Origin: an uncultured Selenomonadaceae bacterium
GTDB taxonomy: Bacteria > Bacillota > Negativicutes > Selenomonadales > Selenomonadaceae
DNA length: 64,000 bases
Direction of reading: 5' to 3'
Assembly (NCBI GenBank): GCA_902778455.1
Contig: CACYXR010000003.1
Coordinates: forward strand, 1 to 64,000
Made by a program: the position numbers and the translations under genes. Below, one piece after another: positions 1 to 64,000 of the stretch. The notes below the pieces were generated by a model. It worked only from the letters and a program-made list of their open reading frames with translations. It was not told the DNA's origin and ran no database searches. Within the stretch, counting starts at the first letter, position 1. Every line of letters starts with the position of its first letter.

Positions 1-98
1 GCTACGTCGAGAGGGATTTGACGACGGCAGTCGGAAAAAGATCCGGTAGCGAAATAGTCCAGTGGACTGTTTCGCGGAGGGACTTATTCAGTGGTTCC
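1..98. mobile_element. Right end of a MITE-like element (family A)
   Basis: Only the right part lies in the window. It matches the right end of the complete copy at 29971-30199: both carry GCTACGTCGA, then a shared CGGAAAAAGA stretch, and both end in a terminal repeat of the form GACTTRTTCAGYGKTTCC. The bases just outside the end (99-102) are TTAA, consistent with the 4-bp AT-rich duplications seen at the two complete copies. The element encodes nothing. It supplies the stop codon of the neighbouring Fic gene. Confidence 0.6.
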
Positions 99-1053
99 TT
101 AATGCGCCGCTGTCGTCCATCCTTCTCCAGCATTTCTCTTTCATGAACGCCGCAATCCTGCCGTTATCACGCCCCTCATAATACGCAACAAGCAAGCGTT
201 TGAACTCCGGCACGTCCTTTTCCGGAATCACAAGAAGCCCTGCGGCTTGTCCGATCAGGTAATGGTTGGCGAAGATTACCGCCACACGTTTATTTCCGTC
301 GTTGAAGACCTGCGTCTTCATACAATAAAGGCACAAGCGAATGGCAACCTCGACAGGTTCGCCGCCGTCTGCGGCAATTTGCGCAATGCGCTCTTTGACG
401 TCAAGCTCGATCGGTATCGGGGGGGCATAGGAAGTCCCGCCGATAGTGACCGGCACGCCGCGAATCCGGCCTCCTTCGTTATAGAACCCTTCATTCACGA
501 GCTTTGCGATATGGCAAAGGATATAATAATGCGTTTTCGTCGCGATTACGTCCCGATCCATCACGAATTCCCACGCGTGCTTCAGGTTCAGGATTTTCTG
601 CACGTCGTTGGCGGAAACGCCGCTGACACGCCCATTCTCGATAATATCCTCCGTCTGCGGAAAAGACGTCGCCACGCCCTCCAGCACCGCCTGGTCATAG
701 ATGTTGGCTTTCATATTCGCCCGCGCGAAATCAATATTCAGCAGTACGCGGTCAGACAATTCTTCCGTTGCGTAGCCGAGCTGCGCAAGACGTTTTTCTG
801 CGCGGCGAATTTCCTTTTTCAGCTCTCTGGCTTCTTTTGCATAGCGAAGGAGCGCCGCATGCAGATCGTCCGAGTACACGTCCACATAGGTACTCGTCAG
901 CTTGCCCGCCGCACGCTTTCGGATATACAGATATTTTCCGGCGCCGCGCATTTTGATTTCCGGCGTTCCGTCATAAGGGAGCAGCTTCAGCCGCGCCTGC
1001 AAATCCGCCCGTTGCTGCAAAAGCTCCTGTATCTCCATATGCTCACGATTCAT
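88..1053 (-). CDS. Fic/Doc-family protein with His-to-Gln change in the Fic motif
   Basis: About 321 residues. The N-terminal third is basic and helix-rich and is not part of the Fic fold. A Fic domain follows. Its core motif near residue 248 reads QVFNDGNKR, where canonical Fic enzymes have HPFxDGNGR and Doc has HxFxDANKR. The catalytic His is therefore Gln, and the NKR ending is Doc-like. AMPylation by the usual mechanism is doubtful; I recall related proteins with QxFxDGNKR, so this may be a subfamily trait. ATG at 1053 is chosen over 1059 because GGAGG sits 8 nt upstream of it. The last codons and the stop lie in the target duplication and end of a MITE-like element, so the original C-terminus may have been altered. 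It has its own promoter/operator at 1068-1118. Confidence 0.8.
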   Translation of the reverse strand: MNREHMEIQELLQQRADLQARLKLLPYDGTPEIKMRGAGKYLYIRKRAAGKLTSTYVDVYSDDLHAALLRYAKEARELKKEIRRAEKRLAQLGYATEELSDRVLLNIDFARANMKANIYDQAVLEGVATSFPQTEDIIENGRVSGVSANDVQKILNLKHAWEFVMDRDVIATKTHYYILCHIAKLVNEGFYNEGGRIRGVPVTIGGTSYAPPIPIELDVKERIAQIAADGGEPVEVAIRLCLYCMKTQVFNDGNKRVAVIFANHYLIGQAAGLLVIPEKDVPEFKRLLVAYYEGRDNGRIAAFMKEKCWRRMDDSGALRNH

Positions 1054-1067
1054 CTTCATTTCCTCCG

Positions 1068-1118
1068 ATTGGGGAATTTTTTTCGTTTAATTTTAGCATA
1101 TTGTTCCCCAATTTTCAA
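1068..1118 (-). promoter_or_regulatory. Promoter with inverted-repeat operator for the Fic gene
   Basis: On the minus strand TTGAAA (1113-1118) and TAAAAT (1090-1095) are 17 bp apart. A perfect inverted repeat, ATTGGGGAA (1068-1076) and TTCCCCAAT (1104-1112), has one arm between the -35 and -10 and the other between the -10 and the ribosome binding site. This is the layout of a repressor operator. The same module recurs at 12934-12984. The repressor is unknown. Confidence 0.7.
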
Positions 1119-1141
1119 AAACGGCACTTCTCAAAACGCCA

Positions 1142-1182
1142 AAAAATCCGCCCTCCCACGGAATCTTCCCGTGAAAGGGCGG
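1142..1182 (-). terminator. Rho-independent terminator of the toxin-antitoxin operon
   Basis: It directly follows the toxin stop codon. The stem is CCGCCCT/AGGGCGG, continuing as CACGG/CCGTG across a small internal loop, followed on the minus strand by six T. Nearly identical hairpins occur at 1802-1836 and 13007-13041. Confidence 0.85.
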
Positions 1183-1464
1183 CTATTCATCAAAAATATC
1201 CGAATGGGTTCCGGTATCGGTGAGCGTCAGCGTCAAAATATCGTCCTCGACAAGATAGACCAGCAACCAATCCGGTTGAATATGACATTCACGAAATCCT
1301 TCAAAATCTCCGTGCAATGCATGGTCATGATAATTCGCATCGAGTTTTTCACCATTCCGCAAAACATCGACAACCTCATCCAAAAGGTCCATATTCAGCC
1401 CGCGCTTCTTCGCACGCTTATACCCTTTTTTGTAAGCCGTAGTGAACTTGACGCGGTATTTCAT
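1183..1464 (-). CDS. YafQ-family type II toxin (mRNA interferase)
   Basis: This is a 93-residue RelE/ParE-fold toxin of the YafQ type. YafQ cleaves mRNA on the ribosome. The family's catalytic positions are all present: His48/His51 in HDHALHGD, His61 and Asp65 in ECHIQPD, and His87 and Phe91 in GTHSDIF. The length equals the usual YafQ length. The start codon overlaps the antitoxin stop as ATGA, so the two are translationally coupled. A strong terminator follows at once. The toxin looks intact. The antitoxin and promoter upstream make this a complete, self-regulated module. Confidence 0.9.
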   Translation of the reverse strand: MKYRVKFTTAYKKGYKRAKKRGLNMDLLDEVVDVLRNGEKLDANYHDHALHGDFEGFRECHIQPDWLLVYLVEDDILTLTLTDTGTHSDIFDE

Positions 1465-1736
1465 GCCTCCAACGCCTTCTTCAAGTCGTCCATATTATCA
1501 TAACCTGGAATTTTGGGGTCGCGGGACACACGCCGGGCTTCTGCCATCGCATCCAACGTCTGCTTGCTGTAATGCGGCATTTCTACTGCGAAAGGGAGTC
1601 CTCCACGCAAGACACATTGATGAAGGAACATATTGATTGCCCCGGACATATCCAGCCCGAGATGTGAAAAAAGTTCGGCAGCCTGCCCTTTGATATCGCG
1701 ATCGATCCGTATTTGCGTCGGAACCGTAGCGGCCAT
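1461..1736 (-). CDS. RelB/DinJ-family antitoxin
   Basis: About 91 residues. The N-terminal part (TQIRIDRDIKGQA...LGLDMSGAINMFL) is the ribbon-helix-helix DNA-binding fold of RelB/DinJ antitoxins. The C-terminal tail is the part that normally wraps and blocks the toxin. ATG at 1736 is preferred to 1742 because AGGAGG lies 8 nt upstream of it but only 2 nt upstream of 1742. It overlaps the YafQ toxin by 4 bp. DinJ-type antitoxins usually repress their own promoter. A 13-bp palindrome over the -35 box here is a likely operator. Confidence 0.9.
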   Translation of the reverse strand: MAATVPTQIRIDRDIKGQAAELFSHLGLDMSGAINMFLHQCVLRGGLPFAVEMPHYSKQTLDAMAEARRVSRDPKIPGYDNMDDLKKALEA

Positions 1737-1758
1737 CGCCATCCCCTCCTTTGCGGTA

Positions 1759-1787
1759 ATTATAAATCATTTCATTTACATTGTAAA
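1759..1787 (-). promoter_or_regulatory. Toxin-antitoxin promoter with overlapping palindrome
   Basis: On the minus strand TTTACA (1782-1787) and TATAAT (1759-1764) are 17 bp apart. The perfect palindrome TTTACATTGTAAA (1775-1787) covers the -35 box and is a good candidate for antitoxin binding. Confidence 0.7.
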
Positions 1788-1801
1788 CCGGACAAACAAA
1801 T

Positions 1802-1836
1802 CCGCCCTCCCACGGAAATTTCCCGTGAAAGGGCGG
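1802..1836 (-). terminator. Hairpin, near-identical to the 1148 and 13007 terminators
   Basis: Same stem as at 1148-1182 with a slightly different loop. It separates the distal end of the CRISPR region from the toxin-antitoxin promoter. The downstream T tract is interrupted (ATTTGTTTG), so it may be a weaker terminator. Confidence 0.6.
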
Positions 1837-1858
1837 CTCATCAGACACTATATGCCAT

Positions 1859-1891
1859 ATTTCAATCCATGCCCTCTGTGTGAAGGGCGAA
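1859..1891 (-). repeat. Decayed CRISPR repeat, leader-distal
   Basis: It matches the array repeat at 27 of 33 positions and keeps the ATTTCAATCC end. It lies about 650 bp beyond the last recognised array unit, on the leader-distal side where repeats usually decay. From here to 2143 (over 250 bp) I see no gene, only this relic, a palindromic repeat and a second repeat fragment. Confidence 0.7.
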
Positions 1892-1981
1892 TTAAAGGAC
1901 GCAGCGGATTTTAACTCAAACTTCCCACATGCAAAATCACTCTGAAACTTGATATCACAAAGGAATGCAGGCGGCAACATT

Positions 1982-2033
1982 CCCTTGCCCTCCCCTCTGG
2001 GGAGGGGGGACCGCTTTAGCGGTGGGTGAGGTT
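1982..2033. repeat. Palindromic intergenic repeat (family B, partial)
   Basis: It contains CCCTCCCCTCTGGGGAGGG followed by GACCGCTTTAGCGGTGGGTGAGG. It belongs to the GC-rich family at 13620-13707, 57317-57488, 58404-58519 and 59892-60038. It sits between two CRISPR repeat relics. Confidence 0.6.
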
Positions 2034-2056
2034 TTACGGCACGTTCAAAAAATCAT

Positions 2057-2075
2057 CCTCCGCATGGAGGGCGAC
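2057..2075 (-). repeat. CRISPR repeat fragment
   Basis: Nineteen bases identical to the stem-forming end of the array repeat (CCTCCGCATGGAGGGCGAC). The rest of the repeat is unrecognisable. With the relic at 1859 it shows that the array once reached further. Confidence 0.65.
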
Positions 2076-2143
2076 ACGAGCAGCATATTTCGGATTAAAT
2101 CCAAATCACGCTTCATAGTGCTTCATCCTCTCTCAAAAGCGCT

Positions 2144-2341
2144 TTACTTAGTCTTCCCATATTTCTTAAATATAGCATTCCGTTTTTTTCGAATATACGT
2201 CATAAGTTCACGAAAGTCTTGCGTCTCAGAAGGGTTGTCAAGCACACCCGCTGGCGTTGCATTCTTATATTTTTTTAGAATTTTAAGGCCGCGACGTACT
2301 TCTTTTTTTTGCAAGGATTTTATTTCACTTTCGTAACTCAT
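2144..2341 (-). CDS. Small hypothetical protein beyond the array end
   Basis: 65 residues, strongly basic and helical, with a Lys/Arg-rich C-terminus. I do not recognise it. ATG overlaps the stop of the upstream ORF as ATGA, and GAGGAG lies 8 nt upstream, so it looks translated and coupled. It lies between the CRISPR repeat fragment at 2057 and the first recognised repeat at 2540, and reads in the direction of array transcription. Base composition is AT-richer than the core genes, which suggests foreign origin. A phage-derived or DNA-binding protein is possible but unproven. Confidence 0.5.
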   Translation of the reverse strand: MSYESEIKSLQKKEVRRGLKILKKYKNATPAGVLDNPSETQDFRELMTYIRKKRNAIFKKYGKTK

Positions 2342-2562
2342 AACGGTAGCTCCTCAAACGTAATACCTTTCAGCATTTTTGCTAGGGCGCGCATTGTACG
2401 TAGTTGCGGGTAATCCGCCGAAATATCATTTTCATCATAACCAATTCCACCCATAGTATACGCCTTTTGATAATATCTGTAAATTTCGCTTGGCGTTATT
2501 TTTTCACCACGATAGCTTGTTCTGTATCTACCAAGCCCAATTTCAATCCACGCCCTCCGCAT
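2338..2562 (-). CDS. Small ORF starting inside the first CRISPR repeat, probably 5'-truncated
   Basis: 74 residues if the ATG inside the CRISPR repeat (2560-2562) is used. The first eight residues (MRRAWIEI) are encoded by the repeat, so the natural protein probably began elsewhere and this is a 3' remnant joined to the array. The remaining 66 residues form a plausible soluble protein (EKITPSEIYRYYQKAY...). No good ribosome binding site precedes the ATG. It overlaps the next small gene by 4 bp. I do not recognise the family. An internal Met (MGGIGYDEND) could start a 38-residue product. Confidence 0.35.
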   Translation of the reverse strand: MRRAWIEIGLGRYRTSYRGEKITPSEIYRYYQKAYTMGGIGYDENDISADYPQLRTMRALAKMLKGITFEELPL

Positions 2563-4686
2563 GGAGGGCGACAAGGCCGCATCCGAAAATCCGTTCCCGA
2601 TCTGATTCTATTTCAATCCACGCCCTCCGCATGGAGGGCGACTGCCGGATTCCACAGTCAGATACGACGGACGCTTATTTCAATCCACGCCCTCCGCATG
2701 GAGGGCGACACCACACACACGCGCCGTTGCACGTTACAACGCATTTCAATCCACGCCCTCCACACGGAGGGAGGGCGACAGTTCATCCCAAAAGCTATAC
2801 AGTGAAGTACATCATATTTCAATCCACGCCCTCCATACGGAGGACGACATTCCATACACGGACACCGGCATTGCCATCATCGAATTTCAATCCACGCCCA
2901 CCACACGGAGGGCGACCGCATGTGGCTTTGTACTTACAATATCGTTCCTTTTTTTGTTGCTTCAGCATATTCCTTTTTCATCTTTTCGTATTCTTCCTTG
3001 ACTTCCTTGGGGGCGTCTTCTTGAAGCCCAACACGGAAACCATTTTTATATATCGAGTACTTCATGATTTCATCCCAATACTTTGGTGTAGGTATAGTGG
3101 CGGTCATGATAGTACCTCCTTTTTTACGATCTCCCATATTGCACGTGAAAGAGGATCTGTGGTATATTTCAATCCGTCGCCCTCCGCATGGAGGGCGACT
3201 GCGAACTGGACGCAGGTAGACGCTCACATCGATTTCAATCCACGCCCTCCGCATGGAGGGCGACGGAGGGAATACAATATGAGACAGGTTACTTTAGACA
3301 TTTCAATCCACGCCCTCCGCATGGAGGGCGACGCCGTGACTAGAAATCCTATAGCATCATTGTGCCCATTTCAATCCACGCCCTCCGCATGGAGGGCGAC
3401 GCGATGCCCTGTGCGCTGTCCTTCGGGCAGGGAATATTTCAATCCACGCCCTCCGCATGGAGGGCGACAAGTAGACTTTTCGGGAAACGTCAGTATGAGC
3501 GGATTTCAATCCACGCCCTCCGCATGGAGGGCGACTTCTGATAACGAATTACGGCGCGTCCGCGAAGTTATATTTCAATCCACGCCCTCCGCATGGAGGG
3601 CGACGGCAGCGTCAGACAGTATCCGTTCCCGGAGTAGACATTTCAATCCACGCCCTCCGCATGGAGGGCGACACATATCCGCGCTGATTTGCGTCCTCGC
3701 CTTCGCATTTCAATCCACGCCCTCCGCATGGAGGGCGACCTTTCGGAATTCGTCGATATAATAAATAAGTTTACATTTCAATCCACGCCCTCCGCATGGA
3801 GGGCGACCCGCTGTCGAGGTTGATGTCATGCCCCGGATTGATATTTCAATCCACGCCCTCCGCATGGAGGGCGACTGTTCATATTGCCGCCCCCCTAAAG
3901 CAAAAGCGAGATTTCAATCCACGCCCTCCGCATGGAGGGCGACCTACACAGGCGGCAGCGAAGCCGCAAAAGAGCATATTTCAATCCACGCCCTCCGCAT
4001 GGAGGGCGACCCTGCGCCCGCATAACCATTCTCGTACATACAGCAATTTCAATCCACGCCCTCCGCATGGAGGGCGACCCGCCGCGTCTGCCGCCAAAAG
4101 GCTCGGATTGTCTTATTTCAATCCACGCCCTCCGCATGGAGGGCGACGAAAGCGACGAGGAATGGCTGGCGCGAATCATCGAGATTTCAATCCACGCCCT
4201 CCGCATGGAGGGCGACGAAGCTACGGAACGAATTGAAGATAGCGCGGCAAATTTCAATCCACGCCCTCCGCATGGAGGGCGACTTCGTCCCAAGAATAGC
4301 CAAAAACGCCGTGATCTATTTCAATCCACGCCCTCCGCATGGAGGGCGACGAGCCGCTTTCGATTTCAGATTTTCAAACGTGCAAATTTCAATCCACGCC
4401 CTCCGCATGGAGGGCGACCAAGCTATATGAGCCACGAAGCGGATTTGTGGATATTTCAATCCACGCCCTCCGCATGGAGGGCGACGTCAACCGCCGCCAG
4501 ATACAGCGGGTCAGTCTCGATTTCAATCCACGCCCTCCGCATGGAGGGCGACTTCAAGAGCGCATGACGAAATGCAAGACCTGATATTTCAATCCACGCC
4601 CTCCGCATGGAGGGCGACATTGAAAGGAATGGCTGGGTATGCTGAGCGTTGAAATTTCAATCCACGCCCTCCGCATGGAGGGCGAC
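2540..4686 (-). CRISPR. Type I-C CRISPR array, 29 repeats
   Basis: The repeat on the + strand is ATTTCAATCC, ACGCCCTCC, GCAT, GGAGGGC, GAC (33 bp). Transcribed from the minus strand it starts GTCGCCCTCC and ends GGATTGAAAT, the typical I-C form with a 7-bp stem and tetraloop. Repeats start at 2540, 2610, 2677, 2743, 2816, 2884, 3166, 3232 and on to 4654. Spacers are 32-37 nt. Twenty-four repeats are perfect. Variants cluster at the leader-distal end: 2743 (37 bp with an added GAGG), 2816, 2884 and 3166 (34 bp, altered 5' handle). Between repeats 2884 and 3166 there is a 249-bp segment with a small gene in place of a spacer. Leader and cas2 lie at the 4.7-kb side. Confidence 0.97.
2934..3107 (-). 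CDS. 57-residue ORF embedded in the CRISPR array
   Basis: It occupies most of the 249-bp segment (2917-3165) between two CRISPR repeats. ATG at 3107 is preceded by AAAAAAGGAGGT with 7 nt spacing, one of the best ribosome binding sites in the window, so translation is likely. The product is hydrophilic, has a Tyr-rich N-terminal part (PKYWDEIMKYSIYKNG) and ends in a charged helix (KEVKEEYEKMKKEY). I recognise no family. It reads in the direction of the array, so it would be transcribed within the pre-crRNA. Sequence is AT-richer than the surroundings. The upstream 58 nt could contain an old spacer. Confidence 0.6.
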   Translation of the reverse strand: MTATIPTPKYWDEIMKYSIYKNGFRVGLQEDAPKEVKEEYEKMKKEYAEATKKGTIL

Positions 4687-4807
4687 AGGGTACTATACAA
4701 TCGTTGTCATTCAAAGCTGCGGCGGGCTTTTTTCGCGAACCTCCAAAATCATTCCCTCCTTCCCGCATAAACGCACGCAAATCGTCTATGTTTGCTTCCG
4801 TTTCGCA
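4687..4807 (-). promoter_or_regulatory. CRISPR leader
   Basis: This non-coding stretch lies between cas2 and the first perfect repeat, where a type I-C leader is expected. In array direction it ends with ATGACAACGATTGTATAGTACCC next to the repeat. Its 12-mer AATCGTTGTCAT (4699-4710, + strand) also occurs just upstream of cas3 at 12378-12389. Confidence 0.75.
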
Positions 4808-5098
4808 CTACATGATCAACGTGCCTTCGGCGTCATATCCCGGCTTTGCACCGACATGCTCAACCTTCGACGCATATTGATTGCCCAAATTGTAAAAGCG
4901 AAGGCTGTCTTTCTCCGGATCAATCAATTTTTGCAGTTGATGACGGACTTCCCGGTACTGTGCCTCATCCAAGACGCACTCAAACACCGAATTCTGCACC
5001 CTTTGTCCATGCCTTACGCAGCATTTCGCCACCGAACGCAGTCTTCGCTTTCCTTCGGCCGTTTCCGTATTCACATCATAGGTAATCAAAATCAGCAT
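4808..5098 (-). CDS. cas2: Cas2 adaptation protein
   Basis: 96 residues, the usual Cas2 length. It starts MLILITYDVNTET, with the conserved Asp at position 8 at the end of the first strand of the ferredoxin-like fold. The NSVFEC strand is also typical of I-C Cas2. Cas2 dimers bridge two Cas1 dimers and hold prespacer DNA for integration at the leader-proximal repeat. It is the last gene of the cas operon, 9 bp after cas1. The leader follows at once. Nothing suggests damage. Confidence 0.96.
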   Translation of the reverse strand: MLILITYDVNTETAEGKRRLRSVAKCCVRHGQRVQNSVFECVLDEAQYREVRHQLQKLIDPEKDSLRFYNLGNQYASKVEHVGAKPGYDAEGTLIM

Positions 5099-5107
5099 CG
5101 CTTTCTC

Positions 5108-6139
5108 CTACTTCCACAGAAACGCCGGATATTCCTCCAAGTCGCCGCGCAGATGCCGTGCCAGGAGGAGCGCCTGCACATACGGAACTAACCCCCAATA
5201 AATCTTCTCGCCCAAATACGGATGAGACATCGTATCACGTTTTCGTTCCTGCCATGCTGCCACGACTGCTTTCCTTCCGTCCTCGCTCAACCAGACCACG
5301 CCGTTCTCGCGCTCGTCAAAATCCTTCGGCTTCAGGACGCGGTTATTGATCAAAGTCAGCACGAATCGGTCGGCATACACGGCACGAAGCTCCTCCATCA
5401 GGTCCAGCGCCAAAGACTCCCGCCCCGGCCTGTCGCGATGCAAAAAGCCAACGTACGCATCCAGGCCGACGCTTTCCAAAGCCGACGCACAGTCATGTGC
5501 CAGCATTGTGTAAACGAAGGAGATTGCCGCGTTCACCCGGCCAATCGGCGGACGCTTCCACCGTCCATAAAACGGGAAATCTTCCTTGTTTTGCAGGATC
5601 AGTTCCCCGAACACGGAAAAATACAGCCGCGCCGCATTTCCTTCCACGCCGCGCAAGTCCTCAAGCTGCTCCGCCTGCCTCGCCTCCCGCATGGAGGAAT
5701 GAAGCTCCCGGCTCACTTCCTCCAACGCTTCCACATCCACGCTCATCGGATGGTCGCGTTTCGCGCGTTCCAAGACTGCACGGCTGTTGTATATCTTACC
5801 CACGATAAAGTTCCGCGCAATCCGGCAGCTTTCCGCCTCGTCGTCGGAGACACGGTACTGTTTTTTCCGAAGCAATACGTTGCCTTGGCTCGCGCCGCAG
5901 ACGCGCGCCAGAAATCTTCCGTTTTGCCGCAGAAAGCAAAGCCCGATCTGCCGCTTCGCGCATTCGCCCATCAGCGCGGGGCTCGCTCCGCGAAAGCCGA
6001 AGTACAGGATATTCTCCAACCCCAACAGCGGGACGCGCCCTAATACCTCTTCCTGTCTGTAAATCACGACATTCTCATTTTCCAGCGCTAGGTAGGTATC
6101 GTCTGACAGGACGAACAAAGTATTCAGCAAACGCCGCAT
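5108..6139 (-). CDS. cas1: Cas1 integrase, type I-C
   Basis: 343 residues. The N-terminal beta-rich domain (residues 1-90) is followed by the helical catalytic domain. Metal-binding residues are visible: Glu166 in RGVEGNAARLYF, His234 in GFLHRDRPGR and Asp246 in LALDLMEEL. It catalyses spacer integration with Cas2. Length and motif order match the I-C family (Cas1c). It lies 6 bp after cas4, the usual I-C order cas4-cas1-cas2. The array has many perfect leader-proximal repeats, consistent with recent adaptation activity. Confidence 0.97.
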   Translation of the reverse strand: MRRLLNTLFVLSDDTYLALENENVVIYRQEEVLGRVPLLGLENILYFGFRGASPALMGECAKRQIGLCFLRQNGRFLARVCGASQGNVLLRKKQYRVSDDEAESCRIARNFIVGKIYNSRAVLERAKRDHPMSVDVEALEEVSRELHSSMREARQAEQLEDLRGVEGNAARLYFSVFGELILQNKEDFPFYGRWKRPPIGRVNAAISFVYTMLAHDCASALESVGLDAYVGFLHRDRPGRESLALDLMEELRAVYADRFVLTLINNRVLKPKDFDERENGVVWLSEDGRKAVVAAWQERKRDTMSHPYLGEKIYWGLVPYVQALLLARHLRGDLEEYPAFLWK

Positions 6140-6145
6140 ATCGAA

Positions 6146-6799
6146 TCACTCCAACGCCCGACGGTAATATTCGTCAACGGAAAGCAGCTTCGGCAGCCGA
6201 GGCAGGCAAAGCTCCTTCATCGAGCACGACCGGCACTGCTTTTTCGACTTTGCTTTCGGCGTGTGGCCGCGCCGCGCGTAATCGTGCATCTCGCGGAAAA
6301 CGTCCTGCACCTCTTGCCGGAGCACCTCCGTAACCTCCACTTCTTCCCGCCGTCGAATCTCATCATAGAAAAGATACGCATTCGGCACTTCGCCGCCCAG
6401 CATTTCCTCCAGGCACATTGCCTGTGCGGCAAGCTGCAAGCGGTCACAGTCCTCCGTTTTAGGCTTGCCGCGTTTGTATTCCACGGGAACCGCCTGCCAA
6501 GCCCCCTCCTGCCCGAAAAGCCTCACGCCGTCCGCCTGCCGATGAAACTCCACGACGTCGCATTGCCCCACCGCACCCAAGGTACGGGAGAAAACGCGCA
6601 TCCCCCGCGTCGTCAGAAGGTCTTTCCGTTTTTCCGTGAAGCCTTCGTCATGGCAACGCTCATGCACGATCTTCCCTTCCACGGTACGCAGATTTTCCTT
6701 CCATAGCTGTTCCATGTGAATCAGCGCCCACTGACGGCGGCAGAAGGAAAAGTGCTGGATACCGGAAATCAGCAGGAATTCGTCTTCAGTGTAGGTCAT
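6146..6799 (-). CDS. cas4: Cas4 nuclease, type I-C
   Basis: 217 residues. It carries the RecB-type nuclease residues His46, Asp81, Glu107 and Lys109 (VPVEYKRGK), and four Cys for an iron-sulfur cluster: Cys20 (FSFCRRQW), then Cys189, Cys192 and Cys198 (CRSCSMKELC). Cas4 trims and orients prespacers so that spacers with the right PAM are inserted. It overlaps the cas7 stop by 4 bp and precedes cas1 by 6 bp. The complete cluster ligands argue for an active enzyme. Confidence 0.95.
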   Translation of the reverse strand: MTYTEDEFLLISGIQHFSFCRRQWALIHMEQLWKENLRTVEGKIVHERCHDEGFTEKRKDLLTTRGMRVFSRTLGAVGQCDVVEFHRQADGVRLFGQEGAWQAVPVEYKRGKPKTEDCDRLQLAAQAMCLEEMLGGEVPNAYLFYDEIRRREEVEVTEVLRQEVQDVFREMHDYARRGHTPKAKSKKQCRSCSMKELCLPRLPKLLSVDEYYRRALE

Positions 6800-7686
6800 A
6801 GCATACGCGTACAGGTCACACCCGCGGGCAGATTATCCGTGTCCACTTCGATGCGGTAATCCGAATATGCACGGGCGGGTTTGCTTGCATCAACGCGCTC
6901 CGCCTTGACGCGTTCAAAGAGTTTGTAGGCGGGCGCATTGCCAAGCTCACTGTCATGCTTGAAAACGATAAGCTCGCGTACAGCCATATTGCCTCGCGCC
7001 GCCGAGTGGTCATTCTCAAACATATTGATAATGGCCTGCCACAGCAGTGCAAGATCGTCTTCGCTAAAACCCGTGGTCTTGCGCGCTAAATTCGCGGAAA
7101 CATAGCCTTCTGCCTTGTAAAGCGCATACGGCACAACATATTTGCGCCCCATCTCGGTCTTTTTGTTTTCCGCGTCTTTTTCCGTCGTGATAGCGACACG
7201 AGTAATCCCGATTTCCTGCGGAACAATCGGATCAACGCTGCGGGAGAAACCGAGCTGCACTGGACCTCGCACCTGACCGCAGTTCAGCGCCGCTTTCACA
7301 AAGGTCGTCATGACCGCACCAAAGGTGCGAATATCATAAAAGTTTTGGCACATGAAATCCCGAATTTTGACATCGAGATTTTCGTCCTTTTTCTTCGCTG
7401 CCTTGACGTCTTTTTCATCGACGCCCAAATATTGGTAGGCTTCTTTATCGCTGCGCTCCAACGGCACCCGTTCTTTGATATAGATGCGGAAGCCGGGCTC
7501 CCCTTCTTTTGCGGTTTCAACATAGTTCCTGATCTTACGCTTCAAGCAAACGTCCGTGACAATGCCGTAGCCCGTTTCCTGATCGACGCGCGGCATGTTA
7601 TCCGCGTCGGGATCGCCGTTCGGATTGCCGTTCTCCACATCGAAAAGCACTACAAAGTCGTACCGATTCTTGATTGCCTCTGCCAT
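6796..7686 (-). CDS. cas7: Cas7c (Csd2) backbone subunit of Cascade
   Basis: 296 residues from ATG at 7686, preceded by AAGGAGG at good spacing. A longer in-frame extension upstream overlaps cas8c and is rejected. The start AEAIKNRYDFVVLFDVENGNPNGDPD is typical of Csd2-type Cas7, which polymerises along the crRNA spacer to form the I-C effector backbone. It begins one base after the cas8c stop and overlaps cas4 by 4 bp. Length matches the family. No defects seen. Confidence 0.95.
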   Translation of the reverse strand: MAEAIKNRYDFVVLFDVENGNPNGDPDADNMPRVDQETGYGIVTDVCLKRKIRNYVETAKEGEPGFRIYIKERVPLERSDKEAYQYLGVDEKDVKAAKKKDENLDVKIRDFMCQNFYDIRTFGAVMTTFVKAALNCGQVRGPVQLGFSRSVDPIVPQEIGITRVAITTEKDAENKKTEMGRKYVVPYALYKAEGYVSANLARKTTGFSEDDLALLWQAIINMFENDHSAARGNMAVRELIVFKHDSELGNAPAYKLFERVKAERVDASKPARAYSDYRIEVDTDNLPAGVTCTRML

Positions 7687-7687
7687 T

Positions 7688-8080
7688 TTACTTATCCTCC
7701 TTTTTCTCATACCGCTTCTGTGTCTGATGGTAATATCCAAGAATGAACATGCCCTGTTCGTCCAGTGACAACGTCTTCGGCAGCAGTGTTTCGCCGTCCA
7801 ACTTTCCCATAAGCTCCGTCAGCTTTTTCTCATAATAGATTTCCTGCCCCTTCTCCAGCTTCCGCAAGTGATGGTTGGACAAAATCTGGAGCTTGGAAAA
7901 CACCGCTGTGGGCGTCGCACAGGCCGCATTGAAATACCGATCCTTGATAGTCGAATTCAGCCCGGGATTCGCTGTCTCCTGAATCTGCTCCCATACGGAG
8001 AAGATTCTCCCCAAGACATACGCCGTGTCTTCGCAATTCTCATTGAGTGCCACTGTAATCTGCCTCCCTTTGTTCTTCAT
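7688..8080 (-). CDS. cas11: Putative Cas11c from an internal start in cas8c
   Basis: Type I-C systems make their small subunit Cas11c by internal translation of the cas8c 3' end (established for the family). Here an in-frame ATG at 8080 (MKNKGRQITVALNENC...) is preceded by AAGG with 8 nt spacing and would give a 130-residue helical protein, close to the known Cas11c size. It shares the stop of cas8c. The start is inferred from spacing and length only. Ribosome profiling or mass spectrometry of the N-terminus would decide. Confidence 0.55.
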   Translation of the reverse strand: MKNKGRQITVALNENCEDTAYVLGRIFSVWEQIQETANPGLNSTIKDRYFNAACATPTAVFSKLQILSNHHLRKLEKGQEIYYEKKLTELMGKLDGETLLPKTLSLDEQGMFILGYYHQTQKRYEKKEDK

Positions 8081-9457
8081 TAGATATGCCTTGATAATGG
8101 CCGCCCGCGTTTCAGTGAGTTTATAATGCGGCGGGGTGCCGTCCGCGTCGTCCTGCTCTGCCTTGATTCGGCGCATCACGTTTTGGTAAAGCGAATTCGG
8201 ATAATGCCCGCCTGTCAAGATAGAACGAAATACAGTTCCCGCCATCAGCGGGGATGCCACCTTATCCTTGGACTTCGGTAACACCGTAGCCATCAACAGT
8301 TTCCACAACGGAATCGGCGCCCATTCCTTGCCGCCCGGACGAACAATTTCCATGCGTTCATGATGTTGCTGGATGCACGACAAGATTTCTCCGAAGGAAT
8401 TACGATAGAAAAAACGCACGGAAATGCGTGCTGCATTCGGCGAAAGACCCAAGATATAAAAATTGTTGTCATAGGGAATTTCCTGTCCGTCGTACACGAT
8501 AGGTTTTCCCTCTTTTACCGCTTGCAGAATCGCGTTCAAGTCCTGCTGCGTCATTTCATTTTCGTCATCGAAACCGAAGTTGCTAAATATATCTTGACAC
8601 GCCTCATTTTGTTGCTCCGCCCAATATACGACAGTCATGTCCCCGATATATTTCCTGTGCCGCTCATTTTCTTCGCTTAAAAGATAGTTTAGGGCTTCCC
8701 CATAGGCGAAGGCCGCTTGTTCCGAAACATGAGCGTTCAACCCCTGCGCTTTGTCTTTCCCGTATGACTCGAACGATTCTACATTGAAGGATACAAGCAT
8801 GGCGCCGCTTGATTGGGCTCCTCTTACTCCATGAAACGATTTATGCAGCCTTGCGATAGGTGCGCGTTCACCCGTTACAAGGCATCGTCCCACCCCATCG
8901 TTTGCTGCTTGCGTACAGGATTTATCCCATAGCTTCACAACCTCCTCATCGTCTTGGGCATAGCCGTCATTGACCAAAAAGACGAAATTGCTTGCAGAGA
9001 TAATATCATCCCAATACTCTCTAACAACCGCATTGGATCGAGCCTTTTCCGGTTCCCAATGCTCAAAGAATAAGCGCACTGCCTTGCCCGCCAAAGACGA
9101 GCATTCAGCCAGTTCCTTTAGGTGCCGTTCCTTTGCTCTTTCAAAATATGCTTTGTTGACACCATCGTCCGATTTTCCATCAATCCCCAGGAGGAATTTT
9201 GCGTTATCACATAAATACTGCGCTTTAGGCGCTTTTCCCGAGCGCGTCCCAAATTCCGGCACGTTCATTTCCGCGGGCATCAGCACATCTTTTTTCCCAC
9301 GCTTCACTGACCGCATCAATGGCACAAAGCCGACCAAGTTGCCGTTTATATCCAGCCTCAATGCTGCTGACACCTTTGCGGGCATCCATCCTTTCCTCGA
9401 CACCTTGCCCCGCCGTTTCAAATCTTCATAATGGCGATACAGCGCTTCCAAAATCAT
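7688..9457 (-). CDS. cas8c: Cas8c (Csd1) large subunit of Cascade
   Basis: 589 residues, normal for Csd1. The start MILEALYRHYEDLKRRGKV and the later ISFNVESFESYGKDKAQGLNAHVSEQAAFAYGEALNYLL region are typical of the family. Cas8c recognises the PAM and helps recruit Cas3. ATG overlaps the cas5c stop by 4 bp. The 3' part probably also encodes Cas11c. No zinc-finger Cys cluster is obvious. The frame is open throughout. Confidence 0.95.
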   Translation of the reverse strand: MILEALYRHYEDLKRRGKVSRKGWMPAKVSAALRLDINGNLVGFVPLMRSVKRGKKDVLMPAEMNVPEFGTRSGKAPKAQYLCDNAKFLLGIDGKSDDGVNKAYFERAKERHLKELAECSSLAGKAVRLFFEHWEPEKARSNAVVREYWDDIISASNFVFLVNDGYAQDDEEVVKLWDKSCTQAANDGVGRCLVTGERAPIARLHKSFHGVRGAQSSGAMLVSFNVESFESYGKDKAQGLNAHVSEQAAFAYGEALNYLLSEENERHRKYIGDMTVVYWAEQQNEACQDIFSNFGFDDENEMTQQDLNAILQAVKEGKPIVYDGQEIPYDNNFYILGLSPNAARISVRFFYRNSFGEILSCIQQHHERMEIVRPGGKEWAPIPLWKLLMATVLPKSKDKVASPLMAGTVFRSILTGGHYPNSLYQNVMRRIKAEQDDADGTPPHYKLTETRAAIIKAYLMKNKGRQITVALNENCEDTAYVLGRIFSVWEQIQETANPGLNSTIKDRYFNAACATPTAVFSKLQILSNHHLRKLEKGQEIYYEKKLTELMGKLDGETLLPKTLSLDEQGMFILGYYHQTQKRYEKKEDK

Positions 9458-10113
9458 CGGTACACCTCCACGCCCTCCAAATCCATAACGCCGTTTTTCA
9501 GCACCGCGCGGAAAAAGGTCGGCTCGATATGCTCATTGTCGGAATAGTCCATATCATAGAGCATCAAGCCAAGGTCGCGCGTTTCGTCCTGATGAGCGCA
9601 AACAAAAGACGCTTCGTCTCCCAACGTGAATTTCGCGGGAAACTCACGGCACCCCAAATACGGCTGGTGATAGCATTGCCCTTTGGACGCCCTACGTCGA
9701 AACATCTCGGAAAATTTGCCCGTATTGTCGGAAGCATTCGCCTTGTCCGTCAGAACAAAATGCGCCTCAATAAGGTAACGCACATCCTTCAGCACCATGG
9801 AAGCGCGTTGCTGAATATCGTCGGCTGTCGCAATGCAGGCATCTCCGATAGTACCATTCATCAATTTCCGTGCTTGTTCGGCAGAAATTTTCGACTTCAC
9901 TTCATTGCGCCGAACATTTGCAAATCGAATGGGTTTTCCGACGGAAATTCGATCGACAATCCACTTTATGCCCGGATGCCACAAAATCGCTTCCAAGATA
10001 CCGCGAGCCGCCGAGGGCGTCATACAGTCGTAACTGACACGTTCCGCTTTTAACTCCGGCCTTGTAAACAGGGCATATTCGCCTTGAACATCCAGGCACA
10101 CACCATAGCTCAT
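9454..10113 (-). CDS. cas5: Cas5c crRNA-processing endonuclease
   Basis: 219 residues from ATG at 10113, which has AGGAG 8 nt upstream. Two upstream in-frame ATGs are worse placed. Type I-C lacks Cas6, and Cas5c cuts the repeat hairpin and keeps the 5' handle. The segment KAERVSYDCMTPSAARGILEAILWHP is the conserved N-terminal part of Cas5d/Cas5c. It lies 56 bp after cas3 and overlaps cas8c. Because the array contains a gene between two repeats, this enzyme would also cut that mRNA out of the precursor. Confidence 0.94.
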   Translation of the reverse strand: MSYGVCLDVQGEYALFTRPELKAERVSYDCMTPSAARGILEAILWHPGIKWIVDRISVGKPIRFANVRRNEVKSKISAEQARKLMNGTIGDACIATADDIQQRASMVLKDVRYLIEAHFVLTDKANASDNTGKFSEMFRRRASKGQCYHQPYLGCREFPAKFTLGDEASFVCAHQDETRDLGLMLYDMDYSDNEHIEPTFFRAVLKNGVMDLEGVEVYR

Positions 10114-10169
10114 AATCATCGCTCCTTTCATTAGTTTTTCACAGAGTTGTTTCGCCTTTTTCTTTGCGT

Positions 10170-12359
10170 TTAATAAATGATTGCCTCACCTTCTTCAATA
10201 TTATCCATTAGACCGACTAAAGAATCATATAACGACATATCAGACAGAACATAGAACGTGCCCGTTTCTCCCAACACCTCTATTTTCCCATTACGAAGCA
10301 TGGTTTCTAAAGGTGCATACTCCTTTCCATAACGCACATTAACGCAATACTTTCCCGCTTGGCGAAGAAGCGAGCGGGAAATATATCCTCTCCGCAAAGC
10401 GTCAGCAATTTCTGCTGCTTTTTCTTCTTTCGGAATCAGTACAGGACGCGTGGAATCCTCAATCAGCAAGAACCGTTTTGCAATTTCAGCAAACGGAAAA
10501 TTTTCCTCCTCGACACAGTCCAAAATCCCATGAGCGTCCAACCCGCTCGCACCCCCGCTCTCCTTGAAGTCATGCAATAGGCTGAAATACCGCCGTATCG
10601 CATCAGGCGACCCAAGGTCGCCCGCAAACATATCATCTTGATAAACCATTTCAGCTATACTGCGGTTCTGGGCGATGGATGTGTTTTTTACCGCTTTTTC
10701 AAATTCAAACACATAAACCGTGCTTTTCTCTTGCGCTCGCCTTCCTTCCCGATTGCAACGCCCCGCCGCCTGGACAATGCTGTCCAATCCCGCAAGCTGG
10801 CGAAATACGCAGGGGAAGTCCACATCGACGCCCGCCTCAATCAGGCTGGTCGCTACAACGCGGCAAGCCTCGCCGTTTTTCAGCGCATGTCGTATCGCGT
10901 CAAGCTGCCTCTTTCGATGTTCAGGATAAAGATTTGTCGAAAGATGCCAATTCCCCACTCCCGACAGCTTTTCAAAAAGCTCCCGCGCCTCCCGTTTCGT
11001 ATTGACGATACAAAGTACCTGCCGTTTTTTCATAAGACGCGTCGCCAATTCCGTCTGTGAAATTTTACCCGGCAGTATCGTGATATGCACACGGCGGAAA
11101 AAATTGTAGTTCCCCGATACGTCGGAGCAGATTTCCCGTATCTCGCTCTTGAATATTTTCAGTTTATCTAGCGAAGGCTGTGTTGCCGTACAAAGAAGAG
11201 CCGTGCATCTATATCTCTCGGTCAACTCCTTGACAGCTTTTATGCACGGACGCAAAAACTCCACGGGGATCATCTGCGCTTCATCGAATATGATGACGCT
11301 ACCCACGATATTATGCAGCTTGCGGCAGCGGGACGTGCGGTTTGCGAAAAGAGACTCGAAGAACTGTACGTTCGTCGTTACGATGATGGGCGCGTCCCAG
11401 TTTTCCGTCGCAAGGCGCTGACGGTTCATTGTCTCGTCCTTGTCGTCATACTCCGCCTGCATGTGATGCTCGACGACATTTTCTTCTCCCAGAATGTCCC
11501 GGAAGATTGCCGCCGTTTGCTCGATAATGCTGGTGTAGGGGATCACATAAATGATTCGCCTCTTTCCCATCTTTACCGCGTGATGAAGCGCGAAAGCAAG
11601 GGAGGCAATCGTTTTGCCGCCGCCCGTTGGCACGGTAAGGCTTTGCAACGGCTCGCCACATTCGTCGCCTGCCGCTATGCACTCCCGCAAGATTCCTGTC
11701 CGCCGTTTATTGATCTTGGTCGTGGGGTGCATGAAATTTTGTTCGACATGAGCGTCCAATCTTTCTTTGAGCGTTTCCAAAGAATCGAACGCGCTGCGTT
11801 CCGTTTCGCCCCGCATGAATTTCTCCGTGTCGAGGAAATCCGCGTCCACCAAACAGGAAAACAACATCCGCGTATAAAACATGAACGAGAATTTGGAAGT
11901 CTGCGCCGCCTTTTGCAAAGACGACGGCGCTGCAAACGTCGGCTCACTCCATTCCTCCCGATACGCGGAATAATCGCAAAGTTTTTTCTTGCATCTTCCC
12001 ATCCAAGTCCCACTGTCAGGCGCATCGACCTTCGTGCCCCCGTCCGGCAGACCGCCGTGATGTCCGGCTATGCAAAACGCGGCGGCAATCAATTCTTTTT
12101 TTCTCTTCGCCATGAGTTCCTGCATACCCGCACTGGAATGATCGACCTTTCGCCCGCCGCCTGCACGAATATAATCTTGGAACTCTTTGGAATATTTGCC
12201 GACGTCATGATATAGCCCGACCAGTTTTCCCATCTCGCCCTCGCCGAAGGAATCCGCAAATTCTCCCGCCAGCTTTCCAACACCGCTCAAATGCTCGACG
12301 AGCGGCTGCACTCGCCCGTCCTCGGTCCGATGCCCCCAAAATTCAATTTCATTGTTCAT
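10170..12359 (-). CDS. cas3: Cas3 HD nuclease-helicase
   Basis: 729 residues from ATG at 12359 (MNNEIEFWGH), with GGTGAGG 8 nt upstream. A longer in-frame reading to 12485 crosses a terminator hairpin and is rejected. The HD nuclease domain has His23, His51-Asp52 (YHDVGKYSKEF), His74 and His100-His101 (AGHHGG). The helicase has Walker A GGGKT at 246-250, DEAQ at 359-362 and motif VI QAAGRCNREGR. Cas3 degrades target DNA after recruitment by Cascade. It is the first gene of the cas operon. Domain order and size are those of a full I-C Cas3. Confidence 0.96.
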   Translation of the reverse strand: MNNEIEFWGHRTEDGRVQPLVEHLSGVGKLAGEFADSFGEGEMGKLVGLYHDVGKYSKEFQDYIRAGGGRKVDHSSAGMQELMAKRKKELIAAAFCIAGHHGGLPDGGTKVDAPDSGTWMGRCKKKLCDYSAYREEWSEPTFAAPSSLQKAAQTSKFSFMFYTRMLFSCLVDADFLDTEKFMRGETERSAFDSLETLKERLDAHVEQNFMHPTTKINKRRTGILRECIAAGDECGEPLQSLTVPTGGGKTIASLAFALHHAVKMGKRRIIYVIPYTSIIEQTAAIFRDILGEENVVEHHMQAEYDDKDETMNRQRLATENWDAPIIVTTNVQFFESLFANRTSRCRKLHNIVGSVIIFDEAQMIPVEFLRPCIKAVKELTERYRCTALLCTATQPSLDKLKIFKSEIREICSDVSGNYNFFRRVHITILPGKISQTELATRLMKKRQVLCIVNTKREARELFEKLSGVGNWHLSTNLYPEHRKRQLDAIRHALKNGEACRVVATSLIEAGVDVDFPCVFRQLAGLDSIVQAAGRCNREGRRAQEKSTVYVFEFEKAVKNTSIAQNRSIAEMVYQDDMFAGDLGSPDAIRRYFSLLHDFKESGGASGLDAHGILDCVEEENFPFAEIAKRFLLIEDSTRPVLIPKEEKAAEIADALRRGYISRSLLRQAGKYCVNVRYGKEYAPLETMLRNGKIEVLGETGTFYVLSDMSLYDSLVGLMDNIEEGEAIIY

Positions 12360-12377
12360 CTTCTTTGCCTCACCCAT

Positions 12378-12389
12378 AATCGTTGTCAT
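12378..12389 (-). promoter_or_regulatory. 12-mer shared by the cas3 upstream region and the CRISPR leader
   Basis: AATCGTTGTCAT (+ strand) lies 19-30 nt upstream of the cas3 ATG and is repeated exactly at 4699-4710 in the leader, in the same orientation relative to transcription. It may be a common regulatory or protein-binding site. No clear -10/-35 pair is visible here. Confidence 0.35.
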
Positions 12390-12450
12390 AATATTCTTAT
12401 TCGACAAATTTACTTGTTTTCCTTTATGTTTTCCTATTTTCGATAGATGC

Positions 12451-12482
12451 AAAAAGCCCGCGAAGCAAAGCTTCACGGGCTT
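12451..12482 (-). terminator. Rho-independent terminator
   Basis: AAGCCCGcGAAGC pairs with the facing CTTCacGGGCTT arm, and five T follow on the minus strand. It ends transcripts coming from the small gene at 12630-12824 and separates them from the cas promoter. The preceding 12483-12629 carries no gene. It has a 9-bp inverted repeat, AGAGGGAAT (12499-12507) and ATTCCCTCT (12566-12574). Confidence 0.75.
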
Positions 12483-12629
12483 CAATACAACAAAGCATAG
12501 AGGGAATCTTATATCGATGGCGACCGCCGTACGGCATTCACAGCCTCCGCCCGGTCAACCGTTCAATTCCCTCTTTCTCCCAAAACAGATTCTCCCAATA
12601 AAAATACACATCTTTCCGGCTTCTTGCCG

Positions 12630-12824
12630 TCAGGATTCTGCATATTCGCGTCTCCCGTCGGCATATTCCAAATACGCCTGCCGTCTCTTTACGTCGTATC
12701 CGGCAATCGGCGTTCCTTTGACCCGCTTGATCTCATTGTCGATGCGAATGGACGCCTTGAAGCGTTCCGTCAGTTCATCGTCGCTGACGCCGCAAGTAAA
12801 ATCCAGCTCGTTTGTTTCCTTCAC
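12630..12824 (-). CDS. Small hypothetical protein next to the cas operon
   Basis: 64 residues from GTG at 12824, chosen because GGAGGG lies 7 nt upstream; the TTG at 12830 is too close to it. The product is hydrophilic and mixed-charge (IDNEIKRVKGTPIAGYDVKRRQAYLEYADGRREY). I do not recognise a family. It could be a small regulator or an antitoxin-like protein, but no toxin partner is adjacent. The promoter/operator module 110 bp upstream (12934-12984) is nearly identical to that of the Fic gene, which suggests shared control. A terminator follows at 12451-12482. Confidence 0.6.
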   Translation of the reverse strand: MKETNELDFTCGVSDDELTERFKASIRIDNEIKRVKGTPIAGYDVKRRQAYLEYADGRREYAES

Positions 12825-12933
12825 CGCCAATCCCTCCCTATATGGATTGTGAAATAATCATATCGTAGACAAATTGCCTTGCTATGATAAAGATATGTCC
12901 CACGTTCTTCTTTATTCCGCTCCATATCTTCCG

Positions 12934-12984
12934 ATTGGGGAATTTTCTTCGTTTATTTTTAGCATATTGTTCCCCAATTTTCAA
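12934..12984 (-). promoter_or_regulatory. Second copy of the Fic-type promoter/operator
   Basis: On the minus strand TTGAAA (12979-12984) and TAAAAA (12956-12961) are 17 bp apart. The inverted repeat ATTGGGGAA (12934-12942) / TTCCCCAAT (12970-12978) is identical to that at 1068-1112, and nearly all bases between match. It would drive the gene at 12630-12824 through a leader of about 110 nt. Confidence 0.65.
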
Positions 12985-13000
12985 ACAGCCCTGTACCACA

Positions 13001-13041
13001 AAAAAGCCGCCCTCCCACGGAATCTTCCCGTGAAAGGGCGG
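13001..13041 (-). terminator. Terminator of nrdG
   Basis: The same hairpin as at 1148-1182 (CCGCCCT...AGGGCGG), 15 bp beyond the nrdG stop, with six T following on the minus strand. Confidence 0.85.
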
Positions 13042-13056
13042 CTCATTGTTTCTTGT

Positions 13057-13557
13057 TCAATCGTCGTATTTCAGCACGATCTCCCCGCGTTCGCGGGTTG
13101 CTTTCATGTCGATCACGCGCTGGTTTCTCGAGCCCCGGAATCGGAGCGTCAGGTCGCGCTCTGCCAATACGAAGGGGCCGTCCACCAGGACGTCGATTTC
13201 GTCGAGCAGCGCTTCCATGTCGGGATCGTTCATTTCCATCAGCAAGTCGAGCGTATAGCCCGTATAGCACCATACGTCAAGGCCCAGCGCCCGAACCTCC
13301 CGCGCCAGATGCGTCAGCGGCACGGGCTGGCTGAATGGCTCGCCGCCGGAAAAGGTGACGCCCGCCAGGAGAGGATTGGCGCGAATCGTCATCAGGATTT
13401 CTTCCGTGTCAACCAGATAGCCCCCGTCTTCAGGCCACGTTTTCGGGTTGTGACAGCCGGGGCAGTGGTGCGGACAGCCTTGGGTAAAGACCGTGAAGCG
13501 ATAGCCGTCGCCGTCGACGACAGAGTCATTGATTGTTCCGGCAATGCGTATCTCCAT
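13057..13557 (-). CDS. nrdG: Anaerobic ribonucleotide reductase activase (radical SAM)
   Basis: 166 residues from ATG at 13557 with GGGAGG 8 nt upstream. The motif CPHHCPGC (TQGCPHHCPGCHN) is the CxxxCxxC of radical SAM activases and binds the 4Fe-4S cluster. FSGGEPF is the SAM-binding GGE. NrdG generates the glycyl radical on the class III reductase. Here the radical-bearing glycine lies on a separate small protein (13949-14236), so NrdG would have to activate that chain. It is separated from the upstream gene by 391 bp containing palindromic repeats, unusual for an nrdD-nrdG operon. Confidence 0.95.
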   Translation of the reverse strand: MEIRIAGTINDSVVDGDGYRFTVFTQGCPHHCPGCHNPKTWPEDGGYLVDTEEILMTIRANPLLAGVTFSGGEPFSQPVPLTHLAREVRALGLDVWCYTGYTLDLLMEMNDPDMEALLDEIDVLVDGPFVLAERDLTLRFRGSRNQRVIDMKATRERGEIVLKYDD

Positions 13558-13619
13558 GCCGCGAACCTCCCGAAAAAAGTGATTAGCCTTTCCCCTATGT
13601 TTAGGAAAGGAGAACGTGT

Positions 13620-13707
13620 TAGCGATGGATGAGGTATTTCCCACAATTCCGTTCCACCTCATCCGTCAGCCTTCGGCTGACACCTTCCCCTCAAGGGGAA
13701 GGCAAGT
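13620..13707. repeat. Palindromic intergenic repeat (family B) in a 391-bp gap
   Basis: It has GATGGATGAGGT, then CACCTCATCCGTCAGCC and CACCTTCCCCTCAAGGGGAAGGCAAG, matching one half of the complete unit at 59892-60038. The remainder of the gap 13558-13948 holds a small hairpin (TGCCGAG/CTCGGCA at 13742-13763) and GC-rich sequence. I see no gene in it. Confidence 0.65.
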
Positions 13708-13948
13708 GCAGCAAAAATCAATCCTGCTATATAGTCTCAACTGCCGAGGAAATAGACTCGGCATGTGATTTCGTAAAAACTGCCCCGCCGGGGAAGGCAG
13801 GGCAGAAAGGGGAAGTCCCGATGCGGGGTGCATCAGGGCTCTGGACGTTTCCGGTCGTTCCTTTTGGGGAAGAAACGCCTTCCTCGCCCTATTTCAAGAG
13901 AGAGTGCTCCGCTTTGCCGGGGAGGCGCTGCGGAGTTGGGGTACTCCC

Positions 13949-14236
13949 TCAGTGAAGGCCATGTTTTACGCGGTCATGTTCCTCGGCGCGCTTCGCGTTG
14001 TTGAAGCGGTCGAGGGTGCCGACGAGATAGCCGGTGATGCGGCGGATGCGCTGGAACTGCGGCGGACGAAGGGTGTAGTCGAGGGCGACGTTGTCGCCGC
14101 TTTCCGCCGAGATTTCGAGCGTTTCAATCTCGTCGCGCTGGTTATCCTTATGAATTAAGTTCATATATGCGAGAATCTCCTGTTCGGAGATATTGTCTAT
14201 TCCTTTGACCGTGACATCCGTTCCGTTTACAACCAC
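13949..14236 (-). CDS. Separate glycyl-radical domain of the class III ribonucleotide reductase
   Basis: 95 residues from a GTG start with AGGAAG upstream. The C-terminal part, RRITGYLVGTLDRFNNAKR...DRVKH, lines up with the glycyl-radical tail of E. coli NrdD (RRVCGYLGSPDARPFNAGK...RVKH as I recall it), so the Gly of GYL is the likely radical site. The adjacent 758-residue NrdD stops after its zinc-finger Cys pair and lacks this tail. The first 55 residues (NGTDVTVKGIDNISEQEIL...) are extra and unrecognised. It is 21 bp downstream of nrdD. The arrangement resembles YfiD, which supplies a free radical domain to pyruvate formate-lyase. Confidence 0.7.
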   Translation of the reverse strand: MVVNGTDVTVKGIDNISEQEILAYMNLIHKDNQRDEIETLEISAESGDNVALDYTLRPPQFQRIRRITGYLVGTLDRFNNAKRAEEHDRVKHGLH

Positions 14237-14257
14237 TTTGCATCTTCCTCTCTATAA

Positions 14258-16534
14258 TTAATTTCCGCAATGGATGCGGGGAACGACTTGGTGATGATGG
14301 TGCTCGGCCTCGGTGCGTCCGCAGCGGGGGCAGATGTCGCCAATCAGTCCGTTGTAGCCGCAGACCGGGTCGCGGTCCACCGGATGATTGACCGAGCCGT
14401 AGCCGACGCCGTTGTCGTGCATGCAGCGGATAATCGCCTCGAAAGCCTTGACGTTTTTCGTCGGGTCGCCGTCCATTTCGACATAGCTGATATGTCCGCC
14501 GTTGGTCAGCGAATGATACGGTCCCTCGATGCGAATCTTATCCACGGCCGCAATCGGGAAATACACCGGCACATGGAAACTGTTCGTATAATAATCGCGG
14601 TCGGTAACGCCCTCAATCTCGCCGTAGCGCTGACGGTCGATGCGTACAAACCGCCCGGAAAGCCCCTCTGCCGGCGTCGCAATCAGGCTCCAGTTCAGCT
14701 TGGTGCGCTTCGCTTCATCGTCCATGCGCTGCCGCATGTGGCTGATAATGCGAAGGCCAAGCTTCTGCGCGTCCTCGGATTCGCCGTGATGCTTGCCGAT
14801 CAGCGCCTTCAGGCATTCCGCGAGCCCGATGAAGCCCATGGTCAGCGTGCCGTGTTTCAAGACCTCCGCCACGCTGTCGTCCGGCTCCAGATTGTCCGAG
14901 TCAATCCAAACGCCCTGTCCCATCAGGAACGGATAATTCCGGGCGCGCTTCGAGCACTGGATTTTGAACCGATGCAAAAGCTGGCGGACGACAAGGTCAA
15001 TGACGTCGTCGAGACTCTCGAAGAACTGCTCCTCGTCGCCTTTCGCCTCGATGGCAAGGCGCGGGAGATTGATGCTGGTGAAGCTCAGGTTGCCGCGGCC
15101 GCAGGTAACTTCCCGCGCCGGATCATACACGTTGCCTATCACACGCGTACGGCAGCCCATATAGGCGACTTCGCTGTTGTAGTTGCCCTGCTTGTAATAC
15201 TGCTTGTTGAAAGGCGCGTCGAGGAAGCTGAAATTCGGGAACAGCCGCTTCGCCGAGACCTCCATCGCAAGCTGGAAAAGATCGTAGTTCGGATCGCCGG
15301 GGTTGTAGTTCACGCCCTCTTTGACCTTGAAAATCTGCACCGGGAAAATCGGCGTTTCGCCGCTGCCCAGCCCCAGCTGCGTAGCAGTCAGCAGATTCCG
15401 TATGACCATGCGCGCCTCCGGCGAGGTGTCCGTGCCGTAGTTGACCGAGCTGAAGGGCACCTGCGCGCCGGCGCGGGAATTCATCGTATTCAGGTTGTGG
15501 ACGAAGGCCTCCATCGCCTGGAAGGTTGCGTGATCGGTGGCCTTCCAAGCCGCCTCGTTCGCAAAGTCATGGGCTTTTTTCGTGATTTCCGCCGAGATCG
15601 GCTGGAAACCGCTGGCCGCCTGATGAGCGGGCAGGAATTCCACCAGCCGCTTGCCGTATTCGTCCATCGTCTCGAACCGAATCGGCGCGTCCACACGCCG
15701 CTCGATTTCCTTGACGAGGAGCTTCGCGTCGTCGAGTTTCATGCCGAGAAGCATCGAGAACGCGTCCCCGAGATGGGAGAAATACTGCTTGCGGAAAGTC
15801 TTGACGACGCCCGGCACCATCGAGTAATCGAAGTTCGGGATGGACTGGCCGCCGTGCATCTCGTTCTGGTTCGCCTGGATCGCGATGCAGGCCAGCGCCG
15901 CGTAGGAACGAATATCGTTCGGCTCCCGCAGGCAGCCGTGCCCTGTCGAGAAGCCGTCCTTGAACAGCTTCAGAAGGTCGATCTGGCAGCAGGTCTCGGT
16001 CAGCATATAGAAGTCCATATCGTGGATATGGATGTCGCCGTTGACATGCGCCGCCGCGATATCCTTCGGCAGGATGCGGTGAATGATGAAATATTTCGAG
16101 CCCTCCGAGCCGTATTTGAGCATCGTGCCCATGGCCGTGTCGGCGTCGATATTCGCGTTCTCACGCTTCAGGTCGGCCTCGCGAGCGTTCTTGTAGGTCA
16201 GCTCGTCGTAAATATCCATCAGGTCGACTTCGGCCTCGCGGATGCTGGTATGCGCCGCGCGATACAGGATATAGGCCTTCGCGGTGGACGCGTAATTGTT
16301 CTTGATCAGCGCGCGCTCCACGGCGTCCTGGATATACTCGACGCCGGGGGCTTTCTTGTCCGAAATGTTTCGGATGACGCTCCGGGTCAGCGCGTCGAGC
16401 TGGCGCTGGGAAAACGTCGCGTCAGTGGATTCGAGGTTCGCCTTCTGGATGGCGTTCGAGATCTTGGTTGCGTCAAACGGAACAATCTCGCCGTTCCGCT
16501 TCTTGATATTCTTGATGACGGGTGTCGATGACAT
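14258..16534 (-). CDS. nrdD: Anaerobic ribonucleoside-triphosphate reductase, catalytic chain
   Basis: 758 residues. The N-terminal ATP-cone (KKRNGEIVPFDATKISNAIQKA) is the allosteric domain. The catalytic barrel includes CCQIDLLKLF..GFSTGHGCLREPND and YMGCRTRV. Near the C-terminus CGYNG...CPRCGR supplies zinc-finger cysteines, but the protein ends 20 residues later (VPRIHCGN) without the usual RxxGYL radical motif, which is found on the next gene. It reduces NTPs to dNTPs without oxygen. Two NrdR boxes lie in the promoter. Either a natural split gene or an old break is possible; both frames are clean. Confidence 0.93.
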   Translation of the reverse strand: MSSTPVIKNIKKRNGEIVPFDATKISNAIQKANLESTDATFSQRQLDALTRSVIRNISDKKAPGVEYIQDAVERALIKNNYASTAKAYILYRAAHTSIREAEVDLMDIYDELTYKNAREADLKRENANIDADTAMGTMLKYGSEGSKYFIIHRILPKDIAAAHVNGDIHIHDMDFYMLTETCCQIDLLKLFKDGFSTGHGCLREPNDIRSYAALACIAIQANQNEMHGGQSIPNFDYSMVPGVVKTFRKQYFSHLGDAFSMLLGMKLDDAKLLVKEIERRVDAPIRFETMDEYGKRLVEFLPAHQAASGFQPISAEITKKAHDFANEAAWKATDHATFQAMEAFVHNLNTMNSRAGAQVPFSSVNYGTDTSPEARMVIRNLLTATQLGLGSGETPIFPVQIFKVKEGVNYNPGDPNYDLFQLAMEVSAKRLFPNFSFLDAPFNKQYYKQGNYNSEVAYMGCRTRVIGNVYDPAREVTCGRGNLSFTSINLPRLAIEAKGDEEQFFESLDDVIDLVVRQLLHRFKIQCSKRARNYPFLMGQGVWIDSDNLEPDDSVAEVLKHGTLTMGFIGLAECLKALIGKHHGESEDAQKLGLRIISHMRQRMDDEAKRTKLNWSLIATPAEGLSGRFVRIDRQRYGEIEGVTDRDYYTNSFHVPVYFPIAAVDKIRIEGPYHSLTNGGHISYVEMDGDPTKNVKAFEAIIRCMHDNGVGYGSVNHPVDRDPVCGYNGLIGDICPRCGRTEAEHHHHQVVPRIHCGN

Positions 16535-16605
16535 CTCGCCGCTTCCTTCTTTCTTGTTTGTCTTGCCGCGGGGGTTCCGCCCCGCTTGTTGGGCTGATAC
16601 CGATT

Positions 16606-16653
16606 ATACAATATCTGTGTTTCAGCGTCAAGAGAAAACACAATATCTTGTAA
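16606..16653 (-). promoter_or_regulatory. Paired NrdR boxes upstream of nrdD
   Basis: ATACAATATCTGTGTT (16606-16621) and ACACAATATCTTGTAA (16638-16653) both resemble the NrdR box (ACAC-AT-rich-TWGTGT). Their starts are 32 bp apart, three helical turns, the spacing NrdR needs. NrdR is the ATP/dATP-sensing repressor of ribonucleotide reductase genes. Confidence 0.8.
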
Positions 16654-16678
16654 TTTCTTATCCACAGCCCCAAGCCGC

Positions 16679-16716
16679 AAAAAACCGCCGTCCCAAAGAT
16701 AGAACAGCGGTTTTGC
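16679..16716 (-). terminator. Terminator of the MscS gene
   Basis: AAAACCGC (16681-16688) pairs with GCGGTTTT (16707-16714), and the T-rich arm reads on the minus strand. It lies 25 bp after the MscS stop. Confidence 0.7.
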
Positions 16717-16740
16717 ACAAAAAGGATGTGGACAAGATTA

Positions 16741-17862
16741 TTATTTTGTGGATAAGGAACCGTCCAATTGAACCGTGCGGACGGGAAACGGAATCCGAAT
16801 CCTTTCTTCGTCGTAGCGCTTTTTCAGCGCCTTGATAAATTCATGGCGGACGACATATTGGCCTTTGAACGAGGTCGTATGCAGATTGACGTTGAAATTG
16901 ATCGACGACTCTCCGAAAGTATGGAACCGCACAACCGGCGCCGTCGAGGCCCCATCCGAGATATCAAGATCGGGATCCAATCGTTTGAGCACTTCGCGGG
17001 CCACTTCCAGCGTGACACGCTCGACTTCTTCAAGGTCGCTGTCATAGGCGACGCCCACCGTCACGACAAAGGCCACATCCATGACGCTGGCCGACTGCCC
17101 CCTGACCGAGTCCATGTCGTAGTTCGTGATGATAGACGACGCAAGCTTGCTGTTCGGCACAATGATGATATTGTTCATGACCGTATGGATCTTCGCATAT
17201 CGCCATGTGATATCGATGATTTTCCCTTCCGAGCCGCCTTCCAGCTTGATATTGTCACCGATGCGGACTTGTTTTGTCAGCAGGATATGGAGCCCCGCGA
17301 AAATGTTCGCCATCGTTTCCTGAAGCCCGAGCGCGATTGCCATACCGCCGATGCCGAGAGCCGTAATCATCGGCGTGATGGATATGTCGAACTCGTCGAG
17401 TACGAGAATGATGCCGGTGAGGTAAATAGCCGCGCTGACGAGATTCATGAGCAGCGAGGTCGCGACAGGGCTGCCCTCCGACACCATGCGGCGGCTGATG
17501 AATTGGCCGATGGCTCGCTGGAGGAATGTCATAACGGTCCAGATCAGCACTGCAAAAAGCAGGTTCACCACCCTGTCCTGTGCGAAAGGCGGGAGCGATA
17601 TGATTCGAGTGGCCCAGTTCAGTCCCATCAACAGGCCCCAGACAATCGGCAGCTTGCCGATCGAACGAAGCAGTATGCCAAAAAACGTATCCTCTGCAAC
17701 CCGTCCGTTCTCGATCATCTTGCGAAGGCGATGATGCACCGCCCAGCCGATAAGCGCGCCAACCGCGACAAATACGCAGGGCCGCAGGACGGAATCGCGC
17801 AGAGAATGCCACGTCAAAACATCAAAAGCACCCAATCTGTTCCCTCCAAAACTTTCTTCCAT
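16741..17862 (-). CDS. MscS-family mechanosensitive channel
   Basis: 373 residues. There are several N-terminal membrane helices, then the pore-lining TM3 (TALGIGGMAIALGLQETMANIFAG), the short beta domain (QVRIGDNIKLEGGSEGKIIDITWRYAKI) and the C-terminal cytoplasmic alpha/beta domain. The channel opens when membrane tension rises, releasing solutes after osmotic downshock. Residue pattern and length are those of small MscS proteins with extra N-terminal helices. It is transcribed alone. Two parS sites lie upstream. Confidence 0.93.
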   Translation of the reverse strand: MEESFGGNRLGAFDVLTWHSLRDSVLRPCVFVAVGALIGWAVHHRLRKMIENGRVAEDTFFGILLRSIGKLPIVWGLLMGLNWATRIISLPPFAQDRVVNLLFAVLIWTVMTFLQRAIGQFISRRMVSEGSPVATSLLMNLVSAAIYLTGIILVLDEFDISITPMITALGIGGMAIALGLQETMANIFAGLHILLTKQVRIGDNIKLEGGSEGKIIDITWRYAKIHTVMNNIIIVPNSKLASSIITNYDMDSVRGQSASVMDVAFVVTVGVAYDSDLEEVERVTLEVAREVLKRLDPDLDISDGASTAPVVRFHTFGESSINFNVNLHTTSFKGQYVVRHEFIKALKKRYDEERIRIPFPVRTVQLDGSLSTK

Positions 17863-18033
17863 ATATATTGAACCACGTTAATTATGGGAATCTCTAAAAC
17901 CTCCAATTTTCGTCTGAACCCCTCCGGCTGACAATAAGTTTTTAGAGTTCCTCTTATGATACAAACGCTTCATGAAAAACAGGCGAACGCCGCCTGCGCC
18001 GCCTGTTACAAACAAATATTATCCGTCTCGGAA

Positions 18034-18049
18034 TGTTTCACGTGAAACA
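18034..18049. promoter_or_regulatory. parS site 1
   Basis: TGTTTCACGTGAAACA is a perfect 16-bp palindrome identical to the common bacterial parS consensus bound by ParB. A second copy is 57 bp away. The flanking gap 17863-18119 holds no gene. Confidence 0.9.
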
Positions 18050-18090
18050 ATAGAACATAATCTGAAAAGCCCTTTCAGGTTTTGTTCGTT

Positions 18091-18106
18091 TGTTTCACGT
18101 GAAACA
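18091..18106. promoter_or_regulatory. parS site 2
   Basis: Second perfect TGTTTCACGTGAAACA, just beyond the end of the GGDEF gene. Clusters of parS usually lie in the origin-proximal part of the chromosome. Confidence 0.9.
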
Positions 18107-18119
18107 TTGACGCCATTTT

Positions 18120-19388
18120 TTATTTCTTCCCGTCCATTTCCCATGCCGCGCACACACAATCGCGGCCGGCTTTCTTCGCCGCGTAGAGCGCCGAATCGCT
18201 TTCCTTGATCAGCTCATCGATCGGATAATGAATGTCATGGGAGACAGCTATGCCGATACTGCCAGACAGCTTGCGAAACTGCTCCTGCTCATGGAAACGC
18301 TCGCGGAGCCTGTCGAGACAGACCTCCGCCATATTTTTCGCCGCCTCTTCGGACAGACTGCCCAAAAGCATTACGAGGAACTCGTCGCCGCCAAAGCGGC
18401 AGACAACGCCTGTCGGGAAAGAGGCCTTCAGCACCTCGCCCACCGCCTTCAGCGCCTCGTCCCCCGCCTTGTGCCCGTAGGTATCGTTGACCGACTTGAA
18501 GTGGTCGAGGTCGATGGAGAAAATGCAGACCGCCTGATTCTTGCGGTATTCGGAAACATATTCGTAAAAAAACCGGCGGTTGGAAAGGCCTGTCAAATCG
18601 TCCTTGTGCGCCATGTCGAGGATTTTCTTGTGGTAGCGGTTCAGAAGCGTGACGTCCTGCGCGACGCCCGCCGTGCCGATGATATTGCCTTCCTTGTCGA
18701 ACACCGGCGTCTTGTAGGTTTTGAGATCGCGCATTTCGCCGTTTTCCAGCACCTGCTCCGCGCCAACCATCAGCTTGCCGGTCTTGACCACCTTCATGTC
18801 GGACTCGAGGCAGACGCGCTCGCCTTCCTCATACTCCTCGGGCTTCAGTCCCCAGATAACGCCGTGACGCTGCCCGCGGCAAGCTTCCACCGTCTTGCCG
18901 ACGGTGCGCGCCAACGCGTTGTTGACCTCCAGGTGCAAGCCGCCGAGATTTTTGTACCAAGCGAGGTCGGGCACCATATTGATGGTCGTCTGCCACCAAT
19001 TGTGAACGAGCCACGCCTCGTAGCGCCGCCAGATTCGTTCCTGCAGCCAACCAAAATAATAAGGAAGCAAATCTTTTTCCGGCGCGTCCCAAAAATCATC
19101 GACCTTGGAAATTTCCGCAGCGTCGCCTTCTGCTGTTTTGCCTCGCCAGCCCACCAAGAGCGTATCCTCGTCGCAAAACGCGCGCGCCTTGTCCGCGCGC
19201 CCCGGCGCCAGGGAGGAAATGATGCAGGACGGCGTATGCTCCGCCTTCTCCGGCAAATCCTCATAGACGGAAAACTCCAATTCCAGCCCCTGCGCAGGCG
19301 GCATCGCTGTCAGCGCCGCCGCCATGTCCTTCGGCAGTCCCACCAGCCATATTCTCGCGTTGCAGGTGACAATCGAGCGCAAATACAT
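18120..19388 (-). CDS. PAS-GGDEF diguanylate cyclase
   Basis: 422 residues from ATG at 19388, which has AAGGTGGAG upstream. An N-terminal region without clear family is followed by a PAS-like domain (around NWWQTTINMVPDLAWYKNLGG to GTAGVAQDVTLLNRYHKK) and a GGDEF domain. The signature FGGDEF is intact at about 331-336. No RxxD product-inhibition site is present at the usual place nine residues before it. It probably makes cyclic di-GMP in response to a signal sensed by the PAS domain. No predicted membrane helix. Transcribed alone. Confidence 0.88.
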   Translation of the reverse strand: MYLRSIVTCNARIWLVGLPKDMAAALTAMPPAQGLELEFSVYEDLPEKAEHTPSCIISSLAPGRADKARAFCDEDTLLVGWRGKTAEGDAAEISKVDDFWDAPEKDLLPYYFGWLQERIWRRYEAWLVHNWWQTTINMVPDLAWYKNLGGLHLEVNNALARTVGKTVEACRGQRHGVIWGLKPEEYEEGERVCLESDMKVVKTGKLMVGAEQVLENGEMRDLKTYKTPVFDKEGNIIGTAGVAQDVTLLNRYHKKILDMAHKDDLTGLSNRRFFYEYVSEYRKNQAVCIFSIDLDHFKSVNDTYGHKAGDEALKAVGEVLKASFPTGVVCRFGGDEFLVMLLGSLSEEAAKNMAEVCLDRLRERFHEQEQFRKLSGSIGIAVSHDIHYPIDELIKESDSALYAAKKAGRDCVCAAWEMDGKK

Positions 19389-19598
19389 AGCTCCACCTTC
19401 TTCCATGATCAACGGAGCGCCCGCAAAAAAGCCCAACGTCACTCCGGCATCAGCTTCAATATAAATATGAATTTCCTGAAATCAGTGTACCATAAACTAA
19501 CTCTATTTACAATAATATAAGGAACGCATCCCAAAAATAAAATGACGCCGACACCATGCCCACAAAGAATCCCCCACAGATTAAAATCTCATTTTCCA

Positions 19599-19627
19599 TT
19601 GATTCTACAGAAAGAGTTTGCTATAAT
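19599..19627 (+). promoter_or_regulatory. Promoter of the envelope operon
   Basis: TTGATT (19599-19604) and TATAAT (19622-19627) are separated by 17 bp. This is a strong vegetative promoter 58 bp upstream of the first OmpH-like gene. Confidence 0.8.
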
Positions 19628-19684
19628 GTCACAGATGTAAAAATTCCGCAGGTTTGCGGGAACAAGAAAAAGGAGACAAGAAAA

Positions 19685-20158
19685 ATGATCAAACCGGAAA
19701 AGAAACACATCAAAATCTTCAGCGTCGCAATCGCGGCAATCTTCATCGGCAGCGTGGTCGCGCTTGCCCTCACGCAGATGGGCGGGCTGACCGGCGGCAC
19801 CGCTTCGGCGGCTTCCTCCAGCGTCGGCGTCGTCGATTACCGTCAGGTGATGGGGCAGTCCACCGACCTTCAGGATGCGAACACGCAGATGCAGCTCGCC
19901 GTCGAGGAAGCGAAGCAGGAATTCGAGTCGAAGTCTGCCGGCATGAGCGAGGAAGACAAGGCAAACCTCTACCAGCAGACGCAGGAAAAGCTCGCGCAGA
20001 AACAGCAGTCCCTGATCGAGCCGATCCAGAAGAAGATCGAGGCCGAGGTCAAGGCCGTCGCCGAAGCGAAGGGCCTGCAGGTCGTCATTGACAAGGGCTC
20101 TGTCGTTTACGGCGGCGCGGACATCACCCAGGACGTCATCCGCAAGATGGCGAAATAA
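19685..20158 (+). CDS. OmpH/Skp-family periplasmic protein
   Basis: 157 residues from ATG at 19685 with AGGAG upstream. An N-terminal signal sequence (IKIFSVAIAAIFIGSVVALALTQ) is followed by VGVVDYRQVM, a long charged coiled coil (residues about 60-125) and the OmpH-type end GLQVVIDKGSVVYGGADITQDVIRKM. Skp-like chaperones hold unfolded outer-membrane proteins in the periplasm. In Negativicutes such genes head the outer-membrane biogenesis cluster. A terminator hairpin follows at 20184, so part of the transcripts may end here. Confidence 0.88.
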   Translation: MIKPEKKHIKIFSVAIAAIFIGSVVALALTQMGGLTGGTASAASSSVGVVDYRQVMGQSTDLQDANTQMQLAVEEAKQEFESKSAGMSEEDKANLYQQTQEKLAQKQQSLIEPIQKKIEAEVKAVAEAKGLQVVIDKGSVVYGGADITQDVIRKMAK

Positions 20159-20183
20159 TCACCAAATCCAATAGGCATCTTTC

Positions 20184-20217
20184 GTACCGAGCGCGCGCCA
20201 GCGGCTCGGTACTTTTC
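20184..20217 (+). terminator. Terminator or attenuator after the first OmpH-like gene
   Basis: GTACCGAGC (20184-20192) pairs with GCTCGGTAC (20204-20212), followed by TTTTC. The short T tract suggests partial read-through into the next genes, for which I see no separate promoter. Confidence 0.65.
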
Positions 20218-20243
20218 TAGATGATATGAAAGGAGCGGCGGGC

Positions 20244-21329
20244 ATGGGCGTTGCCGATGAAAAAAAGTCCGCGGGCGGCGCCCGCAAGCCGATTTTCGTC
20301 GGCCTTTTGTCGCTTGCCGTGCTCGGCGGCATTGCCGGCGGCTGGCTTTGGCTTCATCCGGGCGACAAGGTTTCTCCCCCGCCGACGGAAACCTCCGCCC
20401 AGTCCACCGAGGATGCCGGCGTCGTCCGGCTCGGCGAGGTTGTGCGAAAACATCCCGAATACGGCACGCTGCTGCGCCTTCGCGGCGAGCACGCGCAGCT
20501 TTCGGAGACGCTGGCCCGCGGGGAACGAAAGCTTCTTGCCATGACTGCCCCCGACGCCATTAAAAAGCCTTTTGACGACGCCGTAGAACAAAAGAAGAAG
20601 CAGGTCTTGATCAAGGAATACGGCGAATTCATGGAAAAACTCGCCGAGGCGGAAAAGGAAAAGCGCGAAGAAACCCGCGCAATTTTCGAGGCGGCCCGGA
20701 ACGAGATCAACGCCGCGTATTTCAACGAGATTTTCAACACGCAGCTGAAGCTCGACAACGCCGACGTCATGCGCCTGTCCGACGAGACAGTGGCCGACCT
20801 GAAGCGCCATCTGGACAATCTCCAGCGGGAACGGGGCCGTCACCTGTACGAGCTGCATCAAAAATACGAAGCGGAAATCCGCGCGTTCAAGGAAGCGATG
20901 GCGGCGGAGCACGGTGTTTCTCTCGCGGCGCTGGAGCAGGATACAGACGAGCGGCTTCGCGCCGAGGAAATGCGGAAACGCAGCGAAGCGCAGGCCCGCA
21001 ATCTCGACGCGCTCCAAAAAAATATGCTGGATTCCGTGGAGCTGAGAATGCAGCTGACGGAAATCCGCACCGCCCTCCGGGCGAAGGAACAGGAACTCAC
21101 GGCGTTGGAGGACGGCCTGACGGTGGAACTGGCCGGAAAAGCGGCAAAGCTCGCCGTACTCCACCACCTTTCCATCGTCTATGCGTCTCCCGTGACAGCA
21201 AGCCTTCCGATGGCCGGCATCGGCACAGATCCCTTCGCGGGGCTTCGCGTCGTCGGCGGCACGGCTATAGACCTGACCGAAGAATTGGCGCAGGAAATCG
21301 CAAAAGATAACAAGCAAACTACGAAATGA
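20244..21329 (+). CDS. Membrane-anchored coiled-coil envelope protein
   Basis: 361 residues from ATG at 20244, chosen for AAGGAG 8 nt upstream. One hydrophobic segment near the start (PIFVGLLSLAVLGGIAGGWLWL) acts as an anchor. A Pro/Thr linker follows, then long charged helices with heptad character over most of residues 70-290. I recognise no named family. Position between two OmpH-like genes and upstream of lpxD suggests a periplasmic role in outer-membrane assembly or in spanning the periplasm; that is inference. It ends 12 bp before the lipoprotein gene. Confidence 0.7.
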   Translation: MGVADEKKSAGGARKPIFVGLLSLAVLGGIAGGWLWLHPGDKVSPPPTETSAQSTEDAGVVRLGEVVRKHPEYGTLLRLRGEHAQLSETLARGERKLLAMTAPDAIKKPFDDAVEQKKKQVLIKEYGEFMEKLAEAEKEKREETRAIFEAARNEINAAYFNEIFNTQLKLDNADVMRLSDETVADLKRHLDNLQRERGRHLYELHQKYEAEIRAFKEAMAAEHGVSLAALEQDTDERLRAEEMRKRSEAQARNLDALQKNMLDSVELRMQLTEIRTALRAKEQELTALEDGLTVELAGKAAKLAVLHHLSIVYASPVTASLPMAGIGTDPFAGLRVVGGTAIDLTEELAQEIAKDNKQTTK

Positions 21330-21341
21330 GGAATCAAATTG

Positions 21342-21986
21342 ATGAAGTTAGGCAGGCTGACGCGCGGCGTCGGCGCGGCGCTGCTTCTCGCGGCGCCTTT
21401 GTGGATTGCGGGCTGCTCGGAGAAGCAGACCGTCGTCGGTTATTACAACGCGGACCGCATTGATCGCGAAGCGGGACAGATCAAGGCACTTGAAGATGAG
21501 GCCACGGTAAAGCTGAAGGAAAAACAGACCGAGCTGGAACAGAAAATGCAGGAAAAGCAGGCCGCACTGGAACAGCATTTCAAGACCAAGCAGGAGGAAA
21601 TCGCGGCGAAATACCAGGCCAAGGAAGACGAATTCAACCAAAAGGTCCAGGCAAATCCGCCGAAATCACAGGAAGAGGCCGACCAACTCCAGGCGGAAGC
21701 CGACGAACTGGGCCAGACGCTCCAAAAGGAAGCGGAGGAAGATATGCAGAAGCTTCAGCAGGAGGCTTCCGCCGAGGCGCAGCGCATCCAGCAGGAAGCG
21801 AGCCTCCAGATGCAGGGACTTCAGGCGCAGTACCAGACGCGGATTGCGCAGAAGCTGGACGCTGCCGTCCATGAAATCGCGCAGGCGAAAAAGCTCGACG
21901 TGGTGCTGGAGAACAGCTCCTTCCACAAAGCGGTTCTTTACGGCGGCGTCGATATAACGGAAGATGTGCTGGAAAAGCTGAAATGA
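21342..21986 (+). CDS. OmpH/Skp-like lipoprotein
   Basis: 214 residues from ATG at 21342. The signal peptide ends in a lipobox, LWIAGC, so Cys26 should be lipidated. [11 protein letters not shown] is followed by a long Glu/Gln/Lys-rich coiled coil and the OmpH-type C-terminus [31 protein letters not shown]. It is a paralogue of the protein at 19685 with a lipid anchor instead of a free N-terminus. It lies 10 bp before lpxD in the same operon. It may be a chaperone or spacer fixed to one membrane. Confidence 0.85.
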
Positions 21987-21996
21987 GGAAATGACG

Positions 21997-23019
21997 ATGA
22001 AAATGACGCTGGGAGAAATTGCGAAACTGGTAAACGGCAGGATCGTCGGAGGCGACGCCTCGCTCACTGTCGATGGCGTTGCGAACCTTGAAATGGCACG
22101 GGAGACCGACGTCACCTTTGCCGTCGAGCCGCACATCCAGGAGGCGAAGGCGGTAAAAGCGGGCGCAATCCTGTTGCCGGAAGGGACCGAGGAATTCCCG
22201 ATTCCCGCGATTTACGCCGCCGATCCGAGAGCGGCCTTCGCAAAGCTCTTGGAAGTATTCACCCCGCCCCTTTCCTTCCCGAAAGGCGTCAGCGATTTGG
22301 CCTACGTCGGGCCGGAGGCAAGCGTCGCCGAAGATGCGACGGTGATGCCCTTCGCCGTGGTGGACGCCCACGCCGTCGTCGAAAGCGGCGCAGTGATTTA
22401 TCCGCACGTCTATATCGGACAATACGCGACCGTCGGCGAGAACGCCGTGATTTACTCCAACGCCACCGTGCGCGAGCATTGCCGCGTCGGAAAGCGTGCC
22501 GTGATCCACAGCTCAGCGGTCATCGGCTCCGACGGCTTCGGCTTCACGACGAAGGACGGCATTCATACGAAGGTGCCGCAGGTCGGCAACGTCGTCGTCG
22601 AGGACGACGTGGAAATCGGCGCGCACGTCGGCATTGACCGTGCAACAACCGGCTCCACGGTCATCGGACACGGCACGAAGATCGACAATCTCGTCCATAT
22701 CGGACACAACTGCCGGATCGGCGCGAACAACATCATCGTCGCCCAGACGGGCATTTCCGGATCGACGTCCACCGGCCCGAACGTGACCTTCGGCGGCCAG
22801 GTGGGCACCGTCGGCCATATCCATATCGGCGGCAATTCCGTTTACGCCGCCCGCAGCGGTATCATCGGCGATATGCCCGAAGGCTATTTCGGCGCGGGCT
22901 TCCCGGTGCAGACCCATCAGGAATGGCTGCGGATGCAGTCAGCTCTTCGTAAGCTGCCCGCGCTGATGAAACGCGTCAAGGAACTGGAAAAGAAAGCGGC
23001 AAAAAGCGAGGACGCCTGA
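21997..23019 (+). CDS. lpxD: UDP-3-O-acylglucosamine N-acyltransferase
   Basis: 340 residues from ATG at 21997, better spaced from GAGGA than the ATG at 21991. The N-terminal domain ([31 protein letters not shown]) is typical of LpxD and is followed by a left-handed beta-helix of hexapeptide repeats and a C-terminal helix. The catalytic His is likely the one in [13 protein letters not shown]. It adds the second acyl chain in lipid A synthesis. It shares the operon with the OmpH-like genes and is 3 bp from the acyltransferase gene. Confidence 0.95.
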
Positions 23020-23022
23020 TTT

Positions 23023-23973
23023 ATGGTCGTTTATTTCCTCGAAAAATGCCTGAGCTTTTTCTGCTGCCTGCTGCCGGAATCCGTCTGCAACTGGCTCGGC
23101 AATACGCTGGGCGCGCTGACCTGGCCGCTGGTGCCAAAAAAACGCCGCAAAATGGCCGTCGACAACGTAATGCAATGCCTCGGTATTTCCGAAAGGGAGG
23201 CCGAACGGATCGCGAAAGCGAGCTGGGTACGTTTCGGCCCGATGGCCTTTGAAGTCCTGCGTTTCCCGAAACTCAAAGGGCGGCTGAACGAGCGCGTCGA
23301 GCTGGAAGGCCTCGATGAAGTAAAAAAGATTCTTGCCCTCGGACGCGGCGTCGTGTTCGCGACTTCCCACTGCGGCAACTGGGAGCTTTTGGGCGGCGCA
23401 TTGGCCGAGGCCGGCGTTCCGCTGGTCGCCGTCGGCATGAAACAGAAGGAATCCGGCTCCGACCGGTTCATCACCGAAAACCGTCGTCTTGTCGGCATGC
23501 ATGTCACTTACAAGAACGACGTGCGCGAGATGTTCAAGATGCTGAAGGAAGGCTGGGCTATCGGCCTTCTGATGGATCAGGACATCGGCATCCGCGACGG
23601 CGTCGTCATCGACTGGTTCGGGCGTCCGACGAATTTCGCGCAGGGGCCCGCGACCCTCGCCCGCCATCAGAATCTCCCGATTATCCCGATCTACATCACA
23701 CGCCTCGCAGACGGACGTCATAAAGGCATAATCCATCCGCCGATCCCCGTGCCGCACACGAAGGATAAAAAAGCCGACATCCTCGCGGCGACAAAGGAGG
23801 TCGGGCGCGTGCTGGAAAAACATATCCGCACCTATCCCGAGGAATGGTTCTGGCTCCATGATCGATGGAAGTCCGTACGCTGGATCCAGGAACACTGCGA
23901 CGAATGGTGCGCGGAACACGACCGCTGGCACTCGGCGCAGGAACTGCGAAAGAGCAGCGCGGAAAAAGATTAA
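23023..23973 (+). CDS. LpxL/HtrB-type lipid A acyltransferase 1
   Basis: 316 residues. A hydrophobic N-terminus is followed by the family's HxxxxE catalytic motif (SHCGNWELLGGALAEAG). LLMDQD...VVIDWFGRPTNFAQGPATLA and the C-terminal YPEEWFWLHDRWK are also typical of LpxL/LpxM-type enzymes. It transfers a secondary acyl chain to lipid A precursors at the inner membrane. It closes the first envelope operon, with a strong terminator 3 bp after the stop. The acyl chain and position cannot be predicted. Confidence 0.9.
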   Translation: MVVYFLEKCLSFFCCLLPESVCNWLGNTLGALTWPLVPKKRRKMAVDNVMQCLGISEREAERIAKASWVRFGPMAFEVLRFPKLKGRLNERVELEGLDEVKKILALGRGVVFATSHCGNWELLGGALAEAGVPLVAVGMKQKESGSDRFITENRRLVGMHVTYKNDVREMFKMLKEGWAIGLLMDQDIGIRDGVVIDWFGRPTNFAQGPATLARHQNLPIIPIYITRLADGRHKGIIHPPIPVPHTKDKKADILAATKEVGRVLEKHIRTYPEEWFWLHDRWKSVRWIQEHCDEWCAEHDRWHSAQELRKSSAEKD

Positions 23974-23976
23974 GAT

Positions 23977-24011
23977 ACGGTGCTGAAATTGTTAAGCACC
24001 GTTATTTTTTT
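23977..24011 (+). terminator. Terminator after the first acyltransferase
   Basis: ACGGTGCT (23977-23984) pairs with AGCACCGT (23995-24002), followed by a T-rich run. It ends the ompH-lpxD-acyltransferase operon. Confidence 0.85.
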
Positions 24012-24038
24012 GCCATTTGCGCGTTTTTCTGATACAAT
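24010..24038 (+). promoter_or_regulatory. Promoter of the second envelope operon
   Basis: TTGCCA (24010-24015) and TACAAT (24033-24038) are 17 bp apart, directly after the terminator and about 50 bp before the second acyltransferase gene. Confidence 0.7.
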
Positions 24039-24094
24039 AAAAATAGTTTGTTTGCATCATTATTAAGAAATAAACAGGGCGGCAGGTGTTCGGA

Positions 24095-25000
24095 TTGAAA
24101 ATCACATCGTATCCGGTGTACTGGGCGACGCTGGCGTTCGCCGGATTCTGCCGTATGCTGCCCGAAAGCGGCGCGGCCTGTCTGGGCCGCCTGATCGGCT
24201 CCGGCGTTTGGCATTTTTTGCCCGAGCATCGGAAACGGCGCGCACGCGTAAGCCTTCGCGAATATTTCGGCGCTGATGAAAAAGAAACGGAGCGCATCCT
24301 CCGCGCCAGCCTCGAACGTTACGGCCCGATGGGCGTCGAGGGACTTCGCGCCCCGATTCTCGCAAAAGACGTGGAAAAATACATCGGCTACGCAGCGGAT
24401 CCGGAGGCGACGAAAGTCTTTGAAAGCGGCAAGGGCGGCATCCTCGCGACACTGCACAGCGGCAACTGGGAGCTTTTCGGTCTCGGCATGGCGCACTATG
24501 TCCCAGCTCCTTTTGCGACGCTGGTCAAGCGCCAGCAGTTCGACGCATGGGACAAACTGGCGCGGGAGCTTCGCACCGTGCGCGTCATCTACCCCGATGA
24601 GACGCGCAAACTTTACCGCAGCGTTCGCGAAGGTTATTTCGTCAATTTTTTGATGGATCAGGGCATTCATGACGCGAAGGACGCTGTTCCGGCGGAATTT
24701 CTCGGCCACACGACAGGCTGGACGCCCGCACCGGCGACGATCGCGCGCTTTTTCAATGTGCCGATCCTGCCGATGTTCATTCATCAAGAGCCGGGAGAAC
24801 GGCATATCATTGAAATCAAGGCGCCGATCTACGTCAAAAAAACGGACGACAAGGACGCTGATCTCGAAGAAGCGACGCAGGCCGTCGTCAGCGTTTTCGA
24901 GGAACATATCCGAAAATACCCGGAGGACTGGAACTGGCTTTACAGCAAATGGCGGGACGTGGTTCCTGAAAGGAAAGGCAGCGTGAATACGGACAAATGA
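24095..25000 (+). CDS. LpxL/HtrB-type lipid A acyltransferase 2
   Basis: 301 residues if TTG at 24095 is the start (MKITSYPVYW), with AGGTG 6 nt upstream; GTG at 24086 is an alternative adding three residues. It has the same architecture as the gene before it: hydrophobic start, HSGNWELFG catalytic motif, FLMDQG and the C-terminal YPEDWNWLYSKWRD. It diverges clearly from the first copy, so the two probably add different chains or act at different steps. Its last bases overlap msbA (ATGA). Confidence 0.88.
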   Translation: MKITSYPVYWATLAFAGFCRMLPESGAACLGRLIGSGVWHFLPEHRKRRARVSLREYFGADEKETERILRASLERYGPMGVEGLRAPILAKDVEKYIGYAADPEATKVFESGKGGILATLHSGNWELFGLGMAHYVPAPFATLVKRQQFDAWDKLARELRTVRVIYPDETRKLYRSVREGYFVNFLMDQGIHDAKDAVPAEFLGHTTGWTPAPATIARFFNVPILPMFIHQEPGERHIIEIKAPIYVKKTDDKDADLEEATQAVVSVFEEHIRKYPEDWNWLYSKWRDVVPERKGSVNTDK

Positions 25001-26718
25001 AACAATACCTTCGGCTGCTGCAATACCTGAAGTCATACCGGCTGCGGATTGCGCAGGCAGTCGTATGCATGATTGTCTCGGCCGCGGCGAACCTCTATAT
25101 GCCTTGGATCATCAAGGACATGATCGACAAGGTGCTGGCCGAGAAGGATATGGAAACGCTGAACCTGATCTGTATCGGCGTGCTCGTGATCTTCTTTGTC
25201 CGGGGTTTTTTCTACTTCGGCCAAAGCTACCTGATTGCCTATGTCGGGCAGAGCGTCGTCCTCGACATCCGAAACGCGCTGTTCTCAAAATTCCAGCGTT
25301 TGCCGGTTTCCTACTTCGACCGCCATCAGACCGGCGAAGTCATGAGTTACCTGACGAACGACGTGGCGACGGTGCAAAACGCGCTGGCGGACAAGATCAT
25401 CGACGTCGTGACCGAAGGCGCGATTCTCATCGGCTCGCTCGTCATGATGTTCCTCTTGGACTGGCAGCTTTCCCTGATGACCTTGATTACCGTGCCGGTG
25501 GTTGCTTTATCCATGCGGGTCTTCGGCAGGATGATCAAGAAATCCGGCGCGGAAATCCAGTCGACACTGTCCAATTTCACTGCCATGATGCAGGAGAGCA
25601 TCTCCGCCGAACGTGTCGTCAAGGCCTTCGGGCGGGAACGGTACGAAATCGAGCGGTACTATGAGCAAAATGCAAAAACCTTCGACGCGTCAATGCAAAA
25701 CGTGAAGCTGACCAGCATGCTGACGCCGACCATCGAGTTTATCGCGGCGGCGGCGGCTACAGCACTGATCTGGTTCGGCGGCAAGGAAGTCGTGGACGGG
25801 CGCATCACGGCGGGCACACTCGTCGCGTTCCTGACTTACGCGGTCAATATGTCGAATCCGCTGAAGCGGCTTTCCCGCGCCTACGCCGGCATCCAGCAGG
25901 CGCTGGCAGGGGCGGAGCGCGTCTTTACCGTGCTCGACATGGAGGAGCCGATTGCCGACCGTCCCGGCGCGCTGCCGCTTCCTTCCACAGAAGGGCGCGT
26001 TCGAGTTGAAGATGTAACATTCTCTTATAAGGAAGGCGTCCCGGCCCTTTCCCATATTTCGCTTTCCGCCGAGCCGGGACAGATGATTGCCTTTGTCGGC
26101 CCGTCCGGCGCGGGAAAATCAACCATCGCGAACCTGATTCCCCGTTTTTATGATGTGGATTCCGGCTCCATCCAAATCGACGGCCGCGACATCCGGGACG
26201 TTACCATTGATTCCCTGCGGGCGCAGATCGGCATCGTGCCGCAGGAGACGATGCTTTTTTCCGCCTCTGTGCGTGAAAATATCCGTTACGGCAGGCTCGA
26301 CGCCACTGACGAGGAAATCGAGGCGGCCGCGCGGGACGCAAACGCCCATGAGTTCATCATGGCATTGCCCGAAGGCTACGACACCCAGATCGGCGAGCGC
26401 GGCCTGATGCTCTCCGGCGGCCAGCGGCAGCGCATAGCGATTGCCCGGGCCATCCTGAAAGACCCGCGGATCCTGATTCTCGACGAAGCCACCAGCGCCC
26501 TCGACACCGAAAGCGAAAAAATCGTACAGGCGGCTCTCGACCGTCTGATGGTCGGGCGCACGTCCTTCGTCATCGCCCATCGCCTTTCAACGATTTTCGG
26601 CGCGAACCATATCTACGTTATCGAACATGGCGAAATCCGCGAGCACGGCACCCATGAGGAGCTGCTGGCCGCAAAAGGCCTGTACGCGGAGCTTTACGCC
26701 CTGCAATTCAAGAAATAA
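24997..26718 (+). CDS. msbA: Lipid A export ABC transporter MsbA
   Basis: 573 residues, a half-transporter with six membrane helices followed by an ATPase domain. Walker A GPSGAGKS lies at about 368-375, signature LSGGQ at about 472, Walker B LILDEATSAL near 492-500, and the switch His in IAHRLST. MsbA flips lipid A-core across the inner membrane. Overlap with the acyltransferase gene and linkage to lpxC, fabZ and lpxA support MsbA over a multidrug exporter of the same family. Confidence 0.92.
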   Translation: MKQYLRLLQYLKSYRLRIAQAVVCMIVSAAANLYMPWIIKDMIDKVLAEKDMETLNLICIGVLVIFFVRGFFYFGQSYLIAYVGQSVVLDIRNALFSKFQRLPVSYFDRHQTGEVMSYLTNDVATVQNALADKIIDVVTEGAILIGSLVMMFLLDWQLSLMTLITVPVVALSMRVFGRMIKKSGAEIQSTLSNFTAMMQESISAERVVKAFGRERYEIERYYEQNAKTFDASMQNVKLTSMLTPTIEFIAAAAATALIWFGGKEVVDGRITAGTLVAFLTYAVNMSNPLKRLSRAYAGIQQALAGAERVFTVLDMEEPIADRPGALPLPSTEGRVRVEDVTFSYKEGVPALSHISLSAEPGQMIAFVGPSGAGKSTIANLIPRFYDVDSGSIQIDGRDIRDVTIDSLRAQIGIVPQETMLFSASVRENIRYGRLDATDEEIEAAARDANAHEFIMALPEGYDTQIGERGLMLSGGQRQRIAIARAILKDPRILILDEATSALDTESEKIVQAALDRLMVGRTSFVIAHRLSTIFGANHIYVIEHGEIREHGTHEELLAAKGLYAELYALQFKK

Positions 26719-26736
26719 CGACAAGGAGGTGTTCTA

Positions 26737-27564
26737 TTGGAGCATCAAACAACTTTAGCCGCAGAAATCCAATATTCCGGCGTGGGCCTTCATTCCGGCC
26801 TGGAAGTCCATATGCGGATAAAACCCGCGCCCGCCGGAGCCGGTATCGTTTTTGAGCGAACCGACAAAGAAGACAGGCCTCGCGTGTGCGCAAACGCGGA
26901 AAATGTGGCCGCCACCATACGCGCCACGACCATCGAAGAGAACGGCGTCCGATTTTTCACCATCGAGCATCTGATGTCCGCCATAGCGGCATCGGGACTG
27001 GACAACTGCATTGTCGAGCTCGACAGCGAAGAGCCCCCCGTGGCCGACGGCGCTTCCATCACCTTTCTCGACCTGATCGAAAAGGCGGGACTGAAAACGC
27101 TGGATGAGGAACGAAGCGTCATTTCCGTCGACCGTGTACTTCGCATCGACGACGGCGACCGCTTTATCATGATCGTTCCCTGCGACGGCCTTCGCGTCTC
27201 GTTCACTTCGCTGAACCCGCACCCTTTGGTCGGGACACAGTACACAGACATTATCGTGGACGAAGCCTCTTACCGAAAGGAAATCGCCCCGGCGCGGACC
27301 ATTGCCTATGAGGGAGAAGTCGAAGCGCTCAGGAAAGCCGGCCTCGGCCTTGGCGGAACGCTGGAAACCGTCATCGTATACAACGACGAGCGATGGCTGA
27401 ATACGTTACGCTTCCCGGACGAGCTTGTCCGCCATAAAGTCCTCGACGTCATCGGCGACCTTCGGCTGGCCGGAATCGTCCGCGGCCATATTATCGCCGT
27501 CAAATCGGCCCACGCGCTGAATACCGCTTTGGCAAAGAAAATTTACGAAACATACCGCGTATAG
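26737..27564 (+). CDS. lpxC: UDP-3-O-acyl-N-acetylglucosamine deacetylase
   Basis: 275 residues. It starts with TTG at 26737 preceded by AAGGAGGT with 7 nt spacing. The zinc and catalytic residues are present: Glu-His in IEHLMSA, and His and Asp in RHKVLDVIGDL. The second conserved His is in RGHIIAVKSAHALN. LpxC catalyses the committed step of lipid A synthesis. It is a stand-alone enzyme here, not fused to FabZ as in some bacteria, though fabZ follows directly. Confidence 0.96.
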   Translation: MEHQTTLAAEIQYSGVGLHSGLEVHMRIKPAPAGAGIVFERTDKEDRPRVCANAENVAATIRATTIEENGVRFFTIEHLMSAIAASGLDNCIVELDSEEPPVADGASITFLDLIEKAGLKTLDEERSVISVDRVLRIDDGDRFIMIVPCDGLRVSFTSLNPHPLVGTQYTDIIVDEASYRKEIAPARTIAYEGEVEALRKAGLGLGGTLETVIVYNDERWLNTLRFPDELVRHKVLDVIGDLRLAGIVRGHIIAVKSAHALNTALAKKIYETYRV

Positions 27565-27598
27565 AGATATGATTCCATATATAAAGGAGAGAACAACA

Positions 27599-28051
27599 AT
27601 GATCCAACTCAACACCGAACAAATCAAGCAAATCCTTCCTCACCGCCCGCCGATGCTCCTCGTGGACCGCATCATCGAGCTGGTTCCGTTTGAATCCGGC
27701 ATCGGAATCAAGAACGTCACGCTGAACGAGCCGTTCTTCCCCGGTCATTTCCCCGGCAACCCGATCATGCCCGGCGTCTTCATCCTCGAAGCGATGGCGC
27801 AGGTCGGCGGCATCGCCATGCTCTATCCGGAGGAAAACCGCGGAAAGATCGCGCTGTTCGGCGGCATGGAAAAAATCAAATTCAAGAAACAGGTCATCCC
27901 CGGCGACCAGCTCGTCATGAAGGCGCACATCGTCAATATCGTCAAGAAGAACTTCGGCAAACTCCATGCGGACGCCTATGTCGAGGACAAACTCGCCGCC
28001 ACCGCCGACTTCATCTTCGCACTGAAAAAGCCGGAAAACAGCGCAAATTAA
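27599..28051 (+). CDS. fabZ: 3-hydroxyacyl-ACP dehydratase
   Basis: 150 residues from ATG at 27599, with AAAGGAGA upstream. The hot-dog fold motifs are clear: LPHRPPMLLVDRI with the catalytic His and PGHFPGNPIMPGVFILEAMAQ with the catalytic Glu. FabZ dehydrates 3-hydroxyacyl-ACP for fatty acid elongation and thereby competes with lipid A synthesis for the same substrate. Linkage to lpxC and lpxA is the classic arrangement. The 166-bp gap that follows contains a small hairpin (ACGCGC/GCGCGT at about 28069-28087). Confidence 0.96.
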   Translation: MIQLNTEQIKQILPHRPPMLLVDRIIELVPFESGIGIKNVTLNEPFFPGHFPGNPIMPGVFILEAMAQVGGIAMLYPEENRGKIALFGGMEKIKFKKQVIPGDQLVMKAHIVNIVKKNFGKLHADAYVEDKLAATADFIFALKKPENSAN

Positions 28052-28217
28052 GAGAAACATTATAATAAAACGCGCATAAAAGCGCGTCAGTGCGGAAAAT
28101 CCATGATTATCCCATCATATCGTCTGTCACTGTCTTACATTTGCAAGTGATTATGAAAATATATAGGCAGGGAAGCTGAAAGCAGCGCAACGGAAGCGCG
28201 CAAGGGAGCTGGACCCA

Positions 28218-29030
28218 ATGAGCACCAAAGCAGCCTCAAAAATACATGAAACCGCAGTCATCGCGCCCGGTGCGCGTATCGGCAAGGACGTGGAGATCGG
28301 CGCTTTTACCGTCATCGGCCCGAACGTCGAGATCGGCGACCGCACTGTCATCGCGCCGCACGCTCTCATAACAGGCTGGACGACCATCGGCGAGGATTGC
28401 CAGATATTTTCCTTCGCCTCCGTCGGCGAAGCCTCGCAGGATATGAAATCCTGCGGCGAAAAAAGCTACGTCCGCATCGGCGACCGCACGAGAATCCGCG
28501 AATGCACGACTATCCACCGCGCCACCGGCGAGGGGCAGGAAACCCGGATTGGAAACGACTGCCTGCTGATGGCCACCGTCCATATCGCGCATAACTGTCT
28601 TGTCGGCAATCGCGTCATCATGTCCAACGCCGCCATGCTGGCGGGCCACGTCGTCGTCGAGGACAACGCGGTCATCGGCGGCATGACCGGCGTGCACCAG
28701 TTCGTCAAGATCGGCAGGAACGCCATGGTCGGCGGCATGTCCCGCCTCGTTCAGGACGTAGTGCCTTACACCATCGTCAACGGCCAGCCCGCGCAGGTTT
28801 ATGGGCTGAACAATGTCGGCATCACCCGCGCCGGCATTTCGATGGATTCCCGCCGCGCACTGAAAAAAGCATACAAGTTGTTGTACCGCTCCGGCCTGAC
28901 ACTGGCGAAGGCCATCACCGTCATCGAGCAGGAGGTCGACTCCTGCGAGGAAGTCGATAATTTCCTGCGCTTCCTGCGCGATGCCGAGCGCGGAATTTGC
29001 CGCAGCCACAAGGACACGGACAAGGAATAA
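28218..29030 (+). CDS. lpxA: UDP-N-acetylglucosamine acyltransferase
   Basis: 270 residues. Hexapeptide repeats (IHETAVIAPGARIGKDVEIGAFTVIGPNVEIG) build the left-handed beta-helix. The catalytic His lies in ATVHIAHNCLVGN and the C-terminal helical bundle follows GQPAQVYGLNNVG. LpxA adds the first 3-hydroxyacyl chain to UDP-GlcNAc. It lies 3 bp before lpxI. A ribosome binding site (AAGGGAG) precedes ATG. Confidence 0.96.
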   Translation: MSTKAASKIHETAVIAPGARIGKDVEIGAFTVIGPNVEIGDRTVIAPHALITGWTTIGEDCQIFSFASVGEASQDMKSCGEKSYVRIGDRTRIRECTTIHRATGEGQETRIGNDCLLMATVHIAHNCLVGNRVIMSNAAMLAGHVVVEDNAVIGGMTGVHQFVKIGRNAMVGGMSRLVQDVVPYTIVNGQPAQVYGLNNVGITRAGISMDSRRALKKAYKLLYRSGLTLAKAITVIEQEVDSCEEVDNFLRFLRDAERGICRSHKDTDKE

Positions 29031-29033
29031 TAC

Positions 29034-29855
29034 ATGGAAAAAATCGGACTCCTTGCGGGCACGGGGCATCTGCCCATCGAGTTTGCCCGCGCAGCCAAAG
29101 CCGCGGGATATGAAGTCTGCGCCGTCGCGCTGCTGCCCGAGACCGACGAAAGCCTCGCGGCGGAATGCGCAAGCTTCCAATACATAAACATCGCAAAGCT
29201 CGGCGGCATACTCAAGCATTTGCAGAAAAACGGCGTAAAAAAAGTGACCATGCTGGGCAAGGTCACGAAAGAACTGCTGATGAACGGCAAACATGAGCTG
29301 CCCGACTTCAAGATGGTCACGTTCCTCGCCACGTTGCCGAACCGGAAAGACGACACGATCATGCTGGGCTTCGTACGGGAGCTTAACAAAGCGGGGATCG
29401 AGGTCCTTGACCAAACGGTGCTGATTCGTCTCCTGATGCCGGAAACGGGCTGCCTGACGAAACGCAAGCCCACCAAAGACGAGGAAAAGGACATCGACTT
29501 TGGCCTGCGCATGGCGAAGGAGCTTGGACGCCTCGACGTAGGGCAGACCGTTGTCGTCAAAGGCCTCGCGGTCATGGCCCTCGAAGCCATTGAAGGCACC
29601 GACGCCTGCATCGCCAGAGGCGGCGCGCTGGCCAGAGGCGGCGCCGTCGTCGTGAAAGCCGCAAAACCGAGACAGGACCAACGCTTCGACGTTCCCGCCG
29701 TCGGCCTGAAAACCATCGAGTCAATGATCGGCGCAGACGCAAAAGTGCTCGCCATAGAAGCGGGACGCACGCTCCTCGTAGATCAGAAAGAGGTCGTCGC
29801 CCTTGCCGACAAGCACGGAATCGCCATCGTCGCGAAAGAGAGCGGCGAAGAATAA
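29034..29855 (+). CDS. lpxI: UDP-2,3-diacylglucosamine pyrophosphatase LpxI
   Basis: 273 residues. The start IGLLAGTGHLPIEFARAAKAAGYEV and the C-terminal ARGGALARGGAVVVKAAKPRQDQRFDVPAVGLKTIE are diagnostic of LpxI (formerly DUF1009), which replaces LpxH in many bacteria and hydrolyses UDP-diacylglucosamine to lipid X. Normally lpxB, which uses lipid X, follows. Here there is a terminator and a MITE-like element instead, so lpxB must lie elsewhere. Confidence 0.95.
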   Translation: MEKIGLLAGTGHLPIEFARAAKAAGYEVCAVALLPETDESLAAECASFQYINIAKLGGILKHLQKNGVKKVTMLGKVTKELLMNGKHELPDFKMVTFLATLPNRKDDTIMLGFVRELNKAGIEVLDQTVLIRLLMPETGCLTKRKPTKDEEKDIDFGLRMAKELGRLDVGQTVVVKGLAVMALEAIEGTDACIARGGALARGGAVVVKAAKPRQDQRFDVPAVGLKTIESMIGADAKVLAIEAGRTLLVDQKEVVALADKHGIAIVAKESGEE

Positions 29856-29867
29856 AATACAAACCAG

Positions 29868-29909
29868 ACGCTGCGGCAACACTTATGCGAACGCAGCGTT
29901 ATTTTTTTT
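29868..29909 (+). terminator. Terminator after lpxI
   Basis: ACGCTGC (29868-29874) pairs with GCAGCGT (29893-29899), followed by a long T tract. The rest of the gap to the LysR gene (29910-30225) holds only an AT-rich stretch and a MITE-like element. Confidence 0.85.
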
Positions 29910-29970
29910 CCATTTCGTTTGACAATGCTTTCATGAATATATAAAATATAACAATATAGTCATACTTTTA

Positions 29971-30199
29971 GGAAACGCCGAATAAGTCAAGTCGTGGCCC
30001 TGTCGAGGGATTTTTAGCTTTGCATAAGCGACCGCTAAGCACTAAAGCGCTAAGCGTCTGCTTATCGTCAGGCAAGGACGTAACATGCCAGTGGCATGTT
30101 ACGCCGTGAAGGCGTAGCATCGCTACGTCGAACGGCATCTGACATGGCATGACGGAAAAAGACCCGGCAGGGGCGCGGTGGGACTTGTTCAGCGTTTCC
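29971..30199. mobile_element. Complete MITE-like element (family A), 229 bp
   Basis: Terminal inverted repeats GGAAACGCCGAATAAGTC and GACTTGTTCAGCGTTTCC match at 16 of 18 positions. TTTA is duplicated directly outside both ends (29967-29970 and 30200-30203). It contains an inner palindrome (CATGCCAGTGGCATG) and a small CGTAG/CTACG hairpin. It has no ORF of note, so it must be moved by a transposase encoded elsewhere. It sits between lpxI and the LysR gene. Confidence 0.75.
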
Positions 30200-30225
30200 T
30201 TTACGGAGGGAGACCCCGGCTTACC

Positions 30226-31134
30226 ATGGAAATCAAGGATATGCAGGCATTTTACACCGTAGTGGAGGAAGGCAATATCAGCCATGCCGCGCTTCGTCTC
30301 GACGTCGCGCAGCCGGCGCTGTCCCGGCAGATGAAGCGCCTGGAAGGATCCCTCGGCGTGCAGCTTTTTGAACGCGGCAGCCGCCGAATTCGCCTGACGG
30401 ATGCGGGACGCCTGCTTTACTCACGGGTGGAACACATTCTCGGCATGGTGGACGGCACCATGCGCGAGATCACTGAAATCGGTACGGGCGTCGCGGGCGC
30501 GATCCGACTCGGAACCATCACTTCGTCAGGCGCTCTGATGCTGCCTCGCCTGATGAGCGAATTTCACCGCCGCTGGCCGCGCGTGACCTTCGAGATTTGG
30601 GAAGGCGAAGGCACCCGCGTCCTGGAAATGCTGGACAGCCACGCCATCGAAATCGGCATCACCCGTTCGCAGGTGGACACGAATCTCTATGAATCGGTAG
30701 TTCTGGCCAACGAGCCGCTGGTGGTGATGATGAACCGTGAAACGGGCGTCGCCGGAAAAAGCAAGGATACGGTATGTATCCGCGAGCTGAAGGATTGTCC
30801 GATTATCGTGCCGCTGCGCTGGAAAGCGGTTTTCGAAGGTCACTGCAAGCAGGCAGGCTTCACGCCGAACCTGATCTCGGTCAGCGACAGCATCGTGCTC
30901 GACGTATTAAGCGTGCGCTCCGGTCTCGGCATGGCGCTTTTGCCCGCCTCCGCGAAAAGCCTGATGGGCGACGACGGCGCACTGATCGTAAAGAAGCTCG
31001 TCGAGCCGGAAATCATGACCCACACCGTCGTTTCATGGCTAAAAAACCGGACGCTGTCGGCGGGCGCGCAGCATTTCATCTCCCTGCTGAAAGAACTATA
31101 CCAAAAAACGGAAAATGACGAATGCAAACCATGA
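30226..31134 (+). CDS. LysR-family transcriptional regulator
   Basis: 302 residues from ATG at 30226 (MEIKDMQAFYTVVEEGNISHAALRLDVAQPALSRQMKRLE), a standard LysR winged helix-turn-helix, followed by the periplasmic-binding-like effector domain from about residue 90. The best Shine-Dalgarno (GGAGGG) is 15 nt from this ATG, rather far. Its upstream region is largely the MITE-like element, so its native promoter may have been displaced or replaced. It lies 13 bp before a thioesterase gene read in the same direction. Effector unknown. Confidence 0.9.
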   Translation: MEIKDMQAFYTVVEEGNISHAALRLDVAQPALSRQMKRLEGSLGVQLFERGSRRIRLTDAGRLLYSRVEHILGMVDGTMREITEIGTGVAGAIRLGTITSSGALMLPRLMSEFHRRWPRVTFEIWEGEGTRVLEMLDSHAIEIGITRSQVDTNLYESVVLANEPLVVMMNRETGVAGKSKDTVCIRELKDCPIIVPLRWKAVFEGHCKQAGFTPNLISVSDSIVLDVLSVRSGLGMALLPASAKSLMGDDGALIVKKLVEPEIMTHTVVSWLKNRTLSAGAQHFISLLKELYQKTENDECKP

Positions 31135-31147
31135 AAGGAAGATATAA

Positions 31148-31552
31148 ATGAACGTAACGGAAAAGATCAAGGTCGGGCTGAAACACGAGGAACACGGCGT
31201 CTCGGACGAAGCGCACTCGGCGCGGGCGCTGGGCAGCGGACTCTTGCCGGTACTGGCGACGCCCGCGATGACCGCGCTGATGGAGCAGGCTGCGGCCAAC
31301 GCGCTGGAGGAATTCCTGCCCGAGGGCTGGACCAGCGTAGGCATTTCCCTGAACATCGAACACATCTCGGCAACGCCGCTTGGCATGACGTTCCGCGCGG
31401 AAGCGGAAGTAATGGAAGTGGACGGGCGCAAAATCCTGTTCAACGTCCGCGCTTACGACGAAGCGGGCGAGATCGGCCACGGCGTCCACGCGCGCTTCGC
31501 AGTGGAAAGCGAACCGTTCCTCGCGAAAGCAGCGAAAAAAGTCAAACAATAA
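31148..31552 (+). CDS. FlK-like acyl-CoA thioesterase
   Basis: 134 residues with a hot-dog fold. The pattern LATPAMTALMEQAAANALEEFLPEGWTSVGISLNIEHISATPLG is typical of the fluoroacetyl-CoA thioesterase-like family, including the Thr, Glu and His that form the catalytic triad. Members hydrolyse small acyl-CoA esters; the substrate here is not predictable. It is probably co-transcribed with the LysR gene and ends in a strong terminator. Confidence 0.85.
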   Translation: MNVTEKIKVGLKHEEHGVSDEAHSARALGSGLLPVLATPAMTALMEQAAANALEEFLPEGWTSVGISLNIEHISATPLGMTFRAEAEVMEVDGRKILFNVRAYDEAGEIGHGVHARFAVESEPFLAKAAKKVKQ

Positions 31553-31570
31553 ATAAAAAAGTCAAGCTGT

Positions 31571-31606
31571 GCGTCTTCGGAAAAATCTCCGAAGACGCTT
31601 TATTTT
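31571..31606 (+). terminator. Terminator after the thioesterase gene
   Basis: Perfect 11-bp stem GCGTCTTCGGA / TCCGAAGACGC followed by TTTATTTT. Confidence 0.88.
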
Positions 31607-31658
31607 CGCCTTTTACAGGTAGCCATAAAAATTTTTTAAAATTTGTCGTTTTGATGTA

Positions 31659-31686
31659 TTGACTTTTTGACTTTTTGATGTATAAT
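31659..31686 (+). promoter_or_regulatory. Promoter of hsp20
   Basis: TTGACT (31659-31664) and TATAAT (31681-31686) have 16-bp spacing. The leader to the ATG is about 110 nt. No CIRCE element is seen. Confidence 0.8.
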
Positions 31687-31804
31687 AAGAATCGAAAAGA
31701 GGCCAAAGGAACAAAAAAGGATCAAATAGATCTTCCCGAGGGCTTCCAGTAGAAAGCAGACAATCCGATGAACCGGATCAAGATTGAAAGGAGATTGATG
31801 AATC

Positions 31805-32266
31805 ATGTTTGGACTCGTACCGTTTGGAGCAAGAAAGGATTTGGCAAAGAGAGAGGACCCGTTCTCCCAGATTTTCGATGTGTTCAACGAGCCGTTCTTC
31901 CACACCGGCCTCGCGCCGTTCTCCTCGAACTGGGGCGCTCAGTCGTTCCGCGTGGACGTGAAGGACAACGGCGACGCCTATGAACTGACGGCGGAGCTGC
32001 CTGGCATGAAGAAGGAGAACATCGCGCTCTCCTATGAGAACAGCTATCTGACCATCGAGGCAAAGCAGGAGGAGAAGAAAGAAGAAAAGGACGATAACGG
32101 CAACTATATCCGCCGCGAGCGTTCGACGGGCAGCATGTCCCGGTCGTTCTACATCGACGGCATCGACGAGTCGAAGGTCACCGCCGAGTTTACCGACGGC
32201 GTTCTGAAGGTCGACTTGCCGAAGCAGACGAAAGCGGAAGTCTCGCGCCAGATTGCCATCAAGTAA
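31805..32266 (+). CDS. Small heat-shock protein (Hsp20/alpha-crystallin)
   Basis: 153 residues. The alpha-crystallin domain spans about residues 45-140 (FRVDVKDNGDAYELTAELPGMKKENIALSYENSYLTIEAKQ ... GVLKVDLPKQ) with a short N-terminal arm and a C-terminal IAIK close to the IxI motif. It forms oligomers that hold unfolding proteins under stress without ATP. AAGGAG lies 11 nt upstream. An overlapping ATG in another frame just before the start is not used. It stands alone between its own promoter and a bidirectional terminator. Confidence 0.95.
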   Translation: MFGLVPFGARKDLAKREDPFSQIFDVFNEPFFHTGLAPFSSNWGAQSFRVDVKDNGDAYELTAELPGMKKENIALSYENSYLTIEAKQEEKKEEKDDNGNYIRRERSTGSMSRSFYIDGIDESKVTAEFTDGVLKVDLPKQTKAEVSRQIAIK

Positions 32267-32293
32267 ATTTTTATACTTCCCCCTTTCTTTTAC

Positions 32294-32340
32294 AAAGCGA
32301 GGGAGCCGCAGGCAAAACACCTGCGGCTCCCTCGCTTTTT
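32294..32340. terminator. Bidirectional terminator between hsp20 and the SGNH gene
   Basis: Near-perfect long stem AAAGCGAGGGAGCCGCAGG with its complement, T-rich on both sides, between convergent genes. Confidence 0.92.
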
Positions 32341-32352
32341 GTATTCGTTTTA

Positions 32353-33666
32353 TTACAATCCGAATTTTTCTTTCAGGTATTTCCCAATTCGTTCGCCGAT
32401 GATCCTTTTCGCCTCGGCGTCTGGATGCAGACCATCCGTCGTCAACGACGCTTTCAGCTCGCCGTTTTCGTCGGTCAGCGGCGTCGAAACATCCACCGCG
32501 TAAGGCTGCGTCATAATCCATTCGTTGATTGCACGCTGCGCGGCTTTCCACCCCCCAGCCGCCGGCTCAATGTCCCAGACGTGTTCCATCAAGCGCGGCG
32601 AAATCGGCGTAGCCGTCGCGAAAATAGGCGTGATACCGTAGGCGCGGCATTTTTCCGCGAGACACGAAAGGTTTTGAATGGTCACGGAAGCAGGCGCGCC
32701 TGCGCGGAAATCGTTGACGCCGCCCATGATAACCAGATATTTCGGCGCGAATGGCAATACGTCGTTCTCGAAGCGATACAAAAGATCCGATGTACTGTCG
32801 CCGCTCTTGCCAAGATTTTTGACCGGCAGTCCCGCATAGCTTTCCCAGCAGTACATCGTACGGGAAGGCTGGGTCATGATCGCGCCGCCGCCGTGGGTAA
32901 TACTGTCGCCGAGCGCGGCGACGCTCACGGGCGTCTTCACGGAAAATGTTTCCGGCTCCGACCAGTCGCTCCACCTCCGCCCGTTGCCGTCGAGAGCACG
33001 GACGCGCCATGAATACTTGCCCGGCGTCCGAAGAGGCTTCTCGTCGTACAATGTCCATTCGTAGGTGTAATAATGACGCACGCGCTCCCGTTTTCCGACC
33101 TCTTCGCGCCAAACCTCGACCTCGTAGGAGCTGGTCCCTTGCACGGGCACCCAAGCGTAGACGAGGTAAATCGGCATCTCCGCCATTTCGGCGTAATCAG
33201 ACAAAAGCAGCGGCGAAACGGGATGACGTTCGCCAAAGGAAAGGGGCTTCGGCGCCGAAAAATCCCCAAGGGGCGAGCCGTCAAACCGAAGGCCGCAGAC
33301 CGACCAATACGCCAGTTCAAAAGGAACGCCGTGCAGCGCCTCCAGCTTGATTTCCGTGCCTGCCATCGAAACCGTTTCCGCGTAAATAATATTTTCCTTT
33401 TTGTATTCCGACGAAGACAGAAGCTCCACCCGATAACGCACCGCACCGGGAATCAACGGCCAGGTCAGCCGTACCTTATCCACCGTCGCCGCCGAGCGCG
33501 GCAGCTGCCGCGTCGCTTCCGCCCGCAGTTGATGCAATGTAGCCTGCGCCTCCTGCGCGACGTTTTCCTGCCCCTCGTTTGGCGCACCTTTGGCAACATC
33601 ACCGACAAAAAGGCCGACCGCGAGGCAACAGGCAAAGGCCAGCTCCCGCCGCATCCCCCGCTTCAA
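32353..33666 (-). CDS. Secreted SGNH/GDSL hydrolase
   Basis: 437 residues from TTG at 33666, overlapping the alcohol dehydrogenase stop; an ATG 12 nt further in is an alternative. A signal peptide (ELAFACCLAVGLFVGDVAKGAP) is followed by two fibronectin III-like beta modules (residues about 60-235) and an SGNH domain: block I ALGDSITHGGG, block III GGVNDF, block V DGLHPDA. The enzyme probably deacetylates or hydrolyses an ester outside the inner membrane, perhaps on a cell-surface glycan; the substrate is unknown. It is the last gene of the hem-linked cluster. Confidence 0.88.
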   Translation of the reverse strand: MKRGMRRELAFACCLAVGLFVGDVAKGAPNEGQENVAQEAQATLHQLRAEATRQLPRSAATVDKVRLTWPLIPGAVRYRVELLSSSEYKKENIIYAETVSMAGTEIKLEALHGVPFELAYWSVCGLRFDGSPLGDFSAPKPLSFGERHPVSPLLLSDYAEMAEMPIYLVYAWVPVQGTSSYEVEVWREEVGKRERVRHYYTYEWTLYDEKPLRTPGKYSWRVRALDGNGRRWSDWSEPETFSVKTPVSVAALGDSITHGGGAIMTQPSRTMYCWESYAGLPVKNLGKSGDSTSDLLYRFENDVLPFAPKYLVIMGGVNDFRAGAPASVTIQNLSCLAEKCRAYGITPIFATATPISPRLMEHVWDIEPAAGGWKAAQRAINEWIMTQPYAVDVSTPLTDENGELKASLTTDGLHPDAEAKRIIGERIGKYLKEKFGL

Positions 33667-34844
33667 CGGTTCGCGCGGCGGTAAATCGAGAGCGCCGTCT
33701 CCCTGTCAATCGGACGGAACGCGCCGACGGTCTTCTTGCCGCCGTCGGTGCAGCTGTCGGCGAGAGCCGCAATCGCCGCCTCGTCCAATTCGCCGATGCC
33801 GATCTCGGTGAAGGAGAGCGGAAGGCCCAGACCGCGCCAGAATTCCTCGGTCTCGCGGATGCCCGCCCGGGCCTTTTCCTCCGTCGTGCCGACTGTCGCA
33901 CCCCAGACATTCTCCGCATACTGTGCGAACCGCTCCGGCGCGTCAAGATAGACTTCGCGAGCCCAGGCCGGCCACATCACCGTCAGGCTCTCGCCGTGGG
34001 TCACGCCGTATTTGCCGCTGAGTTCATGGGCCAGCTTGTGGACGCTGAAATCCTTCGTGCGCCCGAGCCCCGTGAAATCCGTATGGGACACGCTGCCGCA
34101 CCACATCAGTTCGCTCATGGCTTCGTAGTCGCGATGATTCGTCATGGCCTTCCTGCCGAAGCGTACCACGTTCTTCATCAGCGATTCCGCGACGCGGTCA
34201 GTGAAGTTGTTGCCCGTTTCACGCGTCATATAGCGGTCCAGCGTGTGCATGAAGATGTCCGCGATGCCCGCCGCAAGCTGCGCGCGGGGAATCGTGTAGG
34301 TCAGCTCTGGATTCATGATCGCGAAGGCGGGACGGTTCATCGACGTATTGAGGCCGCCCTTCTTGCCCGTTTCCTCATTGGTCAGCACCGCCGAGTCGCT
34401 GGTCTCGCTGCCTGCCGCGGCGATGGTCAGCACCACGCCGACAGGCAGGGTGCGCTCGACCTTTTTCTTCCCGCTCCAAAAATCCCAGATGTCGATATCG
34501 AGATTCGCCGCGCCGTGGGCGATAGCTTTCGCCGTGTCGATGGTGCTGCCGCCGCCCACCGCGAGGATCAGATCGGCGCCGAAGGTCGCCGCGCGTTTCA
34601 CGCCTTCCCGCGCATGGGAAAGCGTCGGGTTCGGCTGGGCGCCGCCGAATTCTTCGAAGCGAATATCCGCCGCATCGAGCTGCTTCTCGATTGTATCGAG
34701 CAGTCCGCTCTTTTTCGCGCTGCCGCCGCCGAACACCACGAGCACGCGCCGTCCGCCGTGCCGCTTGACCGCAGCCGCCGTCTGTTCTTCCGCGCCGCGC
34801 CCGAAAATGATTTCCGTCGGAACGCAGTAAGTAAAGTTATTCAT
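33663..34844 (-). CDS. Iron-containing alcohol dehydrogenase (BdhA/YqhD type)
   Basis: 393 residues. GGGSTIDTAKAIAHGAANLDIDIWDFW binds NADPH. The metal ligands are in AAGIADIFMHTLDRYM, and in FSVHKLAHELSGKYGVTHGESL with its conserved His residues. The MNNFTYCVPTEIIFGRGAEEQ start resembles butanol dehydrogenases BdhA/YugJ. It reduces aldehydes to alcohols with NAD(P)H in fermentation. It lies 16 bp downstream of hemL without a visible terminator. Confidence 0.92.
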   Translation of the reverse strand: MNNFTYCVPTEIIFGRGAEEQTAAAVKRHGGRRVLVVFGGGSAKKSGLLDTIEKQLDAADIRFEEFGGAQPNPTLSHAREGVKRAATFGADLILAVGGGSTIDTAKAIAHGAANLDIDIWDFWSGKKKVERTLPVGVVLTIAAAGSETSDSAVLTNEETGKKGGLNTSMNRPAFAIMNPELTYTIPRAQLAAGIADIFMHTLDRYMTRETGNNFTDRVAESLMKNVVRFGRKAMTNHRDYEAMSELMWCGSVSHTDFTGLGRTKDFSVHKLAHELSGKYGVTHGESLTVMWPAWAREVYLDAPERFAQYAENVWGATVGTTEEKARAGIRETEEFWRGLGLPLSFTEIGIGELDEAAIAALADSCTDGGKKTVGAFRPIDRETALSIYRRANR

Positions 34845-34860
34845 AGGAACTCCGCCTTTC

Positions 34861-36183
34861 TCAGCCCTGCCGGCACTTTTTCACTGCGGCGAAACCTTTT
34901 TCCGCCGCCGCCAATGTCTTTTCAATATCGGCGTCGGTATGGGCGCCGCTCATGAAGATCGTCTCGAACTGGGACGGAGCGAGATAGATTCCCTCCTCCA
35001 GCATCGCGCGGAACCAGACCTTGAAGGCTTCCTGATCCGCCGCCGCCGCCGTCGCGTAGTCATAGACCTCGTTCTCGCTGAAGAACATACCGAACATCGA
35101 ACCCGCCTGATGCACCTGCACGGGAATCCCCGCCGCTTTCGCACGCTGCTCCAAGCCCTGCACGACAGTCTTTGTTTTCAGGGACAGCTTTCGCGTATAG
35201 TCCGGCTCGCCCGGCTCCGGCTCCTCGGTCAGGATTTTCAACGTTTCGATGCCCGCCGTCATCGCCAAAGGATTGCCGGAAAGCGTGCCCGCCTGATAGA
35301 CCGGCCCCGCCGGAGAAACGAAGCTCATGACGTCGCGCCGCCCGCCGTAAGCCGCCACGGGCAAACCGCCGCCGATGATCTTGCCGAGGCAAGTCAGGTC
35401 GGGCTTTATGCCGTAGGCCGCCTGCGCTCCGCCCAGCGACGCGCGGAAGCCGCACATGACCTCGTCGAAAATCAAAAGCGCGCCGTGCTTTTCCGTCAGC
35501 TTGCGCAGCGTGTCGAGATACCCCTGCTTCGGCAGCACGAGGCCCATATTGCCCGCCACCGGTTCCACGATGATTGCGGCAATTTCCGAGCCGTATTTGT
35601 CCATGACCGCCGTGATCGCGTCCACGTCGTTGTACGGCACGGTGATCGTGTCCTGCGCTGTCGCCTTCGTGACGCCGGGGCTCGACGGCACGCCGAAGGT
35701 CGCAAGCCCGGAGCCGGCGTCCACAAGAAGTCCGTCGCTGTGGCCGTGATAGCAGCCAATAAACTTCACGATCTTGTCGCGGTTCGTGAAGCCCCGCGCG
35801 AGGCGCAGCGCGCTCATCGTCGCCTCGGTGCCGGAATTGACCATGCGGACGAGTTCGATGGACGGATAAACGCTCTTGACGAGCCGAGCCAATTCCGATT
35901 CCAGAAGCGTCGGCGCTCCGTAGCTCGTACCGCGCTCCGCCGCCGCTTGCAGCGCCGCGACCACTTTCGGATGCGCATGGCCGACCACCATCGGCCCCCA
36001 GGAGCCGACATAATCGATAAATTCGTTGCCGTCGATATCATAAATATGGCTACCCTCCGCCCGCGCAATAAACGGAGGATTGCAGTCCACGCTCCGATAC
36101 GAGCGCACGGGGCTGTTCACGCCCCCCGGCATAAGATTCTTCGCCTCGGCAAAAGCCTCGGCGGATTTTTCAAGATTCAGCAT
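34861..36183 (-). CDS. hemL: Glutamate-1-semialdehyde 2,1-aminomutase
   Basis: 440 residues from ATG at 36183 with AAGGAGAG upstream. It is a PLP enzyme of the aminotransferase class III fold. LMPGGVNSPVRSYRSV is the family start and LTCLGKIIGGGLPVAAYGGR contains the PLP lysine. It makes 5-aminolevulinate from glutamate-1-semialdehyde, the product of HemA encoded upstream, so the C5 pathway is used. It lies 11 bp after hemB. Confidence 0.97.
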   Translation of the reverse strand: MLNLEKSAEAFAEAKNLMPGGVNSPVRSYRSVDCNPPFIARAEGSHIYDIDGNEFIDYVGSWGPMVVGHAHPKVVAALQAAAERGTSYGAPTLLESELARLVKSVYPSIELVRMVNSGTEATMSALRLARGFTNRDKIVKFIGCYHGHSDGLLVDAGSGLATFGVPSSPGVTKATAQDTITVPYNDVDAITAVMDKYGSEIAAIIVEPVAGNMGLVLPKQGYLDTLRKLTEKHGALLIFDEVMCGFRASLGGAQAAYGIKPDLTCLGKIIGGGLPVAAYGGRRDVMSFVSPAGPVYQAGTLSGNPLAMTAGIETLKILTEEPEPGEPDYTRKLSLKTKTVVQGLEQRAKAAGIPVQVHQAGSMFGMFFSENEVYDYATAAAADQEAFKVWFRAMLEEGIYLAPSQFETIFMSGAHTDADIEKTLAAAEKGFAAVKKCRQG

Positions 36184-36194
36184 AATTTCTCTCC

Positions 36195-37169
36195 TTATCC
36201 CTTCAGCCACTTCGCCGCGTCAATCGCATGATAGGTGATGATAATATCCGCGCCGGCACGTTTCATGCTCGTCAGCGTTTCCAGCACGATGCGCTTCTCA
36301 TCGATCCAGCCGTTCTGCGCCGCCGCCTTCACCATCGCGTACTCGCCGCTGACGTTGTAAACCGCCACCGGCTGCACGATATTGTCCCGCACCAGCCGCA
36401 CCACGTCGAGATACGCCAGCGCCGGCTTCACCATGATGATATCCGCGCCCTCAGTGATGTCGAGGGAAACCTCCTTCATCGCCTCGCGCACATTCGCCGG
36501 GTCCATCTGGTAGCCGCGGCGGTCGCCGAACTGCGGCGCGGAGTCCGCCGCGTCGCGGAACGGTCCGTAATAGCCCGACGCGTACTTCACCGCATAGCTC
36601 ATGATCGAGACATTCGTCAGCCCCTTCGAGTCGAGGGCATCGCGAATCGCCGCCACGCGCCCGTCCATCATGTCGGACGGCGCGATGATGTCAGCGCCCG
36701 CCTGGGCCTGGCTGACCGCCACGTTCTGCAAAAGCGGCAGCGTCCCGTCGTTGTCCACCTCATGATCGCAGAGCCGCCCGCAGTGCCCGTGATTCGTATA
36801 TTGACAAAGGCAGACGTCGCCGACGATGACCAAATCCGGCTCCGCTTTCTTGATCGCGGCGATCGCCCGCTGCACCGGGCTTGCCATATCCCAGGCCGAC
36901 GAGCCGATCTCGTCCTTATACTCGGGCAGCCCGAACACCTCCACCGCAGGGATCCCAAGCGAAGCAATCTCCTTCGCGGTTTCCACCGCCTTGTCCACCG
37001 ACAAATGATAGCACCCCGGCATACTCGGAATCTCTTCCTTGATATTGTCCCCCGGCACCACAAAAATCGGATAGACGAAATCCTTCACCGAAAGCGAAGT
37101 CTCCCGCACCATAGCGCGGATGTTCTCAGACCGGCGCAGCCGCCGCGGACGGATTTTTAATGTTGACAT
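36195..37169 (-). CDS. hemB: Porphobilinogen synthase
   Basis: 324 residues from ATG at 37169 with AAGGAGG upstream. Catalytic lysines lie in [17 protein letters not shown] and [11 protein letters not shown]. The segment [14 protein letters not shown] carries the three Cys of a zinc-dependent enzyme. It condenses two 5-aminolevulinates to porphobilinogen. The small unrelated gene at 37205-37561 and a NYN gene separate it from hemC and hemD. hemL follows. Confidence 0.97.
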
Positions 37170-37204
37170 GGTGAGTCCTCCTTTTGATATTCCCATTGAA
37201 TATA

Positions 37205-37561
37205 TTACTCTATTTGATTTATGAGATACCGCACCTTCGGCAAAAACTGGCGCGGCGTCTTGTCGATGTTTTCCCTTAACCTTTCATACGGCGGGTCGGT
37301 ATGGCTCTCTAAAAGGAACAGCGCGTCCTCTATGACATCGTCTTCATTTTCCGCGATTACCATTTTCTGAAGCAAGTCCTTCAACGGCTCATACAAGTCC
37401 GTCAAATCGTGCTTATAGTAGGGATCTATGTACCAATCAAGATAGAACAGCAATCGTAGCTTAGCATTCATGTCATTCCCAACCAATACTGCTTCTATCG
37501 CTTCGTATCCTGATTTTACTATTTCTCTTTCCGCATTGCCATAGACGTAATCAGGCTCCAT
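37205..37561 (-). CDS. Hypothetical acidic helical protein
   Basis: 118 residues, rich in Asp, Glu, Leu and Tyr, probably all-helical. GGGAGGG lies upstream of ATG. It sits between a terminator and hemB and is AT-richer than its neighbours. I do not recognise it. Its size and acidity recall immunity proteins of contact-dependent or polymorphic toxins, but no toxin is nearby, so that is only a suggestion. It may be co-transcribed with hemB. Confidence 0.6.
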
Positions 37562-37644
37562 TTATCCCTCCCACCTTTTTCCTATCGACATTTAAGATGA
37601 ATCACTTTGATTATAACAGTATTTATTTCGACGCACGCAATAAA

Positions 37645-37684
37645 AAATCCTGCCGAAAGCAACGATTTGCTTTCGGCAGGATTT
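37645..37684. terminator. Bidirectional-type terminator after the NYN gene
   Basis: Perfect stem AAATCCTGCCGAAAGCA and complement around a 6-nt loop, just after the NYN stop. Confidence 0.85.
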
Positions 37685-37690
37685 CATTAT

Positions 37691-38527
37691 TTATATGCAC
37701 CGATAAAACACGTGCCCCTTCTTCGACGTCTTGAATATATACCGATCGGGGAACGCCTCGATGAGCTGCGGGAGCTTGTGGAATCCGTAGGACCGCACGT
37801 CGAAGTCCGGCCTTGCGCGTTTGATGTAGCTGCCCGCCGCGCCGATGTTGACATAGCCCTCGGCGTCCTGGTATTTGTCCCATGCCAGCCTGAGCAGCGC
37901 GTGGACTTTTTTCATCGCGTTCTTTCCCGGCTGACGCAGCTTCTCCTCGCCGTTTTTCTGCGCCGGCTTCTGTATGCCGCTCTTCGCAGCATCCTCCACT
38001 CTGGGAGCAGGCCCGCTCTTTTTTTCGGAGGGCTCATGCGTGCCTTCTTCGTCTCCCTTTTCCTCCTCCGGCTCCTTGTCGGTTTCGTCCGTCTCATTGT
38101 TCAGATTTTCGAGATAAATGAAATCGTCGCAGCTGTTACGGAAGGATTCGGGGGTTTTCAGTTCGCCGACGCCAATCACATAGACACCGGATTCGTGAAG
38201 ATCGAGGGCCAGCGGCGTGTAGTCGCTGTCGCTGGCGACGATGACGAAAGCGTCGTAAATGCCGCGATAAAGGAGATGCATCGCATCGATGACAAGGGCG
38301 ATATCCGTGGCATTCTTACCCGTCACATAGTCGAACTGCTGCTCTGCCTTGATGGCGAGACGCTTCAGCTCCGGCTCCCAGTTCTTCAGCGTGTCCTTTT
38401 TCCAGTTGCCGTAGGCGCGCTTGACGATGATGCGCCCGTGCAGGGACACTTCCTCGATGACAGCTTCGAGCTTCGAGAGCTGGGTGTTGTCCGCGTCCAC
38501 CAGCAGCACCATCTTTTGCAGGTTCAT
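37691..38527 (-). CDS. NYN-domain putative RNase with C-terminal LOTUS domain
   Basis: 278 residues. The NYN (PIN-like) domain spans residues 1-145. Its acidic residues are in LVDADNTQ, NATDIALVIDAM and VIVASDSDYTPL, the expected metal site. An acidic, disordered linker (NNETDETDKEPEEEKGDEE) leads to a C-terminal LOTUS/OST-HTH domain (EGYVNIGAAGSYIKRARPDFDVRSYGFHKLPQLIEAF). Such proteins are thought to bind and cut RNA. AGGAG precedes ATG. The gene starts 10 bp after cobA-hemD, so it is co-transcribed with the heme genes. Targets unknown. Confidence 0.85.
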   Translation of the reverse strand: MNLQKMVLLVDADNTQLSKLEAVIEEVSLHGRIIVKRAYGNWKKDTLKNWEPELKRLAIKAEQQFDYVTGKNATDIALVIDAMHLLYRGIYDAFVIVASDSDYTPLALDLHESGVYVIGVGELKTPESFRNSCDDFIYLENLNNETDETDKEPEEEKGDEEGTHEPSEKKSGPAPRVEDAAKSGIQKPAQKNGEEKLRQPGKNAMKKVHALLRLAWDKYQDAEGYVNIGAAGSYIKRARPDFDVRSYGFHKLPQLIEAFPDRYIFKTSKKGHVFYRCI

Positions 38528-38537
38528 AAAACTGCTC

Positions 38538-40067
38538 CTATTTCACGCCCTCACACGCAAGCCGCGCCACCGTCTCCGCCAACGCGTTGATCGTATATTC
38601 GTCGGGCATAGCCTCGACTGCGATTCCCAGTTCCTTGCATGTATCCGCTGTAATCGGGCCAATGGCGACGACTTTCGTCTTTTTGAGCAGCGACGCATCG
38701 CCAATGATCTTCACAAGGTTCCGCACTGTCGAACCGCTGGCGAAAGTCGCAAAATCGACCTCCCCCGCCGCCAACATCTTCTTTACCTCGGCGGGATCGA
38801 CATCGGCCTCTTTCGTTTCATAAACGGGCACGACATCGACAATAGCGCCGTACTCGCGAAGGCTTTCCGGCAGGATTTCCCGCGCTTCCTGCGCACGGGG
38901 AATCAGTACGCGCTCGCCCGGCGCCAGCTCGTTTTTCAGCGCCTCGATGACGCCCTCGGCGCGGTATTCCTTCGGCACGATATCAGCGAGGATTCCGTAT
39001 TTTTTCAGCCGGTCCGCCGTCGCCTTTCCGATGGCGGCGAAATGCGCCCCCGTCAAATCCCTGGCGTCCTTGTTCGCGGCGAAAAGCCTGTCAAAGAACC
39101 GATCGACGCCGTTGACGCTGGTGAAGATCAGCCAGTCATAGGACGCGATCAGACTGATGGCGGCATCCACCGCCTCATAATTGTCCGCCGGATCGTCGAT
39201 ACGGATTGCGGGCAGTTCGATAACTCTCGCGCCCATTGTCTCTAGTTTTTCCGTCATTTTCGAGGCCTGCGGGCGTGAGCGGGTGACCAGCACCGTCTTT
39301 CCGAACAGCGGACGGTTTTCCAATGCATCGAACCACGCAAGCTCATCCCGCAGCTTCACCACGTTGCCGACAATGAAAATCGCAGGGGGCTTGATGCCCT
39401 TTCGCTTCACATCGTCCGCCGCACTGCCCAGCGTCGTGACCATCGTCCGCTGCTCGGGCTTCGTGCCCCAACGGATGACCGCCGCGGGCGTGTCAGCCGC
39501 GCGTCCGTTGTCGACCAGCTGCTTCGTGATATACGGAAGATTCTCGACGCCCATCAAAAACACAAGGGTGTCCGTCGCCGTCGCAAGCTTGTCCCAACGC
39601 ATCGAGGACTCGACCTTCGTGGGGTCCTCATGCCCCGTCACCACGGCGAACGAAGTCGCCACCGCGCGATGGGTGACCGGAATACCCGCATAGGCCGGCA
39701 CGGAGATTGCCGAGGTCACGCCCGGAACGATCTCAAAAGGCACGCCCTGCTCTTTCAACAACAGCGCTTCCTCGCCGCCGCGCCCGAAGACGAAGGGATC
39801 GCCGCCCTTCAGGCGCACGACACATTTTCCTTCTTTCGCTTTGTCGGCCAGCAACTGGTTAATGTCGCCCTGCTTCATCGTATGGTTCGCGGACGCCTTG
39901 CCGACGTAAATCATTTCCGCGTCATTCTTCGCCCACCGCAGGATGCGGTCGTCGGCGAGGCGGTCATAGACCACGACGTCGGCTTTCTTCAAACATTCAA
40001 CGGCCTTCAATGTAATCAGCCGATAATCTCCCGGTCCCGCGCCTACAAGAAATACCATTCCCGGCAT
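38538..40067 (-). CDS. cobA-hemD: Fused uroporphyrinogen-III methyltransferase / uroporphyrinogen-III synthase
   Basis: 509 residues. The N-terminal half (1-245) is a SUMT: FLVGAGPGDYRLITLKAVECL, VRLKGGDPFVFGRGGEE and YAGIPVTHR. It makes precorrin-2. The C-terminal half (about 255-509) is HemD, with KTVLVTRSRPQASKMTEKLE and DWLIFTSVNGVDRFF. The fusion is common in Firmicutes and gives control over the branch from heme to siroheme and cobalamin. It lies 6 bp after hemC. Confidence 0.95.
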   Translation of the reverse strand: MPGMVFLVGAGPGDYRLITLKAVECLKKADVVVYDRLADDRILRWAKNDAEMIYVGKASANHTMKQGDINQLLADKAKEGKCVVRLKGGDPFVFGRGGEEALLLKEQGVPFEIVPGVTSAISVPAYAGIPVTHRAVATSFAVVTGHEDPTKVESSMRWDKLATATDTLVFLMGVENLPYITKQLVDNGRAADTPAAVIRWGTKPEQRTMVTTLGSAADDVKRKGIKPPAIFIVGNVVKLRDELAWFDALENRPLFGKTVLVTRSRPQASKMTEKLETMGARVIELPAIRIDDPADNYEAVDAAISLIASYDWLIFTSVNGVDRFFDRLFAANKDARDLTGAHFAAIGKATADRLKKYGILADIVPKEYRAEGVIEALKNELAPGERVLIPRAQEAREILPESLREYGAIVDVVPVYETKEADVDPAEVKKMLAAGEVDFATFASGSTVRNLVKIIGDASLLKKTKVVAIGPITADTCKELGIAVEAMPDEYTINALAETVARLACEGVK

Positions 40068-40073
40068 ATTGTT

Positions 40074-41009
40074 TCACTCTCCACCCAATAATCCTAATTC
40101 CTTCAATATTTCCGCGCCGCCCTCGCCGAGCAGCTTCTCGGCGAGATTCTCGCCGAGCCTCGCGGCGTCCTTGCGGGTTCCTTTCACATTGCCGCGGTAG
40201 AAACGCTGCCCGTCCAACGAAGCGATGACCGCCTCGACATTGAGGCCGTCCCCCTCCGCAGTCGCATAGACGCCCACCGGCACCTGGCAGCCGCCCTCGA
40301 CCCGGGCGAGGAAGGAACGCTCCGCTTCGGTGCAGCAAATCGTGTCGTCGTCGCGCAAGAACGCAAGCATATCCCGCGTCTCTTTGTCGTCCGCCCGCGT
40401 CTCGATGGCCAGCGCCCCCTGCCCGACCGCGGGCAGCACCATATCCCTCGGCAGCACCTGCCGGATACGGTCGGCGAAGCCGAGCCGCTTCAGCCCTGCG
40501 ACAGCCAGCACGATCGCGTCGTACTCGCCTTCGTCCAGCTTTCGGAGCCGCGTATTGACATTGCCGCGAAGGTCGAGCATCGTAAGGTCGGGCCGCGCAC
40601 AAAGAAGCTGCGCCCGACGGCGAAGGCTCGATGTTCCGACCCGCGCCCCTTTGGGAAGTTCCTCAAACGACGAAAAGCGGTTCGACACGAGGGCATCCCC
40701 CGGATCAAGCCGCTTCGTAACCGCCGCTATAACGAGGCCGTCCGGCACCTTGGCCGGCATGTCCTTCAGACTGTGCACGGCGAGATCGATATCGCCGGAC
40801 AGCATTTCCTCCTCCAGTTCCTTCGTGAAAAGGCCCTTGCCGCCGATCTTCGCCAGCGGCACATCGAGAATCCGGTCTCCCTTCGTCGTGACGCGTTTCT
40901 GCGTCACCGAAAGCTCCGGATACTGCTCCCGCAGCCGCTGTTCTATATAATCGGCCTGCCAAAGGGCCAGCTTACTCCCCCGCGTACCGATGACGATCTG
41001 ATTCTTCAC
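40074..41009 (-). CDS. hemC: Hydroxymethylbilane synthase
   Basis: 311 residues from GTG at 41009. The start IVIGTRGSKLALWQADYIEQRL is conserved, and ARVEGGCQVPVGVYA contains the Cys that holds the dipyrromethane cofactor. It polymerises four porphobilinogens. The start overlaps the 3' end of hemA by 38 bp, a tight operon. Confidence 0.97.
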   Translation of the reverse strand: MKNQIVIGTRGSKLALWQADYIEQRLREQYPELSVTQKRVTTKGDRILDVPLAKIGGKGLFTKELEEEMLSGDIDLAVHSLKDMPAKVPDGLVIAAVTKRLDPGDALVSNRFSSFEELPKGARVGTSSLRRRAQLLCARPDLTMLDLRGNVNTRLRKLDEGEYDAIVLAVAGLKRLGFADRIRQVLPRDMVLPAVGQGALAIETRADDKETRDMLAFLRDDDTICCTEAERSFLARVEGGCQVPVGVYATAEGDGLNVEAVIASLDGQRFYRGNVKGTRKDAARLGENLAEKLLGEGGAEILKELGLLGGE

Positions 41010-42294
41010 CGAGTGTTTCCGCCTCTCCTAAATAGTCAAGCTTGAAAAGACGCTTCATCGCGTCCACATAAAAAGCCTCGCGTTCCGTGCCCGCCGCCGC
41101 GCTGATGGTCATCATCGGAAAACGCAAAAGCTTCCTGACGATCATCTTGGTCATCTGGTCGAGCACCTTCTGCTCCGTCTCGTCCAGCTCCGGCAGCTTG
41201 CTCACCGCGCGGCGCACCTCGCGGCGGCGGATCTTGTCCGCGCGCTGGGAAAGCCGCGCCATCAACGGCTGGAACGACAGATATTGGAACTTGTCGAGGA
41301 TCGATACGACCTCCTCCTCGACAATGGCCTCCGCCTGATGCGCCTCTTTTTGGCGTTCCTCGCGGTGTTCGTCCACAACCTCTTCGAGATCGTCGATATT
41401 GTAGACCGTGACACCGTCAATCTCACCCACGTCCGGATCAACGTCCCGCGGCACCGCGATATCGAAGAACAGCAGAGAACGGCCTTCGCGCTTCTTCATC
41501 GCGCGCCGCGCCTCTTTCGGATGCACGACATAATGGGGCGCACCCGTGGAGGTCACGACGATGCCGATGTCCTCCGCCTGCTCCAGCGCCACATCGAAAT
41601 CCACGGCCCTGCCGCCGTATTTCGAGGCCAGCTCCTCTGCCTTGTCCCGATGATGGTTTGCGACGTAAATCTTTTTCACGCCGCGCCCCAGAAGATTTTC
41701 TATCGTCAATTCCGCCATGCGGCCCGCGCCGTAAATCAATGCGCTGGTTGAATCGAGGCTGCCGCCGAATATTTCCCGAGCCAGTTCCACAGCCGCGTAA
41801 CTGACCGAAACCGCGCTGAACGCGATCCGCGTCTCGGTGCGCACACGCTTTCCCGTAGTGATAGCGCGATGAAACAGAGTATTCAGCACCGTCGAGGTCG
41901 TTCCTGCGTCATGAGCCATCGCGTAGGCGTCTTTGACCTGGGAAAGGATCTGCCCCTCGCCGATAACCAGCGAATCGAGACTCGACGCCACGCGGAACAG
42001 ATGGCGGATGGCGTCCTCATGGACGAAGCAATAAAGATACGGCTCCATGCTTTCATCGATACCCGTCAGCTCCGCCCAAAAATCCTTCAGAGCTTCCGTA
42101 CCGCCCTCGGCGTCCTCCGCCACTGCGTATATCTCGCTTCGGTTACAGGTGGACAGTACCACCGCCTCACTAACCGTCTCATATCCCGCCAACGTAATCA
42201 GCCCGCCGCGCACGCGCTCCTTCGGAATGGAAAACCGCTCGCGTATTTCCACGGGCGCTGTCTTATGATTCAGCCCTACTGCAATCAACTGCAT
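40972..42294 (-). CDS. hemA: Glutamyl-tRNA reductase
   Basis: 440 residues from ATG at 42294 (MQLIAVGLNHKTAPVEIRERF), inside the 3' end of the precorrin-2 dehydrogenase gene. LSTCNRSEIYAV carries the catalytic Cys, and VIGEGQILSQVKDAY and the Rossmann segment ALIYGAGRMAELTIENL are typical. It reduces glutamyl-tRNA to glutamate-1-semialdehyde, the first step of the C5 pathway. Longer in-frame starts upstream are not supported. It overlaps the next gene by 38 bp. Confidence 0.97.
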   Translation of the reverse strand: MQLIAVGLNHKTAPVEIRERFSIPKERVRGGLITLAGYETVSEAVVLSTCNRSEIYAVAEDAEGGTEALKDFWAELTGIDESMEPYLYCFVHEDAIRHLFRVASSLDSLVIGEGQILSQVKDAYAMAHDAGTTSTVLNTLFHRAITTGKRVRTETRIAFSAVSVSYAAVELAREIFGGSLDSTSALIYGAGRMAELTIENLLGRGVKKIYVANHHRDKAEELASKYGGRAVDFDVALEQAEDIGIVVTSTGAPHYVVHPKEARRAMKKREGRSLLFFDIAVPRDVDPDVGEIDGVTVYNIDDLEEVVDEHREERQKEAHQAEAIVEEEVVSILDKFQYLSFQPLMARLSQRADKIRRREVRRAVSKLPELDETEQKVLDQMTKMIVRKLLRFPMMTISAAAGTEREAFYVDAMKRLFKLDYLGEAETLGEESDRHRYAGE

Positions 42295-42919
42295 TTCTGA
42301 CCAGTTCCTCTGCTTTCTCCAACTTTCCTTCGCGCACCAGCGCCATGACGTCCTCGGACAACGCCGTGCGCCAAAAATCGCGTCGTGCCTCACTGGACGA
42401 AAGACGTTCCTTGATCTCTTCCCTTACCGGCATCAACCGCTCCAGCCACGGCGTGTAACGATCGGCCAACGATTCCAGATCTCTGCGCAGCTGCCGCGAA
42501 AGCTCCGGACACGCGCCGCCCGTCGACACGGTGAACAGCAAATCGCCGCGCCGTACGCTGGCGGGCACAGTGAAATCGCTGAGCTCCAGCGGCGGCGCAG
42601 CCATATTGACAAGCGCGCCCATGGATTTCGCTGCCCACGCCGCCCGACGGTTCACATCGGGATCATCCGTCGCGCATATGACAATCGAGGCGCCGCGAAG
42701 CATGGAAGCGGCAAACGGCTCTTTATGCCATTTAATCTGCCCTTCCACGACAAGATTTACAATTTCATCGACGGCTTCCGGCGCAATCACGCGCACCTTC
42801 ACCCCCGCATCGAGGAGTCCTTCTACACGGTGCAACGCCACAGGTCCGCCGCCGATGACGACGGCTTCCCGACCGGTCAGCCAAAGCAATGCCGGATACG
42901 AACTTCTTTCCTTCATCAT
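42263..42919 (-). CDS. Precorrin-2 dehydrogenase (Met8/CysG N-terminal type)
   Basis: 218 residues. LTGREAVVIGGGPVALHRVEGLLDAGVKVRVIAP is the NAD-binding Rossmann start, FTVPASVRRGDLLFTVSTGGACPELSRQLRRDLE is the family's dimer and active-site part, and a C-terminal helical domain follows. It oxidises precorrin-2 to sirohydrochlorin, and some members also insert iron. It lies between cbiL and hemA with overlaps on both sides. Confidence 0.92.
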   Translation of the reverse strand: MMKERSSYPALLWLTGREAVVIGGGPVALHRVEGLLDAGVKVRVIAPEAVDEIVNLVVEGQIKWHKEPFAASMLRGASIVICATDDPDVNRRAAWAAKSMGALVNMAAPPLELSDFTVPASVRRGDLLFTVSTGGACPELSRQLRRDLESLADRYTPWLERLMPVREEIKERLSSSEARRDFWRTALSEDVMALVREGKLEKAEELVRNAVDCSRAES

Positions 42920-43623
42920 TTTTCAGGCGTCCTTCGCGCTAAAATGGTCGAAAGATAATTGACGGGCTGATCCTTCCGCGCACGGATATCGTCAATGCGC
43001 TCCTCGTCCGGAAGGCCGCAGCGGCTAATCATCACAGCATGGTCAAGCATGTTGTTTTTCTCCAGAATCGCCGCCACTTCCGGGAAATTCTTATAGACCT
43101 TCATCAAGACGACATTGTCCGAAACGGAAAGTACCTTCTCAATCTTGTCGGCGCCTGCCGTCGCGGGAATCACTGACATCACATCATCGCCTTCGACAAT
43201 CGGCCAGCCGAGGTGGCTGCCCATCGCGACAAACGCGGGAATCCCCGGAATCGTCTCGATATTGATATCCTCTTTTTCCAAAAGCCGGAATACATAAATA
43301 TAGGTACTGAAAAACATCGCGTCGCCCAATGTCAGAAACGCCACGTTTTTTCCTTCCGCAAGAAAGCCGAGGATCTCTTCCTTGTTTTTCTTCCAGGCGG
43401 CGTCGTCGGCCGCAAACCCCTTGACCATCGGGAACACCTGATAAACGATGCGCACATTCTCTTTCAGATACGGGCGCGCAATATCGAGGGCGACGCTGCC
43501 GTCCTTCTTCTCCGTCTTCGGAGCGATGATAATATCTACTTTCTGTATCGCCTTGACCGCCTTCATCGTCAAAAGCTCGGGATCCCCCGGCCCGACGCCG
43601 ATCCCGTAAAACGTGCCTTTCAT
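42916..43623 (-). CDS. cbiL: Precorrin-2 / cobalt-factor-2 C20-methyltransferase
   Basis: 235 residues of the tetrapyrrole methylase fold. MKGTFYGIGVGPGDPELLTMKAVKAI is the SAM-binding start. NVAFLTLGDAMFFSTYIYVFRLLE and the IETIPGIPAFVAMGSHLGWPIVEGDD segment mark the CbiL/CobI branch rather than SUMT. It is the first gene of the tetrapyrrole operon and overlaps the next by 4 bp. Because precorrin-2 dehydrogenase is co-encoded, the anaerobic cobalamin route is likely. Other cbi genes are not in the window. Confidence 0.92.
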   Translation of the reverse strand: MKGTFYGIGVGPGDPELLTMKAVKAIQKVDIIIAPKTEKKDGSVALDIARPYLKENVRIVYQVFPMVKGFAADDAAWKKNKEEILGFLAEGKNVAFLTLGDAMFFSTYIYVFRLLEKEDINIETIPGIPAFVAMGSHLGWPIVEGDDVMSVIPATAGADKIEKVLSVSDNVVLMKVYKNFPEVAAILEKNNMLDHAVMISRCGLPDEERIDDIRARKDQPVNYLSTILARRTPEK

Positions 43624-43660
43624 CTATATATGCTCCTCCCCAATGCGGAAACATCATAAA

Positions 43661-43724
43661 GGAATCACTGATCCAATCAAGTCGTGACCCGGCAGGGACG
43701 CGGCAGGAATTATTCAGTGGTTCC
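43661..43724. mobile_element. Short MITE-like element (family A), 64 bp
   Basis: Ends GGAATCACTGATCCAATC and GAATTATTCAGTGGTTCC form imperfect inverted repeats of the same type as at 29971. TAAA is duplicated outside both ends (43657-43660 and 43725-43728). The inner part GTCGTGACCCGGCAGGGACGCGG matches the inner right side of the 229-bp copy, so it is an internally deleted form. It lies in the 178-bp gap upstream of cbiL. Confidence 0.7.
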
Positions 43725-43801
43725 TAAAATCCTGAACATTTCCAATGATTGCTCACAAACAATCCTATACCGAACCGCAGGAAATGTCAATCACACGGTA
43801 A

Positions 43802-44473
43802 TCAATCCAGCGAAACGATCTTGTTTTTCAGGACGTAAATCAACGCCTGCGTGCGATCGTTGACGTTCAGCTTCCGGAAAATATTCGTCAGATGGTTCTT
43901 GACCGTTTTCTCGCTGACAAACAGCGCTTTGGCGATATCCTGATTCGAAAAGCCTTTCGCGATACAGGCCAGCACATCCATTTCCCGCGCCGTGAGACGG
44001 TCGCCCCTGCCGTCGCGCCACATTTCTTTCGCCTTCGCCTTGACGTCCGTGCCCTCGGCCAAGCCGCCGAAAATCCGCTCGGCCAGCTTCGGATAGACGA
44101 AGGTGCCGCCGCCCGCGACCACATGAACCGCCTTGATCAGCATGGTCGGCTCCACATCCTTCAAAATGTAGCCCAGCGCGCCGTTTCGCAGCATCTCCAA
44201 AACATAACGATCGCTGTCGTGCACGGTCAGCGCGATAATCCGCGTCTTGACCCGCGCCGCGACAAGCTGCTTCGTCACCTCGATGCCGTTGAGCCCCGGC
44301 ATATTCAAATCGATCAGCAAAATGTCCGGCTGGAGCACCAGCGTCCGAGACAGCGCCTCCTGCCCTTCCGACGCCTCGCCGACGACCTCCAGATCGTCCT
44401 CGAAATTCAGTACCCGTTTGATTCCTTGCCGCAGCAGCGCATGATCGTCCGCGATCAGAATCTTGATTGACAT
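43802..44473 (-). CDS. NarL/FixJ-type response regulator
   Basis: 223 residues from ATG at 44473 with GAGGTG upstream. The receiver domain (residues 1-120) has the acidic pocket Asp9-Asp10, phosphoacceptor Asp55 (LLIDLNMPGLNG) and the conserved Thr and Lys (ALTVHD, GYILKDV). A LuxR-type helix-turn-helix follows: LTAREMDVLACIAKGFSNQDIAKALFVSEKTVKNHLTNIFRKL. No histidine kinase is adjacent, so it is an orphan. It lies 22 bp after the secretin gene. Confidence 0.94.
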   Translation of the reverse strand: MSIKILIADDHALLRQGIKRVLNFEDDLEVVGEASEGQEALSRTLVLQPDILLIDLNMPGLNGIEVTKQLVAARVKTRIIALTVHDSDRYVLEMLRNGALGYILKDVEPTMLIKAVHVVAGGGTFVYPKLAERIFGGLAEGTDVKAKAKEMWRDGRGDRLTAREMDVLACIAKGFSNQDIAKALFVSEKTVKNHLTNIFRKLNVNDRTQALIYVLKNKIVSLD

Positions 44474-44495
44474 TGCCCGCACCTCTTCTTTCCAT

Positions 44496-45953
44496 CTATT
44501 TGTTATTTGCTTTATCATCCACAATCTTGGCGGTCAGGAAAATCATGACCTCGGAATCCGTCTTGCTGGTCCGCAGGTTCCGGAAAAACGCGCCGAGTAT
44601 CGGAAGATCGCCCAAAAACGGAATCTTCGACAAGACCTTCGACTCCTCGCTTCCGATCAGCCCGCCGATTACCATCGTCTCGCCGTCCCGAAGGCGTACT
44701 TCAGTGTCGGCGGAACGCTTATTGAAGCGATAAGCCGCAAGCGCGTCCACATAAAGCGGAGAACTGACCTCCGTATGCACCTTGGCCGTGATGTCGCCGT
44801 CCACGCCGACCCGCGGCGTGCAGCGGAGGATAATGCCCGCTTCGCGATACGTCACCGAGGTGGTCGTAGTAGAATTCGTAACCGAAACAGTCTGCACCGG
44901 CACCTCGCCGCCGATATTGATGACGGCCTCGCGCCCCTGCAGCGTCGTAATGTTCGGGCGCGCCAGGAGGTTCGCCTTGCCGTCGGAAATCAGCGCGTTG
45001 ATTTTCGCGCCATAATAAAACTCGAAGGGAAATCCGCCCGGTCCGCGACCGAACCGAATGATGCCGGGAACGGAGCTGCCGCTGCCGTCCCAGTAACGAC
45101 GCACCGTCTCATGGGGCACATCCTCGACCACCGTCGTATACGAACCGTCGGCATTCTGCACGGTACGGCGGCGCGTCTCATACTCGGTCGAATAGTCGGG
45201 ATACTGGGGCGCCCGCGACCATTCCCACTCGATGCCGAGTTCCTTGGCCGCATTCTTGTCAATGGCGATGACCTTCGCTTCCAACGAAACCTGCGGCTGC
45301 GGCTGGTCCAGCGCCTCAATCAGCCTTTCCGCCGCCTTCGCCTCCGACGCCGTGCCGTAAAGCACAATACTGCCCGTGCCCGGATCGGCAAGGATGCGCG
45401 CGTCGTCACCGAGACCGTTTCGGCTTTCCCGCGTGACGGTCCGCGTCTGCGAACCGTTCTCCGTTTCCAACCATGTCCTGTCCGTTTCGCGCACACGCCC
45501 CGCTTGATCATTATTGTTATCATAGGGCATCAGGGAAAGCGAAACTGCATGGGCAACGGTGTCGAGATCGGCGTAACGCACCGGGAACACATAAGGGCGG
45601 TAAAGCCCCTGCACTCCTGTCCTCGAAGCTGTGATAATCGCCACGCCGCCCGTCTCCCCCAAAGAAAGATCGTCCGCCGCCGCGATCAGCGCAAAGGCCT
45701 CGTTCGGCTCCACCTCGTCCAAATGAATCGTGATTGTCCCCTGCACCGAATCGTCCAGCACAAGACCGACGCCTCCGAGCTCGGCCACCGACGCCAGCAC
45801 GGCGCGGACGTCCGCGTCCACTACATGCAGCGTGACGGGGCGGGCAAACGCGGGGCGGAACGGGAAAAGCAGGAGCGCGGCAGCGCAAAGAACCGCGATG
45901 CGCGCCACAGCATGGAAAACTCCCGAAATTCCATCGGGCTGCTGCTCGTCCAT
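44496..45953 (-). CDS. Secretin (PilQ/GspD-like outer-membrane pore)
   Basis: 485 residues. A signal peptide (IAVLCAAALLLFPFRPAFA) is followed by an N-terminal module (VTLHVVDADVRAVLASVAELGGVGLVLDDSVQGTITIHLD) typical of secretin/TonB short N-terminal domains. The C-terminal secretin domain has NLLARPNITTLQGREAVINIGGEVPV, an amphipathic repeat and the end RDGETMVIGGLIGSEESKVLSKIPFLGDLPILGAFF. It would form the pore of a type IV pilus or type II secretion system. Only its PilP-like neighbour accompanies it here. A ribosome binding site GGAGGT precedes ATG. Confidence 0.92.
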   Translation of the reverse strand: MDEQQPDGISGVFHAVARIAVLCAAALLLFPFRPAFARPVTLHVVDADVRAVLASVAELGGVGLVLDDSVQGTITIHLDEVEPNEAFALIAAADDLSLGETGGVAIITASRTGVQGLYRPYVFPVRYADLDTVAHAVSLSLMPYDNNNDQAGRVRETDRTWLETENGSQTRTVTRESRNGLGDDARILADPGTGSIVLYGTASEAKAAERLIEALDQPQPQVSLEAKVIAIDKNAAKELGIEWEWSRAPQYPDYSTEYETRRRTVQNADGSYTTVVEDVPHETVRRYWDGSGSSVPGIIRFGRGPGGFPFEFYYGAKINALISDGKANLLARPNITTLQGREAVINIGGEVPVQTVSVTNSTTTTSVTYREAGIILRCTPRVGVDGDITAKVHTEVSSPLYVDALAAYRFNKRSADTEVRLRDGETMVIGGLIGSEESKVLSKIPFLGDLPILGAFFRNLRTSKTDSEVMIFLTAKIVDDKANNK

Positions 45954-46001
45954 ATCCCACCTCCAAATGATTTATATGCTAATGTTGATTTTGAAGAATT
46001 T

Positions 46002-46529
46002 TTATTTGGGAATTCCCGCCGACAGGGAAAGCTCCCGCTCCCCCATCGGCGTTGAGACCGTCGCCGCATTATCCGTCAGGGAAACCAGCGTCACGCCTTC
46101 CTTTTCCTCACCGGGCGCCAATAGGAACTGCCGCCTGCCGACAGACAGGATTGCCCTCCGTCCGGATTCGGAGGAAGCGACGCCGACAAGCCGGATTTCC
46201 GTTTCCTTTTGCGGGGGTGATGATACTTGCCGCGTCCCTTTCGGTTCTGGCCTTTGCGTCGGAACCGTTTTCGCGGCTCTCGCCTGTTCCCGTGTCGGAT
46301 GCTCCGGCAGGAACGGGGAAACAAGCCGCCCTTCCTTCATCGGATGCTCGCGCACGACATGCAGATTCTCATCTTTTCTTTCTATGATATCAGCTGCCGC
46401 GGGCGACGATTCCACGACGACAAGTTTTGCCGCGGCGCCCTGCGTGGGATAAAACGCGTAACCCGCGCCGAGCGCAAGCCCGATTGCCGCGAGCGCCGCA
46501 GCGCAAAACGCCGCTGTCGGACGAATCAC
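46002..46529 (-). CDS. PilP/GspC-like periplasmic partner of the secretin
   Basis: 175 residues from GTG at 46529, overlapping the pgi stop as GTGA. One N-terminal membrane helix (FCAAALAAIGLALGAGYAFY), then a Pro/Thr-rich linker, then a C-terminal beta domain (EIRLVGVASSESGRRAILSVGRRQFLLAPGEEKEGVTLVSLTDNAATVST), which has the pattern of the PilP/GspC homology region. Such proteins connect the inner-membrane platform to the secretin. The assignment rests on pattern and on position directly upstream of the secretin gene. Confidence 0.65.
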   Translation of the reverse strand: MIRPTAAFCAAALAAIGLALGAGYAFYPTQGAAAKLVVVESSPAAADIIERKDENLHVVREHPMKEGRLVSPFLPEHPTREQARAAKTVPTQRPEPKGTRQVSSPPQKETEIRLVGVASSESGRRAILSVGRRQFLLAPGEEKEGVTLVSLTDNAATVSTPMGERELSLSAGIPK

Positions 46530-47986
46530 GCCTTTGCCGCCCTTGCCTTTTTGACCTCCGCGAGACTCGGGCCCATGATGCGCTTGTATGCCTCGACGCC
46601 CGGCTGATTGAACGCGTCGACGTCGGCAAATTCGCCCTCATAGGCAACGGACAATGCCAGCATATACATCAATTCGCCGAGATGGTAGGCGTTCAGCGAC
46701 GGCAGCGTGAAACATGCGCTGTACCGGCCGTTGGAGGCGAGCGCCTGCTCGTTCGAGACGCGGGCGACTTCCAGCGCCTCCGCCATTGTGACGCCCGCAA
46801 TATCCGAAAGCTTCTGCGCCTCGGGAAACACATTCGGGATCAAACAATCTTCGGGCCAATCCGCCACGCGGATGAACTGCACGATCTTGTTCAGGCGGCC
46901 TTCCTGATGCTGCTGGGTCTGGGCGTGCATATCGGTGGTGCCGACGGCGACCAGCGGCGTGCGCCCGTAATAAACCTTCCTGCCCTCGCGGTCTTCCTCT
47001 TTTCCGAGGGACTCGGCGAGAAGCTGGATATACCATTCGGACAGCGATTTCAGGTAATCGCCGTAAGGCATCATGACCTCGATCTCGCGCCCGTGTTCCT
47101 TTGCCGCCGCGAATTTCAACGCCGCGTTCAGCATCGCGGGATTCTTCATCAGGTCGTCGGTCTTGCAGGCCTCGTCCATATCCCGGGCGCCCTTCAGGAA
47201 CGATTCGATATCAAACCCGACACAGGCCGCCAGCGAAAGTCCGACGTCCGAGAATACCGAGAACCGTCCGCCCACGCCGTCCGGCACGCGGAAAGTGGGC
47301 CAGCCCTTTTCCGTCGCCAGCTTTTTCAAGAGCGTCGGCTTTTCCTCGTTGGGATCGGTGACCGCGACAACCTCGGTTTCCACGTTGTCTGTCTTGGATA
47401 ATTTGTCATAGATTACCATAAAATTCGACATCGTATCGAGGGTGCCGCCGGATTTCGAGATTACCAGCAGCAAAACGCGGAGTGCGCGTTTCCTGTGCGT
47501 CTTCGCCACCTCCGCCTTGTGCGCGAGATACTGCAAAAGATCCTTCGTACGGCGCGGGTCGATATTGTTGCCGCTGAAATAGACCTCCGGCCAGCCGCCG
47601 CGTTCCTCCGGCGTCATCGCGTTCCAGAACTCGCCGCAGCCCACGTCGAACAGTACCTTGTTTCCGAGGAACGAACCGCCGATACCGAGGGAAACGACAA
47701 TGTCTACGCGCCCCCTGACGTTTGCGCCGAATTTTTTCAGCTTTTCGATGTCGGCGGGGGAATTGAGGTTGCCGTCCTTCACATAGGGAAGCTGCGGGAA
47801 AAGCACCAGCTCCGGCGTCCCGTCCTTCGACAGATGTCCTCGCACCTCGCCTGTCTCGCGCATATGGCATACAGCCTTGTGCGCCGCCTTCGTGCCGGGC
47901 AGTTCCGCCTGCGTGACCTTCCCTTCTCCGAACAAATTCGTATAATCAAACGTAAATCCCGACGGCAATTTGATTTGATTTCCCAC
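46526..47986 (-). CDS. pgi: Glucose-6-phosphate isomerase
   Basis: 486 residues from GTG at 47986 (VGNQIKLPSGFTFDY). DIVVSLGIGGSFLGNKVLFD, VLLLVISKSGGTLDTMSNFMVI and the later KIVQF region are the sugar-phosphate isomerase domains. It interconverts glucose-6-phosphate and fructose-6-phosphate, linking glycolysis with nucleotide-sugar synthesis from galU and the mutase next door. The 3' end overlaps the PilP-like gene by 4 bp, an odd pairing of metabolism and secretion genes. Confidence 0.94.
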   Translation of the reverse strand: MGNQIKLPSGFTFDYTNLFGEGKVTQAELPGTKAAHKAVCHMRETGEVRGHLSKDGTPELVLFPQLPYVKDGNLNSPADIEKLKKFGANVRGRVDIVVSLGIGGSFLGNKVLFDVGCGEFWNAMTPEERGGWPEVYFSGNNIDPRRTKDLLQYLAHKAEVAKTHRKRALRVLLLVISKSGGTLDTMSNFMVIYDKLSKTDNVETEVVAVTDPNEEKPTLLKKLATEKGWPTFRVPDGVGGRFSVFSDVGLSLAACVGFDIESFLKGARDMDEACKTDDLMKNPAMLNAALKFAAAKEHGREIEVMMPYGDYLKSLSEWYIQLLAESLGKEEDREGRKVYYGRTPLVAVGTTDMHAQTQQHQEGRLNKIVQFIRVADWPEDCLIPNVFPEAQKLSDIAGVTMAEALEVARVSNEQALASNGRYSACFTLPSLNAYHLGELMYMLALSVAYEGEFADVDAFNQPGVEAYKRIMGPSLAEVKKARAAKA

Positions 47987-48005
47987 AATTTTCCCCCACT
48001 TTCCG

Positions 48006-48890
48006 TTATTTCTTGTCCTGCAATAGCGGGCCGATGGTCTTTATCAGATATTTCATGAAGCGGTCGCGAAGCTCCGGGCGCTTCAGCGCCTGCTCCACCG
48101 TCGCCTCCAGGAAACCTTCCTTGTCACCGATGTCATAACGGCGACCGAAGAAATTGTATGCGTAAACCGCCTGCTGCCCCGCCAGTACGCGAATCGCATC
48201 GGTCAACTGAATTTCCCCGCCGCGCCCCGGCTGCGTTTTCTCGAGAATCGAGAAAATCTCGGGATCGAGGATATATCGTCCCAGCACCGCCAGCCGCGAC
48301 GGCGCTTCCTGCGGTTCTGGCTTTTCAATCAGGTCCATCGCCTGCCAGATATTCGGCCTCACCGCCCGCGGGGTAACGATGCCGTAATTCGAAACCGTAT
48401 CCGCCGGAACCTCCTGCACGCCGAGCACGCTGCCGCCGAAGTCGCTATAGACGTCGATAAGCTGCGACAGACACGGCACCTCCGCGTCCACAAGGTCGTC
48501 GCCCAGCATGACCGCGAAGGGCTCGTAGCCGACGAACTGCTTCGCGCAGAGCACCGCATGGCCGAGCCCCAACGCTTCCTTTTGGCGGATGAAATGGATC
48601 GCGACCTCGGAGATTTCCTCGACCATCTTCAGCTGATCGTATTTTCCCTGCGCCTTCAGCTGCATTTCCAGCTCCAGCGAGCGGTCGAAATGGTCCTCGA
48701 TCGAGCGCTTGTTGCGCCCGGTGATGATCAAAATCTCCTCGATACCGGAAGCAATCGCTTCCTCGATGATGAACTGGATCGCGGGCTTGTCGACGATCGG
48801 CAGCATCTCCTTCGGCTGCGCCTTCGTCGCGGGCAGGAAGCGCGTACCGAGCCCCGCCGCCGGAATGATCGCCTTGCGGATTTTCTGCAC
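48006..48890 (-). CDS. galU: UTP-glucose-1-phosphate uridylyltransferase
   Basis: 294 residues from GTG at 48890 with AAGGGG upstream. IRKAIIPAAGLGTRFLPATKAQPKEMLPIVDKPAIQ is the nucleotide-binding start, and IVTPRAVRPNIWQAMDLIEKPEPQEAPS is typical of bacterial GalU. It makes UDP-glucose for surface polysaccharides. It lies 13 bp after the phosphomannomutase gene, which supplies glucose-1-phosphate, and upstream of pgi. Confidence 0.96.
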   Translation of the reverse strand: MQKIRKAIIPAAGLGTRFLPATKAQPKEMLPIVDKPAIQFIIEEAIASGIEEILIITGRNKRSIEDHFDRSLELEMQLKAQGKYDQLKMVEEISEVAIHFIRQKEALGLGHAVLCAKQFVGYEPFAVMLGDDLVDAEVPCLSQLIDVYSDFGGSVLGVQEVPADTVSNYGIVTPRAVRPNIWQAMDLIEKPEPQEAPSRLAVLGRYILDPEIFSILEKTQPGRGGEIQLTDAIRVLAGQQAVYAYNFFGRRYDIGDKEGFLEATVEQALKRPELRDRFMKYLIKTIGPLLQDKK

Positions 48891-48903
48891 GGATTACAAC
48901 CCC

Positions 48904-50256
48904 TTACGCTCTGATCTTCGCCAAAAGCTCGTCCGTCTTTTCCTTCAGCAGCTTCTCGTCGCCCTTCGTCTCGACGTTCAGCCGGATCACCGGCTCCGTG
49001 TTGGACATGCGAAGATTGAAGCGCCAATTGTCGAATTCCACCGAGAGGCCGTCCACCTTGTTGACCTGCCCCTTCGGGCCGTACTCGGCTTCCAGCTTCG
49101 CGATGATCGCCTTCGCATCGTCCACCGTCGAATTGATCTCGCCGCTGCACGGGAATTTTGCCATGCGCTCCGCCATCAGCGCCGAGACCGCCTTGCCCGC
49201 CTCGGAGACCAGCTCCATCGTGGTCAGGAATACCAGCATGCCGCTGTCGCAGTACGAGAAATTGCGAAAATAATGATGCGCGCTCATTTCGCCGCCGTAC
49301 ACGGCGTCCTCCTTGCGCATCTTGTCCTTGATGAACGCGTGGCCGCTCTTGCACATGACCGGCTTTCCGCCCAGCTTCTCGGCAATCTCGATGGTATTCC
49401 AGGTCAGCCGCGGATCATAGATGACCTTGCCGCCTGGGTTCTTCTTCAGGAAGGACTGGGCGAGGAATCCTACCATATAGTAACCCTCGATGAAGCCGCC
49501 CTGCTCGTCGAACAGGAAGCAGCGATCGAAGTCGCCGTCCCATGCAAACCCCATCGCCGCCTTGTTCTCGCGCACCGCTTTCGCAGTCGCGTCGCGGTTC
49601 TCCGGCAGGATCGGGTTCGGCACGCCGTTCGGGAAATTGCCGTCCGGCTCGTTGAAGACTTTCACCAATTTGACGGGAAGCTTCTTCTCCAGCTTGTCGA
49701 TAATCGGCCCCGCCGCGCCGTTGCCGGCGTTCACGACCACCGTCATCGGCTTCAGCGCCTTCGCGTCGATATAGGTCAAAAGATGCTCGACATATTCGTC
49801 CGTCACGTCATGCTTCTCGACTTTGCCCTTCGGCCCGTCATAAGGCTTGAAATTGCCTTCGATGGCAAGATTCTCGATATCCTTGAGTCCCGTGTCGCTG
49901 GAAATCGGGATTGCCTTCTCGCGGACCAGCTTCATGCCGTTATAGTTTTTCGGGTTATGGCTGGCCGTGACCATGATGCCGCCGTCCAGTCCCAGATGGA
50001 AAGTGGCGAAATAAATCATCTCGGTACCGCACTGACCGATGTCCACCACGTCGCAGCCGGACTCCGTCAGACCGCGCGTCAGCGCCTCGGTAATCGAAGG
50101 TCCGGACAGCCGAATGTCGTGCCCGACTGCCACACGCTTCGCGCCCAAAAGCTGGACAAAAGCCTTGCCCACGCGATAGGCAAGTTCTTCGTTGACCTCG
50201 TCGGGATAAATACCGCGCACATCATATGCGCCAAAGCCTTTTCTGCTGAGTTCCAT
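48904..50256 (-). CDS. Phosphomannomutase/phosphoglucomutase
   Basis: 450 residues from ATG at 50256 (GGAGGG upstream). FGAYDVRGIYPDEVNEELAYRVGKAF is the start of the alpha-D-phosphohexomutase family. The active serine is in MVTASHNPKNYNGMK, the metal-binding loop is GFAWDGDFDRCF, and the sugar-binding loop GGEMSAHHYFRNF follows. It interconverts hexose 6- and 1-phosphates for galU and related routes. An AT-rich promoter region lies in the 100-bp gap upstream. Confidence 0.93.
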   Translation of the reverse strand: MELSRKGFGAYDVRGIYPDEVNEELAYRVGKAFVQLLGAKRVAVGHDIRLSGPSITEALTRGLTESGCDVVDIGQCGTEMIYFATFHLGLDGGIMVTASHNPKNYNGMKLVREKAIPISSDTGLKDIENLAIEGNFKPYDGPKGKVEKHDVTDEYVEHLLTYIDAKALKPMTVVVNAGNGAAGPIIDKLEKKLPVKLVKVFNEPDGNFPNGVPNPILPENRDATAKAVRENKAAMGFAWDGDFDRCFLFDEQGGFIEGYYMVGFLAQSFLKKNPGGKVIYDPRLTWNTIEIAEKLGGKPVMCKSGHAFIKDKMRKEDAVYGGEMSAHHYFRNFSYCDSGMLVFLTTMELVSEAGKAVSALMAERMAKFPCSGEINSTVDDAKAIIAKLEAEYGPKGQVNKVDGLSVEFDNWRFNLRMSNTEPVIRLNVETKGDEKLLKEKTDELLAKIRA

Positions 50257-50359
50257 CAAAATCCCTCCCGTATAATTCTAACCATATATATTTACTATAT
50301 TCGCTGCATAGGTAAAAAATCCTCTAAAAAAAATTTAAAAAATAAAATTTTCGTCCCAC

Positions 50360-51724
50360 CTATTGCACTTTTGAAGCCGAGGGGGCGTCATGCAGCGTTT
50401 CCCGTACTATCCAGTACGCAATCAAAAGCGGGACGCAAGCCCCGACCCAGGCCATCGGGTTCGCGAAGCAGGCGCCGAGATATCCGAAGCGCTCGATCAG
50501 GAACATTGCCGCCACCGCACGCATCAAAAGCTCCATGATGCCCGCGAAAGTCGGTACCACCGTCTGTCCCAGCCCCTGCAGCGTGAATCGGAAAATGAAA
50601 AGCAGCGACAGCACGAAATAACAAAGCCCGTTTACCACAAGGAACGTGCGCCCCATCGCAATAACCTCCGGCTCTCCCGCACCGACAAAGCCCTCAATCA
50701 CAAACCCGCCGCACAAAATATTAAAAATCGCCGCCAATACGCTGAACGTCCCCGACATCAAAATGCAGGACCTGACCCCTTCCCGAATCCGCGAAAGCCG
50801 CCGCGCTCCGAAATTTTGCGCCGTGTAGGTTGTCATCGCCATGCCGAAGGAAATCATCGGCATCACTGCCACCGCGTCCACACGCTGCGCCGCCGCGTAA
50901 GCGGCAATCGACTGCGCCCCGAGCCCGTTCAGCGCCCCTTGCAGGATAATCGCGCCGAGAGCCACCACCGAGGACTGGAAGCCCATCGTATATCCGATTT
51001 TCGCGTGAGCCCAAAGCTCGTGCTTCGTCAGCTTCCAATCCTCCTTGCGGATCCAAAGCGGGGAAATATGACGGCGGATATAAAAAAAGCAAATCAGGTT
51101 TGCCAACACCTGCGACGCCGCAGTCGCCAGCGCCGCCCCCGGCACGCCGAGGCCGAAGCCCAGAATAAAAATCGGCTCGAAAATGATATTGATGACCAGA
51201 CCGACGGATAGCATGATCGTCGGGATGCGGCTGTCGCCCAACGCACGGATCAGGTTCGTCTGCATCGCGAACAGGCTCATCAGCGGCACGCCCGCGCAGA
51301 TAATCGAAATGAAAGAAACCGCGTCGTCCAAAATTTCCGGCGGCGTGTCAAGGAGCGTCAGCACAGGGCGTATCAACGGCAGCCCGAAAAGCGTCATCCC
51401 AGCCGCCATGGCCAGCGAAAGCACAATGCAATGCGCTGCGCTTCTGCGCACGCCCTCCTCGTCCTTCGCGCCGAAGGCCTGCCCCGTTTTGATGGCCAGT
51501 CCCGTCGTCATGCCCATGACAAAGCCGATCATCAGGAACATCAGGCAGCCCGTGCATCCCACAGCCGCCAACGCTTTAACGCCGAGGAAGCGCCCGACAA
51601 GGAAAGTATCAACAAACGCATACATCTGCTGCATCATATTGCCGGCAATCAGCGGCAGGGCAAAAAACAGGATCAGCCGCCAGGGCTTGCCCTCGGTCAT
51701 ATCCTTTGTCGCTTCCAGCGCCAT
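50360..51724 (-). CDS. MATE-family efflux transporter
   Basis: 454 residues from ATG at 51724 with AAGGAGG upstream. Twelve membrane segments in two MatE halves are apparent: TEGKPWRLILFFALPLIAGNMMQQMYAFVDTFLVGRFLGVKALAAVG at the start and a second copy from about residue 235 (HAKIGYTMGFQSSVVALGAIILQGALNGLGAQSIAAYAAAQRV). MATE proteins export drugs or metabolites in exchange for Na+ or H+. Substrate not predictable. Downstream of the YdcF gene by 59 bp. Confidence 0.93.
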   Translation of the reverse strand: MALEATKDMTEGKPWRLILFFALPLIAGNMMQQMYAFVDTFLVGRFLGVKALAAVGCTGCLMFLMIGFVMGMTTGLAIKTGQAFGAKDEEGVRRSAAHCIVLSLAMAAGMTLFGLPLIRPVLTLLDTPPEILDDAVSFISIICAGVPLMSLFAMQTNLIRALGDSRIPTIMLSVGLVINIIFEPIFILGFGLGVPGAALATAASQVLANLICFFYIRRHISPLWIRKEDWKLTKHELWAHAKIGYTMGFQSSVVALGAIILQGALNGLGAQSIAAYAAAQRVDAVAVMPMISFGMAMTTYTAQNFGARRLSRIREGVRSCILMSGTFSVLAAIFNILCGGFVIEGFVGAGEPEVIAMGRTFLVVNGLCYFVLSLLFIFRFTLQGLGQTVVPTFAGIMELLMRAVAAMFLIERFGYLGACFANPMAWVGACVPLLIAYWIVRETLHDAPSASKVQ

Positions 51725-51783
51725 ACGTCCCCCTCCTTTCCAAGGTGTCGAACAAACACGCAAGGAACCACTTTCGTATTTCC

Positions 51784-52545
51784 TTAAAATCCCGTCATTT
51801 TGGTCACGAAGAATCGAAGCTCCTCGCGCATGACGCAAACTGTGTCGTCCAACGCGTACGCTTCCGGGCCGAACCAGATATAGTGAAGCTCACGCGGCAG
51901 CCTGCTTGCCCGATAGCCTACCGGGAAGGGCGTAACGCTTATGCCGTTGTTTTCGAAATTCAGCACCGAGCGTTTCATATGAAACGCCGAGGTCACGAGA
52001 AGCGGGGCGGAAAATCCGCGTTCCCGAAGCATTTCCGCCGTGAATCTCGCGTTCTCTCCCGTCGTTCGGCTCTTCGTTTCCAAAAGAATGTCCTGCTCAG
52101 GCACGCCCAGCCCCAAAAGATTGCGCCGCGCGATCTCGGCCTCCGAAGCGCCGCCCTCCAGCACTTTTCCGCCCGTGAAAAGGATCGGGATATGGAGCCG
52201 ATGATAGAGCCGCGCCGTCGCCAAAAGCCGCGTCGAAGAGCCTTCAAGGAGCCCTCCTGTTCCGTCTATATCCGGGGTTCCCTTTGTCGCCCCGCCGCCC
52301 AATAAAACGATTACATCCCCCGACGGATTCTGGGGCTGCGGATACGACGTTTCCAGATTTCGCATCAGAGCCGCTGACAGATACGGCGTAGAAATTGCAT
52401 AAAGCAGCATCGTCACGACGAAAATCGCCGCGGCGATTTCTTGTTCCCGCCGACGCCACAACCTGACTGCCATCCAAAGGAAAAAGAGCAAAAAAAGCCC
52501 CGGCGGCAAAGCGAAAGTCACGCCGAACTTCAAGAACGATATCAC
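51784..52545 (-). CDS. YdcF/ElyC-family envelope protein (DUF218)
   Basis: 253 residues from GTG at 52545. Two N-terminal membrane helices (GVTFALPPGLFLLFFLWMAV, AAIFVVTMLLYAISTPYL) are followed by the DUF218 domain: DVIVLLGGGATKGTP, ILFTGGKVLEGGASEAEIARRNLLGLGVPEQDILLETKSRTTGENA and LLVTSAFHMKRSV. ElyC relatives act on envelope polysaccharide or undecaprenyl-phosphate handling. A near-perfect palindrome right upstream includes the ribosome binding site, so translation may be restrained by RNA structure. Confidence 0.88.
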   Translation of the reverse strand: MISFLKFGVTFALPPGLFLLFFLWMAVRLWRRREQEIAAAIFVVTMLLYAISTPYLSAALMRNLETSYPQPQNPSGDVIVLLGGGATKGTPDIDGTGGLLEGSSTRLLATARLYHRLHIPILFTGGKVLEGGASEAEIARRNLLGLGVPEQDILLETKSRTTGENARFTAEMLRERGFSAPLLVTSAFHMKRSVLNFENNGISVTPFPVGYRASRLPRELHYIWFGPEAYALDDTVCVMREELRFFVTKMTGF

Positions 52546-52548
52546 AAA

Positions 52549-52574
52549 GCCGCCCCCTTTCGAAAGGGAGCGGC
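52549..52574 (-). promoter_or_regulatory. Palindrome covering the ribosome binding site of the YdcF gene
   Basis: GCCGC, CCCTTT, CG, AAAGGG and GCGGC form a 26-bp near-perfect palindrome that ends 4 bp before the GTG start. On the minus strand its second arm contains AAAGGGGG, the likely Shine-Dalgarno. It may also act as terminator of the epimerase gene upstream. Confidence 0.5.
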
Positions 52575-52630
52575 CTCAATGCCTGCGCAGGAGGCGATTT
52601 TCCCCGCTGCACAACAGGCTCTGCTGTATT

Positions 52631-53566
52631 TCACGATACATCAGCCTTCTCAATAAAGTAATTGTAAGTCCGGCGAAGCCCTTCCGTCAGAGAGACCGAC
52701 GGTTTCCAGCCGAGCCCGCGCCGGGCCCGCGCATTCGACAGCGCCGACTTGTAGATGTCCCCCGGACGCTCCGGACCGTATTTCGGGATAATCCGCCGCC
52801 CCGCGACCTCCGACAGCACATCGACAAGCTCCCGAAGGCTCGTCTGCGTCTGTGTGCTCAAATTGTATACCACGTTCGCCTGCGTCGTCTTCAGCGCAGC
52901 CGCTACACCCGCCGCGATATCTCCAGCGTAAATAAAATCCCGCGTCTGTTCGCCGTCGCCGAAAATCGTGATTTCCTTTTCCTCCGCGACGCTCCGAGCA
53001 AAAATGCTGATGACGCCGCCCTCGCCGCCATCGCCCTGCCGCTCGCCGTAAACGTTCGCGAAGCGCAAAACCACATATTCGAGACCGAAACGCTCATGGT
53101 AAAGCTCCAGATACCGTTCCGCCGTCACCTTCGACAGCCCGTAGAACGACATCGGCTCCAGCTTGTGCGCCTCCTTGATCGGCAGATCGCGCTCCGGCAC
53201 ATCGCCGTAGGCAGCGGCCGTCGAAGAAAAAATCACGCGCTTCACGCCTCCCTGCCGTGCCGCCTCCAGCACGCGAACCATTCCGAGGATATTGCTGTCC
53301 GCGTCCTCCGCCGGCTCCTCCAGCGAATAGGAAACCAGCGTCTGCCCCGCCAAATGCACAATCGTGTCGTACTGCCCGGTGGCAATCACGCCCGTCAGCC
53401 GTTCGTCGCGGACATCCATCTCGATCAGTTCCATATCCGGTTCAAGATGCTCCCGCCGTCCCGAAGAAAGATTGTCCAGTGCCACCGGCTCATCGCCGTG
53501 CTCTTTCAAATATCGCATCAAATGCGAGCCGATAAAGCCCGCTCCTCCCGTGATTAAAACCTTCAT
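52631..53566 (-). CDS. NAD-dependent nucleotide-sugar epimerase (UDP-glucose 4-epimerase-like)
   Basis: 311 residues of the extended short-chain dehydrogenase family. MKVLITGGAGFIGSHLMRYL binds NAD, DTIVHLAGQTLVSYSLEEP follows, SSTAAAYGD supplies the Ser/Thr, and YGLSKVTAE is the YxxxK. RPGDIYKSALSNARARRGLGWKP is typical of GalE-like enzymes of about 310 residues. It probably interconverts UDP-glucose/galactose or a related pair for surface glycans. It follows rfbD by 42 bp in the same direction. Confidence 0.88.
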   Translation of the reverse strand: MKVLITGGAGFIGSHLMRYLKEHGDEPVALDNLSSGRREHLEPDMELIEMDVRDERLTGVIATGQYDTIVHLAGQTLVSYSLEEPAEDADSNILGMVRVLEAARQGGVKRVIFSSTAAAYGDVPERDLPIKEAHKLEPMSFYGLSKVTAERYLELYHERFGLEYVVLRFANVYGERQGDGGEGGVISIFARSVAEEKEITIFGDGEQTRDFIYAGDIAAGVAAALKTTQANVVYNLSTQTQTSLRELVDVLSEVAGRRIIPKYGPERPGDIYKSALSNARARRGLGWKPSVSLTEGLRRTYNYFIEKADVS

Positions 53567-53608
53567 AAATACTCCCCCGCGCCTCCGCGCGTTCGATTCT
53601 CCTCTTCT

Positions 53609-54469
53609 TTAGTCCCCTGCGGCTTCCAATTCCGCCAGATACCGGTTCACCGCGTCTTTCCAGTCCGGCAAACGGCGAAAACCGCCCCGGTCCAGCGACG
53701 ATTTCGACAGCCTCGAATTTTTCGGGCGCACCGCCTTTGTCGGGTACATCTCCGACGATACCGGCGTCACCTTCGTCGGAAGCCCGCGCAGCCGGATCGC
53801 CTCCGCCGCCAGTTCCGCCCATGAGCAGACTCCCTCGTTCGTCGCGTGATAGACGCCGTATTTCTCGCTGTCGGCCATATCGGCCAACAGCTCCGCCAGA
53901 TCCGCCGTATAGGTCGGCGAACCGATCTGATCGTCCACCACCGTCAGCGCGTCCCGCGTCTTCGCGAGGCCGAGGATCGTCCGGATGAAATTCCTGCCGT
54001 GGACGCCGAACACCCAGGATGTCCGAATGATGAAAAACCGTCCCGACTTCATCGCGTCCCGCACAGCGTTTTCCCCCGCCAGCTTCGACGCACCGTAAGT
54101 ATTGCACGGCGCCGTCTCGTCGCCGGTTTCGTAAAAATTCGCGCCCGTGCCGGGAAACACATAATCAGTGCTGATGTAGACGAGCCTTGCGTCAATTCCC
54201 TCGCACGCGTCGGCAATCGCACGCGTCGATTCCACATTGACCGTCCGGCAAAGCTCCTTCTCATCCTCGGCCCGATCCACCGCCGTATAGGCCGCACAGT
54301 GAATCACCGCGTCCGGACGCGTCTCCAAGACAAACGATTTCGTCCGCACCGGATCGTCCAGCGGCATCTCTGCCCGCGTCGCGCCAATGATCTCCACACC
54401 GCGCCTGCGAAGCGCGCGCACCGTGTCAAAACCGAGCTGTCCCGTCACGCCCGTCACAAGAATCTTCAT
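53609..54469 (-). CDS. rfbD: dTDP-4-dehydrorhamnose reductase
   Basis: 286 residues from ATG at 54469, where GGAG lies 8 nt upstream; a start 24 nt earlier lacks one. MKILVTGVTGQLGFDTVRAL is the NADPH site, HCAAYTAVDRAEDEKELCRTVN and STDYVFPG are RmlD marks, and YGASKLAGE is the YxxxK. It completes dTDP-L-rhamnose synthesis for O-antigen or other surface glycans. rfbA, rfbB and rfbC are not in the window. Confidence 0.93.
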   Translation of the reverse strand: MKILVTGVTGQLGFDTVRALRRRGVEIIGATRAEMPLDDPVRTKSFVLETRPDAVIHCAAYTAVDRAEDEKELCRTVNVESTRAIADACEGIDARLVYISTDYVFPGTGANFYETGDETAPCNTYGASKLAGENAVRDAMKSGRFFIIRTSWVFGVHGRNFIRTILGLAKTRDALTVVDDQIGSPTYTADLAELLADMADSEKYGVYHATNEGVCSWAELAAEAIRLRGLPTKVTPVSSEMYPTKAVRPKNSRLSKSSLDRGGFRRLPDWKDAVNRYLAELEAAGD

Positions 54470-54530
54470 AACACCAACTCCAATATTAACCATAATATTT
54501 TACCATTTGCGGAAAACGAACGCAAGGCAA

Positions 54531-54563
54531 TAAAAAAGAAGCCGCGCTGTTTTTCGCGGCTTC
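54531..54563 (-). terminator. Terminator after the carbonic anhydrase-like gene
   Basis: GAAGCCGCG (54538-54546) pairs with CGCGGCTTC (54555-54563), followed on the minus strand by six T. Confidence 0.85.
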
Positions 54564-54592
54564 CCGTTCATCATATATATTATACGATTATA

Positions 54593-55150
54593 TTATACGA
54601 TCTTCTCCCCGTGATAAAGCTCGCCCTCGATGTCCGGCTTCACGCCGTAGCCGATGGCCCACTCGCACTTGTACTTGATGGCCTGCGCGTGGATAGAGTC
54701 GATGCGGTCGATAGTCCGGCGCACTTTGCCCGGTACGCCCGCCACGAGGGAATTTGGGGGAATCACCTCATTCTGGAGAATCAGCGCGCCGGCGGCGATA
54801 ATCGAGCCGCGTCCGATCCGCGCCCCGTCCAGCACCGTGGCGTTCATGCCGATCAGCACATGATCCTCCACCGTGCAGGCATGCACCACCGCGCCGTGTC
54901 CGATGGTCACATAGTCTCCGATGATGCACGGGAAATCGTCGGCCACATGCAGGCATGTCAGATCCTGCACATTGGAGCACTCGCCGACGGAAATGTAATT
55001 GACGTCGCCCCGGGCCACCACCCCGGGCCAGATGCTCGCATATTTCGCGATGCGGACGTCGCCGGACAAAAATACCTGCGGCGCAACGAAAGCCTCTTCA
55101 TGGATCTGCGGACTCTTCCCTTCAAACTCGCGGCTTGTAAGCGTATACAT
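54593..55150 (-). CDS. Gamma-carbonic anhydrase-like hexapeptide protein
   Basis: 185 residues. A left-handed beta-helix with VFLSGDVRIAKYASIWPGVVARGDVNYISVGECSNVQDLTCLHV and DYVTIGHGAVVHACTVEDHVLIGMNATVLDGARIG. The His of CLHV and the two of GHGAVVHAC are the zinc ligands of gamma-class carbonic anhydrases (YrdA/PaaY group). Carbonic anhydrase activity is possible but many relatives lack it. It is transcribed alone, with a terminator after it, and diverges from the thioesterase genes. Confidence 0.88.
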   Translation of the reverse strand: MYTLTSREFEGKSPQIHEEAFVAPQVFLSGDVRIAKYASIWPGVVARGDVNYISVGECSNVQDLTCLHVADDFPCIIGDYVTIGHGAVVHACTVEDHVLIGMNATVLDGARIGRGSIIAAGALILQNEVIPPNSLVAGVPGKVRRTIDRIDSIHAQAIKYKCEWAIGYGVKPDIEGELYHGEKIV

Positions 55151-55208
55151 AGCTGTACACTCCTTTTCACATTTTTGATAATTTCATTGTATATTACTTT
55201 TCCGAAAA

Positions 55209-55237
55209 TGGAAAGCAGAATTTTTTTGTGATATACT
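55209..55237 (+). promoter_or_regulatory. Promoter of the thioesterase genes
   Basis: TGGAAA (55209-55214) and TATACT (55232-55237) are 17 bp apart, 40 bp upstream of the first thioesterase ATG. Confidence 0.6.
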
Positions 55238-55277
55238 AACAGGAAAAACCAGAAATCAACGCGAAAGGAAGAATTCT

Positions 55278-55718
55278 ATGAACCGGGAAACCGCCCTTCC
55301 GATCCTGAAGGAAATCTACGAACAGGGCAACCCCTTCGTGAAGCTCTGCGGCATCGTCATCGACGACGCGGGGCAGGGCATGGCCAAAAGCCATATGACT
55401 GTCACCGAGCCGCTGACGAATCTCGTCCAGCGCCTCCACGGCGGCGCTTTGGCGACACTCATCGACAACATCTTCGGCGTCACCTGCCGGACCATCGGCG
55501 CGGAGGTCGTCACCCAGAGCATCACGACGAACCTGATTCGCAACACCGATATCGGCAAGACCGTCTACGCCGAAGCCCATATCCACCACGCGGGCCGTAC
55601 CACCATCGTCCTGGAGGCCGACGTGTTCACCGAGGAAAAAAAGCTGATGGCCCACTCCATCGCCACCATGTTCGTCAGCGGCACGGACGACAGGTTCCCG
55701 CGCAAGTGGGACGAATAA
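55278..55718 (+). CDS. PaaI-type thioesterase 1
   Basis: 146 residues, single hot-dog domain. The pattern NLVQRLHGGALATLIDNIFGVTC is the HGGxxxxxxD motif of PaaI/YbgC-like acyl-CoA thioesterases. GKTVYAEAHIHHAGRTTIVLEADVFTEEKKLMAHSIATMFV completes the fold. Substrate unknown. AAGGAAG precedes ATG. A close paralogue follows 129 bp downstream, after an inverted-repeat element. Confidence 0.88.
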   Translation: MNRETALPILKEIYEQGNPFVKLCGIVIDDAGQGMAKSHMTVTEPLTNLVQRLHGGALATLIDNIFGVTCRTIGAEVVTQSITTNLIRNTDIGKTVYAEAHIHHAGRTTIVLEADVFTEEKKLMAHSIATMFVSGTDDRFPRKWDE

Positions 55719-55740
55719 CTTTGATTAATTCGCGCAGAAT

Positions 55741-55822
55741 AAATTTCGCTGTGCGGGGCAGCAGACACGAAGGCGTAGTCATGCACTACGTCGAGCGTCG
55801 ATAACAAAGCACAGCGGAATTT
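55741..55822. repeat. 82-bp inverted-repeat element between the two thioesterase genes
   Basis: Ends AAATTTCGCTGTGC (55741-55754) and GCACAGCGGAATTT (55809-55822) match at 13 of 14 positions. The centre GAAGGCGTAGTCATGCACTA resembles the inner hairpin of the 229-bp MITE-like element. It contains no ORF of note. Confidence 0.65.
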
Positions 55823-55847
55823 AGGCAAGCGAAATGGAGGTGCAATC

Positions 55848-56282
55848 TTGGACAAAGAAAAATGCCTTGCAATCATACAGGACATCTTCAGCACGAACCG
55901 CTACGTGATCCACAGCGGCATCATCATCGACGAGGTCGGCTGCGGTTGGGCAAAACTCCACATGACCATCGACGCCGACGTCCATATCAACCTGACCGGC
56001 TTCACCCACGGGGGCGCATTCTCGACACTGGCCAATACCGCCGTCGGCGTGGCCTGCTGCACCGTCGGCGCAAAGACGGTCACGCTGAATATCACCACCG
56101 ACTTCATAAAGAACATCCGCGCAGGGGAAACGGCATGGGCCGAAGCGAAAGTCCTGCACCGGGGCCGAAAGACCATCGTCCTCGTCTCGAAAATCTACGA
56201 CGACCACCACTCGCTGCTTTGCCAGACCATGGCGACGATGTACGTCAAAGGCGACGACGAACGGATCCCGAAGGAATGGTAA
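55848..56282 (+). CDS. PaaI-type thioesterase 2
   Basis: 144 residues from TTG at 55848 with GGAGGT 6 nt upstream. It shows the same domain and motif as the preceding gene (NLTGFTHGGAFSTLANTAVGVAC), but the acidic residue after HGG is replaced by Asn (LANT instead of LIDN). Substrate range or activity may therefore differ. The tandem pair looks like an old duplication. A strong terminator follows. Confidence 0.86.
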   Translation: MDKEKCLAIIQDIFSTNRYVIHSGIIIDEVGCGWAKLHMTIDADVHINLTGFTHGGAFSTLANTAVGVACCTVGAKTVTLNITTDFIKNIRAGETAWAEAKVLHRGRKTIVLVSKIYDDHHSLLCQTMATMYVKGDDERIPKEW

Positions 56283-56286
56283 ACGA

Positions 56287-56337
56287 AAGGAAGCCTTGCA
56301 ATCGCAAATCTTCGCGTATTGCAAGGCTTCCTTTTTC
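56287..56337. terminator. Bidirectional terminator between thioesterase 2 and ribF
   Basis: AAAGGAAGCCTTGCAAT pairs perfectly with ATTGCAAGGCTTCCTTT across a 15-nt loop. It is T-rich at both outer ends and separates convergent genes. Confidence 0.92.
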
Positions 56338-57266
56338 TATACGAATATTTCCCGCGCTTTTTGCTCGTCGCGCCGAATCTGCCCGACCAGCGCCTCTGGC
56401 GACGGGAATTTTTTTTCCGCCCGAAGCCGCTCGACAAATCGCACCGTGATATCCCGACCGTAAAGATTGCCGGCAAAATCAAGAAGATGCGCCTCGACAC
56501 GGCGCTCATTCCCGTCAAAGGTGGGATTGCTTCCGACGTTGGCGACGCCGATCTTTTCTTCCCCGCTTTCAAGTACAACGCGCACTGCATAGGCGCCGTT
56601 GGCGGGGCAGGCCTCGCCTTTCGGCGGCAACAGGTTCGCCGTCGGAAATCCCAAAGTCCGCCCGCGCTCGTTGCCGTGAACGACGACGCCCGCAATCGAA
56701 AATGGGCGTCCCAGAAGCTCGCCGGCCAGCCGCACGTCGCCCGCAGAAAGCAACGCGCGAATCCGCGTGCTCGAAACTGTTTCCCCCGCATAGGAAAGGA
56801 GCGGCACCTTCTCGACGTGAAATCCCATTTCTTTTCCCTTCGCGGCGAGAAATTCCGGCGTGCCGCGCCCGCCCGCGCCGAAAGAAAAATTCTCCCCGAC
56901 GACCACCGTTCGCGGAGCAAGAGTTTCGACGAGACGCGAGAGAAAAACCTCCGCTGGAAGCGAAGCCAGCTCTTTTGTGAACGGCTCCTCGATCACGAAA
57001 TCAACGCCGAGGGACGTAAACACACGGCGCCTTTCTTCCGGCGAGGAAAGGGACGGCGGCACGCGGTCCGGCACGAGCACGGACAGCGGATGATTTTGAA
57101 AGGTAAAGACGACGCAGGGAACGTCTGCGGCATGTGCCAGCGCCACGGCGCGGGATATCAACGTCTGATGACCGATATGCACGCCGTCGAAGGTGCCGAC
57201 GGCAACGACGCAGCCTCGCGCATCATACGCATTTTGCGTGTTGGAAAGCCGCCCAAGGATTTTCAC
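56337..57266 (-). CDS. ribF: Bifunctional riboflavin kinase / FAD synthetase
   Basis: 309 residues from GTG at 57266 with AAGGAGG 8 nt upstream. The N-terminal FAD synthetase domain has AVGTFDGVHIGHQTLI and the later SSTRIRALL. The C-terminal riboflavin kinase domain starts near residue 185 with GVVVHGNERGRTLGFPTANL and has NVGSNPTFDGNERRVEAHLLDF. It makes FMN and FAD. It is the last gene of the nusA-infB-truB operon. A palindromic repeat (57317-57488) separates it from truB. Confidence 0.95.
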   Translation of the reverse strand: MKILGRLSNTQNAYDARGCVVAVGTFDGVHIGHQTLISRAVALAHAADVPCVVFTFQNHPLSVLVPDRVPPSLSSPEERRRVFTSLGVDFVIEEPFTKELASLPAEVFLSRLVETLAPRTVVVGENFSFGAGGRGTPEFLAAKGKEMGFHVEKVPLLSYAGETVSSTRIRALLSAGDVRLAGELLGRPFSIAGVVVHGNERGRTLGFPTANLLPPKGEACPANGAYAVRVVLESGEEKIGVANVGSNPTFDGNERRVEAHLLDFAGNLYGRDITVRFVERLRAEKKFPSPEALVGQIRRDEQKAREIFV

Positions 57267-57316
57267 GCGCCGCGCCTCCTTTCGGTTGAAATACAATACA
57301 TAACACGCTACAATCA

Positions 57317-57488
57317 GCCTTCCCCTTGAGGAGGCGCGAAGCGCGGGAGTCCAGTGGACTCCCTGGACGGTGGCAGCCCGCAGGGCTGACGGATGAGGTG
57401 TAACAACGTACACTTGATGCAAGCGCAAGACCACAGCCGCCTCATCCACCGCTAAAGCGGTCCCCCTTCCCCTCAAGGGGAAGGCAAG
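57317..57488. repeat. Palindromic intergenic repeat (family B)
   Basis: GCCTTCCCCTTGAGG at the left and CCCCTCAAGGGGAAGGCAAG at the right frame two inner inverted segments (GACGGATGAGGTG and CCTCATCCACCGC). It lies between ribF and truB and contains GGAGTCCAGTGGACTCC, a perfect palindrome. Confidence 0.75.
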
Positions 57489-57498
57489 CCCCATCCGC

Positions 57499-58377
57499 TC
57501 ACGTTCCTCTATATACCTTCTCCGGAGCCATCGACGCCGCCTTTTCGTCGTATCGTCCGATTCCCAAGAACGTGCCGCCGGAAAATACTGCCAGCGGCTC
57601 CTCTCCCGAAAGTCCCTCGATATGCGTGGGAAGCCCGTTCAGGAACGCTTTTGCCCGCGCCTCCGGCAAATCATAACGCGTCAAATGGCCCAGATATATT
57701 TCCGGCGGCTCCACCGCCTTCTCGCCGAGCACCGAAAGCTCTTCCGGCGTGTGCGCGTCGTCCAGTGCGAAATCTCCGACGCGGCTCCGCACAAGAAACG
57801 ACATCGTCGCGGGAACGCTGACCGCCCGGCCGAGATCGCGGCAAATCGAGCGGATATAGGTGCCCTTTGAGCAGTCGATATCGAGCAGCAGCGTTTTTTC
57901 TTTTTCGCTCCTTGCCAGAACGTCGAGTCGATAAATCGTCACGCGCCGCGACGGGAGCTCGACCTCGGTATTTTTCCGCGCGAGGTCGCAGGCGCGCCGG
58001 CCGCCGATTTTGACGGCGGAATAGACCGGAGGCGTCTGGGAGATTTCCCCCGTCAGAGAACGTACCGCGCGGGCGACCGTTTCTTCGTCCGGCATTGGCG
58101 CGTCATTTTGCACAACAATCTCACCGAGGTCGTCGCCGCTGTCGGTCTCGACGCCGAAGCGCAACTCCGCGCGGTAGGATTTCCGCGTGCCGCCGACGTA
58201 TTCGAGCAGCCGCGTCGCGCGTCCGACGGCAATCGGCAATACGCCCGCCGCGCCGGGATCCAGCGTGCCCGCGTGCCCCGCTTTTTTCAGCCCGAGCACA
58301 CGACGCACATGCCCCACCGCGTCATGGGAACTCATGCCGGGGGGCTTTAGGAAGTTGATAAATCCGTCCAACAACAC
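57499..58377 (-). CDS. truB: tRNA pseudouridine(55) synthase
   Basis: 292 residues from GTG at 58377 (VLLDGFINFLKPPGMSSHDAVGHVRRV), where AAGG lies upstream. Longer in-frame starts run into a palindromic repeat and are rejected. KAGHAGTLDPGAAGVLPIAVGRATRL holds the catalytic Asp. It modifies U55 in the tRNA T-loop. Position between nrnA and ribF is the usual Firmicutes order. Confidence 0.96.
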   Translation of the reverse strand: MLLDGFINFLKPPGMSSHDAVGHVRRVLGLKKAGHAGTLDPGAAGVLPIAVGRATRLLEYVGGTRKSYRAELRFGVETDSGDDLGEIVVQNDAPMPDEETVARAVRSLTGEISQTPPVYSAVKIGGRRACDLARKNTEVELPSRRVTIYRLDVLARSEKEKTLLLDIDCSKGTYIRSICRDLGRAVSVPATMSFLVRSRVGDFALDDAHTPEELSVLGEKAVEPPEIYLGHLTRYDLPEARAKAFLNGLPTHIEGLSGEEPLAVFSGGTFLGIGRYDEKAASMAPEKVYRGT

Positions 58378-58403
58378 GCACCGCCTTTTATAAATTTCAG
58401 TTA

Positions 58404-58519
58404 CTTGCCTTCCCTTGCGGGGGCACGCGAAGCGCAACGGATGAGGTGTTGAGACAAACGTAAGGTACGTGCCACCCCACCCCCCGCCTACGGCGGGACC
58501 CTCCCCTCAAGGGGAGGAC
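58404..58519. repeat. Palindromic intergenic repeat (family B)
   Basis: CTTGCCTTCCC at the left and CTCCCCTCAAGGGGAGG at the right, with CGAAGCGCAACGGATGAGG inside. It lies between truB and nrnA. Confidence 0.7.
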
Positions 58520-58529
58520 TAATATAGAT

Positions 58530-59471
58530 TTATTTCAGCACTTCTCCCAATGCTTCCAGTACGTCCTTTTTCGCCTCAGCCAGCGGCTTTTTCACCGGGA
58601 ATCCTGCCGCGCGGATATGGCCGCCGCCGCCGAATTTCATCGCGACCTTGCTGACGTCGAGCCCCTTCGAGCGGACGCTGACGCGGCAGAAGTTATCGTC
58701 CATGCACTTGATCAGCACCGCGATCTCGACGCCCTCGATCACGCGCACGAAATCGATAAAGCCTTCCGTCGTTTCCAGGGACGTGGCCAGCTCTTTGTCA
58801 AGGTAAAGCCCCGCGACGCGCCCGTCATAAGAAAGCTCCATGGTCTGGAGCGCCGCGGCCTGCCCGCGCACAATAGATTCCGGCTTTTCCTCCAACGATT
58901 CCGAAACCTGCTCGGGATGAACACCCGCCTCCAGCAGCCGCGCCGCCGCGCGCAGGGTGTCCGGCCTCGTATTCGAGAACTTAAAGAATCCCGTATCTGT
59001 CGCCAAACCCGTATAGAGCGGCGTCGCGATTTCCGGCGTAAAGTCCCCGCCCAGATAGTCGATAATCTCGAAGATCATTTCCGAGGCCGCCGCACGCTTG
59101 TCATTGTAAAGGAAATCGGCTTTCCCGTCATTCGAGATATGGTGGTCGATGTTCAGCACCGGAAGCCCTTCCGCCGCTTTCGCGACTTCGCCGATGCGGT
59201 CGAGGCTCGTGTCGAGGATCACCAGCAGCTCGGCGTCGGCTTTTTTCCCATCCTCCGGCCGCGCAATCTTGTCATAGCCCGGCAGGAACGAAAGATTTTT
59301 CGGCAGCTTGTCGTCGATCATGACGGTCACGGTTTTCCCCCTGCCACGCAAAAACGCAGAGAGCCCCAGCACCGAGCCGACAGCGTCTCCGTCGGGATTG
59401 ACGTGGGCCGTGATCAGGAGTTTTTTCGCCGCCATCAGCTTTTCGGCGGCCTGCTCCATCGTGATATTCAT
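58530..59471 (-). CDS. nrnA: DHH-family nanoRNase/pAp phosphatase
   Basis: 313 residues from ATG at 59471, overlapping the rbfA stop by 4 bp. The DHH domain has ITAHVNPDGDAVGS and LNIDHHISNDGKADF; the DHHA1 domain ends with KFGGGGHIRAAGF. NrnA degrades short RNA oligomers and removes phosphate from pAp. A position between rbfA and truB is standard in Firmicutes. A longer in-frame reading upstream comes from a shadow of rbfA and is rejected. Confidence 0.95.
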   Translation of the reverse strand: MNITMEQAAEKLMAAKKLLITAHVNPDGDAVGSVLGLSAFLRGRGKTVTVMIDDKLPKNLSFLPGYDKIARPEDGKKADAELLVILDTSLDRIGEVAKAAEGLPVLNIDHHISNDGKADFLYNDKRAAASEMIFEIIDYLGGDFTPEIATPLYTGLATDTGFFKFSNTRPDTLRAAARLLEAGVHPEQVSESLEEKPESIVRGQAAALQTMELSYDGRVAGLYLDKELATSLETTEGFIDFVRVIEGVEIAVLIKCMDDNFCRVSVRSKGLDVSKVAMKFGGGGHIRAAGFPVKKPLAEAKKDVLEALGEVLK

Positions 59472-59842
59472 TCCGTTTCCCCGCCTTTCTTTTCCTGTTC
59501 TTCTTTCTGCACGCGCAGCAAGAGCTCCTGGATATGCGCGCTGTACGCCATCGTGTCGTCCAGCTCCAGCGAGAGCTCCGGCGTGTAGCGGAGACGCACG
59601 CGATGACCGACCTCGCGGCGGATGAATCCCAGCGAACGGTTCAGCCCGCGCAGGGAGTCCGCCATCTGCTCGTCGGTTCCCATCAGGCTCACATATACCC
59701 GAGCCGAACGCAGATCGCTGGTCACATGTACCCGCGTGACCGTCACAAAACCGACGCGGGGATCTTTGAGATCCTCCAGAATGATCTTGCTGATTTCTTG
59801 TTTCATAAGTTCCTGGACGCGTTCCATACGCAACTGTCCCAT
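59468..59842 (-). CDS. rbfA: 30S ribosome-binding factor A
   Basis: 124 residues. RMERVQELMKQEISKIILEDLKDPRVGFVTVTRVHVTSDLRSARVYVSLMG is the KH-like fold of RbfA. It helps mature the 16S rRNA 5' end and is needed in the cold. AAAGGAAAA precedes ATG. It lies in the infB operon but is separated from infB by a terminator hairpin and a palindromic repeat, so it may depend on read-through or its own promoter. Confidence 0.96.
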   Translation of the reverse strand: MGQLRMERVQELMKQEISKIILEDLKDPRVGFVTVTRVHVTSDLRSARVYVSLMGTDEQMADSLRGLNRSLGFIRREVGHRVRLRYTPELSLELDDTMAYSAHIQELLLRVQKEEQEKKGGETE

Positions 59843-59891
59843 AAAATTTTCCTTTCTGTTGTTTCAGCCAATAAGTATCGCCAAAAAATAA

Positions 59892-60038
59892 CCTTGCCTT
59901 CCCCTTTGAGGGGAAGGTGTCAGGCCGCAGGTCTGACGGATGAGGTGGAAAACCGTAACGATAAACGCAGCCGCTACGTCGAGAACACCTCATCCGTCGC
60001 GCTTCGCGCGCCACCTTCCCCTCAAGGGGAAGGCAAGG
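59892..60038. repeat. Complete palindromic repeat unit (family B), 147 bp
   Basis: The ends CCTTGCCTTCCCC and GGGGAAGGCAAGG are perfect inverse complements, and the similarity extends to 27 bp with one base difference. Inside, GACGGATGAGGTG and CACCTCATCCGTC form a second inverted pair. This is the fullest copy of the family in the window. Confidence 0.8.
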
Positions 60039-60047
60039 TTGCAGTGC

Positions 60048-60102
60048 CAAAAACTGCCTGCGAGGCTATGCCGCAGAAAACGGCAACGCCTCCGCAGGCA
60101 GT
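60048..60102 (-). terminator. Terminator after infB
   Basis: ACTGCCTGCG pairs with CGCAGGCAGT, with a second inner stem, and TTTTT follows on the minus strand. Confidence 0.75.
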
Positions 60103-60113
60103 CTGTCAAAATA

Positions 60114-62873
60114 TCAGTTTCCCTTTTCCTCCGCCGCGGCGTTGACCTCGGCGATGGAGGTTTCTATTTCCTGCATCTCGTACACTTCGAGGATGTCGCC
60201 CTCGCGGAAATCGCGGTAATCCTTCAGCGTCAGGCCGCATTCGTAACCCGCCGCGACTTCCTTGACGTCGTCCTTGAAACGCCGCAGGGAATCCAGCTCG
60301 CCGTCGAACACGACGATGTGGTCGCGGATGATGCGGACCTTGGAATTGTTCGTGATCTTGCCTTCGAGGACATAGCAGCCTGCGACGAGAACCTTCGAGA
60401 ACTTCATGACCTGACGGATCTCGACCTTGCCGCTGATGACTTCCTTGAACTTCGGCGCCAGCAGGCCGGACATAGCCGCCTTGACGTCGTTCAGCGCGTC
60501 GTAAATGACCTGATAGGTGCGGATGTCAATCTTCTCGGCGTCCGCCGCCCTGCGCGCGTTCGCATCGGGGCGCACGTTGAACGCGATAATCAGCGCGTTG
60601 GACGCCGCCGCCAGCATGACGTCGGATTCGCTGACCGCGCCAACGCCGGAATGCACGATGCTGACGCGCACTTCCTCGTTCTTGTTCAGCGCGAGGAGCG
60701 AGCCGGTCAGCGCCTCGACGGAGCCCTGCACATCGGCCTTGATGACGATGTTCAGATCCTTGATATGGCCTTCCTGGATCTGGTGGAACAGGTCGTCGAG
60801 GGAGACCTTCTTGGACTTCATCAGCTCCGTGCGCTGCTTTTCGATGCGCTTGTCCGCGATAGCGCGAACGAGCTTCTCGTCCAGCGCAGCCAGCTCGTCG
60901 CCGGCCTCCGGCACGTCGGAAAGGCCGAGCACCTCTACCGGCATGGACGGCGGCGCTTTCTTGACGTTCTCGCCGCGGTCGTTGATCATCGCGCGGACCT
61001 TGCCGTGGGTGGTACCCGCGACGATGGAATCGCCGATGCGGAGCGTGCCGTTCTGCACCAGCACCGTTGCCACCGGGCCGCGCCCTTTGTCGAGCTGCGC
61101 CTCGATGATGACGCCGCGGGCGTCGCGGTTCGGGTTCGCCTTCAGCTCCTGCACTTCGGCGACCAGCAGGATCGTCTCCAACAGGTCGTTGATGCCGATC
61201 TCTTTTTTCGCGGAAACCGGAACCATGATGACGTCGCCGCCCCATTCCTCCGGCACCAGCTCATGCTCGGCGAGCTGCTGCTTGACGTGGTCGGGGTTCG
61301 CCCCCGGCTTGTCGATCTTGTTGATCGCCACGATGATCGGCACGTTCGCCGACTTCGCGTGGTTGATGGCCTCGATGGTCTGCGGCATCACGCCGTCGTC
61401 GGCAGCGACGACGAGGATCGCAATGTCCGTGACCTGCGCGCCGCGCGCGCGCATCGCCGTGAAGGCCTCATGCCCCGGCGTGTCGAGGAACACGATTTTC
61501 TTGCCTTGGCAATTGACCTGATAGGCGCCGATGTGCTGGGTGATGCCGCCGGCCTCGCCGCGCGCCACCGAGCTCTTTCGGATGACGTCGAGCAGCGACG
61601 TCTTGCCGTGATCGACGTGGCCCATGACCGTGACCACCGGCGGACGGAGCACGAGAGACTTCGGATCGTCCTCAATGACGGGGATCTCCGTCAAATCGAC
61701 CTCCGGCGGCAGCGCCTCGACGGTCACGCCGAATTCACTGGCGACCAGCTCCGCCGTGTCGTAATCGATTTCCTGATTGATGGTGGCCACCGAGCCCATC
61801 ATGAACAACTTCTTGATGATGTCCGCCGCCGTGCAGCTCATCTTGCTGGCGAGGTCGCGGACAGCAATTGTCTCGCCGATCTTGATATGGGTCGGGCGCG
61901 CGATCTCCATCTTCTGCGGCTGCTGGGGCTGATTCTTGTTCTTGCGGTTTTTCCTGCCCGGACGGTTCTCATTCCGATTGAAGCCGCCGTTGTTGAAGTT
62001 GCCGCTGTTGCTGTTCCTGCGGTCGTCGCGGTTGTTCTTCCCGCCGCGCTTGCCGCCGTTGTTGAAATTGCCGTTATCTCGGTTCCGACGGTTCCCGTCG
62101 TTCCCGCCTGCGCGCCGGTTTCCGCCGTCGCCGCCGTTGACATGGCGATTTCCGTCGTTTCCGCCGGCATGGCGATTTCCTTCATTTCCGCCGAAATTGT
62201 TCCGACGGCTTTGGTTGTTGTTTCCCGTGTTCTGCTGCGGACGGCCCGCGCCGGCACCTTGCATATGTCCGTTCCTTTCCCCCGTCGGACGATTCTCTCC
62301 GCTTGGCTGCGCGGAGCGACGTTCGTTTTGCTCTCTTGCGAGCTTTTGCGCTTCCTGCTGCTGGCGCACGCGCGCTTCTTCCTCGCGGCGCCTCGTTTCT
62401 TCCCTTTCCTGTGCGCGCCGCTTTTCTTCCTCGGCGCGCCGAGCCTCCGCTTCCCTTGCCTGCGCCTCTACGCGCTCCGCCAAGGCTTTCGCCTCCGCGG
62501 CGGCTCGTTCCTCGGCTTCCTTCGCCGCGCGGACATCCGCTGCGCGCACGATGCGCCGCACCGACCCGGGCGTAATCTCCATCGCCCTCGCCGGCGGCCT
62601 CGCACCGGGACGCTGCTGCTGTTGCTGCGGCGTTTTCTGTCTTTGCGTTTGCTGCTCCCGCACTGCTGGTTTCGCAGCAGGCTTTTCCCTCGTTTCCGGT
62701 TTTCCCGCAGGCGTCCCGCCGCCTTTATTCCCCAGCGCTTTTTCCACCAGCGCCCGCTCCTTTTCGCCGACGCTCGCAAAATGATTCTTGACCTCATGCC
62801 CGTTTTGGGTAAGGATTTTCATGATATTCTTGCTGTCCGTATTGAGTTCCTTCGCCAATTCGTAGACTCTCAT
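60114..62873 (-). CDS. infB: Translation initiation factor IF-2
   Basis: 919 residues from ATG at 62873 with GGAGGT upstream ([21 protein letters not shown]). A short IF2-N domain is followed by a Glu/Arg-rich helix (about 130-210) and an Asn/Gly/Arg-rich disordered stretch (about 220-310), then the second IF2-N domain and the GTPase: [20 protein letters not shown] and NKIDKP. IF-2 brings fMet-tRNA to the ribosome. Start overlaps ylxQ by 4 bp. Confidence 0.97.
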
Positions 62874-63214
62874 GGCCCCACCTCCGAATTCCTTGCCACC
62901 CATCCCGCCGTCGGCTGAAGCTTTTTTTCGAGCGCTTTCGCAAATCCCTCGTCCAGGATCGCCGCCGCCGCCCGATACTCTTTGCCAAGGCATCGCCCCA
63001 GCGCATCTTTCGTGAGCCGCGTATACACGGGAATGTCTTTCGCCGCAGCTTCTTTCATCATCGTTTCCTTGAACCGCCCGGAAGCGTCCTCCGCAACGAT
63101 CAAGGCCTTCACTGTACCGGAAGCAATCGCCTTTTGGATCGCGAATTCCCCGGATACCGTCTTGCCCGCACGCTGCGCCATGCCAAGCAAGCCCTCAATC
63201 TTTTTCTCTTCCAT
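62870..63214 (-). CDS. ylxQ: L7Ae-family RNA-binding protein YlxQ
   Basis: 114 residues. [42 protein letters not shown] matches the L7Ae/L30e fold of YlxQ, which binds kink-turn-like RNA. It lies between ylxR and infB as in most Firmicutes and overlaps infB by 4 bp. The exact role is unsettled. Confidence 0.92.
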
Positions 63215-63219
63215 CTATA

Positions 63220-63495
63220 TCAAGTCCCCGCAGGGAACATTTCCGCACGAAGCGCTTCCAATATGTCTGCGCTGACCGGCCCCTGAAACGCTTTTTCGAA
63301 CCGCCGGCGCTTCACCGCCGCGTCAAAGCATTCCGGCTTGTGGCAGACATACGCGCCCCTTCCCGGCATCTTTCCCTTGAAATCCACAGAAAAGACGCCC
63401 TCGGGGCTTCGCACGATCCGCACGAGCTCCTTTTTCGGGTGCACGGTCTGGCATCCGATACAAAGTCGTTCCGGCGTTTTTTTCTGGATCGTCAT
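63220..63495 (-). CDS. ylxR: YlxR-family RNA-binding protein
   Basis: 91 residues. ERLCIGCQTVHPKKELVRIVRSPEG and DFKGKMPGRGAYVCHKPECFDAAVKRRRFEKAF are diagnostic of YlxR (DUF448), including the GRGAYVC motif. It binds RNA or RNase P components in some species and acts as a regulator in others. It lies directly after nusA, with a 1-base overlap of start and stop. Confidence 0.94.
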   Translation of the reverse strand: MTIQKKTPERLCIGCQTVHPKKELVRIVRSPEGVFSVDFKGKMPGRGAYVCHKPECFDAAVKRRRFEKAFQGPVSADILEALRAEMFPAGT

Positions 63496-64000
63496 TAAAC
63501 CTCATCGCCTTCCACCGAGAAGGATTCCTCACCCGTAACCTCGACGACGGACATATTCTCGTCTGGTTCTTCCTCCGCCGCCTGGGATTCGCTCTTGATG
63601 TCGATCTTCCATCCCGTCAGCTTCGCCGCCAGCCGAGCATTCTGCCCTTCCTTGCCGATGGCAAGGGAAAGCTGGTTGTCAGGCACCACGACCCGCGACG
63701 CCTTTTCTTCCTCGTTGACCGCGACGGAAACGACCTTCGCCGGACTCAGCGCGTTCGCGATATAATGCGCGGGATCCTCGTTCCACTTCACGATGTCGAT
63801 TTTCTCGTTGCGAAGCTCCGTCACCACCGCCTGCACGCGAAGTCCTTTGTGCCCGACGCAGGAACCCACCGGGTCGACGTCCGCGTCCTTCGAATAGACG
63901 GCGATTTTTGAGCGCATGCCCGGCTCGCGCGCCACCGACTTGATCTCCACGATCCCATCGTATATTTCCGGAACTTCCAGTTCAAACAAACGCTTTAACA
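63495..64000 (-). CDS. nusA: Transcription factor NusA, C-terminal part (runs off the window)
   Basis: The last 167 codons or so. The end of the S1/KH1 region ([33 protein letters not shown]) is followed by [31 protein letters not shown] (KH1) and [23 protein letters not shown] (KH2). A short acidic tail ([26 protein letters not shown]) ends the protein. NusA controls pausing, termination and antitermination. The 5' end lies beyond 64000. Confidence 0.95.

Follow-up and report, generated by a model that had tools for sequence, protein, structure and literature searches.

A 57-codon gene that replaces a spacer in a type I-C CRISPR array of an uncultured Selenomonadaceae bacterium is, most likely, the copied antidote of a phage toxin-antidote pair. 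Together with a second gene-bearing unit in the same array, it is probably an orphan immunity gene kept between CRISPR repeats, analogous to the genes held in AID/rAID islands. This reading draws on homology, colinearity with prophage modules and the presence of intact small genes with ribosome-binding sites, and also on the truncation or displacement of the toxins, the recurrence of such units in three species, and the finding that the metallopeptidase toxin was undetected in the genus.

Organisation of the CRISPR locus

The window is the whole stretch of DNA analysed, 64,000 nucleotides at positions 1 to 64,000 of contig CACYXR010000003.1 (assembly GCA_902778455.1, here genome G000). The array lies behind a cas operon of type I-C that is complete and was identified using Pfam and NCBIfam, and the presumed leader was placed by its position between cas2 and the first repeat. 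The features of the locus are as follows.

4808-12485, minus strand: cas3-cas5c-cas8c-cas7-cas4-cas1-cas2
4687-4807, minus strand: presumed leader region
2540-4686, minus strand: type I-C CRISPR array of 29 repeats, from 4686 down to 2540
3166-3199, minus strand: leader-side repeat flanking insert B
2917-3165, minus strand: insert B, a 249-bp unit replacing a spacer, 40% G+C
2884-2916, minus strand: trailer-side repeat flanking insert B, degenerate
2076-2539, minus strand: insert A, 39% G+C
2043-2075, minus strand: partial terminal repeat
1859-1891, minus strand: oldest degenerate repeat

The ordinary spacers of the array (n = 27) are 32-37 nt long, with a mean of 34.7 nt. A sequence-only reading of the window had described a 249-bp segment in place of a spacer between the repeats at 2884 and 3166, and this was confirmed as the single interval of that length in the array. 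The lengths of both inserts, 249 nt for B and 464 nt for A, depart from the 32-37 nt set by the Cas1-Cas2 ruler. Insert A closes the array, lying between a perfect repeat at 2540-2572 and the partial repeat at 2043-2075. The G+C content of insert B is 40%, as compared with 57% for the window and 52% for the ordinary spacers.

The repeat at 3166 is altered just as that reading had given it, being 34 nt long with GACGG for GTGG and ...GGGCGACGGATTGAAAT for ...GGGCGTGGATTGAAAT; an influence of these changes on Cascade loading is conjecture. The repeat on the trailer side has a GTGT loop and one stem mismatch. Degenerate repeats are common at the old end of arrays. In this array, decay runs against the usual direction, with perfect sequences in the three outermost repeats (2540-2709) and degenerate ones in the four repeats on their inner side, which suggests that two arrays were fused or rearranged. 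The partial terminal repeat provides a stem that, together with T6, forms a terminator-like site (2070-2057) behind insert A, and the same partial repeat is carried by genome G137. No exact match to the window repeat was found in the phages of IMG/VR.

Several further elements were observed around this and related loci. Directly beyond the old end of the array, the window (88-1742) carries a Fic-domain gene and a RelB/YafQ-type toxin-antitoxin pair, and in G132 a HicAB-like pair occupies the same side of the array as the RelB/YafQ-type pair does in the window. An AT-rich element, CTCAAACTTCCCACATGCAAAATCACTCTGAAACTTGAT (1913-1955), occurs at five places in the genome and also at the array ends of G136 and G137. 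The G137 locus (L052, contig C108) has the trailer end and Fic gene as in the window, and a restriction-modification-like helicase gene at the array position, with only the partial terminal repeat left of the array. Elsewhere in G000 (L033, 7300-7960; contig C9:104924), a solo CRISPR repeat lies behind a cas7-like 3' fragment with a serine-recombinase-like gene adjoining, and is a relic of a second I-C locus.

Gene content of inserts B and A

Each insert was found to consist of the 3' end of a toxin gene followed by a complete small gene that overlaps it.

3104-3154, minus strand: 3' stub of a toxin gene, PLSRAIWEIVKKEVLS followed by a stop, insert B
2934-3107, minus strand: 57-codon gene for an immunity-type protein of a MuF-CT metallopeptidase toxin module, orphan, insert B
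2338-2539, minus strand: 66-codon 3' fragment of a MuF-CT toxin tip, insert A
2144-2341, minus strand: 65-codon immunity-type gene, intact, with a GAGGAG Shine-Dalgarno site, insert A

The 57-codon ORF of insert B is intact, runs in the array sense, and has a AAGGAGGT Shine-Dalgarno site 6 nt before its ATG. Dinucleotide shuffling of the 249 bp gave an ORF of at least 57 aa in 343 of 5000 shuffles (7%), hence the length of the ORF alone proves nothing. A chance ORF, left standing by length, was ruled out by homology and by the codon-position pattern. The protein is 62% identical (E 4e-20) to a copy in the congener G136, and over 51 codons the two genes have 13, 4 and 32 mismatches at codon positions 1, 2 and 3, respectively. 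This is a clear coding-type conservation that marks the 57-codon gene as real, although the pattern may have originated in phage life before insertion. The ORF and the strong ribosome binding site proposed in the sequence-only reading both stand. Searched with a profile of the family, the class yielded members in 11 of 380 genomes. The assignment of the gene to an immunity-type family is drawn from its homologues, its position behind toxin tips and its codon pattern. No match above the cut-off was obtained for the protein in Pfam or NCBIfam, just a weak match to phrog_20195, a PHROG of unknown function, and no close phage source of the gene was found in IMG/VR or INPHARED.

The first ~50 nt of insert B, a part on which the earlier reading was silent, encode the last residues of a toxin and overlap the start codon of the 57-codon gene, the TGA of the stub being shared as ATGA. 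Most members of the 57-aa family have the toxin C-terminal motif LSKEIWKRLKEEL, with its stop, directly upstream. As PLSRAIWEIVKKEVLS matches this motif, insert B comprises the 3' stub of a metallopeptidase-type MuF-CT toxin gene and the complete gene downstream of it. An initial assignment of the upstream end to another ORF (ending in ..VQYGRS and a stop) was dropped when the toxin frame was recognised. A leader duplication, or second leader within the array, was ruled out by the homology of the insert to phage DNA. No promoter candidate stands out in insert B.

Insert A, likewise beyond the earlier reading, is another such module, with a different toxin type. Over 63 residues, its 66-codon fragment is 41% identical to the C-terminal end of a MuF protein (PF04233) from a prophage in G004, and its 65-codon ORF is 28% identical to the 70-aa ORF located directly behind that MuF toxin; the two gene pairs are colinear. 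The 65-aa protein has no similarity to the product of the ORF behind the MuF protein of G129.

Relatives in phage MuF modules

In phages, a small ORF follows MuF toxin genes in 89.4% of cases, and these ORFs are taken as immunity genes (Jamet et al. 2017, PMC5576092). This position, directly downstream of a MuF toxin tip, is taken by relatives of the 57-aa gene at four loci (L055, L037, L038 and L016). In L055, from a Roseburia MAG, terminase and portal genes precede a MuF minor capsid protein (PF06152, E 4e-69), which is followed by the small ORF and then by capsid genes. At L037, the relative follows a full toxin, a 261-aa protein with an HEMGH motif and weak similarity to a zinc peptidase family in Pfam (E 0.04), and a MuF fragment lies further upstream. 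At L016 and L038, relatives belong to tandemly arranged MuF-CT cassettes whose tips are Ntox50 and DUF6883. The tandem toxin-immunity cassettes of L016 (G091, contig C100) are separated by a repeated linker of ~120 bp, present in six copies. 'Cargo' and 'phage gene', two descriptions offered in the sequence-only reading, are both apt.

The window holds toxin stubs only, and no complete MuF toxin gene was found there in cis. The window gene is thus an orphan derived from a MuF-CT toxin-immunity module, not a complete module. Orphan copies of the immunity-type gene, accompanied by a toxin stub alone, were also observed behind unrelated housekeeping genes in chromosomes (L005 and L017, G099), and the array is therefore not the unique home of the gene. 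A distant copy of the metallopeptidase toxin domain was detected in G063 (contig C12, 28416-29138); the surrounding open frame of ~3489 aa may encode a giant polymorphic toxin or a polyvalent protein.

Modules in the arrays of related species

In the array of G136 (L010), the interval bounded by repeats 5701 and 7030 contains a DUF6883 tip and a 71-aa ORF, together with a metallopeptidase stub and the 55-aa homologue of the window protein; this insert is colinear with the prophage locus L038 (56% identity). In G130 (L035), two modules lie between repeat variants, at 458-1529 and 1529-2327. One includes a 68-aa ORF and a tip whose relatives are MuF tips in two phages, namely Streptococcus phage MissF and one from IMG/VR that has an intact MuF gene, and the other consists of a DUF6883-like tip and a small ORF. 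The small genes are antisense to the array in both G136 and G130, and in the array sense in the window. The array of G132 is regular.

Modules were therefore present in three of four arrays of the genus, and gene-bearing units in none of the 15 arrays from other genera of the family among the matches listed (Fisher p 0.004, the species not being independent samples). The long gaps in the arrays of G031, G033 and G034 are masked N stretches and were excluded from the count. All six modules, from three arrays in three species, derive from the same ~1 kb phage region, which covers a MuF toxin tip and its downstream gene, and each of the six small genes is intact and preceded by a Shine-Dalgarno site. 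The identity of the small proteins to their phage partners is low (28-46%). Homologues thus exist, with the same family inside the array of another species, and the inserts of three species share one phage region, which together argue against the random strain-specific insertion that the sequence-only reading had named as the outcome counting against its proposal.

The toxins are stubs in the window and partly so in G136. Those of G130 have complete-looking tips, with neither a MuF part nor an evident start, hence loss of the toxin with retention of the immunity gene is limited to the window and G136. The metallopeptidase toxin was found in none of the 11 genomes of the genus. The search for MuF proteins in the genus covered PF04233, one of two MuF families (the other being PF06152); the three insert-bearing genomes (G000 included) gave no match, and PF04233 was found within the genus only in G129, in which no array was detected.

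Proposed expression and function of the small genes

The 249-bp unit would be a phage toxin-immunity module trimmed to the immunity gene and the last codons of the MuF-CT toxin. The genes of inserts B and A may be translated from transcripts that run through the array; such expression is possible in the window as both genes lie in the array sense and end in a terminator-like site, and a local promoter is possible for the insert A gene. Processing by Cas5c may or may not spare the message. In G136 and G130, where the genes are antisense, another promoter would be needed. The proteins would bind and neutralise a toxin that arrives with the head of a MuF-toxin phage or comes from rival lysogens, and cells keeping the genes would survive. 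Immunity activity, expression, and selection after insertion are thus predicted for the small genes, and retention of useful genes would explain the observed pattern, whereas random capture of phage DNA would not.

The sequence-only reading had envisaged that Cas5c cuts both flanking repeats and frees a short mRNA, the product of which acts on the CRISPR system. In the window, the gene runs in the array sense and has a strong ribosome-binding site, in agreement with this, but the antisense genes of the two congeners mean that mRNA release is not a shared mode of expression. As the family is tied to phage toxin modules and has no link to cas genes outside arrays, a role as a CRISPR regulator is not supported, and the proposal as a whole is very improbable.

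A rather unlikely alternative to retained immunity genes is that phage or chromosomal toxin-immunity loci contributed pieces that recombined, illegitimately or homologously, into the little-used old end of the array and are functionless passengers there. The inserts do lie at the trailer end among degenerate repeats, with transposon-like debris and partial repeats nearby, their orientation is not conserved, and orphan copies are found elsewhere in chromosomes. However, neutral entry would not readily account for all six modules coming from about 1 kb of phage genome, or for six of six small genes being intact while the neighbouring repeats are degenerate. Alternatively, the Cas4-Cas1-Cas2 integrase could have captured long phage DNA as giant spacers with duplication of the repeat, giving useless crRNAs and useful genes. 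Repeats are present on both sides of the inserts; moreover, the flanking repeats in G136 share a GCAC loop that occurs in no other repeat of that contig, and insert 1 of G130 has an identical repeat variant on each side, as repeat duplication leaves. Nevertheless, integrases measure lengths far short of 250-1300 bp, the flanking repeats in the window differ from each other, and the repeat-terminator junction common to both G130 modules is better explained by recombination between modules. Random uptake would not strike one phage region every time unless selected, and capture as giant spacers is accordingly judged distinctly unlikely. A wider proposal, that the array of the genus is a two-layer archive in which spacers against phage DNA and immunity genes are both acquired by the adaptation machinery or repeat recombination and expressed from the array, is put forward tentatively and is itself unlikely.

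Comparison with known systems

The inserts originate from the arrangement seen in the MuF polymorphic toxins of temperate phages (PMC5576092), where the head module carries, after the portal gene, a MuF-CT tip with a small ORF downstream of it. Unlike in those loci, here the MuF portion is missing along with the bulk of the toxin, and the small gene lies between CRISPR repeats in a genome in which that toxin was not found. The AID-1 and rAID clusters of Bacteroidales (PMC12247911) are likewise collections of orphan immunity genes without cognate toxins, with conserved elements between the genes, and here, too, the metallopeptidase toxin was found in none of the 11 genomes of the genus. The rAID clusters are characterised by a tyrosine recombinase, intergenic motifs and T6SS effector targets, whereas here CRISPR repeats lie between the genes and the toxins are of the phage MuF type. 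Neither an adjacent tyrosine recombinase nor the intergenic motif was found, the neighbours being repeats, cas genes, the RelB/YafQ-type pair and Fic. By analogy, the inserts would work like AID but are not rAID.

Orphan immunity gene arrays of Vibrio cholerae (PMC5361080) are also reported to keep an immunity gene after displacement of the T6SS effector, but belong to another toxin system and lie outside a CRISPR array. CreTA and other CRISPR-tied toxin-antitoxin elements (PMC8501985, PMC10097628) resemble the inserts in placing an antidote-type function in a CRISPR locus with degenerate flanking repeats. CreTA is an RNA pair that guards the cas genes through a crRNA-like antitoxin complementary to a toxin promoter, whereas the unit described here encodes a conserved protein putatively directed at phage toxins. 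No paper joining MuF, immunity proteins and CRISPR arrays was found in the open-licence full-text literature, and the searched portion of a review of CRISPR versatility (PMC8730458) makes no mention of such immunity genes in arrays.

Implications

Array-finding programs that discard long 'spacers' may hide genes of this type, and the inserts raise the question of whether uptake between repeats extends to long coding DNA. Small pairs suitable for testing are provided by the 57-aa protein with the metallopeptidase MuF tip and the 65-aa protein with the HNHP-motif tip. Acquired memory is known both in the form of orphan immunity genes and in that of CRISPR arrays, and the first was found here repeatedly inside the second, in three species. 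This suggests that a bacterium attacked by toxin-carrying phages may hold the antidote to the toxin beside the guides against the phage DNA; a DNA-based immune memory thus seems also to carry protein antidotes against phage toxins.
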